DNA from: Chloroflexota bacterium
GTDB lineage: Bacteria; Chloroflexota; Dehalococcoidia; Lucifugimonadales; Australimonadaceae
Length of the DNA stretch: 41,144 bases
Reading direction: 5' to 3'
Assembly (NCBI GenBank): GCA_022561985.1
Contig: JADFQE010000009.1
Location: 1-41,144 of the forward strand
Each line of letters opens with the position of its first letter. Positions within the stretch are counted from its first letter, which is position 1. This document shows, piece by piece, positions 1 to 41,144 of this stretch. The notes under the pieces are model-generated. The model made no database searches. It saw nothing but the letters and a program-made list of their open reading frames with translations, and was not told where the DNA came from. A program made the position numbers and the translations under genes.

Positions 1-540
1 CAGACCGGCATGGGCCGCACAGGTACGCTGTTCGCATTCGAGCACTACGGCATCGAGCCGGACATCATGGCGATCGGCAAAGGCCTTGGCGGAGGAGTGC
101 CGGTTTCGGCAGTACTCATCAAAGAGGAAGTGGCGTTGCTTGAACCGGGTGAGCACGGGACGACGTTCGGCGGGAATCCTCTACTAGCGGCGGCTGCGTT
201 GGGGGCCACACGATGGATACTGGATCACGAATTGTTCCGTGACGCGGCGGTGTTGGGCACCTACCTGATGGATCGCCTCGGTCGTTTGCGAACGACGTCT
301 CCCCTCATCCGCGAGGTCCGTGGCAGAGGACTGCTGGTCGCGGCCGAATTCAACCGGGATATCGCGGCCGAAGTGGTCCAGGCTTGTGCCGTCCGTGGGC
401 TGCTCACGAACTCGGTTAGGCCAAACGTACTGCGGTTGACACCCCCACTTACGGTTTCTGAGCGCGAGATCTACGAGGCTGTCGAGATTATCGAGGATGC
501 GCTCGGTGCGGTGCTAGCGGCCAGGAACGCCGCCGCCTAG
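1..540 (+). CDS. class III PLP-dependent aminotransferase, C-terminal part (ArgD-like)
   Basis: The gene enters from the left edge, so only the last 179 residues are present. The reading frame is open from base 1 (QTGMGRTG). The motif AIGKGLGGGVPVSA holds the lysine that forms the Schiff base with pyridoxal phosphate, and HGTTFGGNPL is the usual phosphate/dimer-contact motif. The tail (VRGRGLL, RLTPPL) fits acetylornithine/ornithine aminotransferases of fold type I. Such enzymes move an amino group between ornithine-type donors and 2-oxoglutarate in the cytoplasm. The exact substrate cannot be fixed from the C-terminal part; 4-aminobutyrate or other omega-aminotransferases remain possible. 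No arginine-pathway neighbour is visible. Confidence 0.85.
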   Translation, partial: QTGMGRTGTLFAFEHYGIEPDIMAIGKGLGGGVPVSAVLIKEEVALLEPGEHGTTFGGNPLLAAAALGATRWILDHELFRDAAVLGTYLMDRLGRLRTTSPLIREVRGRGLLVAAEFNRDIAAEVVQACAVRGLLTNSVRPNVLRLTPPLTVSEREIYEAVEIIEDALGAVLAARNAAA

Positions 541-553
541 GGTCGCTTGATGC

Positions 554-580
554 CTGGCTGGCGGGGATAGCTACAGCCAG
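554..580 (+). terminator. possible hairpin terminator after the aminotransferase
   Basis: CTGGCTG (554-560) and CAGCCAG (574-580) form a 7-bp stem with a 13-base loop, 14 bases after the stop codon. There is no T-run, so a Rho-independent role is uncertain. Confidence 0.35.
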
Positions 581-1134
581 TTCAGAGACCTACTGCTTGC
601 GATCGTGGGTTGGGTAGCCGCTTTCGAATCTCGCCGCCGATCCGAGAGGATCAAATCCGGGCTCGCTCGGAGGAAGACCGCGGGTCTACCGGTGGGACGG
701 AGGGAGAGCGCCAAGGACCGCAGGCCGCGAAAGGTTTCCGGGTACTACCTCCAGCACGGACGATAAATAAGCTACGTCGGCCCGCACCGGATCGCTCAGG
801 CATAGCCTGCCTCGTCCGGCTTGTCGTGAACTAGCTGTAGCTACTCGGTAGCTTGCGGATCCGTGCCCCCCAAACCCGATGGATCTATGCGCGGGCCGTG
901 GTGGCTTCCATCGTCGCGGACCGTACGCGCGCCGCTCCCTCAATCTCCTGGGCGAAGCTCAGGGCGATGTCCGAAGGCGCGGAGCTAGCGGCCAAAGAGC
1001 TGTGGCACCGGTAGGGAGAGCTTCGCCGGCTCTAAGCGGCATCGCGACGAAATCGGTGTGCAAACCCACGCGGGCACTACTCCCGTAGCCAGGGGCGATG
1101 GGACAGACGGCGGAAGGGCCGAGATGCCGGTCCG
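581..1134. other. long non-coding stretch
   Basis: About 550 bases between the aminotransferase and the convergent cupin gene. Short open frames exist on both strands, but none has a convincing ribosome site, family motif or natural composition. I see no RNA gene. It may be decayed sequence inside the lower-GC region. Confidence 0.4.
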
Positions 1135-1827
1135 CTAACGCCCTAGTTCGATACGACCCCGCGTCCTGGAAGTCCCGTCCGGAACGAAGCGGTAGTCGCC
1201 GTCGTCGAGTCGCTGGAGGCCATACCACTGAGCGAAGCGCTGGGGGATCGTGACCCATAGCGTGTCCCCGTCAATCTCGTGCGGTGCGTGCATCCGCATC
1301 AGAGAGGCCTCATTCCAGTCTTGCATCAGCAGGAAGGAGACCCCGATCGTGTGACGCGTCAGCGCATAGAGCTCGAAGTGGCTGCGAATCTCGCCCCCAG
1401 AAAACTCGTCGAACGGGAGCTTGACGCGTAGGTCGGAAGGGACGTTCAAGACCTGCTTCTCAGGTTGCGCGGTCGTTCGCATCAGTAGCAACGCGGCGCG
1501 AGCGCTCCCCGGATTGCTCACTGCGTACCGGACGTCTGCGGGGACGAGGAATCCCTGGTCCTTCTTCAGCAGGAACTCACCAGCCTCGCAGGAGAGGCTA
1601 CACTCCCCCTCAATCACGAACAGGATCTGCTCGCAGTCGGGCCGAGCCCGGAGCTCCGGGCTCGATTCACCGCTCTGTAGCTCGATCGTGGCGATGTGGC
1701 AGTTCGAGCTGTCCGCGACGACGCGACCGTCGGCGTTCACTGAGCCCTCAGCGATTCCACCGAGTCTGAAGACCTGGAGCTCATCCTTCGGCTCCATCTG
1801 TTCGGCACCGCTACTCTGCCCGCTCAT
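1135..1827 (-). CDS. two-domain cupin-like protein, type A (copy 1)
   Basis: 230 residues from an ATG at 1827 preceded by GAGGTG; a longer frame exists upstream, but this start fits the ribosome site and the paralogue at 4749-5462. The N-terminal half is a cupin barrel: the segment RARPDCEQILFVIEGE sits where metal-binding cupins have HxH, so both histidines are replaced by arginine. Motif 2 (FLVPADVRYAVSNPG) also lacks its histidine. The C-terminal half has a shared element with LMQDWN and QWYGL seen in all four long cupins of this region. The protein therefore probably does not bind metal by itself. It follows the type B gene by 10 bases and is likely co-translated with it. Function unknown; a regulatory or structural partner of the type B cupin is inference. 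Confidence 0.8.
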   Translation of the reverse strand: MSGQSSGAEQMEPKDELQVFRLGGIAEGSVNADGRVVADSSNCHIATIELQSGESSPELRARPDCEQILFVIEGECSLSCEAGEFLLKKDQGFLVPADVRYAVSNPGSARAALLLMRTTAQPEKQVLNVPSDLRVKLPFDEFSGGEIRSHFELYALTRHTIGVSFLLMQDWNEASLMRMHAPHEIDGDTLWVTIPQRFAQWYGLQRLDDGDYRFVPDGTSRTRGRIELGR

Positions 1828-1837
1828 CGTCACCTCG

Positions 1838-2533
1838 CTACTCTGACAGCTCGATCTGTACGGCCGGCCGGCCAGGGACCTCGACGACCCGATAGTCTCC
1901 CTCGCCGAGCCCGCCGATCTCGTACCAGCGGGTGATGCGCTCAGGGAGCTCGACCGAGAAGCCGTCATCCTCCCTCCGGGGCCAGCAGGCCGCTCGGAGC
2001 AGGCAGACCTTGTTCCACTCCTGCATGAGGCCCACGGAGACGCCGACGGTCCTGTGGTCTATCACGTACGCGAACAGGTCCTGCTTATCGAGATCGGCGG
2101 AAAGCATCCCTTGCGGAAGCTTGACGCGAACGCCCGAGGGGACATCTGGGACGAACGCGATACGACGGCCGCCGGAGGATTCCGTCCGCATCGAGAGGAA
2201 GAACATGTCATCGTCACCGCGGTTCGAGAACCCGTAGTAGGAGCCGGCGGGGATCAGGATCCCGTCCTTCGAGTCGAGCACCTCCTGACCCTCGACCACC
2301 TCGATCCCATCCAGCCCCGTCACCGCGCACTCGCCGTCCAGGACATAAAGGATCTGGTCCGAGTCCGGGTGCTGATGGACCGCGAGCTCTCCTCGCCCTG
2401 GCGCCGTCTGGAAGATGGCGATGTAGCTGAGGTCACCAGTGGCAAGATCGGTCCGGCCACCGGACGGCCGCTCATCGAGGGACTTCCGAACATCGAAAAT
2501 CTGTATGTCTTTCTGTCCACTGTCGCTAGCCAC
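1838..2533 (-). CDS. two-domain cupin protein, type B (copy 1)
   Basis: 231 residues. Cupin motif 1 is present as HQHPDSDQILYVLDGE, keeping the two metal-type histidines, but the usual glutamate is Gln. Motif 2 (GILIPAGSYYGFSN) has Tyr where the last metal histidine normally lies. The C-terminal half carries LMQEWN and RWYEIGGL, shared with the three paralogues at 1135, 4749 and 5504. A promoter-like TTGACA-N17-TATCGT lies just upstream (2560-2588). It forms a two-gene unit with the type A gene downstream. Cupins of this size may be oxygenases, isomerases or sensors; no reaction can be assigned. Confidence 0.82.
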   Translation of the reverse strand: MASDSGQKDIQIFDVRKSLDERPSGGRTDLATGDLSYIAIFQTAPGRGELAVHQHPDSDQILYVLDGECAVTGLDGIEVVEGQEVLDSKDGILIPAGSYYGFSNRGDDDMFFLSMRTESSGGRRIAFVPDVPSGVRVKLPQGMLSADLDKQDLFAYVIDHRTVGVSVGLMQEWNKVCLLRAACWPRREDDGFSVELPERITRWYEIGGLGEGDYRVVEVPGRPAVQIELSE

Positions 2534-2559
2534 GGCGCGCCTCTGCCTTGATGGACGGG

Positions 2560-2588
2560 ACGATACGATTGCCTCTGCGCAATGTCAA
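2560..2588 (-). promoter_or_regulatory. sigma70-like promoter for the first cupin pair
   Basis: On the minus strand, TTGACA (2583-2588) is followed after 17 bases by TATCGT (2560-2565), 27 bases upstream of the type B cupin start codon. Confidence 0.5.
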
Positions 2589-2792
2589 ACTCGGCGCGTG
2601 AAGCGCCAGTTGTAAGGCTCCCAACTTAGTCCCGCTCCCTAACATCTGGCTCATCCAGACCGTGGGAGCAGAAACCGTTGCCACAGTCTGGCGCAGCATC
2701 CCTCAAAAATAGCGTCTGGGGGCGCCTCGGCTGCTGGCGTGCTGCCCCTGTTTCATGCGCCCCCGTACCGTTCGCCACGCCATGAGCAACTG

Positions 2793-3281
2793 CTAGGAGT
2801 TACTTTTGGCTGATTGCTTCCCTCGCCGCGACTCGCTGAACAGCACGGTGGCACGCTTCGGGGGTGTCCCCGACTTCGTCTGGAATTGGCAGTAGACGGC
2901 TGGCTCAGGGCCAGGGTTGTGGAGCTGATAATAGTAGCCCGCCTTGATCTGCACGAACTCACCGGGCCCGAGTGTGAGCTCCTCCCCGTCCTCCACACCC
3001 CGCAGATGCAGCTTGCCCTTCCATACGAGGAACGTGTGCTCTGAGCCTGGGTGGCAGTGCATCTCGTCCTGTGCTCCAGCCTCGTAACAGTTCATGACGA
3101 CATTTGAGGACTTCTCCCTGCCGAGCAGGATGAAATTGCGGCCGGTGGGACTGTCGTAGCTAATGTTGTCGACGAAGCTAGACACTAGCCATCCCTTACT
3201 CCGGAATTTCACGCGTTCCTCGTAGTCCGAACGTCCATGCTGGTGGCCTAGGTCAGTCCGAGTCTCCTGCTGATCGACCAT
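2793..3281 (-). CDS. single-domain cupin protein
   Basis: 162 residues from ATG 3281, preceded by a GGGGG tract as ribosome site. The central barrel has a good cupin motif 1, MHCHPGSEHTFLVWKG (His75, His77, Glu81), and a motif 2, FVQIKAGYYYQLHNPG, in which His is present near the end. It should bind one divalent metal. It lies downstream of the broken transporter-binding protein and upstream of the first cupin pair, all on the minus strand. It resembles small cupins associated with catabolic gene clusters; the substrate is unknown. The last 25 residues are basic and probably disordered. Confidence 0.8.
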   Translation of the reverse strand: MVDQQETRTDLGHQHGRSDYEERVKFRSKGWLVSSFVDNISYDSPTGRNFILLGREKSSNVVMNCYEAGAQDEMHCHPGSEHTFLVWKGKLHLRGVEDGEELTLGPGEFVQIKAGYYYQLHNPGPEPAVYCQFQTKSGTPPKRATVLFSESRRGKQSAKSNS

Positions 3282-3373
3282 CGCTACCCCCTTTGTGGGA
3301 TGCCTCATACGAGATCGGGTTTAAGTCTACTCCGCCTCTCCATCGACGCGGTGACCGCTTTTCGTTGCCTTCT

Positions 3374-4651
3374 CTACCCTCCGGACCCCTGTGCTTCTCG
3401 GTATACATCCACGGCGAACTTGAGTGCCTCGTCGAACCTCGCCAACAGCACTGGATCAGCATCGGGGAATTGGTACTCAAGGCCCGGTTGTCGGAGATAG
3501 CTCGGATTGATATTTCCCGGTGGAATATCTTCGCGAAGAGATTGGTCTGCATCTGTGGACAACTCATGGACCGCCATCTGACCTTCTCGGGACAAGAACC
3601 AATTCACGAAGAGCTGGGTCGCCGCGGGGTTCTTTGGCCTGTTCGCAACCATCATCAACGGGCTAGAGCCACTAGCCGTCAACTCGGGAACGGCACTCAA
3701 TGCCTGCGTCAACTCCGCGATGTTCGTCTGTCCCTTGTCCTGCAAGCTCTGCAGGTCCCTTCCAGCACGACCGATCAAGATGCCCAGATGGAATTTACCT
3801 TGGGCGATACCATCAGTCATCACCCTATAGTCCGTCGAGAAGAACGGTTCCATTTCAATCAAGAGGGTGCGTATCCACTCCGGACCGGCGTCATCGTTGA
3901 GGTAGGCTGAGTAGTATGACCCTCCCGCCCCTCCGAAATCTGGTGGGATGACAACCACCTTGCCGCGCCACTTTGGATTGAACAAGTCGGCCGGCACCCT
4001 GATGGCCTCGATCTCCGCCTGAGATACTAGATCCGTGTTGAACCAGACGGTGGGGGTCCATTGGGTCGCCTCGGCCCCATGGATGAAGATGTACTTTTGC
4101 TCTGGATCGCCCCACCAATACCGCCCGCCAAACCAGAGGCTCTTGTCGGTGACCTCTGGGTGTATCAGGAGCGGTTCGAATGGATCGAGTGCTCCAGCGG
4201 GTATCATTCGCCTATTCGCGGTGGTGCTTCCCGTCGGCATCAGGTCCACCGCATATGCCCCCGCTTGTCGCTCAGCGAGGATTCGGTTTGCGGTGTCCGT
4301 ACCCGAACCAGATGTAAGTATGACCTCGATATCGAACGTTTCCGCAAAGCGCTCATATACCGGCCGGTGGGCGCGCGCGTGTTACGCGCTGAGCGCGACT
4401 ATCAACTCGCCCTCGGCTTTGGCTGTCTCGATCAGGGCGTCCCACTCCAGCTGAAAGAGCGCCGCGGCGTCGGGCGTCGGGCTCGCGGTAGGCTCCTGAC
4501 CAGGCGGCACGGTAGGCGTCGACGTCGGTGTCGGGTCCGCCCCACAGGCGGCTAGGACCAAGACAAACGCGAGCAAGCATATTGACGCCAACAGCACGTT
4601 GGCGTGTCGTTTCTGGCCCTGCCCACTTTTTGGCATTACACGAGCTATCAT
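3374..4651 (-). pseudogene. Fbp-type ABC transporter substrate-binding lipoprotein, interrupted by an in-frame TAA
   Basis: The start at ATG 4651 has a strong ribosome site (GGAGGTG). Residues 1-36 form a lipoprotein signal ending in LAAC, followed by a Thr/Pro linker and a start of the binding domain (AKAEGELIVALSA). There a TAA at 4382-4384 ends the frame. Reading on in the same frame gives HARAHRPVYERFAETF and then the whole remaining domain to 3374, including TSGSGTDTANRILAER, with no other stop. This aligns with the intact paralogue at 29487-30740. A single base change could have made the stop. The gene is either a recent pseudogene, a population variant or a sequencing error. The intact protein would deliver a ligand to the permease encoded at 6679-8502. 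Confidence 0.8.
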
Positions 4652-4748
4652 CTTTCAGCACCTCCGGTCGGCGCAACGAGCCGAATTTTCAACACTATTT
4701 AAGCGTTCAACAGCGCACCGCGACCGAGACGACCGCGCGGACAGTCAA

Positions 4749-5462
4749 TCACCGTATGAGTTCAACGCGGCCGCGCGTTTTGTCGCCTGATTCATCGGGC
4801 AGGAAGCGATAGTCGCCATCGCCAAACTGCTTCAGGCCATACCACTGCACGAAACGTTGGGGGATCGTGATCCAGATGTCTTCGCCTATCTCCTCGATGG
4901 CCGCATGCATTCTCACGAGGGACTTGTCATTCCAATCTGCCAACAGCAAGAATGTGACGCCAATCAATCTCTGGCTCAACGCGTACAAATAAACATGCCG
5001 GCCCAGGCCCGGGCGTCCCAAGCCCGGGGCGGAGATTTCCTCCTTTGGGACCCTCATGCGCAGGTTGGACGGTCGGTTTTCGACTTGGTCCTCGGGCGGG
5101 GCGGCTGTCCGCATCCACATCAACGCCACGCGTGCGGGTCCGGGGTTACTGACCGTGTATCGATCCCCAGCCGGGACGAGGAATCCTTGGTCTTTTCCCA
5201 ATCGATGCTCACCGGATTCGCACGATAGAACGCACTCACCATCGAGAACGAAAAGGATCTGCTCACAGTCGGGTTGTGCCCTTAGCTCAGGGCTGGATTG
5301 GCCGCTACTGAGCTCGAACATAGCGATTTTGCTGTTCGAGCTATTCGCCACCACTCGGCCATTCGGGCCTACCTCTGAGCCGTCCAACAGACCACCTAGC
5401 CTGAAGACTTGGAGCTCATCCTTTGGTTCCAGAACTTCACCGATTTCCCGCTGGTTTGACAC
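4749..5462 (-). CDS. two-domain cupin-like protein, type A (copy 2)
   Basis: 237 residues from a GTG at 5462 with GAGGAG seven bases upstream. It is clearly homologous to the protein at 1135-1827: both begin EPKDELQVFRLGG, both have CEQILFV, and both end with a WYGL...GDYRF element. The HxH of cupin motif 1 is again lost (RAQPDCEQ), so metal binding is unlikely. It lies 41 bases downstream of its type B partner, the same order as in copy 1. The role is unknown; conservation of the degenerate motif in both copies suggests a real non-catalytic function and not decay. Confidence 0.82.
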   Translation of the reverse strand: MSNQREIGEVLEPKDELQVFRLGGLLDGSEVGPNGRVVANSSNSKIAMFELSSGQSSPELRAQPDCEQILFVLDGECVLSCESGEHRLGKDQGFLVPAGDRYTVSNPGPARVALMWMRTAAPPEDQVENRPSNLRMRVPKEEISAPGLGRPGLGRHVYLYALSQRLIGVTFLLLADWNDKSLVRMHAAIEEIGEDIWITIPQRFVQWYGLKQFGDGDYRFLPDESGDKTRGRVELIR

Positions 5463-5503
5463 TGCTCGCTCCTCAACTTAGGAGGTTGGATACTCTTGCA
5501 TGC

Positions 5504-6181
5504 CTAAGCGAGTTCGATTCGAACGCCCTTTCCCCCCGACACTTTGTGAACCTGATACTCCTGATCTGACAGCGTTTGGATTTCATACCAATCGGCAATC
5601 CTCTGAGGGAGCTCAACGACGAACCGACCATCCTCCCGCTTGTAAGGGGCTGAACCACGCAGGAGGCAAGATTTATTCCACTCCTGTATAAGGCTGGGCG
5701 AGATGCCCATGGTCTTGTGGTCGATGACATAGACCACAAGGTCGTCTTTCTCGGGCTCGGCGGAAAACATCTCTTCGGAGATCTTCACGCGAACGCCTGA
5801 TGGACTGTCCGGCGCGTAGCCGATATATCGGCCGCCTGACGATTCAGTCCGCATCGACAGAAAGTACATATCGCCTTCGCCGGTGTTCGCAAAACCATAG
5901 TAGGAGCCCGCTGGTATCAGAACACCATCGTTGGGTTTCAACACCTCTTCGCCATCGAGACTCCGCGCGGTGCATTCACCATCCAAGACGAAGAGTATCT
6001 GGTCCGAGTCGGGATGCTGATGGAACGTTGGTTCACCTCGCCTGGGAGCTGTTTTGAATACCGCGATATAGCTCAATGCACCGGTTGCCATGTCGACCCG
6101 CCCATGCCGCGCGTTTCGGCGGTCCAGCGATTCCCAAGTATCGAAGATTTGGACGCCGGTTGGCTGTGCATCAGTGGCCAT
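5504..6181 (-). CDS. two-domain cupin protein, type B (copy 2)
   Basis: 225 residues from ATG 6181 with a strong GGAGGTGAG ribosome site. It is homologous to 1838-2533 over its full length, with an identical HQHPDSDQIL core (the metal histidines kept), PAGSYYGF in motif 2, and the C-terminal IQEWNKSCLLR and DWYEI elements. It is the first gene after a good promoter (6269-6298) and leads the run cupin B, cupin A, substrate-binding protein. Likely a cytoplasmic metal-binding protein; no signal peptide is seen. Its reaction is unknown. Confidence 0.82.
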   Translation of the reverse strand: MATDAQPTGVQIFDTWESLDRRNARHGRVDMATGALSYIAVFKTAPRRGEPTFHQHPDSDQILFVLDGECTARSLDGEEVLKPNDGVLIPAGSYYGFANTGEGDMYFLSMRTESSGGRYIGYAPDSPSGVRVKISEEMFSAEPEKDDLVVYVIDHKTMGISPSLIQEWNKSCLLRGSAPYKREDGRFVVELPQRIADWYEIQTLSDQEYQVHKVSGGKGVRIELA

Positions 6182-6268
6182 ATCTCACCTCCAAATAAAC
6201 CGGTTCTGCGAAAACCGTGGTAATCCGAGCTTGAATTGCGCCCGAAGCGGCGGAAATGAACCCGCGGG

Positions 6269-6298
6269 ACTGTAGCACCGCCCGCTCCAGACTGTCAA
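6269..6298 (-). promoter_or_regulatory. sigma70-like promoter for the second cupin pair
   Basis: On the minus strand, TTGACA (6293-6298) and TACAGT (6269-6274) are separated by 18 bases. The start codon of the cupin is 87 bases further on. Confidence 0.55.
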
Positions 6299-6678
6299 GC
6301 GTGACGCGTTCCGAACGTTGTGATCCGTTGAATCCGGACTGACGGGTCTCCTGTGTTTGGCGGCCGTGGCCTATTTTATGGGAGGGGCTCAGTGGGGAAT
6401 CGCGCCCAAGCCTCCTCTTAAAGGAGATCCTCTCAGACGGGCTCGCTTGGCAGCCCGACGAGCTTCGCTGTGCTCTCGCAGCACACCAGCTTCCGCGGCC
6501 TTCGCCTTCATGGACGGCACTTCACTCGTGGCCGCGTTTCATCGTGGTCTTCTTCATCGAGGAGACCCTGTGCAAAGGAGAGCCGGCACCGAACGCGAGC
6601 CTAGCCGCGCGCTGACGTGCGGCACGGAAGGGAGTCTCGGTGCGACAAAGCACGAGGGCCCGCTTGCGGGCTGCGGGG
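6299..6678. other. non-coding spacer between permease and cupin genes
   Basis: No convincing gene. GCCCGC-TT-GCGGGC at 6658-6671 could be a small hairpin after the permease stop. Short open frames here are opposite-strand shadows or rich in Arg. Confidence 0.4.
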
Positions 6679-8502
6679 CTAACGCGAGCCAGCCACCTGA
6701 GAGCCCTGCGGGTTGGTCGCGGAGGCCCGCATCTCCTGCCGGAGCCCAAGCCGTAGACCGAAGGCGCGCGCCATCAAGGCGACGCCCACCGTCATCGCCA
6801 TGATGAACAAGCTCACCACGCTCGCCTCCTCACGCAGGCCAACGCCCGGCGATGCGAACTCCAAGGCAAGCAGCGAGAGGGTCATGGTGCCGCGTGAGGC
6901 GATGAGGATGATGCTGGAGGTCGTGCCAGCGGCGATGACAAAGTTCAACGTGCCGAGCAGGATCAGCGTGGGCATGAGCAGCGGTATCCATATCTGAAAG
7001 TAGGTTCTGAACCAGCCGGCGCCGGCGATGCGAGCGGCCTCCTCCATGTCGGCCCCGACCTGGACGAACACTCCCTTCAGGATATTCGTTCCGGTGGTGT
7101 TGCCCTGGATGACCACCGCGAGGATGAGCGCCCAGATCGACCCGAACATGAACAGCAGCGGTCGTAAGTTCGACAGGGGGCCGAAGGGGAACGGGCCCAG
7201 GAACAGCCATAGTAGCCCGAGGCTGGACAGGATGCCCGGGATGGCACCGGAGCCCCAGATGATGAGGTCCAACGCCCACCGGCCTCGCAAGCGGGTACGG
7301 ACAAGGATATAGGCCAGGAAGGAGAAGAGCAGCGGACTCATGATTGAGGAGGTGATGGCCAGAACCAGCGTCGTACGCAGCGCCTTTAGGAAGAGACTGT
7401 CCGTGAGGACCAGCTGCCAGTGCTCGAGGGTGAAGACCGGGTCGAGGTTGAAGTAGCCAGCGCGGCTCATGAAGCTGCCCAGCAACAGGACCGACGCCGG
7501 CCCGATGGTGAGCAGCACGAGGAGCAGGACGATGCCGCCCACGACCACGGGCATGAACGGCCCCAGATTGATGAGCCCGGGCTTGAAGCTGCCGGTGATG
7601 GTGGTGTAGCGCTTGCGGGTGATGACCCATCGCTGCATGGGGATGATCAGCGCGATAAGCAGCAGCGTCAGACTGGCCAGCACCGTGGCCTGGCCGTACA
7701 TGGGAGGGTCGCTCCCTCGAATCATCTGGAAGAGCTTGGTGGAATAGACGAAGAAGCCGAAGGGCATGCCCAGCAGCAGCTCGGTCTCGAAAGACTGGAA
7801 GATGCGCAGCAGCTGCAGGGCGAAGACCAGAGCCATGGGCGAGATCATGAGCGGGAGCGTTACCCGCAGCATGGTCGTTAGATTAGACGCTCCGCTGACG
7901 CGGGCTGCCTCCTCCATACTGGCGTCCATGTTTCGAAAGGAGGGGGTCAGCAGCATCACCTTGACGGCGATGCCGTTGGTCATGATGTTGGCCCACACGA
8001 TGCCCGGGATGCTGAAGATATTCAGCGGGCTATCATTGATGAATGGGAGCCGCTCCAGGGCGACGTTCAGCAGGCCGATGTCCGGGTCCAGCAGTGTCAT
8101 CCAGGCGATGGTCACGGAGATGCCGGGCATCATGAAGGAGATCCAGAACAGGAACTCTAGGGTACGACTGAAGGGAATGCTGGTACGGGCTAGGATCCAC
8201 GCGATCAGCACCGAGATGGGGAAGCTGATACCGACCACCAGCGCCCAAATCATGAAGCTATTGGCCAGCGATAGGAGCAGGCCCGGCTGACGCCAGGCCG
8301 TCCGCCAGTGGTCTAGCCCCCATTCACGGGTCCCGACGAACCAGTCGGCGCGCGCGTCGAAGCTGTTGATCATGAGGAGCATGACGGGCCACAACAGGTA
8401 GAAGCCCAACACGATCAGCACGACAGCCATGACGAACGAGCCGCTACCGGGTCGGCGAGCTCGGGCCGGCCTCGCGAGCCACATCCGCTCTGCGAGCGCC
8501 AT
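6679..8502 (-). CDS. ABC transporter permease, fused two-domain Fbp type
   Basis: 607 residues from ATG 8502 with AGGAGGAG just upstream. It is an inner-membrane protein with about 12 hydrophobic helices arranged as two homologous halves, the layout of iron(III)/thiamine/putrescine-type fused permeases. Each half has the cytoplasmic EAA loop that docks the ATPase: EEAARVSGASNL...LPLM in the first and EEAARIAGAGW...IPLL in the second. The closest relative in this window is the permease at 30795-32540. No ATPase gene is adjacent, so an ATPase from elsewhere must be used. The likely binding-protein partner is the broken gene at 3374-4651. The substrate is unknown; Fbp-like families carry metals, polyamines and small organic acids. 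Confidence 0.9.
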   Translation of the reverse strand: MALAERMWLARPARARRPGSGSFVMAVVLIVLGFYLLWPVMLLMINSFDARADWFVGTREWGLDHWRTAWRQPGLLLSLANSFMIWALVVGISFPISVLIAWILARTSIPFSRTLEFLFWISFMMPGISVTIAWMTLLDPDIGLLNVALERLPFINDSPLNIFSIPGIVWANIMTNGIAVKVMLLTPSFRNMDASMEEAARVSGASNLTTMLRVTLPLMISPMALVFALQLLRIFQSFETELLLGMPFGFFVYSTKLFQMIRGSDPPMYGQATVLASLTLLLIALIIPMQRWVITRKRYTTITGSFKPGLINLGPFMPVVVGGIVLLLVLLTIGPASVLLLGSFMSRAGYFNLDPVFTLEHWQLVLTDSLFLKALRTTLVLAITSSIMSPLLFSFLAYILVRTRLRGRWALDLIIWGSGAIPGILSSLGLLWLFLGPFPFGPLSNLRPLLFMFGSIWALILAVVIQGNTTGTNILKGVFVQVGADMEEAARIAGAGWFRTYFQIWIPLLMPTLILLGTLNFVIAAGTTSSIILIASRGTMTLSLLALEFASPGVGLREEASVVSLFIMAMTVGVALMARAFGLRLGLRQEMRASATNPQGSQVAGSR

Positions 8503-8756
8503 AGGACTCCTCCTGCGTGCTCCGGGTCCTACCCCACCGCGCGTCTACCGCCCCGTCCTATTGACCGACATCTCCCCATTTCAGAGCGCTGACACCCTGA
8601 TTGATGGAGCCACGGTGCTGGGCTGAACCGTAGCACCAGCCTCAGATACGGTCAAACGTGATCCGACGCCTAGTGCATAGCCGTGGGCGTGAGGGGGTGA
8701 CGGAGCGCTTCGAGCGGCATACCGGGTTGCGGAACGCGAGCTGAAGCGCCGCCGGC

Positions 8757-9410
8757 GTGAAGGTGCCCGAGTCGTCCAGCCGACTGCCCCGCGGGAAGCG
8801 GGGGCTCGCCTCTTGCTATGTCATCGCGCTTGCGGCTTCCATCCGTGTTCGCGCCGAGGCTCGGTGTCGTGGGAAGCACGCTTTACGCGGTTGTCCTCTC
8901 CACGGCGCGTTCCGCAGGGCGTACTGTACCGCGCCCATCCACCGCGGCAAAGCCGACTGTGAAAAGCTACACCTAGTCGCTGGTTTAATCACACCGATCA
9001 CGTCGGCCGAAGAGATCGCCGAAGTCGAGGCTGCCGCACGGCCTCCGGGTAAGTTTGAGGCCGCAGGGATCCACATGGCCAGGGCTAGGGAGATGCTCAG
9101 CGACCGCGACAATCCCGACTATCGGAATTCGGTGAAGGAGTCCATCTCGGCCGTCGAGGCGGTGGTTCGGGTACTAACAGGAAAGCCGAATATCACCCTG
9201 GGCGCGGGGCTCAAGACCCTCCGGCAAGACTCGGTGCACCCCGCTCTCAAGAAAGCCTGGTTGGAGATGTACGGCTGGACGAGCAACGAAAGCGGCATTC
9301 GTCATTCGCTCACGACAAGCGCCGACACAGGGCTTGCATTAGCGCGATACATGCTCGTTGCCTGCTCGGCGTTCGTGAATTACCTGATCGCTAGGTCCGA
9401 CGCGACCTAG
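8757..9410 (+). CDS. AbiJ-like C-terminal domain protein, probably an N-terminally truncated remnant
   Basis: The last 145 residues (from about 8970) look like the C-terminal module of AbiJ-type abortive-infection and related hypothetical proteins: LITPITSAEEIAEVE, then MLSDRDNPDYRNSVKESISA, HPALKKAW and GIRHSL, with a final hydrophobic helix. The first 70 residues of the open frame (from GTG 8757) are rich in Arg and Cys and do not look like protein, so the true N-terminal part is probably lost. The fragment sits next to tRNA-Pro fragments, a common graveyard for defence genes on islands. Function of the remnant, if any, is unknown. Confidence 0.55.
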   Translation: MKVPESSSRLPRGKRGLASCYVIALAASIRVRAEARCRGKHALRGCPLHGAFRRAYCTAPIHRGKADCEKLHLVAGLITPITSAEEIAEVEAAARPPGKFEAAGIHMARAREMLSDRDNPDYRNSVKESISAVEAVVRVLTGKPNITLGAGLKTLRQDSVHPALKKAWLEMYGWTSNESGIRHSLTTSADTGLALARYMLVACSAFVNYLIARSDAT

Positions 9411-9540
9411 AGAGCCCGGGGCTGTGTTGCACCTAGCTCACACTTCCAATGCCACCCGGATCGTACGCGCCAGCGTGTGGTCATGCCGATGTTTGTGCAG
9501 ACGTAAGTGAGGGCTGATTCTCACCCTACATGGGATGATT

Positions 9541-9570
9541 TGAGGCCCAGGCGAAATCGCCTGGGCCTCA
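9541..9570 (-). terminator. perfect hairpin, terminator copy A
   Basis: TGAGGCCCAGGCGA and its exact complement form a 14-bp stem around AA. It lies just past the 3' end of the degenerate tRNA fragment (minus strand), as copy B lies past the intact tRNA-Pro. Confidence 0.7.
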
Positions 9571-9578
9571 TCGTTGTC

Positions 9579-9640
9579 TGGTCGGGGAGCCGAGATTTGA
9601 ACTCGGGGCCTCTTCGTCCCGAGCACGGCGCTAGAGCCCT
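9579..9640 (-). pseudogene. degenerate tRNA-Pro 3' part
   Basis: Read on the minus strand, this contains a good T arm (CCGAG TTCAAAT CTCGG), acceptor 3' strand CTCCCCG, discriminator A and CCA (9579-9581). No matching 5' acceptor strand is present and the anticodon stem does not pair. Sequence 3' of it repeats that of the intact tRNA-Pro, at an offset of 134 bases. Confidence 0.6.
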
Positions 9641-9677
9641 GTTGGACCCATAGATCGAGGCAACAGGGGTGACAGAA

Positions 9678-9702
9678 AGGCCCAGCCATATCGCCTGGGC
9701 CT
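9678..9702 (-). terminator. hairpin terminator copy B, after tRNA-Pro
   Basis: AGGCCCAG (9678-9685) and CTGGGCCT (9695-9702) form a stem downstream of the tRNA-Pro 3' end on the minus strand. It is a diverged repeat of the hairpin at 9541-9570. Confidence 0.6.
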
Positions 9703-9712
9703 CATCGTTATC

Positions 9713-9789
9713 TGGTCGGGGTGCCCGGACTCGAACCGGGGGCCTCCTGCTCCCAAAGCAGGCGCGCTACCGTGCTGCGCCACACCCCG
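9713..9789 (-). tRNA. tRNA-Pro (anticodon TGG)
   Basis: Read on the minus strand: acceptor CGGGGTG pairs with CACCCCG, then A and an encoded CCA. The anticodon loop TTTGGGA gives TGG. The T arm has GGTTCGAGTCC. All arms fold, so the gene should be functional. Confidence 0.95.
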
Positions 9790-9849
9790 TTGGTCTGATT
9801 TTACTGGATTTCGGCGCGGGACGATTTGTGCGGTATTGACTACTTTGGC

Positions 9850-9889
9850 CTCCCAAAGCAGGCGCGCTACCGTGCTGCGCCACACCCCG
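9850..9889 (-). pseudogene. 5' half copy of tRNA-Pro
   Basis: Forty bases are identical to 9750-9789, exactly 100 bases away. They cover the acceptor 5' strand, D arm and the anticodon stem up to the anticodon. The 3' half is missing, so this cannot be a working tRNA. Confidence 0.8.
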
Positions 9890-9901
9890 CCGACCGCCAT
9901 C

Positions 9902-10579
9902 TTACCGGGTTTCGCGTGGGGCCGATGGGGGCCGTCCCGGCGAGGACGGCGGCTCCGCGGGCGGGCCGAGCGGGTGGTCGCGCAGCCAGGTGTTGATCCG
10001 GTCGAGGCTGGGCGGAGCGACGTAGATCACGCCAACGTCAGCGTCGAACTGCACCCGGTGGTCCGGGCTGATCACCAGCAGCCCCACCCCGTCGAGCTCC
10101 ATCGCCTCGCTGATGCGCCGGGCGATGAAGGCGTAGCGCCGCGTCCTCGCGTCCTCGAACCACTCGACCAGCCGGTCCTGCACGCTGCGGCTGGCCTGCA
10201 CGACAGCGATGCACCGGTGCAGGTCCAACGTCTCCCTGAGCAGCTCGGCGTCCTCGGTGGGCTCCAGCGTGGCGCCCCGATCGAGGGCCGCGCTCACGTG
10301 CGGGAAGCCGGCCGGGTTGCCAAGCTCAAGCACCTTCACCCGCTCCTCGGCCCCCTCTCCTGGGCCCTCGCCCACCACGCCCTCGTGGAAGATGTGCCGC
10401 ACGGCGCCGAGGGTCTGCTCGAGCTTGGCGACCTGGGCGAACGCCTCCTCCCAGTACGCTGCGACGAGGGCGTCAAGCTCCGCGTCGTCGCGCACCGCGG
10501 CGACGTAGGGGACCAGCAGCAGCTTGCGCTTGCCCGCGAACTCCGCGTAGGTGCCCTTCCCAACGTTGCCGAGCGTCAT
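9902..10579 (-). CDS. conserved-looking hypothetical protein
   Basis: 225 residues if started at ATG 10579 (MTLGNVGKGTY); an in-frame start six codons earlier is possible, and neither has a clear ribosome site. The composition looks like a natural soluble protein, with helices around LVAAYWEEAFAQVAKLEQTL and a conserved-looking VRHIFHEGV. The last 25 residues are Pro/Arg-rich and probably disordered. No signal peptide or membrane helix is seen. I do not recognise the family. It is divergent from the peroxiredoxin gene, 67 bases away. Confidence 0.7.
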   Translation of the reverse strand: MTLGNVGKGTYAEFAGKRKLLLVPYVAAVRDDAELDALVAAYWEEAFAQVAKLEQTLGAVRHIFHEGVVGEGPGEGAEERVKVLELGNPAGFPHVSAALDRGATLEPTEDAELLRETLDLHRCIAVVQASRSVQDRLVEWFEDARTRRYAFIARRISEAMELDGVGLLVISPDHRVQFDADVGVIYVAPPSLDRINTWLRDHPLGPPAEPPSSPGRPPSAPRETR

Positions 10580-10646
10580 GGGGCCTACGCTACACAAGAC
10601 GGCCCATCCGCGCTAGCATTGAGCCAGCACACCTTTGGGAGCGCGC

Positions 10647-11114
10647 ATGCTGCGAGTGGACTCCACCGCCCCAGACTTCACCATCCCGCTGGAATCCGGC
10701 GGCGAGTTCCGCCTGTCCGATCATCGTGGGGACCGGCACGTCATCCTCTACTTCTTCCCCAAGGCCTTCACCCGGGGCTGAATCATCGAAGCGCGTGGCT
10801 TCCGGGATTCGCATGAAGCCATCATCCAGAAGGAAGCGGTCGTCATCGGCATCAGCACCGACGGCCTCGATATCCTGCGGCGCTTCCGCGAGGTCAATGC
10901 GCTCCCGTTCCCGCTGGGCTCCGACGCCAGCCGCGCCGTGACGCGGCTCTACGACGTGCGGCGGCGGCTCAACATGGGCACCTCGCGCATCACCTACGTC
11001 GTCGACAAAGCCGGCGTGATCCGGCACGTCGCCCACAACGAGGTGTCGATGGGCTCGCATATCCACGACGCGCTCAAGACCCTCGACGCCCTCGCTGCCG
11101 AAGCGGGCGAGTAG
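10647..11114 (+). CDS. selenocysteine-containing peroxiredoxin (Bcp/AhpC-TSA family), TGA at 10779 read as Sec
   Basis: The frame from ATG 10647 to TAG 11112-11114 encodes 155 residues with one internal TGA at codon 45. Before it: VDSTAPDFTIPLESGG and HVILYFFPKAFTRG; after it: IIEARGFRDSHE, GISTDG, TSRITYVVDKAG. Bcp-type peroxiredoxins have FTPGCTxEA here, so TGA replaces exactly the peroxidatic cysteine. The usual resolving cysteine five residues later is Arg, giving a one-Sec design. Downstream, TGGCTTC (10796-10802) pairs with GAAGCCA (10815-10821) around a 12-base loop with G at its second position, 21 bases after TGA; this fits a bacterial SECIS. The enzyme would reduce H2O2 or organic peroxides in the cytoplasm. 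A nonsense mutation is possible but would have to hit the catalytic codon by chance. Sec-inserting genes are not in the window. Confidence 0.85.
10782..10821 (+). promoter_or_regulatory. candidate bSECIS element of the peroxiredoxin gene
   Basis: A perfect 7-bp stem (10796-10802 with 10815-10821) and 12-base apical loop starting CGGG, 21 bases after the TGA codon. Known bacterial SECIS hairpins place a G-containing apical loop roughly 16-37 bases after UGA. Confidence 0.65.
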
Positions 11115-11140
11115 CGCCGGCCACCGGCAGGCCGGTTATC

Positions 11141-11635
11141 ATGTCGGCGACCATGTACACCGTTGGCGTCATCACAAGCAGCGACGCAGGCGCCCGCGGC
11201 GAGCGCGAGGACTCAAGCGGCGCGCTCATCAAGCAGATGCTCGCCGCGCCTGAGTTCGAGCACCGCGCCTACGTCGTCGTCCCCGACGACCGCGCCCTCA
11301 TCGAGCGAACGCTAACGTCCTGGGCGGACGAGGACCACCTCGACCTCATCGTGACCACCGGCGGGACAGGACTCACGGACCGCGATGTCGTGCCCGAGGC
11401 CACGCGGGCCGTCGTGGACCGCCTCGCGCCGGGGATCGCGGAGGCGATGCGCGCCGCCGGCCTCACGCACACCCCGATGGCCATGCTCAGCCGGGGCATC
11501 GCCGGCATGCGGGGCCGCACGCTCATCGTCAACCTGCCTGGGAGCCCCAAGGGCGTGCGGGAGGGGCTCGAGGTGCTGCTGCCCGTCCTCCCCCACGCGC
11601 TCGGCCAGCTCACCGGCGAGGACCGCGGGCACTAG
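11141..11635 (+). CDS. MoaB/MogA-family molybdenum cofactor biosynthesis protein
   Basis: 164 residues, the normal length for this family. It shows the molybdopterin-binding motifs VTTGGTGLTDRDVVPEAT and SRGIAGMRGRTLIVNLPGSP. Members adenylylate molybdopterin before molybdenum insertion, or are MoaB-like relatives. It starts 26 bases after the selenoperoxiredoxin stop and ends 12 bases before trmD, so the three genes may be co-transcribed. MogA and MoaB cannot be told apart safely here, so no symbol is given. A molybdenum cofactor step near selenoproteins would suit an organism with Mo enzymes, but no such enzyme is in the window. Confidence 0.9.
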   Translation: MSATMYTVGVITSSDAGARGEREDSSGALIKQMLAAPEFEHRAYVVVPDDRALIERTLTSWADEDHLDLIVTTGGTGLTDRDVVPEATRAVVDRLAPGIAEAMRAAGLTHTPMAMLSRGIAGMRGRTLIVNLPGSPKGVREGLEVLLPVLPHALGQLTGEDRGH

Positions 11636-11647
11636 GCCGGCCCCGCC

Positions 11648-12382
11648 ATGCGCCTCCACATCGTCACCATCTTCCCCGAGATGTTCCCCGCGCCGCTCGG
11701 CGCCGGCATCGTCGGCCGCGCGCAGGAAGCCGGCCTTGCGGCCGTCCACGTCCACGACCTGCGCGACTTCGCGCACGACCGCCGCCGGACGACCGACGAC
11801 TCGCCCTTCGGCGGCGGGCCCGGCATGGTCATGCGCCCGGAGCCGCTGTACGAAGCCGTCGAGTCGCTGCAGCTCCCCGAGGGCTCCCCGGTGGTCGCGC
11901 TGACGCCCCAAGGCGCGCCCTTCCGCCAAGCCGACGCCGAGCGGCTCGCCGCGGAGCCCGTCGTCACGCTGCTGTGCGGGCGCTACGACGGCGTGGACGA
12001 GCGCGTCGTCGCGGGCCTCGCCACCGAGCGTCTGAGTATCGGTGACTATGTGCTGACCGGAGGGGAGCTTGCCGCGATGGTCGTGGTCGATGCGGTCGTC
12101 CGGCTGCTTCCCGGCGCGCTCGGCCACGCCGAGGAAGCGATCGCCGACGACTCGTTCACATCGGGACTGCTCCAGTACCCGCAGTACACGCGCCCAGCCG
12201 ACTATCGCGGGATGAGCGTCCCGGAGGTGCTGCTCTCCGGCGACCACGCGGCCATCGACCGCTGGCGGCGCAACCAAGCCCTGCGCCGGACACTCGAGCT
12301 CCGGCCGGACCTGCTCGCGCAGGCCACGCTCTCGGACGAGGACCGCAAGGAACTGCGCAGGCTGGGCTGGAGCGAAAACTAG
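11648..12382 (+). CDS. trmD: tRNA (guanine-37-N1)-methyltransferase TrmD
   Basis: 244 residues, full length for TrmD. The N-terminus [13 protein letters not shown] and the block [15 protein letters not shown] are diagnostic. The SAM-binding trefoil knot follows: [13 protein letters not shown], then [16 protein letters not shown], and the flexible [19 protein letters not shown] linker ([15 protein letters not shown]). The enzyme methylates G37 of tRNAs, including tRNA-Pro, to keep the reading frame. TrmD genes usually sit with rpsP, rimM and rplS, none of which is here, so the usual operon is broken. Confidence 0.98.
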
Positions 12383-12415
12383 GCCCGGCTTCATCCAAGC
12401 CACTCGGCAACAGAA

Positions 12416-12447
12416 CCGCTCGTGCTGAGCCTGTCGAAGTACGGGCG
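12416..12447 (+). repeat. dispersed palindromic repeat, copy 1
   Basis: Core GCTGAGCCTGTCGAAG flanked by CCGCTCG and CGGGCG. Same family as copies at 12491, 20970 and 21287. It lies between trmD and a convergent gene, in inverted orientation to copy 2. Confidence 0.75.
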
Positions 12448-12490
12448 AGCGCCATGTCCAGGCCGCCGTCCTCATGCGCAACCCTTCCCT

Positions 12491-12519
12491 CGCCCTTCGA
12501 CAAGCTCAGGGTGAGCGGG
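12491..12519 (-). repeat. dispersed palindromic repeat, copy 2
   Basis: CGCCCTTCGACAAGCTCAGG followed by GTGAGCGGG, inverted relative to copy 1 about 43 bases away. The pair could fold into a large hairpin between the two convergent genes and help end transcription. Confidence 0.75.
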
Positions 12520-12563
12520 CTTCATCCGAGCCCGCGCGGCAAAGGCGAAGTGGGTCCGGAGAG

Positions 12564-13487
12564 CTAGGCCACCGCGGCGACCGCCGGCTCTTCGACGGCC
12601 GCGCGTGCGGGAGCGGCGGCAGGCTGCCGGGCGGGCTGCTTCTTCGCCGGCGGCTCCGTGGCGCCGAGGCTGAAGGCTTCGAGGGCCGAGAGCTCGGAGG
12701 CCGGGACCCATTCGTCCGAGCCGACCGGGGCGACCAGCCACCCCTCACCGACCGCCTGGCGCTGTACCTCGATCTTGGTGCGCACGGTCGCCTCCGGGTT
12801 CCAGTCGGCCGCGGAGACCACGCTCGCACAGAGGTGCATCGCCGTGGGAAGCAGCAGCCCCATGAAGGCGTAGGTGTCCTTGTGGTTCTGCGCGATCACG
12901 ATCTGGTGGCCGGCGGTGGGGCCGGGAGCGGGCTCGACGAACACGCCCTCCACCACCTCCGTGCTCCCCTCGACCACCTCGAGCTGGCCGCCGTCGACCA
13001 GGGGCTCGAAGTCGTCGGCGCGATAAGCGCGGGCGCTGCGCTCGTTGGGCCGCGAGGCCTCCTCCAGCGCCGCGCGCTGCACGATGTAGCGGGCGTTCGG
13101 GAAGGTCGGCAGCGTGCGCCCCGAGGACGTCATGTGGGTCCCCCCACCAGCGTGCTCGTCGTGCAGGTGCGTATAGATCACGACCGAGATGTCCTTGGGC
13201 ATCAGCCCAAGCTCGCGGAGCTCCCGCAGCAGGGAGGACCGGCTGCGCATGGGCGCTATGTCCAGGGAGAGCGGCGCCTTGTCGCCGGGCCCAGCGTTCA
13301 CGAGCACCCAGCCGGAGGGGTGGTCGATGAGGACGCTGTAGTTGCCGACCGCGACCCGGTTCTGCCGGTCGGTGGAGACAAAGCGCTCCCACTGTTCCTT
13401 GGACGTGGATCCGAAAAGGCTTCCGCCGTCGATCCTCGTGGTGCTCACGCGCAGGAGGCGTGCGAAGGGCTTACGGGCCTTGCTCAT
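12564..13487 (-). CDS. metallo-beta-lactamase-fold hydrolase
   Basis: 307 residues. The metal motif is THLHDEHAGG (His107, His109, Asp110, His112), a variant of the standard HxHxDH, and GPTAGHQIV supplies His194. NAGPGD (64-69) takes the place of the D-T/C-G strand. This resembles lactonase/glyoxalase-like members, but the substrate is unknown. The last 40 residues are Ala/Pro-rich (KKQPARQPAAAPARAAVEEP) and probably a flexible tail. A promoter-like TTGACA and CATAAT lie at 13517-13547 within an AT-rich patch. No signal peptide, so probably cytoplasmic. Confidence 0.85.
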   Translation of the reverse strand: MSKARKPFARLLRVSTTRIDGGSLFGSTSKEQWERFVSTDRQNRVAVGNYSVLIDHPSGWVLVNAGPGDKAPLSLDIAPMRSRSSLLRELRELGLMPKDISVVIYTHLHDEHAGGGTHMTSSGRTLPTFPNARYIVQRAALEEASRPNERSARAYRADDFEPLVDGGQLEVVEGSTEVVEGVFVEPAPGPTAGHQIVIAQNHKDTYAFMGLLLPTAMHLCASVVSAADWNPEATVRTKIEVQRQAVGEGWLVAPVGSDEWVPASELSALEAFSLGATEPPAKKQPARQPAAAPARAAVEEPAVAAVA

Positions 13488-13516
13488 GGTTGGCTCCCTC
13501 AGCGAAGGCTGCGGGT

Positions 13517-13547
13517 ATTATGAGTGCATGATTTCTATGTTTGTCAA
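13517..13547 (-). promoter_or_regulatory. promoter of the metallo-beta-lactamase-fold gene
   Basis: On the minus strand, TTGACA (13542-13547) and CATAAT (13517-13522), spacer 19 bases, in an AT-rich stretch unlike its surroundings. Confidence 0.5.
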
Positions 13548-13738
13548 TACTTTTGCTAAAATTGAGTTTAATCCCGCGACCAAAACCCAGCAATCAGGCA
13601 CTCTTGCATTGAACAACGACCACGGTCGGGGCGTGTCGGGAGCAACACCCGGAGCCGGGCGGCGCCAAGGCCGTCATGCGCTGGAGGAGATCGGCTGAGG
13701 GGGCGGGGAGAGGTCGTGGGGCGGGCGAGAGGCGGGGC

Positions 13739-14089
13739 TCAGGGAGAAGCATGCCTGCGGGCGCTGGAGCCGCCGACCACGGCGCCCAGACTGCCGAGCG
13801 CGGCCACATACAGGCTCAGCACGCCTCCGAGGATCAGGATCCACGAGACCGGCAGGTCCAGGAACAGGAGCGAAGCCACGGTCACGACGCCCGTGACCGG
13901 TACGAGCAACAGGATAGCGATGCCCAGGCCCACCAGGAACACACGGCCACCGGCCGCCTGGGTCCTGCTTCCCGCGAAGTAGCCGCCGATGAAGGGGGCG
14001 AACCAGAACGTGATCCAGTGGACGACGGGCAGGGCGATCATGGCGAAGGTGACCGCCGCCCCCACCAAACAGGCTCGCACCATGCCCAT
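13739..14089 (-). CDS. small integral membrane protein
   Basis: 116 residues from ATG 14089 with GAGGT six bases upstream. Four hydrophobic stretches are visible: VRACLVGAAVTFAMIAL, ITFWFAPFIGGYFAG, VFLVGLGIAILLLVPV plus VVTVASLLFL, and WILILGGVLSLYVAALGSLG. The second begins with a motif common in small DUF-type membrane proteins with a glycine hinge. No catalytic residues stand out. Function unknown. Confidence 0.7.
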   Translation of the reverse strand: MGMVRACLVGAAVTFAMIALPVVHWITFWFAPFIGGYFAGSRTQAAGGRVFLVGLGIAILLLVPVTGVVTVASLLFLDLPVSWILILGGVLSLYVAALGSLGAVVGGSSARRHASP

Positions 14090-14197
14090 CGCATACCTCG
14101 CCAACCGCGTCCGTCCCTCCTCAGTCTAAGCGCCATCGGACGGGTACGCAACGCGGCCTATCCCTGGCCGCTTCCTTAGAACTTACCTAGCCTCCTG

Positions 14198-14221
14198 CCT
14201 AAACACCGGCCTAAACACCGG
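14198..14221. repeat. short tandem repeat
   Basis: CCTAAACACCGG occurs twice in a row directly before the next gene. Too short to classify. Confidence 0.5.
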
Positions 14222-14223
14222 CC

Positions 14224-14847
14224 ATGACACCCCACCCAGGCGCCCTGCGTGGACCGTATACTCCGGCCGTGCCGACCCCGCCGCCCTCCCTCCCCGACGC
14301 GCTCCGCCGCATCCTCGGCGAGAGCTTCGTCGTCCGCGTGAGCCACCGGGGCAGGCGGACGGGCACCCCGCGCGTGCTCGAGACGACGTATCGCTGGGAC
14401 GGAGGCACGCGCGTCTACCTCTCGGGGTACCCCGGCCGGCGCGACTGGGTCGCCAACATGGCCGCGAACCCCGACGTAACCCTCCACACCGTCGAGTCGC
14501 ACCCCCACTACGACATCCCCGCGAGGGCCCGCGTCCTTCGCGCCGACACCAGGAGACATGGCGGCACCGAAAGGCCTCGCCGCACCGAGGGGGGCCGGGA
14601 CGAGCGCATGGACCACGTGCTCGCGTTCGTCGAGCGCTGGGCCGCCCGGGGCGCCGGCGGACCGCCGCTGCGCCTCGCGCTGCGGGCGATCCGGCTGAAC
14701 CGGGCGCTGCGCCTGCCCTGGTGGGGCCCCTTCTATCTGGTGCGCCGCGTGCTCGACGCCATGCCGTGTGTCGAGATCGAGATGGTCGGCGAGCCCACCG
14801 TCCGCCCGGACCCGCCGCCCGAGCCCACCGGTGCGCGCCGGGGTTGA
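14224..14847 (+). CDS. deazaflavin-type nitroreductase family protein (DUF385)
   Basis: 207 residues from ATG 14224; a GTG at 14269 is a possible shorter start. The core HRGRRTGTPRVLE followed by YLSGYPGRRDWVANMAANP and VTLHT is typical of the F420-dependent (Ddn/Rv-type) split-barrel family. The part RVLRADTRRHGGTERPRR is a variable insertion, and a helical C-terminal extension follows. Members reduce substrates with F420H2 or, in some, bind heme or quinone. F420 genes are not in the window, so use of F420 is inferred from family only. Confidence 0.8.
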   Translation: MTPHPGALRGPYTPAVPTPPPSLPDALRRILGESFVVRVSHRGRRTGTPRVLETTYRWDGGTRVYLSGYPGRRDWVANMAANPDVTLHTVESHPHYDIPARARVLRADTRRHGGTERPRRTEGGRDERMDHVLAFVERWAARGAGGPPLRLALRAIRLNRALRLPWWGPFYLVRRVLDAMPCVEIEMVGEPTVRPDPPPEPTGARRG

Positions 14848-14949
14848 GCCCTCCTCTCCACCGGATGCGCACCTCACGCGCACCGCTCTGCCGGTGCACA
14901 GGGACCACGTGCCGGGGCCGGAATCGGCCGTTTCCTGCGTGGCGGCGCG

Positions 14950-15008
14950 TTGACATCACCCCAGGCCAACGATACAGTCCGACGAGGCCACGGCCAGGCT
15001 GCTATAAT
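14950..15008 (+). promoter_or_regulatory. promoter region of the desaturase gene
   Basis: TTGACA (14950-14955) and TACAGT (14973-14978) with a 17-base spacer; further down TATAAT (15003-15008) is preceded by TGC, an extended -10 form. Either or both could drive the desaturase and cfa genes. Confidence 0.5.
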
Positions 15009-15051
15009 CTTTGAAGCCTGTCTCCAGACGTAGTGGCCCACGAGGACATCA

Positions 15052-16149
15052 ATGCCGGTAGCTACCCAATATAGGCTCCCCAAGACCGCTGCACCCAAGC
15101 TCGAGGCTCTGGTCGACGAGATCGTGGCCCGCCCCGGCGCGATGATCGACGTCAAAGAGATCCGTGCCGCGGGCGACAAGCTCGACGTCCACGACGTGGT
15201 CGATCACCTCCCGGATGGGGTGGATGAGGAAGACTTCGTCGGCATACTCAAGCTCGCGATGCTCACCGAGTCCGCGACCGACTCCTACGCCGCGGTGTTC
15301 GAGCTCGGCGCCAAGGAGTTCGACGCCCCGTGGCTCGGGCGCTTCAACCAGGACATCTGGGTGCCCGACGAGCACACGCACTACACCCCCTACATGCCGA
15401 TGCTCCTCTCCCTGGGCTTCTCCGAGGATGAGCTCGAGCGCGAGATCCGCGAGATCCGCGAGAAGCGCTACGACCACTGCTGCGGCCGCAGCCCGATCGA
15501 GCTCACCACCTACGGCGTGATCCAGGAGTACCTGACCGACAACTGGCACGGGCTCATCGCTCAGATGCTCAAGGAGCGCGCTCCCTACGCCGCCCACTGC
15601 GCCAACCTCGTGAAGCGCCGCGAGACGCTCCACACCGTCTGGTACCGGGACATGACCGCCGTGATGGTGGAGGAGAACCCGGACATGCTCGGCTTGGTCG
15701 CCGACACCATGCTCTCCTTCGAGATGCCCGGCACGAGCCTCGTCCCCCACCTCGGCGACCGTGCGTTGGAGTGGATGACCAAGCTCGATGTGAACTTCAA
15801 GCAGATCGCCCGCGACTTCGTCCGCACCTTCAGCGAGGCCGCCGGGACCATGCGCCGCAACGGCGAGCTGCTCGTCAACATCGCCGTGCGCCGCGGCTAC
15901 TCCATGGGCCCCTTCCCGCCCCAGATGGTGCAGCGCGCGCTCAACCTCCTCGGCGGACCGGGCTACGGCCTGCTGGGCGAGGCCGTCCTCGAGCGCGTCG
16001 GACTCCCGCGTCCTCCCCTCTCGCAAGAGGGGCAGAACCCGGGGATGCGCCTCTACACCGGCATCTACGACAAGATCCGGTCCAAGGCACGCACCTTCAT
16101 CTCCAGCCGCATCGACCTGCGGTCCATCACGGGCGAGACGGCGGGCTGA
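15052..16149 (+). CDS. acyl-ACP desaturase-like diiron protein
   Basis: 365 residues. Two ExxH motifs typical of ferritin-like diiron desaturases are present: Glu107-His110 in VPDEHTHYTPY, and Glu191-His194 in RRETLHTVWY. Glu74 (LTESATDSY) and Glu159 (VIQEYLTDNW) are candidates for the remaining ligands. The family inserts double bonds into acyl chains using O2 and reduced ferredoxin. It is soluble, not membrane-bound. The next gene, 31 bases on, is cyclopropane fatty acid synthase, which modifies such double bonds, so a lipid-tailoring unit is likely. The match is at fold and motif level; chain length and position are unknown. Confidence 0.85.
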   Translation: MPVATQYRLPKTAAPKLEALVDEIVARPGAMIDVKEIRAAGDKLDVHDVVDHLPDGVDEEDFVGILKLAMLTESATDSYAAVFELGAKEFDAPWLGRFNQDIWVPDEHTHYTPYMPMLLSLGFSEDELEREIREIREKRYDHCCGRSPIELTTYGVIQEYLTDNWHGLIAQMLKERAPYAAHCANLVKRRETLHTVWYRDMTAVMVEENPDMLGLVADTMLSFEMPGTSLVPHLGDRALEWMTKLDVNFKQIARDFVRTFSEAAGTMRRNGELLVNIAVRRGYSMGPFPPQMVQRALNLLGGPGYGLLGEAVLERVGLPRPPLSQEGQNPGMRLYTGIYDKIRSKARTFISSRIDLRSITGETAG

Positions 16150-16180
16150 CGCACCGGCACCGCCCGCCTCAGACACCCGC

Positions 16181-17398
16181 ATGATCAACGGACCCATCGC
16201 CTGGGCGGCTGACTCCCTCGCCCGTTGGGCTTTCACGAAAGCCGTGCGCCAGCTCCGCGTTGGCAGCCTCGTCATCGAGACTCCGCACGGCCCGGACGTG
16301 GAGGTCCACGGGGCCCGGCCCGGGCCGGACGCCGTCCTGCGCGTGAACGACCCCTCGTTCTACCGGCGGTTCCTCCTCCACGGCGAGATCGGCTTCGGCG
16401 AGGCCTACCAGGGCGGGCTGTGCGACTCGCCGGACCTCGTGGCGCTGCTCCAGCTCGCCCTCGCCAACCGGGAGGCCATCGACTTCAACAGGGGTCCGCT
16501 CCGGCTGCTCTCACGGCTCAAGGACCGCAAGCTCCACGAGGGCCGCGACAACACGGAGGAGCACAGCCGCGACAACATCCACGCCCACTACGACCTGGGC
16601 AACGACTTCTTCAGCCTCTTCTTGGACGAGACCATGACCTATTCGTCCGCCGTGTTCGAGGAGCCGGACCAGCCGCTCCCCGACGCCCAGCGGAACAAGT
16701 ACCGCCTCATCTGCGAGGCGGCCAAGCTCACCGCGGACGACCACGTGCTGGAGATCGGGACGGGGTGGGGCGGCTTCGCCATCCACGCCGCGGGCACCTA
16801 CGGCGCCAAGGTGACCAGCATCACCATCTCCAAGGAGCAGTACACCCTCGCACGGCGCCGGGTGGCCGACGCGGGCCTCTCCGACCTCGTCGACGTGCAG
16901 CTGACCGACTACCGCGACGCCGTCGGCACCTACGACAAGATCGTCTCCATCGAGATGTTCGAGGCCGTCGGCGCCGAGTACTTCGAGACCTTCTTCGCCA
17001 AGTGCGCCTCGCTGCTCAAGCCGGGCGGGCGCCTCACGATGCAGGTCATCACCGTGCCCGATGCCACCTACGAGGCCCAGCGCACCGGCGTCAACTGGAT
17101 CCAGAAGTACATCTTCCCCGGCGGCGTGCTGCCGTCCACCGAGCAGATGGAGCGCTCCAGCGCACCGGCCGGGCTCAAGGTCTCCGCCGTCCACGACATC
17201 GGCCCCGACTACGCCGCGACGCTGCGTGTGTGGCGGCGCACCTTCTGGGAGCGCATCGACGACGTGCGGGCACAGGGGTACGACGAGTGGTTCATCCGGA
17301 CGTGGGACTACTACCTCGCGGGCTCCGAGGCCGGCTTCTCGACACGCACCTTCAGCGACGTTCAGATCGTCTTCGACAAGGCCGCGCGAACCCCCTAG
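16181..17398 (+). CDS. cfa: cyclopropane-fatty-acyl-phospholipid synthase
   Basis: 405 residues from ATG 16181, full length for the family. The N-terminal substrate domain is followed by the signature HYDLGNDFFSLFLDETMTYS, then the SAM-binding loop VLEIGTGWGGFA (189-200), and the catalytic-region motif SIEMFEAVG. The enzyme uses S-adenosylmethionine to add a methylene bridge across a double bond in membrane phospholipid acyl chains. It follows the desaturase-like gene that would make the double bond. The OsmC-like selenoprotein starts 17 bases after its stop. Confidence 0.96.
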   Translation: MINGPIAWAADSLARWAFTKAVRQLRVGSLVIETPHGPDVEVHGARPGPDAVLRVNDPSFYRRFLLHGEIGFGEAYQGGLCDSPDLVALLQLALANREAIDFNRGPLRLLSRLKDRKLHEGRDNTEEHSRDNIHAHYDLGNDFFSLFLDETMTYSSAVFEEPDQPLPDAQRNKYRLICEAAKLTADDHVLEIGTGWGGFAIHAAGTYGAKVTSITISKEQYTLARRRVADAGLSDLVDVQLTDYRDAVGTYDKIVSIEMFEAVGAEYFETFFAKCASLLKPGGRLTMQVITVPDATYEAQRTGVNWIQKYIFPGGVLPSTEQMERSSAPAGLKVSAVHDIGPDYAATLRVWRRTFWERIDDVRAQGYDEWFIRTWDYYLAGSEAGFSTRTFSDVQIVFDKAARTP

Positions 17399-17415
17399 CG
17401 CTTCAGGAGCATGCA

Positions 17416-17937
17416 ATGACCACGAGCGCGTCCCAGGAGTTCCCGGAAGCCCGCCGCGTCATCACCATCGAGACCGACGCCAAGACGATGGAGAAGATGC
17501 GGAAGGAGGGCGTCACCGAGGACGGCTTCACCGTGTACTGCGACGAGGCCGAGCGCCTCGGCGGAGACAACTCGGCGCCCTCGCCCATGCGCTACCTCTC
17601 CCTGTCCCTCGGCTTCTGACTGCTCACCCAGGTCGTCCGGTACGGACACATGATGAAGGTGGACATCACCAGCGCCCGGGTGCACGTGAGCGTGCGGTTC
17701 ACGCGCGAAGGCTCCGTGCTCGCCCAGACCATCCGCGCCGGCGCCGAGGGCATCGAGACCCGGCTCGAGGTCGAGTCGCCGGACGAGCCGGGAACGGTCG
17801 CGGGCGTCGTCCGCAACGCCGAGAACGGCTGCTACGTCATGCAGGCGCTGGCGAGCCCGACCCCCGTGGCCACCTCCGTCGCCCTCAACGGCGCCGAGCT
17901 CGACCTGACCGCCTACCCGCCCCCAACCCGCGACTAG
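17416..17937 (+). CDS. selenocysteine-containing OsmC-family peroxidase, TGA at 17617 read as Sec
   Basis: From ATG 17416 (AGGAG upstream) one frame runs to TAG 17935-17937, 173 residues, with a single TGA at codon 68. Left of it: FTVYCDEAERLGGDNSAPSP and LSLSLGF; right of it: LLTQVVRYGHMMKVD, then VRNAENGCYVMQAL. OsmC proteins have a catalytic cysteine in this GFC-LLT context and a second one in the later GC motif, here Cys139. The TGA thus matches the first catalytic cysteine, giving a Sec68/Cys139 pair. A hairpin (17635-17647) follows at SECIS distance. The enzyme would reduce organic hydroperoxides. It follows the desaturase and cfa genes closely, so lipid peroxides are a plausible substrate. 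A two-gene reading (67 and 95 residues) is less likely, as each half lacks part of the fold. Confidence 0.85.
17620..17647 (+). promoter_or_regulatory. candidate bSECIS element of the OsmC gene
   Basis: GTCCG (17635-17639) pairs with CGGAC (17643-17647) around a GTA loop; GT/AC extends the stem past a bulged C. The loop starts 20 bases after TGA, almost the same spacing as in the peroxiredoxin gene. Confidence 0.6.
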
Positions 17938-18022
17938 GGCCCGCCCACCCCCACCGCTCGCCAGGGATGCCAGCGAGAGGGCATGGCGCGCCCCGCTGCG
18001 CGCCCGCGCCGAGCGAGCGGCG

Positions 18023-18106
18023 CTACCACATGGTGTTTCGGGCGCGATCTCCTTACAATATCTTGTGTCTAGCCTCTTGACACCCGCTACGCAGAGCGCC
18101 CATACT
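18023..18106 (+). promoter_or_regulatory. nrdA control region: two putative NrdR boxes and a promoter
   Basis: TTACAATATCTTGTGT (18053-18068) is close to the NrdR-box consensus; a weaker match, CTACCACATGGTGTTT, starts at 18023, exactly 30 bases earlier, the usual spacing for NrdR pairs. A promoter follows: TTGACA (18077-18082) and CATACT (18101-18106). NrdR represses nrd genes when dATP is plentiful. Confidence 0.6.
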
Positions 18107-18162
18107 TGCGCTCCGCCGCGCAGCCGATGCAGCACGGCGGACGACCGTTCCGGAGGGTTCCG

Positions 18163-20625
18163 ATGACCACTACGCCCCTGGCCCCAGGAAGCGTCAGCGA
18201 CGACGGCGGTGTGCTGGCCGCACCCGCGGCCATGCAGATCCGCAAGCGCAACGGCGGTCTGGAGACCGCCGACGTCATGAAGATCGTGCGCGCGGTGGAG
18301 CGCTCCGCCGGCGGTCTCGACGACGTGGACCCGCTGCGCGTCGCCACGCGCACCATCAGCGGCCTCTACGACGGCGCGACCACCCGCGAGCTCGACGAGC
18401 TGTCCATCCGGACGGCCGCGTCGCTCATCGCCGAGGAGCCCGAGTACTCGAAGCTGGCGGCACGCCTCCTCGGCGTCTTCGTCGACAAGGAGGTCCACAA
18501 CCAGGACATCCAGTCCTTCTCCCAGTCGGTGAAGTCCGGGCACACCCTCGGCCTCATGGACGACCAGGTGGCGGGCTTCGTCGCCGACAACGCCCGGAAG
18601 CTCAACGACGCGATCGTGCCCGAGCGCAACACGCTCTTCGAGTACTTCGGCATCCGGACCCTCTATGACCGCTACCTGCTGAAGCACCCGGAGACCCGGT
18701 ACTCCATCGAGACGCCGCAGCACTTCTTCCTGCGCGTCGCCTGCGGGCTCACCGAGTCGCCCTCAGAAGCCATCGAGCTCTACGACCTGATGTCGCAGAT
18801 GGACTACATGCCCAGCTCCCCGACGCTGTTCAACTCCGGCACGCGGCACCCGCAGATGTCCTCGTGCTACCTGCTCGACTCGCCCCAGGACGACCTGGAG
18901 TCCATCTACAACCGCTACACGGACATCGCCAAGCTCTCCAAGTACGCCGGGGGCATCGGCGTGTCCTTCTCGCGCGTCCGCTCGCGCGGCTCCCTCATCC
19001 GCGGCACCAACGGCAAGTCCAACGGCATCGTGCCCTGGCTCAAGACCCTCGACTCCTCCGTCGCCGCCGTGAACCAGGGCGGCAAGCGCAAGGGCGCGGC
19101 GTGCGTCTACGTCGAGACGTGGCACGCGGACATCGAGGAGTTCCTCGAGATGCGCGACAACACCGGCGACGAGGCGCGCCGGGCGCACAACCTGAACCTC
19201 GCCAACTGGGTGCCTGATCTGTTCATGCGCCGGGTCGAAGAGGACGCCGTCTGGTCGCTGTTCGACCCCAAGGTGCTCCCGGAGCTCGTCGACACCTACG
19301 GCGAGACCTTCGAGCGCATCTACCTCGAGGCCGAGGCGGAGGGGCGCTTCGAGCGCCAGCTCCCGGCCCGCGAGCTCTACGCCCGGATGATGCGCACCCT
19401 CGCGCAGACCGGCAACGGCTGGATGACCTTCAAGGACCCCTCGAACGCGAAGTCGAGCCAGACGCTCAAGCCCGAGAACGTCATCCACCTCTCGAACCTG
19501 TGCACGGAGATCCTGGAGGTCACCTCGGCGGACGAGACGGCGGTGTGCAACCTCGGCTCGATCAACCTCGGCCACTTCATCATGGACGACGAGGCCGGCT
19601 TCGACTTCGAGCGGCTCGGCCGGGTGGTCCGCACGGCCGTGCGCTACCTCGACCGCGTGGTCGACATCAACTTCTACCCGACCGGCGCGTCGGGACACTC
19701 CAACGCGCGCTGGCGGCCGGTGGGACTCGGCATCATGGGCCTCCAGGACGTGTTCTTCCAGCTGCGGATGCCCTTCGACTCCGAGGCCGCACGGACGCTT
19801 GCGGCCCGCATCCAAGAGGAGATCTACTTCTGGGCGCTGACCACGTCCAACGAGCTCGCCGAGGCCCACGGCCCCCACGAGACCTTCGCCGACACGCGCG
19901 CCGCGCAAGGCGACCTCCAGTTCGACCTCTGGGGCATCACGCCCACCAAGCCCGCGTGGGGAGAGCTCAAGGAGCGCATCGCCCAGTACGGGCTGCGCAA
20001 CTCGCTGCTCATCGCCATCGCCCCGACGGCCACCATCGCGTCCATCTGCGGCGCGTACGAGTGCATCGAGCCCCAGGTCTCCAACCTGTTCAAGCGGGAG
20101 ACGCTCTCCGGGGAGTTCCTCCAGATCAACAACTACCTGGTGCGCGACCTCAAGGAGCGCGGGCTGTGGACCGAGGAGGTCCGCACGAAGATCAAGCTGA
20201 ACGAGGGGGCCATCGCGGATATCGAGGAGATCCCCCAGGGCCTGCGCGACCTCTACCGGACGGCGTGGGAGCTGCCGCAGAAGGCACTCATCGACATGGC
20301 CGCCGCGCGCGGGCCGTACATCGACCAGTCCCAGTCGCTGAACCTGTTCATGGCCTCGCCGACCATCGGCAAGCTCTCGTCCATGTACCTCTACGCGTGG
20401 AAGAGCGGGCTGAAGACGACCTACTACCTGCGCTCGCGCCCGGCCACGCGCATCATGCAGACCACCACGGCAGCGCAGCCCGCCACGAGCACGGCCACGG
20501 CCGAGGACACAGCCCCCGCGGCCCCCACGGCTCCCACAGGAGCGACCGCGATCGTGGAGCTGACGGACGCCGAAGCCATCGCCTGCTCGCTGGAGAACCC
20601 AGAGGAGTGCGAAGCCTGCCAGTAG
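18163..20625 (+). CDS. nrdA: ribonucleoside-diphosphate reductase class I, alpha subunit
   Basis: 820 residues from ATG 18163 with GGAGGG upstream; a longer frame begins at 18106 but overlaps the promoter. An ATP-cone near residues 24-110 (MQIRKRNGG, VMKIVRAVE) allows dATP control. The catalytic domain has SSCYLLD (redox Cys), NLCTEILEV (radical Cys between Asn and Glu), VCNLGSINL (second redox Cys), and PTATIASICGAYECIEP. The radical-transfer tyrosines lie in KSGLKTTYYLR. The Ala/Thr/Pro linker and terminal CSLENPEECEACQ carry the cysteines reduced by thioredoxin or glutaredoxin. The partner nrdB is 1.3 kb downstream on the same strand, with three small genes between. Confidence 0.98.
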   Translation: MTTTPLAPGSVSDDGGVLAAPAAMQIRKRNGGLETADVMKIVRAVERSAGGLDDVDPLRVATRTISGLYDGATTRELDELSIRTAASLIAEEPEYSKLAARLLGVFVDKEVHNQDIQSFSQSVKSGHTLGLMDDQVAGFVADNARKLNDAIVPERNTLFEYFGIRTLYDRYLLKHPETRYSIETPQHFFLRVACGLTESPSEAIELYDLMSQMDYMPSSPTLFNSGTRHPQMSSCYLLDSPQDDLESIYNRYTDIAKLSKYAGGIGVSFSRVRSRGSLIRGTNGKSNGIVPWLKTLDSSVAAVNQGGKRKGAACVYVETWHADIEEFLEMRDNTGDEARRAHNLNLANWVPDLFMRRVEEDAVWSLFDPKVLPELVDTYGETFERIYLEAEAEGRFERQLPARELYARMMRTLAQTGNGWMTFKDPSNAKSSQTLKPENVIHLSNLCTEILEVTSADETAVCNLGSINLGHFIMDDEAGFDFERLGRVVRTAVRYLDRVVDINFYPTGASGHSNARWRPVGLGIMGLQDVFFQLRMPFDSEAARTLAARIQEEIYFWALTTSNELAEAHGPHETFADTRAAQGDLQFDLWGITPTKPAWGELKERIAQYGLRNSLLIAIAPTATIASICGAYECIEPQVSNLFKRETLSGEFLQINNYLVRDLKERGLWTEEVRTKIKLNEGAIADIEEIPQGLRDLYRTAWELPQKALIDMAAARGPYIDQSQSLNLFMASPTIGKLSSMYLYAWKSGLKTTYYLRSRPATRIMQTTTAAQPATSTATAEDTAPAAPTAPTGATAIVELTDAEAIACSLENPEECEACQ

Positions 20626-20648
20626 ACGTGGAGCGAAGGATGTGAGTT

Positions 20649-20960
20649 GTGCAAAACGGCCTCGTTTCAGTGTGCTTTCGTCATGTGGACCACTGTCACT
20701 CTCTCTTGAACGAGTGTGGACAGATCCTGTCTGACGGTAGGCCATTGTCAAACGACCTCGGTGTTTCGTTACACGCTCTTGGAATTCCCCGACGGATTGA
20801 ACGGAGGCTCAATGAGGTCGCCATCTATCTGCCAGGGATGGATGCCATCGCCAATGAATACCCCGATGCGCTCAAGCTAGGCGAAGCAATCACAGTCAAT
20901 GACGCTGTGGCAGCGGTCCATGCAGAGGTCGCCCAGGTTGAGCAGGTTTGCGGCTCGTAG
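20649..20960 (+). CDS. small hypothetical protein
   Basis: 103 residues from GTG 20649, 23 bases after nrdA. The sequence has lower GC than its neighbours. A middle part, LGVSLHALGIPRRIERRLNE, could form a helix-turn-helix-like pair of helices, but I recognise no family. Its ribosome site is weak. It may be a foreign insertion in the nrd locus or a non-coding stretch; confidence is modest. Confidence 0.4.
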   Translation: MQNGLVSVCFRHVDHCHSLLNECGQILSDGRPLSNDLGVSLHALGIPRRIERRLNEVAIYLPGMDAIANEYPDALKLGEAITVNDAVAAVHAEVAQVEQVCGS

Positions 20961-20969
20961 CCACCATCC

Positions 20970-21000
20970 CCGCTCACCCTGAGCCTGTCGAAGGGCGAGG
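20970..21000 (+). repeat. dispersed palindromic repeat, copy 3
   Basis: CCGCTCACCCTGAGCCTGTC followed by GAAGGGCGAGG, directly upstream of the GIY-YIG gene and inverted relative to copy 4. The ribosome site of that gene lies at its edge. Confidence 0.8.
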
Positions 21001-21015
21001 AGACGCAAGCCAAGC

Positions 21016-21318
21016 ATGGCGTTCTCGGTGTACATCCTGCGCTGCGCCGACGGCTCGTACTACACCGGGCACACGGAGGACCTGGAGGCGCGGCTGGCAG
21101 GGCACCAGATGGGGAGGGTCGCAGGCTACACGCAGACGAGGAGGCCCGTGAGTCTCGTGTTCAGCCAGCAGTTCGCCAGCCGAGACGCAGCGTTCGCGGC
21201 GGAGCGGCAGATCAAGGGCTGGACGAGGGTCAAGAAAGAGGCGCTGATCCGCGGTGAGTGGAGCCGGCTCCCGGCCCTCGCTCACTCATCCTTCGACAGG
21301 CTCAGGACGAGCGGGTAG
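21016..21318 (+). CDS. GIY-YIG nuclease family protein (UPF0213-like)
   Basis: 100 residues. The GIY-YIG fold is shown by VYILRCADGSYYTGHTEDLEARL (GIY- and YIG-equivalents), TQTRRPVSLVFSQ and the catalytic-type AAERQIKGW helix with Glu. It is a single-domain member without DNA-binding extension. The C-terminal residues SSFDRLRTSG are encoded by the dispersed repeat copy 4. The gene is flanked on both sides by inverted copies of that repeat, so the unit looks like a small mobile or mobilised element inserted between nrdA and nrdB. Function of this family is largely unknown; single-stranded or branched DNA cutting is possible. Confidence 0.85.
   Translation: MAFSVYILRCADGSYYTGHTEDLEARLAGHQMGRVAGYTQTRRPVSLVFSQQFASRDAAFAAERQIKGWTRVKKEALIRGEWSRLPALAHSSFDRLRTSG
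21287..21315 (-). repeat. dispersed palindromic repeat, copy 4
   Basis: CATCCTTCGACAGGCTCAGG followed by ACGAGCGGG; overlaps the end of the GIY-YIG gene and mirrors copy 3. Confidence 0.8.
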
Positions 21319-21387
21319 GCGTCGAGGACTCGATGATAGGCGACATGAACCGATGAGCTTGCGTAGGCGATAGGAACAGACATCCCG

Positions 21388-21807
21388 ATGAGCCAACACA
21401 CGCAACACTTCGAGGACCGCCCCGGCGAGGCGCCCGACTACTACCCCCTGCTGGAGAAGCTGGTCGACGTCGTGAGCGACGCGGCCGAGCGCTTGAGCGC
21501 GCTCGCCGCGGACTACGAGCCGGCGCTCGCCGTCCGGGCGACGGTCGTCCAAGGGCAGCTCATGCTCATGGAGCGGCCGGATGCGCCGACGCCGCTGGCG
21601 CTGCTTGAGCGCCTCGGGCTCGCGGCCGGCGAGGCCATCGAGCGGTTGGAGAGCGAGCTGAGCGTGCGCGAGTCGGGGCTCGATGCGCAGGACACCATCC
21701 AGAAGCGCATCATCGCCGACCTGCGGCAGCGGATCGCCGCGTACAGAACCGACATGGAGGCTGCCAAGCGCCTCTTGCTGGATGGGATGGGCCCGTCGTC
21801 AAATTAG
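21388..21807 (+). CDS. hypothetical protein with coiled-coil character
   Basis: 139 residues, almost all predicted helical from the heptad-like pattern of Leu, Ala and Glu (for example LLERLGLAAGEAIERLESEL and IIADLRQRIAAYRTDMEAAK). No signal peptide, membrane segment or cysteine. It lies 96 bases before nrdB. I do not recognise a family. Confidence 0.65.
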   Translation: MSQHTQHFEDRPGEAPDYYPLLEKLVDVVSDAAERLSALAADYEPALAVRATVVQGQLMLMERPDAPTPLALLERLGLAAGEAIERLESELSVRESGLDAQDTIQKRIIADLRQRIAAYRTDMEAAKRLLLDGMGPSSN

Positions 21808-21903
21808 GCGCCCCCGCGCCCCAAGACCCGCCCCATGACTCACATGACTCATGGGTGCGCTCCATAGTCACGTCGGCATAGCAGAACGGAGAGACGAACA
21901 GTC

Positions 21904-22905
21904 ATGGCGATCCTCGACCCCGGCATGGACCTCACGCTGCGCCCCATGCGGTACCCCGAGTTCTACGAGATGTACAAGAACGGGATCCGCAACACGTGGA
22001 CGGTCGACGAGGTCGACTTCTCCGACGACATCAAGGACCTCCAGCAGAAGCTCACGGAGCCCGAGCGGCACCTGGTCCGGCGGCTCGTCGCATTCTTCGC
22101 GACAGGCGACGCCATCGTCGCCAACAACCTGGTGCTCAACCTCTACAAGCACCTCAACTCGCCGGAGGCGCGCCTCTACCTCTCCCGCCAGCTCTTCGAG
22201 GAGGCCGTGCACATCCAGTTCTACCTGACGCTGCTCGACACCTACATCCCGGACATCGACGAGCGCGCCGAGATGTTCCGCGCGGTGGAGACCGTGCCGT
22301 CGATCCAGCGCAAGGCGGACTTCTGCTTCCGCTGGCTCGACTCGATCCACGACCTGGACAGGCTCGAGACCGACGAGCACCGACGCAAGTTCCTGCTGAA
22401 CCTCATCTGCTACGCCACCTGCGTCGAAGGCCTCTTCTTCTACGCGGCCTTCGCCTACGTCTACTTCATGCGCTCCAAGGGGCTCCTGAACGGCCTCGCC
22501 TCCGGCACGAACTGGGTCTTCCGGGACGAGAGCGCCCACATGACCTTCGCGCTCGCCGCCGTGCGGACCACGCGCGCCGAGTACCCGCACCTCTTCGACG
22601 AGGCGCTCGAGCGGCAGGTCGGCGAGATGATGGACGACGCCCTGGACTGCGAGACGCAGTTCGCCGAGGACCTGCTGAGCGGCTCCGTTGCCGGCCTCAC
22701 CGTCAAGGAGATCCGCGAATACCTCGAGAACGTCGCCGACCAGCGGCTCGTGAACCTGGGCATGGCCAAGCGCTACGGCACGCGCAACCCGCTCACGTTC
22801 ATGGAACTCCAGGACGTGCAGGAGCTCTCCAACTTCTTCGAGCGCCGCGTCTCCGCCTACCAGACGGCCGTCACGGGCCAGGTCACCTTCGACGAGAGCT
22901 TCTGA
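21904..22905 (+). CDS. nrdB: ribonucleoside-diphosphate reductase class I, beta subunit
   Basis: 333 residues. Iron ligands are visible as Asp69 (FATGDAIVANN), Glu100 and His103 (FEEAVHIQFY), Glu175 (CVEGLFFY), Glu209 and His212 (RDESAHMTF). Tyr107, four residues after His103, matches the radical tyrosine of class Ia enzymes. The C-terminus VTGQVTFDESF resembles the peptide that docks onto NrdA. Together with NrdA it makes deoxynucleotides under oxygen. Metal choice (Fe or Mn) cannot be read. Confidence 0.97.
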   Translation: MAILDPGMDLTLRPMRYPEFYEMYKNGIRNTWTVDEVDFSDDIKDLQQKLTEPERHLVRRLVAFFATGDAIVANNLVLNLYKHLNSPEARLYLSRQLFEEAVHIQFYLTLLDTYIPDIDERAEMFRAVETVPSIQRKADFCFRWLDSIHDLDRLETDEHRRKFLLNLICYATCVEGLFFYAAFAYVYFMRSKGLLNGLASGTNWVFRDESAHMTFALAAVRTTRAEYPHLFDEALERQVGEMMDDALDCETQFAEDLLSGSVAGLTVKEIREYLENVADQRLVNLGMAKRYGTRNPLTFMELQDVQELSNFFERRVSAYQTAVTGQVTFDESF

Positions 22906-22942
22906 GCGCCAGGCCGGGGCGAGGCACCCCGGCGGCCATGCG

Positions 22943-23416
22943 CTAGGCGGCCCGGAGGGCGGTGCCCTCGGTGAGGCCGATCCGGATGCTCATCACGCCC
23001 ATCGCGCTCTCGAAGGATGCGCGGATCTGCGGGTTGGTCACGCTGACCCGGGCGCCCCGAGAAAGCAGCACCGGCGGGCTGATGTCGCACACGTAGTTGG
23101 CGGCGGCAAGCTCGACGGTCGCGTTGCCCGTGATGATGTTGGCGAGCTCCCCGATGGCGGACATACCCACCTCGTCCAGCTCCTCGAAGGGGCTGCCGCA
23201 CATCACACCGGCGATAGCCAGCGACGTCGCGTTCGAGAACTCGTAGAACACGTTCCCCTTGAGCCCGCCGGTCACGCCGATGATCGCGGTGAGGTCCTCC
23301 GTCGTGAACGTGCCGGTCACCGCGTGCGCCCCGTGGTACGTCAGCTCCTCACCGAGCTCTTTCTTCCACACATCGAGGGCCGGCGTCAGGAACGCATTGA
23401 CGAACTCGGCTTTCAT
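22943..23416 (-). CDS. CheX-like chemotaxis phosphatase
   Basis: 157 residues from ATG 23416, with AGGAGG about 11 bases upstream; the longer frame upstream lacks coding character. The family phosphatase motif is seen as SAIGELANIITGN, with Glu90 and Asn93, and a following ISPP about 21 residues later. CheX dephosphorylates CheY-P, or other response regulators with related folds. No other chemotaxis gene is adjacent, though the protein at 24984-25559 begins with a FliM-like CheY-binding peptide. A lone CheX may work on a non-motility regulator. Confidence 0.85.
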   Translation of the reverse strand: MKAEFVNAFLTPALDVWKKELGEELTYHGAHAVTGTFTTEDLTAIIGVTGGLKGNVFYEFSNATSLAIAGVMCGSPFEELDEVGMSAIGELANIITGNATVELAAANYVCDISPPVLLSRGARVSVTNPQIRASFESAMGVMSIRIGLTEGTALRAA

Positions 23417-23644
23417 CTTGGGGATCGCCTCCTGATGGAAATAGCGGAGAGATGGCGTGGGGGTGGGCACGCCGATCCGGTGCCTACCCACGTAGGCTAC
23501 GCGCCGCTCCGGGATGAGCGGCACCGCCCGCACCCCCAACCGGGGTTGGTATCTGCCCGCAATCGGGGCGAGGGTCAGCACCCCAGTGCGCATCCGCAAG
23601 CAGGCCACGGCCTGGCCGGCGGGCCGCTGCGCTCAAGCGCGACG

Positions 23645-24637
23645 CTACTGGTCCATCGTGCTTTCGGCGAAGACCTCGTCGAGGGCGATCAGCCGCGGCG
23701 TCAAGCCCTGCTCGTAGGAGTACTGCGCCGCGGTCTCGAGGGTCCTGCGGTTGGCAACGACCCCGTGCTGGACGAGGTTCGAGGCCAGCACGCCTCGGGA
23801 GGTGGGGGGGAGCAAGCCCGCGTCCACGTAGTACTCCACGTGCTCCATCCGCTGCGCCGCCGCGAGCTTGTTGGCCTTCTCGAACGCCGCGAGCACGTTG
23901 AGGACGGCCCAGGGGTGCTGCTCCGCGATCGAGCGCTTCATCACCATCCCGTGGTTGATATGCATGATGCCCGTCTTCTCGTAGTAGCGGGTGCCCTCGG
24001 CCACCGTGTCGGGGAAGAGGCTCTTGATATCGGGGTGGTGCCACAGATCCGCCGTGCTGCGGTCGACCAGGTTCGGGTCGACGATGTAGAGCAGCGTCGC
24101 CTCGAGCTCGCCCGAGAGCATCATCGAGCCGATGTTCTTCTCCAGGGGGATCTGGTGGATCGTGACGCCCTCCGGCGCCTTGAAGCCGACCGCGCTGGCG
24201 TGGCTGTGGTCCGGCGTCCGCTCCATCCAGAACTCCATGTCCTTGGGCTCGACGCCGAACTCGTGCTGCAGGACGCCGCGCGTCCATAGCGCGGCTGTCT
24301 GCTGGTACTCCGGCACGCCGACGCGCTTGCCCTTGAGGTCGGCCGGCGACTCGATGCCCGCATCCCGCCGGACCAGCACGCCGGTGTGGAAGAAGCGGCG
24401 CGTCGTGAAGACCGGCAGGCCGACCCACCGTTCGTCGCCGCCGGCGATCGACATGATGAGCGAGGAGAAGGACATCTCCGAGATATCGAAGTCCGCGAAC
24501 CGGAGCTGACGCCAGAACAGCTCGGATGGGTGCACCACGCTTGGGATCAGGTCGATGCCGTCGGGAGACACGGTGCCGTCGAGGAGCGGCCACGTGCGTG
24601 GGTTGGAAGCCATGCCGATGCTGAGCTGGATGTTCAA
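23645..24637 (-). CDS. 4,5-dihydroxyphthalate decarboxylase-like / periplasmic-binding-fold protein
   Basis: 330 residues from a TTG at 24637 with GGAGG four bases upstream; starts further upstream lack a ribosome site. LNIQLSIGMASNPRTWPLLDG opens the type II binding fold, followed by FDISEMSFSS, DLKGKRVGVPEYQQTA and a C-terminal helical lobe. This pattern is found in proteins annotated as 4,5-dihydroxyphthalate decarboxylase, many of which are in fact of unknown function. No signal peptide, so likely cytoplasmic and more enzyme than transport protein. Rieske oxygenases in the window fit an aromatic-acid context, but 10 kb away. Promoter-like TTGACA and TTACAT lie at 24711-24740. Confidence 0.75.
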   Translation of the reverse strand: MNIQLSIGMASNPRTWPLLDGTVSPDGIDLIPSVVHPSELFWRQLRFADFDISEMSFSSLIMSIAGGDERWVGLPVFTTRRFFHTGVLVRRDAGIESPADLKGKRVGVPEYQQTAALWTRGVLQHEFGVEPKDMEFWMERTPDHSHASAVGFKAPEGVTIHQIPLEKNIGSMMLSGELEATLLYIVDPNLVDRSTADLWHHPDIKSLFPDTVAEGTRYYEKTGIMHINHGMVMKRSIAEQHPWAVLNVLAAFEKANKLAAAQRMEHVEYYVDAGLLPPTSRGVLASNLVQHGVVANRRTLETAAQYSYEQGLTPRLIALDEVFAESTMDQ

Positions 24638-24710
24638 GGGTCCTCCTTCGTCCTGCAAGCGCGAAGCGCGCGGGGAAGCAAACGCACGGGGAAGCGCGGC
24701 CGGGAGCGCC

Positions 24711-24740
24711 ATGTAACGCCCTGCGCCGAGGCCATGTCAA
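24711..24740 (-). promoter_or_regulatory. promoter-like sequence before the decarboxylase-like gene
   Basis: On the minus strand TTGACA (24735-24740) and TTACAT (24711-24716) with 18 bases between. Confidence 0.45.
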
Positions 24741-24905
24741 GTGCGGTGCGACGGCGCCGGTGCCGTCTGGACGCGCCCGGCCGGTGCGGCCGCCGGTGCC
24801 CGTACCCAACCCTTGTGGGTGTGCGCGCTGGGGGGCTTCCCCTGCACCGAAGTGGAGGCCCACACCGTGGGGCGCGGCGGCGGGGGCGGCTACATTCGGT
24901 GGTGC

Positions 24906-24971
24906 GGCGCCCCACCGCGCCAGCGCCTCCACGGAGCCCCCCTCCGCGAGCGAGGGTTGCGGTGGGGCGCC
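24906..24971 (+). repeat. 13-bp inverted repeat before the zinc-ribbon gene
   Basis: GGCGCCCCACCGC (24906-24918) and its exact complement (24959-24971) enclose about 40 bases, which contain a smaller CGGAG/CTCCG hairpin. The structure ends 12 bases before the start codon at 24984 and may affect translation. The rest of the stretch from 24638 shows no gene. Confidence 0.6.
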
Positions 24972-24983
24972 AGAGGCTGTGCC

Positions 24984-25559
24984 ATGGTCATGTCTCAAGC
25001 CGACATAGACGCCCTCATCGCAGGCCAAGGCGCCGCTGAGGACGAAGACGCCTCCACGATAGACGCGCTGGTGGCCGACACCGAGCAGCCCGCCGCGCCC
25101 CCAGACGATCCCGGGGCCGTCGATGCCGGGGCCGGCGGTCCCGCAGCTGGCGATCCCGCAGCCGCGGCGGGCCAACCCGGCGCCGAGCCCGCAACCGCCG
25201 CCGTGCGCTCCTGGTCCGCCAGCGCGACCACCGCGACCGACAAGCTGGATGCCCGCGTGGGCGAGATGGAATCGCGGGTCCAAGCCCTGGAGACGGCGCC
25301 TCCCGCGCCGGCCGCGGCAGCCGTGGACCAGGGCGCGATCGTCGAGCTGCGCGCGGCGCTCGCCCAGGCGAATGCCACCGTCGAGCGCCTCAGCGCGGCG
25401 GTCCAGCAGCTCACCGCCCAGTCGCAGGCGTCGTTGGGATTCGACGCGCAGCACACCTTCGACTGCCCCTCCTGCGGCAGCCACGGCACCATCGCCGTGC
25501 CCGTGAGCTGCACGAGCTGCGGCCACGAGGCCGAGTGGGGCTTCTGGCCCGGCCAGTAG
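24984..25559 (+). CDS. zinc-ribbon protein with FliM-like N-terminal peptide
   Basis: 191 residues from ATG 24984 (or ATG 24990). The start, MSQADIDALIAGQG, matches the SQxEIDALL peptide with which FliM, FliN and FliY proteins bind CheY-P. Then follows a long Ala/Pro-rich linker, a coiled-coil segment (MESRVQALE, IVELRAALAQANATVERLSA), and a C-terminal ribbon FDCPSCGSHG...SCTSCGHEAEW with two CxxC pairs that should bind zinc. No flagellar domain is present. The gene is 350 bases from a divergent gene and about 1.6 kb from cheX. A role in a response-regulator pathway is inference; the match to the peptide is short. Confidence 0.7.
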   Translation: MVMSQADIDALIAGQGAAEDEDASTIDALVADTEQPAAPPDDPGAVDAGAGGPAAGDPAAAAGQPGAEPATAAVRSWSASATTATDKLDARVGEMESRVQALETAPPAPAAAAVDQGAIVELRAALAQANATVERLSAAVQQLTAQSQASLGFDAQHTFDCPSCGSHGTIAVPVSCTSCGHEAEWGFWPGQ

Positions 25560-25712
25560 CCCGCAGCGCGCTCCCGGACCACCCTCACCGTCTCTCCGAG
25601 ACTGCCGGCGCTCGCCCGCGAACGCTCTGCCATCCGATCGTTGCGCGGACCGGGCCGATGTTGCACCATGCGCCTCGGCTCCACAGCCAATACGCAGGCG
25701 GGGAGGCGCAAC

Positions 25713-26051
25713 GTGGCAGGACTCGCAGAGGAGCAGTGTGCAGCGCTGTCTTCGGGCTCGATCGCGGCATCGCCGGCCGAGATCGCCGAGCTCAAGGCTC
25801 AGGTGCCCGAGTGGACGGTCGTGCGCGACGGCGCGGACAGGATCGAGCGGTCGTACGCCTTCGGGAGCTTCGCCGAGGCACTCGCGTTCACGGACCGGGT
25901 CGGGGCGGCCGCCGAGGAGCAAGACCACCACCCGCAGATCACCACCGAGTGGGGCCGCACGACGGTGCGCTGGTGGACGCACGTCGCACGCGGACTGCAC
26001 CGCAACGACTTCATCATGGCGGCCAAGACCGACGCCCTGTACGAGGGCTGA
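25713..26051 (+). CDS. 4a-hydroxytetrahydrobiopterin dehydratase (pterin carbinolamine dehydratase)
   Basis: 112 residues from GTG 25713, with GGGGAGG ahead. Family motif: EEQDHHPQITTEWGRTTVRW, then THVARGLHRNDFIMAAKTD. The neighbouring histidines in DHHP and the H of LH are the catalytic set. The enzyme recycles oxidised pterin cofactor, or acts in molybdopterin-type metabolism in bacteria without phenylalanine hydroxylase. The next gene begins two bases after its stop, implying co-translation. Confidence 0.93.
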   Translation: MAGLAEEQCAALSSGSIAASPAEIAELKAQVPEWTVVRDGADRIERSYAFGSFAEALAFTDRVGAAAEEQDHHPQITTEWGRTTVRWWTHVARGLHRNDFIMAAKTDALYEG

Positions 26052-26052
26052 G

Positions 26053-26508
26053 GTGGACTGGGCTGCGTTCGCGCAGCAGGCGCCCGCACTCGCGGCCTTC
26101 GGCGAAGAGCGGTTCGCCCGGACCGGGCCCGCACTGGTCGGAACGCTCCGCAGGGACGGCTGGCCGCGCATCTCCCCCGTCGAGATCCACCTCATCGACG
26201 GGCATCTCTACCTCGGCATGGAGTGGCGGACGCTCAAGGCGCTCGATTTGATGCGCGACCCGCGCATCACGGTGCACAGCGTCTTCGCCGGGCGCCAGGG
26301 CGCCGAGGGCGAGTTCATGGTTTTCGGCCGCGCCACGGACGTCCGCAGCCCCGCCCGGCGCGTGCGCTTCGGAGCCGTCGTGAGCGAGCGCCGGGGCGAG
26401 CCGTTCACGGACTCCGAGTCCCATCTGTTCGAGGTCGACATCGAGAGCGCCACCTCGGTGACCATCGAGGACGGCGAGCGGTCCATCGAGATGTGGAAGG
26501 CCGACTAG
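26053..26508 (+). CDS. pyridoxamine 5'-phosphate oxidase-family FMN-binding protein
   Basis: 151 residues from GTG 26053, one base after the previous stop. The split-barrel pattern RDGWPRISPVEIHLIDGHLYLG, then ALDLMRDPRITVHS and FGRATDV, is typical of PPOX-like flavin or F420 proteins. A missing set of pyridoxine-specific residues argues against true PdxH. Substrate unknown. Coupled to the pterin dehydratase by spacing. Confidence 0.8.
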   Translation: MDWAAFAQQAPALAAFGEERFARTGPALVGTLRRDGWPRISPVEIHLIDGHLYLGMEWRTLKALDLMRDPRITVHSVFAGRQGAEGEFMVFGRATDVRSPARRVRFGAVVSERRGEPFTDSESHLFEVDIESATSVTIEDGERSIEMWKAD

Positions 26509-26630
26509 CGCCCCGGACCGGGCCGCTGGCCCCGGCGCCGTGACGTGCTAGACTCCGGCTCGCCCGGCTCACGGGCGAGCTCACGAGAACGGCCCCACCA
26601 GCCCCACCGGCCCAACTCAGGAGGAGCGTC

Positions 26631-27746
26631 ATGGTCGAAGCGCGTCAGCAGGCGTGGAAGCTCACCCCCTTCGAGCGGTGGGTCGAGTCCGAAGAGCTGC
26701 AGGTCATCGCCACGCACACCGTCCCGGACATCTTCACCGAACCGCTCGATGAGTGGCGGCGGACCGGCTGTAGAGCCGCGCTCCTTGACCTATCGCACGA
26801 CCACCAGAAAGACCGGATGGTCACCAACCAGGGCTTCATCCGTTACCTCGTCGAGATCCCGCCCGGCGGCACCTTCAGGGCCGAGCGGCACATGTACGAG
26901 GAGATCTTCTACGTGGTGGAGGGCCGCGGCGCCGCCACCATCTGGTACGACGGCGGCCCCAAGCAGACCTTCGAGTGGCACGAGGACAGCGTGTTCTCCA
27001 TCCCGCTCAACGCCTGGCACGAGATCTACAACGCGAGTGGAACGGAGCCGGTGCGGCTGTACGGGGCCACGAACATGCCGGGCATATTCAACCTCTTCGG
27101 CAGCGCCGACTTCGTCTTCAACTGCACCAGCACCTTCCCGGAGCGGTTCGACCCGACCGACGAGATGTACTTCAGCGGCAAGACCAACCGGCTCGCCGAC
27201 CGGCTGATGGAGATGAACTTCATCCCGAGCATCACGACCATGCTCCTCGACCGGTGGGTCGCACGCGGGCCCGGCACCAACATGTTCGTCATCATGGCCG
27301 GCGGCCGCCTGATCTGCCACGTCTCCGAGTTCCCCCCGGCCTCCTACAAGAAGGGCCATAACTTCGGTGCGGACAGCCAGGCCAAGACCCCGCGCGGCGG
27401 CCAGCAGACGGACACCAGCTACCTGTTCCTCAGCGGGGAGGGGTACGACCTCCAGTGGGCGCCCGGCGCGGTCCCCGGCCCCGGCGTCGACTTCACGCGC
27501 TACAACTTCAAGCGTGGCTCGCTGATGTCGAACGGGCACGGCGGTCACCAGCACTTCAACCCCAGCGCCGACCCGGCCCGGTACCTGGTGTTCAGGCCGG
27601 GCAACCCGGCGTTCACGGGAGGCGGGGTGCGCGCGGGTGACGGCTCGGCGCAGATCGAGTTCAAGGACCAGGACCCGCGCATCCACGAGCTGTTCGAGGC
27701 CGAGTGCGCGAAGAACGGCACCACGCCCAGCCTTCCGGAAGACTAG
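26631..27746 (+). CDS. bicupin protein
   Basis: 371 residues from ATG 26631 after a perfect AGGAGG. The N-terminal cupin has ERHMYEEIFYVVEGRG (Glu85, His87, Glu91 as candidate ligands) and a motif 2 with SIPLNAWHEIYN. The C-terminal cupin shows YKKGHNFGAD and GGHQHFNPSADPARYLVF, but its first motif is interrupted by an insert rich in Gly/Gln (AKTPRGGQQTDT). It is homologous to the bicupin at 32601-33761, which lies in the transporter/Rieske run. Similar bicupins act as ring-cleaving dioxygenases or related enzymes; the reaction here is unknown. Confidence 0.85.
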   Translation: MVEARQQAWKLTPFERWVESEELQVIATHTVPDIFTEPLDEWRRTGCRAALLDLSHDHQKDRMVTNQGFIRYLVEIPPGGTFRAERHMYEEIFYVVEGRGAATIWYDGGPKQTFEWHEDSVFSIPLNAWHEIYNASGTEPVRLYGATNMPGIFNLFGSADFVFNCTSTFPERFDPTDEMYFSGKTNRLADRLMEMNFIPSITTMLLDRWVARGPGTNMFVIMAGGRLICHVSEFPPASYKKGHNFGADSQAKTPRGGQQTDTSYLFLSGEGYDLQWAPGAVPGPGVDFTRYNFKRGSLMSNGHGGHQHFNPSADPARYLVFRPGNPAFTGGGVRAGDGSAQIEFKDQDPRIHELFEAECAKNGTTPSLPED

Positions 27747-28379
27747 CTGCGAACGCTGCTGCACACCTGGGTCCCACTCGGCCTGCCGCTCGTCGGCTGG
27801 ACGCTGGGGTGGGTTTATGCCTGGCAGAGCCGGCTGCTGGAGCGCTTCGGCCGTGAGGGCGGCCCCGGGCTCACGGTCTTCGAGAATACCGCGAGCGATC
27901 TCCAGGTCCTCTGGATAGCCTCGGGCGTGGGGCTCTTCCTCTCGGCCGTCGGCGTGAGCCTGCTGATCCACCGGGGCATCTTCGCGTCGGAGTCGCCCGC
28001 GTGGAGCCGCGTGTGGGGCGTCGCCGGCGTCGTGCTCACGATCGCCGGCCTCTCCATGCCGATCCTGTTCCCGTCCACGACCGTCATGGTGCTCGACGAG
28101 CGGGCTGCGGTCTTCACCGTCGAGTCGCGGTGGCTCTATGCCGAGACGGTGGAGGTGCTCGCCTTCGACGATATCGCGAGGGTGAACCTGCGCGTCCACC
28201 GGACGCTCCTGCGCATCGGGGACGAGCAGGCGTGCCGGGCGGCCACGGGGCTGAGCATCGTGCGCCGCGACCGGACGTGGCTGGACATCCCCCCCGGCTT
28301 CGACCACGAGGCGGTGGCGGCCGGCGTCGCCGAAGCCGTCGGCGTCCCCCTCGACCGCACCGGCGCCGACGAATGCTGA
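27747..28379 (+). CDS. membrane protein, probable CTG start
   Basis: The frame directly after the bicupin stop is open for 210 codons, in the same frame as that gene. It has three hydrophobic helices (VPLGLPLVGWTLGWVYAW, VLWIASGVGLFLSAVGVSLL, WGVAGVVLTIAGLSMPILF) and a soluble C-terminal part. No ATG, GTG or TTG occurs before GTG 27927, yet the upstream part clearly codes for the first helix, so the start is probably CTG 27747, with GGAAG six bases ahead. A shorter form from 27927 or readthrough of the bicupin TAG are the alternatives. Function unknown. Confidence 0.6.
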   Translation: MRTLLHTWVPLGLPLVGWTLGWVYAWQSRLLERFGREGGPGLTVFENTASDLQVLWIASGVGLFLSAVGVSLLIHRGIFASESPAWSRVWGVAGVVLTIAGLSMPILFPSTTVMVLDERAAVFTVESRWLYAETVEVLAFDDIARVNLRVHRTLLRIGDEQACRAATGLSIVRRDRTWLDIPPGFDHEAVAAGVAEAVGVPLDRTGADEC

Positions 28380-28383
28380 CGAG

Positions 28384-28415
28384 GCGTCGGTGCGCGATAG
28401 ATCGCGCACCGACGC
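28384..28415. terminator. 15-bp palindrome between convergent genes
   Basis: GCGTCGGTGCGCGAT and its exact complement around AG. It sits between two gene ends that face each other, fitting a two-way terminator. It shares the GCGCGAT core with palindromes at 32563 and 37751. Confidence 0.7.
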
Positions 28416-28445
28416 AGCCGGCCCGCTGTCCGTGACCCCCGCCGC

Positions 28446-29423
28446 CTATTCAGTGACGATGATCTTCATGCTCCCGTGCTCGCCCGGGTCCGAGCTGTCG
28501 TCGATCACGTACTCCCCGGCCTCCGTGAACGGCCCGATCACGAAGGGCTCGAGCCGGACCGCCCCCAGGTCGTGGTCGATGCCGAGGGCCTCGATCGTCA
28601 GGTGGTGGTCCTTGGTGCTCCGGCTGCCGCTCTGACGCAGCGTGTCGACCTGGATCGTGTCGCCCACGCGGACGCTCAAGACCAGCCCGTCGCCCGCATT
28701 CGACTTGGGGCGGGAGTTGGGGTCGTACCCCCAGTACGCATCGGGGCCCATCCGCAGCTCGAACAGACCGTCCTCCATGACGATGGCGCTCACCACGTAG
28801 GTGCTCCCCGCCGCCAGCACCACCGCCTCGACCTCCGGGACGAGGCGCACGATGTCCTGTGCCTCCGAGCACCACGCAGCCGCGCGCGCGAGGCCGCACA
28901 CGCTCCAGGTCGTCGTCGCGAGCAGCTCATGGGGGCGGTCCATCGTCTCCATCCGGACCGTGAAGGGCGCCTTCGGCGCCTGGATCATCTCGGCGGTGAG
29001 CGCGTCTCGTCCCTCCTCGCCGGGGACGCCGAGGGCCAGCGCGAACTCCCCGTTCTCGTCGGCCACGCGCAGCATGTGGTCCGGCGTTCCGTAGTGGATG
29101 GGCTCCTCCCTCCGCTCGCCGTCCTCGATCCAGATCTGGAACCACTGGCCGGGCTCCAAGCCCGAGCCGTAGATCCAGACGCCGAGCGGCTCACCATGCT
29201 CGATGAGCGGCCAGTTCATGACCTCCGGGTCCATGCGCAGGGTGACGCCCGGCACGCCTGTCGTGTCGATGGTCGGCGTCGGCGCCATCGTCGGCGTCGG
29301 GTCTGGCTCGGCCGTCGGGGTCGGGGGCGTGGTCGGCGTCGGGTCTCCCGCGCACGCCGCCACGACAAAGACCGTGGCGAGCAACAGCCCCACCCATCCC
29401 GCGTTCCTTAAAGCTCTATTCAT
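28446..29423 (-). CDS. lipoprotein with a cupredoxin-like C-terminal domain
   Basis: 325 residues from ATG 29423 with GAGGAG upstream. A lipobox ends at Cys24 (FVVAAC), followed by a Thr/Pro linker. The middle part is unassigned (LRMDPEVMNWPLIEHGEPLG, GLEPGQWFQIWIEDGE). The C-terminus has KDHHLTIEALGIDHDLG and GEYVIDDSSDPGEHGSMKI, similar to a plastocyanin-type fold; His and Met remain, but the usual Cys ligand is absent, so copper binding is uncertain. It is the last gene of the run Rieske, bicupin, permease, binding protein, lipoprotein. Confidence 0.8.
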   Translation of the reverse strand: MNRALRNAGWVGLLLATVFVVAACAGDPTPTTPPTPTAEPDPTPTMAPTPTIDTTGVPGVTLRMDPEVMNWPLIEHGEPLGVWIYGSGLEPGQWFQIWIEDGERREEPIHYGTPDHMLRVADENGEFALALGVPGEEGRDALTAEMIQAPKAPFTVRMETMDRPHELLATTTWSVCGLARAAAWCSEAQDIVRLVPEVEAVVLAAGSTYVVSAIVMEDGLFELRMGPDAYWGYDPNSRPKSNAGDGLVLSVRVGDTIQVDTLRQSGSRSTKDHHLTIEALGIDHDLGAVRLEPFVIGPFTEAGEYVIDDSSDPGEHGSMKIIVTE

Positions 29424-29486
29424 CCTGCATCTCCTCGGAGTGCTGAAAGTCTGTCCCCCGACGCCGGTGACGCCGGCCACCGCCCG

Positions 29487-30740
29487 CTAGCGGTGGATCG
29501 AGTCCCAGAGAGCCGCCATGTCCTCGAGCCCCTGCACCGGGTCGTAGCCGGGCGTGTCCTCGATGAACGCGTACTCCTTGCCCGGCTCCCGGCGTTCCTC
29601 CGGGAGCGTGTTGCCCCATTCGGTCACGTCGTCCCGGAGCGTCGGGCTCGGGTTCCGGTCGGTGGTCAGGATGTGCCGTTGCGTCTGTCCCTCGTGCGAG
29701 AGCCACCAGTTCAGCAGGAGCTGCTGCGCGTTCGGGTTCAGGGGGCGGTCCACGGCGCTCACGATGTCGCCGCTCGCGGTGCCGCTCATGAAGTTGATGT
29801 CCCGCCACTGGTCCCGGATGATCGGGTCCTGGTCGATGTTGGCGATGGGCGCGGCCAGCTCCTGGAGCCGCTCGAACTCACCGCCGACGCCGGCGGTCAT
29901 GATCTCCAGGTCGAAGGAGCCCCGGACCAGCCCGTCCTGGATGGCCCGCGCGTCGGTCAGCCACGTGACGTTGGGGTTCCGTATCCACGCTTCGACCCAC
30001 TCCGGTCCGACGTCCGGGGCCCACCAGCGGCTGGTCCAGCCACCGCTCGCCCCGGGGTCCGTCGGCGGCGTGGTGACGAAGCTCCAGTCCTTGTCCAGGT
30101 AGTCCCACACGGACGAGATGCTCCGCACGTCCTCCGTGGTCAGCAGGTTGGTGTTGTACCACGAGGCTTCGATGCCGCTCCCGGCCGTCGCCGCATAGCT
30201 GATGATGTACTCGCCGCCGGGGTCGACGAACCGGCGCCGGTTGCCCTCCCAGTTGCTCAGGTCGATCACGTCGGGCAGGAACAGCAGCCGCTCGACGGGC
30301 TGGAGCACGCCGTTCGGGACGAGGCGCTCCAGGCTCGTGCCGAGGCCGGAGATGAACAGGTCGATGGTGAAGCGCCCGGCGTTCCGCTCGGCGAGGATCC
30401 GGTCGACCAGCTCACGGGAGCTTCCGCCGCTCGAGCGGACCTTGATCCCGTACTTGTCTCCGAAGAACTTGAAGAGCGGCCGGTACACGACGGCCGCGGA
30501 GCCCCCGATGATGACGAGCTCGCCCTCCTCGCGGGCTTTCACCTGCAGCTCGTCCCACTGGACCTCCCAGGCTTCCCGCGTGTCGGGAGCGTCCGCCCCA
30601 CCGGCCGGCGCGACCGGCGTGGAGGTCGGGTCCGGACTCCCACACGCGGCCAGCAGGCCGAGCAGCCCGCCCAGCAGCAGACCGAGGACCGCTGTCCTCA
30701 TACGCTTCCCTGCTCGCTGTCCTCGCTTCGGGTTCGACAT
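29487..30740 (-). CDS. Fbp-type ABC transporter substrate-binding lipoprotein
   Basis: 417 residues from ATG 30740. The signal peptide ends in LLAACGS (Cys33), so the mature protein is anchored to the membrane. The domain opens with AREEGELVIIGGSAAVVYRPL and RILAERNAGRFTIDLFISG, typical of iron/organic-acid binding proteins. It is the intact paralogue of the broken gene at 3374-4651. The permease gene begins its frame 54 bases upstream in the operon. Ligand unknown; the iron ligands of FbpA (a C-terminal Tyr-Tyr pair) are not obvious, which favours an organic ligand. Confidence 0.9.
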   Translation of the reverse strand: MSNPKRGQRAGKRMRTAVLGLLLGGLLGLLAACGSPDPTSTPVAPAGGADAPDTREAWEVQWDELQVKAREEGELVIIGGSAAVVYRPLFKFFGDKYGIKVRSSGGSSRELVDRILAERNAGRFTIDLFISGLGTSLERLVPNGVLQPVERLLFLPDVIDLSNWEGNRRRFVDPGGEYIISYAATAGSGIEASWYNTNLLTTEDVRSISSVWDYLDKDWSFVTTPPTDPGASGGWTSRWWAPDVGPEWVEAWIRNPNVTWLTDARAIQDGLVRGSFDLEIMTAGVGGEFERLQELAAPIANIDQDPIIRDQWRDINFMSGTASGDIVSAVDRPLNPNAQQLLLNWWLSHEGQTQRHILTTDRNPSPTLRDDVTEWGNTLPEERREPGKEYAFIEDTPGYDPVQGLEDMAALWDSIHR

Positions 30741-30794
30741 CGGTATCCCCTTTCTCTTTCGCGGCTCCCGCTGCCGGGGCCGGTATCGTCGCGG

Positions 30795-32540
30795 CTACTG
30801 GTGCCGCACGCCCTGGCGGAGGCCGTAGGCGCGCACCGCCCAGCCCAAGCCCACGGTGATGAGCATCAGTATGATCGCGGTGATGCTCGCCGCCTCCTGG
30901 TTCGCGGAGCTCAGCCGGTACTCCAGCGCGAGGATCGAGAGCGTCATCGTATCCCGGGACGCCAGCAGGATGATGCTGCTGGTCGCGCCGGCTGCGCCCG
31001 TGAAGTTGAAGACCGCGAGCAGCACCAGCGTCTTCATCGTGAGCGGGATCCATATCGTGTAGTACGTCCTGATCCAGCCCGCGCCGGAGATACGCGCCGC
31101 GTCCTCCATGTCCTGCCCGACCTGCACGAAGGTCCCCTTCATGATGTTCGTGCCCGAGGTGTTGCCGGAGATGATGACCACGAGCAGCAACGCCCAGATC
31201 GTCCCGTACAGGACGGCGAGCCCCGGCGTCCCGAGGAACATGACGAGCAGCCCCAGCCCCGAGAGCAGCCCCGGGATGGCCCCGGAGGCCCAGATCATCC
31301 AGTCCAGCGTCCCCCGTCCGCGCCAGTTGGTCCTCACGATGATGTAGGCGAGCAGCGAGAACAGCAGCGGGCTCGCGATGGCCGCGATGAGCCCGAGGAC
31401 CATCGTCGTCCGCACCGCGCGTATGAATACCGGATCGGTCAGCACCGTCACCCAGTGCTCCGTCGTGTAGGTCGGGATGAGCTCGAACAGCCCGGCCCTC
31501 GACATGAAGCTCCCCAGGAGGAGCGCGGCCAGCGGGAACACGCTGAGGGCGGCGAGCAGGATGAAGATGGCGGCGAGCACCGGCACCTTCCACGCGCCAA
31601 GGTCGATCAGCCCTCCCCTGAAGGTCGCCGTGATCGTCGTGTACCGCGCGCGGTAGATGATCCAGCGCTGCAGCGGGATGATGAGCGCGATGATCGCCAT
31701 CGTGATGCTGGCGAGCACCGTCGCCTGGCCGTACTTCGGCGGCTCCTGGGTCACGAGCTCGTAGATGAAAGTCGAGTAGACGAAGAAGCCGATGGGCGTG
31801 CCCAGCAGAAGCTCGGTCTCGAAGGACTGGAAGATCCGCAGCAGCTGCAGCGCCGTCACCAGCACGATCGGCGTGGCCATGAGCGGCAGGGTCACGCGCA
31901 GCATCGTCATGAGGTTCGACGCGCCGCTCACCCGCGCCGCCTCCTCCATGTTGGCGTCCATGTTGCGGAAGTAGGGGGTCAGGATCATGACCTTGAGCAC
32001 GATGCCGTTGCCCATCAGGCTGGAGAACCAGATGCCGGCGATGGAGTAGATGTTGAAGATCGGTCCGTCGACGAAGGGGAGCCGCTCCGCGAAGGTGTTG
32101 ATGATTCCGACCTGCGGGTCCAAGAGCATGATCCAGCCGATGGTCGTCGCGAGTCCGGGGATCATGTAGGCGACCCAGAAGGCGAACTCGATCCCGTGGG
32201 ACCACGGGATACGGGTCCGCGCGAGCGTCCAGGCGATCACGATGCCGACGGGCATGGAGACGGCGAAGGTCAGGCCCCAGATGAAGAACGAATTCCAGAC
32301 CGCCCGGAAGATGCCCGGCTTCGTGAAGGCCACGCGCCAGTTGTCCAAGCCCCATTCGGGCGCGCCGACGAACACCTCGGGCGCGACGTTGAAGGAGTAG
32401 ATGACGAGGAGCAGGATCGGGTAGACGAAGTAGAACCCCAGCAGCAGCAGGACCCCGGCCATGATGTAGGTGCTGCGCTGCCTCAGGGTGTAGGCGGCCG
32501 CCGCCCGTGCCGTCGGCCGCGCTCGTTTGAGCGTCGTCAT
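30795..32540 (-). CDS. ABC transporter permease, fused two-domain Fbp type
   Basis: 581 residues with about 12 membrane helices and two EAA loops, EEAARVSGASNLMTM...LPLM and EDAARISGAGWIRTYY...IPLT. It is homologous to the permease at 6679-8502 along its length, with identical stretches such as QLLRIFQSFETELLLG. It lies between the bicupin and the binding-protein gene on the same strand. No ATPase gene is nearby. Start at ATG 32540, with a GAGAGA-type ribosome site. Confidence 0.92.
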   Translation of the reverse strand: MTTLKRARPTARAAAAYTLRQRSTYIMAGVLLLLGFYFVYPILLLVIYSFNVAPEVFVGAPEWGLDNWRVAFTKPGIFRAVWNSFFIWGLTFAVSMPVGIVIAWTLARTRIPWSHGIEFAFWVAYMIPGLATTIGWIMLLDPQVGIINTFAERLPFVDGPIFNIYSIAGIWFSSLMGNGIVLKVMILTPYFRNMDANMEEAARVSGASNLMTMLRVTLPLMATPIVLVTALQLLRIFQSFETELLLGTPIGFFVYSTFIYELVTQEPPKYGQATVLASITMAIIALIIPLQRWIIYRARYTTITATFRGGLIDLGAWKVPVLAAIFILLAALSVFPLAALLLGSFMSRAGLFELIPTYTTEHWVTVLTDPVFIRAVRTTMVLGLIAAIASPLLFSLLAYIIVRTNWRGRGTLDWMIWASGAIPGLLSGLGLLVMFLGTPGLAVLYGTIWALLLVVIISGNTSGTNIMKGTFVQVGQDMEDAARISGAGWIRTYYTIWIPLTMKTLVLLAVFNFTGAAGATSSIILLASRDTMTLSILALEYRLSSANQEAASITAIILMLITVGLGWAVRAYGLRQGVRHQ

Positions 32541-32562
32541 CGCGATATCTCTCTATCGGTGT

Positions 32563-32588
32563 AGGGGCGCGATAAGATCTGCGCCCCT
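32563..32588. repeat. GCGCGAT palindrome inside the operon
   Basis: AGGGGCGC (32563-32570) and GCGCCCCT (32581-32588), with an inner GAT/ATC pair. It stands between the bicupin stop and the permease start and could weaken read-through. Confidence 0.55.
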
Positions 32589-32600
32589 GCGACGCCGCCC

Positions 32601-33761
32601 CTAGCCATCGCCCCACTCCCCAGCGTTCGTCGGCCCGACCTCGCCGGTGCACCACGGCACGAGCGCCTTCATGCGGCAGGTCGCCCCGTTGGCGGCGACC
32701 TCCGCCTCGAACAGGCGGTGGACCTCCGGGTCCTCCAGCTCGTACTCAAGCTGGTTCCCGCCCTTCTCCAGGCTCACGTCGCTGCGGTGCTCCCGCCGGG
32801 CAACGCCGTACTTGCGCCCGCCGCCGGAGCCGGAGAGGATGGCCAGATAGCGGGCCGGCGTGGTCCCTGAGTTCATGTGCTGGTGCAAGCAGTCGTCGTA
32901 GGGCACCACCTCGAGCGTGCCGGGCTTCCAGTCGACCTTCTCCCACTCCTTGGCATCGCCCTGCCAGAAAAGAGAGAAGCCCTTGCCCTCCAGGATGAGC
33001 AGGTGCGCGCCGGGGCCGTGCCGGTGCGCTTTCTTGTACGTGCCGACCTGGAACTGAGAGATGTGTGCGTTGACGCTGGACTCCGCGAGCTGGAGGCGGA
33101 CCTGGCTCCCGCCGCCCCCGCGCTCCCGCCACTCGTACACCTTGAGCGAGCGGGCGTCGGGGACGAAGCCCGTCTCCCAGATGCGCTCCTGGTACAGCGT
33201 CCCCTGCCCGCTGAAGTAGCTCTCCTCCTCCCCGCCGAAGCGGTCGGTGAACTGGAAGGGACAATCGAAGACGAAATCGGCGTTGTGGTACCGCCGCAGC
33301 GTCGGCGGCAGGTTGGTGACCGCGATGTAGCGGGCCGGCTCCGAGCTCGAGTTGAAGTGCTGGTACCAGGCGTTCAGCGGGATCGCGAAGAGGCTGCCCT
33401 GCGCCCACTCGAAGGTCTGCTTGTGGCCGCCCTCGTGCCAGATGCTCGTGGCGCCGCGCCCGGAGAGCACGTAGACGATCTCCTCGTACAGGTGGTGCTC
33501 CGGCTCCGAGGTCCCGCCCGGAGCAAGCTCCACCACGTGCGCGTCCTTCTCGTTGGTGCGGTCGAGGTTCAGGATGGCGCCGCGCCCGCCCTTGCGGGCC
33601 CAGGGCGCGAGCTCGAGGCTGGCCATGTCCTCGACGTAGTACCCCTCCACGATGGGCACGCCCTGAGCCTTCGCCCAGTCCATGTAGGGGTCGGTGCGGC
33701 CGAGGACCGGCAGGGAGTCGGAACGCGATCCAGGACGCGACTCGGACGTTTGGCTCGTCAT
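32601..33761 (-). CDS. bicupin protein
   Basis: 386 residues. N-terminal cupin: PEHHLYEEIVYVLSGRGATS with HH and EE as candidate metal ligands, and AIPLNAWYQHFN. C-terminal cupin: YKKAHRHGPGAHLLILEGKG, with HxH intact, and CLHQHMNSGTTPARYLAI. It is homologous to 26631-27746, but here both domains look able to bind metal. It follows the Rieske oxygenase by 43 bases and is followed by the permease. It may work on the same substrate as the oxygenase. No signal peptide is seen. Confidence 0.87.
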   Translation of the reverse strand: MTSQTSESRPGSRSDSLPVLGRTDPYMDWAKAQGVPIVEGYYVEDMASLELAPWARKGGRGAILNLDRTNEKDAHVVELAPGGTSEPEHHLYEEIVYVLSGRGATSIWHEGGHKQTFEWAQGSLFAIPLNAWYQHFNSSSEPARYIAVTNLPPTLRRYHNADFVFDCPFQFTDRFGGEEESYFSGQGTLYQERIWETGFVPDARSLKVYEWRERGGGGSQVRLQLAESSVNAHISQFQVGTYKKAHRHGPGAHLLILEGKGFSLFWQGDAKEWEKVDWKPGTLEVVPYDDCLHQHMNSGTTPARYLAILSGSGGGRKYGVARREHRSDVSLEKGGNQLEYELEDPEVHRLFEAEVAANGATCRMKALVPWCTGEVGPTNAGEWGDG

Positions 33762-33804
33762 GGTGCGGGTACTCCAGGAGGGATGCCGGTTGGGTGAGAC
33801 TCAG

Positions 33805-35055
33805 TCACCTGGACGCAGGGGGATACGAGGTGCGGGTGCCCGCGCCGAAGATGCCGAAGCCGCCGCCGAAGTCGACGCGCTTGCCGCCTGCGACCGTGGC
33901 CACGTACTTGTCGTGCTCCGTCGGCACATCAACGTACGCCGCCTCCTCCGGGTCGCGGAACACATTCAGCGGGTCCCCGCCGTCCTCCACGATCTTCATC
34001 TGGTCGTTGAGCAGCTTCCGGAACAGGATGACGCCCCGGTCGGATTCGCCCAGGTGCTCCTGGTCGCGGTCCATGAGCGGCCCCTGCGTCACCCAGGCCA
34101 TGACGTCTTGGGCGAGATCGCGGTTCGTCGCCACCCTGAAGCGCCGCGTCTCCGCGTCCCACACATCGCCCTCGCTCACCTCCACCCGCTCCGGGATCGC
34201 CTCGCCGGGCTTCGGGTCGGCCGTGTGGTAGGTGAAGTGCAGCGTGTGGGTGTCGTCCATCGGCACGCGGAACTGGTAGCTGCCCCGGCCCCGGTTCGCC
34301 ACCTTCAGTATGTTCGGGAAGAGCACCGGGTGCCCGACCTTCCAGGCGTCGTCCTCCTCCGTCTGACCTTCGAGGATGCGCCGCTTGATGATGCCGCGCT
34401 CGTAGAGGTCGAAGCCGATCTTGATGTGGTGCAGCATCGCCTGGCCGCCGGGCGCGCGCTCGACCTCCAGCCCCTGACGCTCCCGGTGGTAGACCGTCTG
34501 CAGGGCGTGGAGGTACTCCGTGTGCATCGGGTCGACGGAGTTCTCCATGACCTGCACCCAGTTGCAGTCGAGGGTGTGCACCGAGATCCGCTTGATGAGG
34601 TCGTCGCGGACGAGCCAGTCCCAGTGTGGGAGCAGCGGGACCGGCTTCGGGCCGAGGTAGGCGAAGAGCGCGCCGCCCGCCTCCTCCACGGGGTAGGCGA
34701 CGTTGCTGACGCGCTCGTGGAAGGTGCTGCCGGTGGGCTCGGCGGGCTGCTCCAGACAGCGGCCTTCCGCGTCCCAGAGCCAGCCGTGGTAGACGCACCG
34801 CAGCCCGTGCTCCTCGGGGATGCCGTAGAGCAGGCTGATCCGGCGGTGTGGGCAGGCCCGGCCGAGGAGGCCATAGCCGCCCGAGCGGTCCTTGTACAGG
34901 ACGAGGTCCTCGCCGAGCAGGCGGACCTCCTTGGTCGGCTCGTCCTCGAGCTCGACCGTGCCCGCGATCGGGTACCAGTAGCGCCGCAGGAGCCGCCCCA
35001 TGGGGGTCTCCGCGCCAACGCTCGTCATCGCCCTGTTGTCTTCGACGCTGAGCAT
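33805..35055 (-). CDS. Rieske non-heme iron oxygenase, large subunit (phthalate dioxygenase-like)
   Basis: 416 residues from ATG 35055 with AGGAG upstream. The Rieske [2Fe-2S] ligands are Cys68-x-His70 (ACPHRRIS) and Cys87-x2-His90 (LRCVYHGW). The mononuclear iron site is ENSVDPMHTEYLH with Asp175, His178 and His183. The length and motifs match single-component alpha subunits of the phthalate 4,5-dioxygenase/demethylase type, which oxidise or demethylate aromatic acids. It is closely related to 37847-39127. It leads a minus-strand run; TTGACA-N17-TAGCAT lies at 35127-35155. It needs a ferredoxin and reductase; a Rieske ferredoxin is at 39159. Confidence 0.95.
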   Translation of the reverse strand: MLSVEDNRAMTSVGAETPMGRLLRRYWYPIAGTVELEDEPTKEVRLLGEDLVLYKDRSGGYGLLGRACPHRRISLLYGIPEEHGLRCVYHGWLWDAEGRCLEQPAEPTGSTFHERVSNVAYPVEEAGGALFAYLGPKPVPLLPHWDWLVRDDLIKRISVHTLDCNWVQVMENSVDPMHTEYLHALQTVYHRERQGLEVERAPGGQAMLHHIKIGFDLYERGIIKRRILEGQTEEDDAWKVGHPVLFPNILKVANRGRGSYQFRVPMDDTHTLHFTYHTADPKPGEAIPERVEVSEGDVWDAETRRFRVATNRDLAQDVMAWVTQGPLMDRDQEHLGESDRGVILFRKLLNDQMKIVEDGGDPLNVFRDPEEAAYVDVPTEHDKYVATVAGGKRVDFGGGFGIFGAGTRTSYPPASR

Positions 35056-35126
35056 GCGATCGCTCCTGAGCTGACCCAAGCCTGCCGAGCCGGCGCTGGA
35101 CGTGGCGGTTATCTGCTCAAAGCGGG

Positions 35127-35155
35127 ATGCTAGACATGCAGGCGCGCGATGTCAA
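35127..35155 (-). promoter_or_regulatory. promoter of the Rieske/bicupin/transporter run
   Basis: On the minus strand, TTGACA (35150-35155) and TAGCAT (35127-35132) with a 17-base spacer, in the 269-base gap between divergent genes. Confidence 0.5.
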
Positions 35156-35324
35156 ACGCGCCTCCGGTCGCGGTGCCGGACGCAGATCAGCGCGCCCCAG
35201 CCAGCGCCGCCCTGCCGCGTGCGTGAAACCGTGCGGTTGGCGCTGGCGAGTGGGTCCAGGGCAGTGCCCTGGTGGATGGTGGTGCGGGCACCGGCTATAC
35301 TCGGCCACCGCACCGGAGGACACC

Positions 35325-36467
35325 GTGGCTGAACGCTCCGCATCCGCCGCCATCGTCGGCGTCGCCGAGTCCGACGAGATCGGCAACGTCCCTGGAAAGT
35401 CGGCTCTCCAGCTGCACGCCGAGGCCGCCTTCAATGCGCTCGAGGACGCCGGGCTCTCGAAGGCGGACGTCGACGGCCTCTTCACCGCCGGGTACTCGAC
35501 CTACGACACGGGCGAGTACCTGGGCATCAGCCCCCGCTACACCGACTCGACCAGCGTGGGCGGGTCATCCTTCGTGATCCACGTCGGCCACGCCGCCGCC
35601 GCCATCGCCGCCGGGCGCTGCGAGGTCGCGCTCATCACGCACGGCCAGGCGGGGCGCAGCGCCCGCGCCCCCGTCGTGCGCGACGCGGGCCTGCCGATCG
35701 CCCAGTACGAGAGCCCCTACGGCATCATCGGCCAGCCCATCGCGTACTCGATGGCGGCGAGCCGCTACATGCACCGCTACGGCGAGGACCGCACGCGCCA
35801 GGCCCTCGCCGAGATAGCGGTCGCCACCAGGAAGTGGGCCGTGCTCAACCCGAAGGCGATGATGCGCGAGCCGCTCTCCTTCGACGACTACCACGACTCC
35901 CGCTGGATCTCCTACCCCTTCCACCTGCTCGACTGCTGCATCGTGACCGACGCCGGCGCCGCCGTGGTCGTGACGAGCGCCGAGCGCGCCCGCTCGCTCC
36001 CCAAGGAGCCGGTGTGGGTCCTCGGCGCCGCGGAGCACCACGACCATGCGGGCATCTCGCAGATGGGGGACCTGACGCTCACGCCGGCGCACGTCACGGG
36101 GCCCGCCGCGCTCGCCGAGGCCGGGGTCACGCACGACGACATCGACCTGGCGATGATCTACGACTCGTTCACGTACACGGTGCTCGTGACGCTCGAATCG
36201 CTCGGTTACTGCGGCCCCGGTGAGGGCCCGGACTTCGTCGCCGACCAGCGCACGGCGCCGGGCGGCGACTTCCCGATGAACACGAGCGGCGGCGGCCTCT
36301 CCTACACGCACCCCGGCATGTACGGCATCTTCCTGGTCGTGGAGGCCGTCCGCCAGCTCCGGGGCGAGGCGGGGGCCAGGCAGGTCGAAGACGTCCGCCT
36401 GAGCCTGGTGAACGGCACCGGCGGCTCGCTCTCGTCCACGGGGACCATCGTGCTGGGGGTCGGGTGA
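35325..36467 (+). CDS. thiolase-like lipid-transfer / acyl-CoA lyase family protein
   Basis: 380 residues from GTG 35325 after GGAGG. The thiolase fold is recognisable (AEAAFNALEDAGLSKADVDG, IAAGRCEVALITHG, and GGLSYTHPGMYGI near the end). The nucleophilic cysteine of true thiolases is missing: the corresponding stretch is SVGGSSFVIHVGHA. This is the pattern of Ltp2-like proteins that pair with DUF35 partners and split C-C bonds by retro-aldol reaction. The next gene overlaps by one base and encodes such a DUF35 protein. A role as acyl-CoA aldolase is likely by family knowledge; the substrate is unknown. Confidence 0.88.
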   Translation: MAERSASAAIVGVAESDEIGNVPGKSALQLHAEAAFNALEDAGLSKADVDGLFTAGYSTYDTGEYLGISPRYTDSTSVGGSSFVIHVGHAAAAIAAGRCEVALITHGQAGRSARAPVVRDAGLPIAQYESPYGIIGQPIAYSMAASRYMHRYGEDRTRQALAEIAVATRKWAVLNPKAMMREPLSFDDYHDSRWISYPFHLLDCCIVTDAGAAVVVTSAERARSLPKEPVWVLGAAEHHDHAGISQMGDLTLTPAHVTGPAALAEAGVTHDDIDLAMIYDSFTYTVLVTLESLGYCGPGEGPDFVADQRTAPGGDFPMNTSGGGLSYTHPGMYGIFLVVEAVRQLRGEAGARQVEDVRLSLVNGTGGSLSSTGTIVLGVG

Positions 36468-36886
36468 TGGCGGAGGCCTACGACCGCCCCCTGCCCGTCC
36501 CGCAGCCGGAGTCCGACTTCTACTGGGAAAAAGCGAAGGCGCACGAGCTGTGGCTCCGCCACTGCAACGGCTGCGGCCGGACCTACTTCTACCCGCGCGA
36601 CATCTGCCCGCACTGCTTCTCGCGCGAGACCGAGTGGGCCCAGGCGAGCGGGCGCGGCACGCTGCACGCCTTCGGCATCGTGCACCGCGGGCCCACGCCA
36701 GCCTTCCGCGACCACGTCCCGTACATCGTCGCGCTCGTCGACCTCGAGGAGGGCGCGCGCATGCCGACGACCCTCGTGGGCGTCGAGCCGGACCCCGCCC
36801 ACGTGCGCATCGGCATGGCGCTCGAGGTGACCTTCGACGACGTGACCGAAGCGATCACGCTGCCCAGGTTCCGGCCCGCGACCTGA
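36467..36886 (+). CDS. Zn-ribbon OB-fold (DUF35) protein
   Basis: 139 residues; ATG overlaps the previous stop (TGATG), so translation is coupled. The rubredoxin-like ribbon is HCNGCGRTYFYPRDICPHC, four cysteines for zinc, followed by an OB-fold domain (GRGTLHAFGIVHRG, YIVALVDLEEGARM). Such proteins bind acyl-CoA and support thiolase-like partners, as in ChsH2/Ltp2 systems. It probably forms a complex with the product of the previous gene. Confidence 0.93.
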   Translation: MAEAYDRPLPVPQPESDFYWEKAKAHELWLRHCNGCGRTYFYPRDICPHCFSRETEWAQASGRGTLHAFGIVHRGPTPAFRDHVPYIVALVDLEEGARMPTTLVGVEPDPAHVRIGMALEVTFDDVTEAITLPRFRPAT

Positions 36887-36950
36887 CGACCGACATGTGA
36901 GACGACCCAGAGCCAAGACCAAGAGCAAAGACCAAGGGCGGAGGAGTGAC

Positions 36951-37751
36951 ATGGGGAAAGAGTGGGACGACGTCAAGTACGAGGTGGCTGTCGCGAACCG
37001 CGTGCTCGCGGAGGTGGGGCTGGCCACGGGCTTCCGGGCCTCGCTCGGACACGCCAGCATGCGCATCCCGAACGAGCCGGACAAGTTCGTGGTCAAGGGG
37101 CGCGGCTACAAGGTCGACGCGCTGCACAGCGTGACCCCCGAGCAGATGATCGTGTGCGACATGGACGGGAACAAGGTCGATGGCCCCGTGGGGACGACCC
37201 AGTGCTTCGAGGTCAAGATGCACTCCTGCATCATGAAGACCCACCCGGAGGTCATGTCGGTGGTGCACGTCCACCCGTACTACACCATCCTGGCGACGAC
37301 GCTCCGCAAGCGGCTGCGGCCGATGAACCAGGAGGGCATCGCGCTCGTGAAGGACGAGCTGCCCATGTGGGAGCACGTGAAGACGGTGCAGACGGATGAG
37401 GAGGGCATGGAGGTCGCCGCCCTGCTCGGGCCGTCCAAGGCCCTGCTGCTCCGCGGCCACGGCGCCACCACGGTCGGCCCGGACCTCCAGGAGGCGGTCA
37501 TGAACATGATCCACCTGGAGGAGCAGGCCAAGATGAACTACTGGGCGCTCTCGGCCGTGGGCCCCGACCACGACTACATCTCCGACGAGCTCATCGCCGA
37601 GATGTCGGACCGCCCACCCATCGCCGAGCTCCCGCACTTCAAGTCGGTGGTCGGCCCCGGAGGCCGCCCCCGCGTCAACGGCGTGTGGGAGTACTACACC
37701 CGCATCGTCACCGACAACCCGGAGGCCCGCCCCCACTTCGACAAGATGTAG
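36951..37751 (+). CDS. class II aldolase/adducin-family protein
   Basis: 266 residues from ATG 36951 with GGAGG upstream. Zinc-binding signature HVHPYY (His pair) and a third His in LLRGHGATTVG; GHASMRIP is the N-terminal phosphate-type loop. The family contains fuculose-phosphate-type aldolases and decarboxylases that cleave C-C bonds using zinc. In this run, between the DUF35 gene and the Rieske oxygenase, it likely acts on a product of oxidation. Exact substrate unknown. Confidence 0.9.
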   Translation: MGKEWDDVKYEVAVANRVLAEVGLATGFRASLGHASMRIPNEPDKFVVKGRGYKVDALHSVTPEQMIVCDMDGNKVDGPVGTTQCFEVKMHSCIMKTHPEVMSVVHVHPYYTILATTLRKRLRPMNQEGIALVKDELPMWEHVKTVQTDEEGMEVAALLGPSKALLLRGHGATTVGPDLQEAVMNMIHLEEQAKMNYWALSAVGPDHDYISDELIAEMSDRPPIAELPHFKSVVGPGGRPRVNGVWEYYTRIVTDNPEARPHFDKM

Positions 37752-37772
37752 GGGCGCGATCCATCGCGCCCC
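37751..37772. repeat. GCGCGAT palindrome after the aldolase gene
   Basis: GGGGCGCGAT, CC, ATCGCGCCCC: a perfect 10-bp stem at the end of the aldolase gene, similar to those at 28384 and 32563. Confidence 0.65.
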
Positions 37773-37846
37773 CGAACACCTTGCAGACGGGCGCGCGCCG
37801 CACTACGCTTGGGCGGTCCCATAGCCGCGCCGGGAGGGAGGCAGCC

Positions 37847-39127
37847 ATGCTCAGCGTCGAAGAGAACGCAGCGCTCACGAGCGTGGGCCCCGGCACGCCC
37901 ATGGGTGAGCTCATGCGCCGCTACTGGCACCCCATCGCGGCCGCGGCCGAGCTCGACGAGCGCCCCACGAAGGAGGTCCGCCTGCTCGGCGAGGACCTCG
38001 TGCTCTACAAGGACCGCTCGGGCACCATCGGCCTCATCGAGCGGACCTGCGCGCACCGGCGCGTGAACCTGGCCTACGGCATCCCCGAGGAGCACGGGCT
38101 GCGGTGCATGTACCACGGCTGGCTCTACGACGAGACCGGCCAGTGCATCGAGCAGCCCTTCGAGGAGACGGTGCACCCCGACGGGCGATTCAAAGAGAAA
38201 GTGAAGCTCGCCGGCTACCCCGTCGAGGTCCTCGGCGGCCTCGTCTTCGCCTACCTCGGCCCCGCGCCCGTCCCCCTGCTGCCGCGATGGGAGCCCTTCA
38301 CGTGGGAGGGTGGGTTCATGGAGATCGCGCTGGCGGAGCTGCCGTGTGGCTGGCTCCAGTGCCAGGAGAACTCCCACGACCCGGTGCACCTCGAATGGCT
38401 GCACGGCTATTGGGGCGTGCAGCAGCAACGCGAGAAGGCGCTACGGGATGGGGGCGATCCGGACTCCACGCCCATCATTCCACGGCACCACAAGAAGATC
38501 GGCTTCACCGAGTTCGAGCACGGCATCATCAAGCGGCGCGTCACCGGCGACGGCTCGGAGGACGACTCCGACTGGAAGATCGGGCACCCGGCGCTGTTCC
38601 CCCACATCCTGTACGTGGGCGACATGCGCCAATCGAACCTCCAGTTCCGGGTCCCGGTCGACGACACCCACACGCTGCACGTGACGTGGTTCTTCTACAA
38701 GGCCGCTCCCGGCGCGGAGCCGATCGTGCAGGAGACGGTCCCCTACTTCAACGTGCCGCTCCACGACGAGACCGGCGCGCTGATCGCCGACTTAGTGAAC
38801 CACCAGGACTTCGTCGCCTGGATCACGCAGGGCCCGAACGCCGACCGCACGGCCGAGAAGCTCGGCGAGTCGGACCGCGGCATCATCCTGCTCCGCAAGC
38901 AGATCAAGGACCAGCTCGCGATCGTGGCCGACGGCGGCGACCCGATGAACGTGTTCCGCGACCCCGCGAAGAACGAGTGCATCGAGCTGCCGCTGGAGCG
39001 CTGGCCGTCGATGAACGAGCCCGGCCGGTTCTCGATCTACACCGTGCCGCAGGCGGGCGAGACGGACGAGATGAAGGCGCAGATCCAGCGCGTGCTCGAC
39101 GGGTGGGCGCACCAGGCCCCGGTCTAG
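37847..39127 (+). CDS. Rieske non-heme iron oxygenase, large subunit (second copy)
   Basis: 426 residues from ATG 37847 with a strong GGGAGGGAGG. Rieske ligands Cys68-His70 (TCAHRRVN) and Cys87-His90 (LRCMYHGW). Mononuclear iron site: ENSHDPVHLEWLH, with Asp178, His181 and His186. The first 65 residues are nearly the same as in 33805-35055, but the catalytic domain differs, suggesting a related but different substrate. It is the last gene of the thiolase/DUF35/aldolase run. Electron donor is probably the Rieske ferredoxin encoded just downstream on the other strand. Confidence 0.95.
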   Translation: MLSVEENAALTSVGPGTPMGELMRRYWHPIAAAAELDERPTKEVRLLGEDLVLYKDRSGTIGLIERTCAHRRVNLAYGIPEEHGLRCMYHGWLYDETGQCIEQPFEETVHPDGRFKEKVKLAGYPVEVLGGLVFAYLGPAPVPLLPRWEPFTWEGGFMEIALAELPCGWLQCQENSHDPVHLEWLHGYWGVQQQREKALRDGGDPDSTPIIPRHHKKIGFTEFEHGIIKRRVTGDGSEDDSDWKIGHPALFPHILYVGDMRQSNLQFRVPVDDTHTLHVTWFFYKAAPGAEPIVQETVPYFNVPLHDETGALIADLVNHQDFVAWITQGPNADRTAEKLGESDRGIILLRKQIKDQLAIVADGGDPMNVFRDPAKNECIELPLERWPSMNEPGRFSIYTVPQAGETDEMKAQIQRVLDGWAHQAPV

Positions 39128-39140
39128 CGGCCGGCGTCCG

Positions 39141-39172
39141 CTCAGGCAGGCCCGACCCTCAGGCAGGCCCGA
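39141..39172. repeat. short tandem repeat
   Basis: CTCAGGCAGGCCCGAC occurs twice next to each other at the end of the ferredoxin gene; the second copy forms its last codons and stop on the minus strand. Confidence 0.55.
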
Positions 39173-39470
39173 CCAGGACGTCGCTGCCCTCGATCCGCAC
39201 CGCGTAGGTCGGAAGGGGGGTCGTTGCCGGGCCGGTGAGGACCTCGCCGGTCCGCGCGTTGAAGACGCTGCCGTGGCAGTCGCACTCGATCTCCTCGCCG
39301 TCGAGAGCGCCGTAGGCGAGGTCGCAGTCGGCGTGGGTACACACGTTGGAAAAGGCGATCACCGTGCCGCCCAGGTCGGCAAGCACGATCTGCTCACCCC
39401 CCACCTCCACGAGCTTGAGCGCACCGGCCGTGATCTCGGAGCGCTGCGCGACCTTGCTGAACCCTTCCAC
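39159..39470 (-). CDS. Rieske-type ferredoxin
   Basis: 103 residues from GTG 39470 with GGAGGACGAT upstream; a longer frame runs into the tRNA-Leu and is spurious. Rieske ligands: Cys44-His46 (NVCTHADCD) and Cys63-His66 (ECDCHGS). Small Rieske ferredoxins carry electrons from a reductase to Rieske oxygenases, of which two are encoded nearby. Expression is from the opposite strand to the closest oxygenase gene, so it may serve both. No reductase gene is in the window. Confidence 0.93.
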   Translation of the reverse strand: MEGFSKVAQRSEITAGALKLVEVGGEQIVLADLGGTVIAFSNVCTHADCDLAYGALDGEEIECDCHGSVFNARTGEVLTGPATTPLPTYAVRIEGSDVLVGPA

Positions 39471-39524
39471 ATCGTCCTCCTCAGTCTGAACGAGAGTATG
39501 CACGAGCGATGGAGCGGCGTTGCG

Positions 39525-39610
39525 TGGTGCCGAAGGCCGGAGTCGAACCGGCACAGGGTTGCCCCCAACGGTTTTTGAGACCGTCGCGTCTACCATTCCG
39601 CCACTTCGGC
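39525..39610 (-). tRNA. tRNA-Leu (anticodon CAA)
   Basis: Minus strand: acceptor GCCGAAG pairs with CTTCGGC, then A and encoded CCA. Anticodon loop CTCAAAA gives CAA. The long variable arm (TTGGGGGCAACCC) and length of 86 confirm a class II tRNA. Confidence 0.95.
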
Positions 39611-39635
39611 GCGTGGCGAATGATACCACCGCGCC

Positions 39636-40361
39636 CTAGGGCATCTCCGCCAGCAGCCGGCCGTAGCCCTCCACCGGCTCGTGGATGTGCAGCCGGCGCT
39701 CGATCGCCCAGACGCGCGCCGTGACGGCGTGGACGACGGGCACGCCGAGGTCCTGCTCGAGCAGCTCGATGGCGTCCAGGCTCCGCCAGCCGGAGCCGAA
39801 GAGCAGGATGCCGTCGGCCTCCGGGTGCGCGAGGTAGACGCGCTTCGTGTGCGCATAGACCTCCAGGTGCGAGAGCTGGCCGGCCCGGTCGAAGGGGACC
39901 GCGATGGGCTCGAAGGCGAGCATCTCGATCCCGGCCTCGCCGTAGTAGCGCGCGAGTGCGTCGTTGGTCTCGCCGGAGGTGTACGTCGCGCCGACGGCCC
40001 GCTTGATGCCGAGCACACGCATGGCCTCGACCTGCGTCTGGGCGGAGGTGACCACCGGGACGCCGTACTTCTTCTCCCAGGCGGTCGTGATCGCGCGCTC
40101 GCCCTCGTACCCCTGGAGCATGAACGGCGGGCCGCCCTCGGGGTGGATCAGGTCGACCTCGAGCTCGGCGAGCTTGGCGACCTTCTCCTCGTAGGCGTTG
40201 ATGGCCTCTTTGAACTCGTCGATCGTCCCGCGCTGGATGTCGAGGAAGAGCGGGATGACGCCGAGCCCCTCGGGGGTGAGACGGATGAACTCCTCGAGGG
40301 ACCCCGGGCGGAAGGTCGGCTTGATGAGGCCGACGACACCGCGCCAGCTCGTGAACGGCAT
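39636..40361 (-). CDS. Asp/Glu racemase-superfamily protein (maleate isomerase / arylmalonate decarboxylase-like)
   Basis: 241 residues from ATG 40361 with AAGGAG upstream. Fold markers: LGVIPLFLD, VDLIHPEGGPPF, VPVVTSAQTQVEAMRVLGIKRA, and GILLFGSGWRSLDAIELLEQDLG. In known maleate isomerases and arylmalonate decarboxylases, cysteines occupy the GGPP and FGSG positions; here both are replaced (Gly and Ser), so the usual thiol chemistry is probably absent. Substrate unknown. It may belong to the same catabolic set as the Rieske genes, though it is separated by a tRNA. Confidence 0.82.
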   Translation of the reverse strand: MPFTSWRGVVGLIKPTFRPGSLEEFIRLTPEGLGVIPLFLDIQRGTIDEFKEAINAYEEKVAKLAELEVDLIHPEGGPPFMLQGYEGERAITTAWEKKYGVPVVTSAQTQVEAMRVLGIKRAVGATYTSGETNDALARYYGEAGIEMLAFEPIAVPFDRAGQLSHLEVYAHTKRVYLAHPEADGILLFGSGWRSLDAIELLEQDLGVPVVHAVTARVWAIERRLHIHEPVEGYGRLLAEMP

Positions 40362-40622
40362 GGCGGCAACTCCTTGGACGTGGTGAAGGCCACATGGTAC
40401 GCCCGCACGCGGACAATAAGGCGCCGCCTGGGGGAGGACACCTTACCAGGCGGCGCGCGCGGAACGGAGGTGGCGTCTCTTGCCGGTTGCCGTAGACCCC
40501 GCCACCAGAGGTCTCCGAGAAAGTATCTGGTCCCACAAGCGGTTTATCACAGTATGACTAGTCGGTCAACCATTGACGTCGATATCCGTAAGGATCGACC
40601 CGTCACCGGCACGTTCAAGCAG

Positions 40623-40658
40623 AAAGGGCCCAGCCTCTCCGGAGGGGCTGGGCCCTTT
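40623..40658 (-). terminator. strong hairpin after tRNA-Gly
   Basis: AAAGGGCCCAGCC and its exact complement with a short loop give a 13-bp stem, ending in a T-tract on the minus strand just beyond the tRNA-Gly 3' end. Confidence 0.75.
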
Positions 40659-40668
40659 GCGTCTGCAC

Positions 40669-40743
40669 TGGAGCGGAAGACGGGGGTCGAACCCGCGACC
40701 TTCTCCTTGGCAAGGAGATGCTCTACCACTGAGCCACTTCCGC
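40669..40743 (-). tRNA. tRNA-Gly (anticodon GCC)
   Basis: Minus strand: acceptor GCGGAAG pairs with CTTCCGC, then T and encoded CCA. Anticodon loop TTGCCAA gives GCC. T arm GGTTCGACCCC. Confidence 0.95.
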
Positions 40744-40748
40744 CGGAT

Positions 40749-40766
40749 AGCACGGCCCTTCCGTGC

Positions 40767-40767
<1 letters not shown>
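40749..40767 (-). terminator. small hairpin between tRNA genes
   Basis: AGCACGG and CCGTGCT around CCCTT between tRNA-Phe and tRNA-Gly. It may help processing or weakly end transcription. Confidence 0.35.
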
Positions 40768-40842
<75 letters not shown>

Positions 40843-40941
40843 TCAGCCACCATCCTATGCAACGGCTCCGGCAGGTGTCAAGGCGATGAGCGACCGCGGA
40901 GCGCACCACGGCCTGGCTCCGGCCGGTGACCAGCGGCCGGC

Positions 40942-41144
40942 TTACGACCCGCGGCCGCGCAGGACGAAGAACGCCGCAGCGCCTCCGCCGATCAGGACCA
41001 CGGCGCCGATGATGATGAAGATGAGCGCGCCGCCACCACCCGGCTCCTGGGGCGGGGTGGGCGTGACCGTCGGCACGACCCCGGGCGTCGGCGCCGGCGT
41101 CGGCGTCGCGGTCGCGGTTGGCTCGGGCGCCGTGGTTGGCGTCG
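40942..41144 (-). CDS. C-terminal end of a Thr/Pro-rich membrane-anchored protein
   Basis: The gene continues past the right edge. The visible 66 codons encode a Thr/Pro-rich stalk (PTATATPTPAPTPG, PTVTPTPPQEPGGGG), then one hydrophobic helix (ALIFIIIGAVVLIGGGAAAFF) and a short basic tail VLRGRGS before TAA at 40942-40944. This is a C-terminal anchor typical of surface-exposed proteins, with the main domain outside the cell. The function lies in the missing part. Confidence 0.75.
   Translation of the reverse strand, partial: TPTTAPEPTATATPTPAPTPGVVPTVTPTPPQEPGGGGALIFIIIGAVVLIGGGAAAFFVLRGRGS

Follow-up and report, generated by a model that had tools for sequence, protein, structure and literature searches.

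Does an in-frame TGA separate two small genes, or does it encode selenocysteine within a single one? This question is raised by a locus in the 41,144-nucleotide stretch of DNA that we analysed (the window), which belongs to a Dehalococcoidia (Chloroflexota) MAG. Standard annotation places two ORFs at the locus, one ending at 17619 and the other covering 17650-17937. A sequence-only reading of the window had instead seen one OsmC-family peroxidase, with TGA at the first catalytic cysteine, the second cysteine retained and a hairpin 20 bases downstream, and had taken the desaturase-like and cfa genes that precede it to point to lipid hydroperoxides. Our analysis indicates, with little room for doubt, one selenoprotein gene of the OsmC-related (YhfA/COG1765-like, UxxT) family, in which UGA would be read as selenocysteine and Sec68 and Cys139 would form a redox pair. 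The peroxidase assignment and the lipid substrate fared less well, as discussed below. The features of the locus and the selenocysteine machinery of the genome are listed in Table 1.

Table 1. Features of the OsmC-related locus (window coordinates) and selenocysteine genes of the same genome (contigs).
Feature	Location	Strand	Evidence
FA_desaturase_2-like protein, further upstream	15052..16149	+	PF03405 2.6e-6, weak (27 bits against a cut-off of 22.7)
Cyclopropane-fatty-acid-synthase family methyltransferase (cfa), upstream neighbour	16181..17398	+	PF02353 1.6e-87
AGGAG, Shine-Dalgarno-like, 6 nt before ATG 17416	17405..17409	+	Sequence
Predicted OsmC-related selenoprotein gene, Sec68 (TGA) and Cys139, stop TAG	17416..17937	+	Translation; Pfam OsmC; NCBIfam NF041052; 34 further UGA homologues
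In-frame TGA, predicted Sec68, motif U-L-L-T	17617..17619	+	TGA in the same column in 17 UGA rows of the alignment; Cys in L039; UxxT as in PMC1088965 and PMC2398784
Bacterial SECIS-like hairpin, GUCCG-GUA-CGGAC	17635..17647	+	Folding position and compensatory changes
Cys139 codon TGC, second conserved active-site cysteine	17830..17832	+	Invariant in 18/18 rows of the family alignment
selA	C18		2.4e-127
selB	C69		335.5 bits
tRNA-Sec (selC), anticodon TCA	C82		68.2 bits and ARAGORN
selD	C37		390 bits

A single reading frame across the TGA

Once the TGA is read through, translation yields a single ORF of 173 residues with an OsmC fold, which ends with the TAG at 17935-17937. In the full read-through product, residues 50-153 match Pfam OsmC (4.2e-15). 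The half that follows the TGA matches the same family on its own at 2.6e-7, and the half that precedes it gave no Pfam match on its own. As the match of the full product spans the TGA, the two apparent small ORFs are better read as parts of one OsmC protein. Nucleotide differences from two congeners, counted by codon position, amount to 6/4/11 and 7/5/13 before the TGA, and to 6/8/20 and 4/7/18 after it. The third-position bias of the changes persists past the TGA and, by this measure, the second half of the frame is under coding constraint.

Conservation of the TGA among relatives

We searched 39 related genomes, then extracted and aligned 17 loci with TGA at the same place, which lie in 14 genomes of the same order (including the genome studied here). 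In the resulting 18-row alignment, the residue 68 column (U or C) and the Cys139 column are both invariant. A wider search of 84,980 species genomes with a 6-row alignment led to 27 loci being fetched, 24 of which carry the TGA. The 27 loci come mostly from Dehalococcoidia and Candidatus Binatia (in 'Deltaproteobacteria' records), and also from Acidimicrobiales and one Pseudomonadales MAG. Two loci were left unscored: L066, as its frame is broken in the record, and L069, which is cut by a contig end. L066 is an OsmC-related locus in a Binatia-type MAG that loses its frame shortly before the Sec codon, through either a sequencing error or pseudogenization. Phage records were also searched, and gave no hits.

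After removal of duplicates, 35 distinct loci with U were left (17 from the same order and 18 from other records), which are distributed over several phyla. All 35 have the sequence context U-x-x-[TS]-Q, and none of them has TAA or TAG at the Sec68 codon. A few relatives carry Cys at this position, among them the paralogue L039 in the same genome and L067 of Pseudovibrio axinellae. The TGA column thus matches the Cys of L039, as well as that of the solved structure 3cje_A, which places the TGA at the first catalytic cysteine. An in-frame UGA that is conserved as UGA or as a Cys codon in homologues is one of the patterns by which bacterial selenoproteins are recognised. No relative was found in which the two halves are separate genes. 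With the TGA conserved among relatives, Cys139 kept and sel genes present in the genome, the Sec68/Cys139 pair proposed from the sequence alone has gained support.

A second OsmC-related selenoprotein is predicted in the same genome (L038 1501-1923; G000:C64:6913-7335). It is 29% identical to the first, has TGA in the same column and a GGUAC hairpin, and passes NF041052 with 139.1 bits. Two related genomes, G006 and G011, likewise have two OsmC-related selenoprotein copies each.

A SECIS-like hairpin downstream of the TGA

The hairpin that had been noticed downstream of the TGA is present, and compensatory changes in relatives preserve its pairing. Its stem is formed by 17635-17639 and 17643-17647, and its loop (17640-17642) starts 20 nt past the UGA. 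The bacterial SECIS model, in the form that PMC13188914 quotes, has the loop 16-37 nt past the UGA and a G in the first loop positions. The 20-nt distance and the GUA loop closed by G-C fit this model, and the energy of the 30-nt fold (-7.4 kcal/mol) is borderline relative to the published limit of -7.5. Across the eight members of the hairpin's structural class, 91.7% of cells are paired, a value reached by 0 of 500 shuffles (73.6 ± 3.9), while slid partners gave at most 47.9%. Both sides have changed in three of the six hairpin pairs. A second class of relatives has a hairpin in the corresponding position; its loop is GGYU, and its pairing register is shifted by one base. The single-sequence folding energy is no better than that of shuffles (z 0.49), in DNA that is GC-rich; as folding energy alone gives no support, the case for the hairpin is made by covariation. 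An Rfam scan of the window at gathering thresholds returned tRNAs only.

Selenocysteine machinery and other predicted selenoproteins

All four genes sought for selenocysteine incorporation, selA, selB, selC and selD, were found in the genome (Table 1), with selB apparently split across contig ends in the MAG (C69 and C109). The selD gene (L042; G000:C37:6788-7708, minus strand) has a TGA near its start, in the motif SCAGU, which makes it probable that selenophosphate synthetase, too, contains selenocysteine here. Such selenocysteine-containing versions of SelD are known elsewhere. A scan of the window for coding-like frames interrupted by TGA found just two, the OsmC-related gene and a gene at 10647-11114 on the forward strand for a peroxiredoxin (AhpC-TSA 7.5e-31), the other predicted selenoprotein of the window. 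The TGA of the latter (10779-10781) lies at the peroxidatic position in the motif FTRGU, which is of the TxxU type known since 2005.

These observations bear on two other ways to account for the TGA. The TGA at 17617 could be a genuine stop, which either divides two distinct small genes or reflects a pseudogene or a sequencing error, as the two annotated ORFs would suggest. This explanation is ruled out by the recurrence of the same TGA, never as TAA or TAG, in the 35 loci, and we give it next to no credence. Constraint on both sides of the TGA, the conserved hairpin and the full sel set also argue against it, and a product starting at 17650 would be without the first strand and the catalytic helix of the AlphaFold2 model. 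A change of the genetic code can likewise put TGA inside a gene, and in this lineage the codon might have taken on a new meaning, such as Trp or Gly. We rejected this scenario, which is barely conceivable, as both of the TGA-interrupted frames in the window encode redox proteins with the TGA at the peroxidatic Cys position. In addition, the genome has a tRNA-Sec with the anticodon TCA, and no TGA was seen at conserved Trp or Gly codons in the 41-kb window.

Under the selenoprotein reading, the SECIS hairpin just past the UGA would recruit SelB with Sec-tRNA(Sec), and the UGA would be decoded as selenocysteine; we infer this incorporation from the conserved UGA, the hairpin and the sel genes. 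In the OsmC fold, Sec68 would then stand where the peroxidatic Cys is otherwise found, and Cys139 would correspond to the resolving Cys. The fold and the invariant residues suggest that the protein is most likely a two-residue selenol/thiol redox enzyme that works through a Sec68-Cys139 selenenylsulfide.

Active site, neighbouring genes and function

The AlphaFold2 model (mean pLDDT 75.9) matches OsmC/Ohr structures, with low confidence in its N-terminal part, the region where the catalytic Arg loop of Ohr/OsmC proteins would lie. Catalysis by Ohr involves Cp together with Arg19 and Glu51 (PMC5962072). The position of the triad Glu, ten residues before Cp, is Met58 in the protein studied here. 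It is Met or Leu in every member of the Sec family, and Glu in L001, the canonical Cys-containing OsmC of the same genome. The subfamily models TIGR03561 (Ohr) and TIGR03562 (OsmC) gave no match at E <= 0.1, whereas L001 passes TIGR03562. According to published reports, the YhfA branch is without the Arg and the Glu, and biochemically uncharacterised (PMC8945050; PMC4069020).

The cfa gene ends 17 nt before the OsmC-related gene, and the two are probably co-transcribed. Of the two upstream genes named in the sequence-only reading, cfa is clearly identified, while the match of the desaturase-like gene to FA_desaturase_2 is weak. To assess the neighbourhood, we compared the neighbours with the fetched loci by tblastn (flanks of 1.5-4 kb); cfa and the desaturase-like gene adjoin the OsmC-related gene in two congeneric genomes only. 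As they were found alongside it only in these two congeners, the neighbourhood is weak functional evidence. Downstream, the forward-strand ORFs at 18106-20625 and 21904-22905 resemble, by eye, the large and small subunits of ribonucleotide reductase, and a putative large subunit also adjoins the OsmC-related gene in the congeners.

Could the protein be a Sec-containing peroxidase of the Ohr/OsmC type, which reduces organic (lipid) hydroperoxides and acts on membrane lipids together with cfa and the desaturase? The OsmC fold, a pair of redox residues placed as in Ohr and the close spacing of cfa, kept in two congeneric genomes, are in line with this. However, the missing triad Glu, the reported lack of Arg and Glu in the YhfA branch, the unmatched Ohr and OsmC models and the adjacency of the lipid genes in the genus alone speak against it, and we consider this reading rather unlikely. 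Organic hydroperoxide reduction by the predicted selenoprotein is possible but not indicated, as the protein lacks the triad Glu of Ohr and OsmC. Similarly, as the neighbourhood with cfa and the desaturase-like gene is confined to its own genus, a lipid-hydroperoxide substrate is a guess. The term peroxidase is not supported for a protein of the YhfA-like/COG1765 branch that lacks the catalytic Glu and matches neither NCBIfam model, nor is the suggestion of lipid hydroperoxides, as cfa and the desaturase-like gene were not found alongside it outside the genus. A more speculative idea, which we regard as improbable, is that the YhfA-like Sec branch has a separate redox activity that uses the reactivity of selenocysteine instead of the triad (with Glu, and perhaps Arg, missing), and that in this genus it may protect or repair membrane lipids that have been cyclopropanated or desaturated, by way of the operon it would share with cfa.

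Relation to known families

The original placement in the OsmC family is correct at the level of the fold and of Pfam. NCBIfam NF041052, 'OsmC-related (seleno)protein', matches with an E-value of 1.8e-50 and a score of 170.6 bits, well over its cut-off of 95, with residues 17-159 aligned to positions 1-144 of the 144-position profile, and the UxxT redox motif of OsmC-like selenoproteins is present as U68-L-L-T71. OsmC-like selenoproteins with UxxT were described from the Sargasso Sea in 2005 by Zhang, Fomenko and Gladyshev (PMC1088965) and reported again in the GOS survey of 2008 (PMC2398784), and a 2022 review has them under COG1765 (YhfA), with the motif UxxT (PMC9312934). As these reports exist and the NCBIfam model is passed, the protein, judged from its sequence, belongs to the OsmC-related selenoprotein family (YhfA/COG1765-like, UxxT). 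This kind is not new but has been known since 2005. The family gains a well-supported case in Chloroflexota and relatives in Candidatus Binatia. For annotation, the locus illustrates that standard gene callers split or truncate the OsmC-related selenoprotein gene. The branch, in which nearly all members retain Sec but the triad Glu of Ohr is absent, is also a fair target for biochemistry.

With the Ohr (TIGR03561) and OsmC (TIGR03562) peroxiredoxins, the OsmC-related protein shares its fold as well as both redox positions (Cp and Cr). It differs from them in that Sec replaces Cp, the triad Glu is absent and neither subfamily model matches. Among solved structures, the best match is 3cje_A (2.7e-9), the OsmC-like protein Jann_2040 of Jannaschia sp. 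CCS1 from structural genomics, which has Cys at both redox positions and hence Cys where the OsmC-related protein has Sec. The closest counterpart is the NF041052 OsmC_like_Se/COG1765-YhfA UxxT family, with which it shares the OsmC fold, a first active-site position predicted to be Sec, the UxxT motif and a SECIS-like element after the UGA, and from which it differs only in its host, a Dehalococcoidia genus, and in its neighbouring genes.
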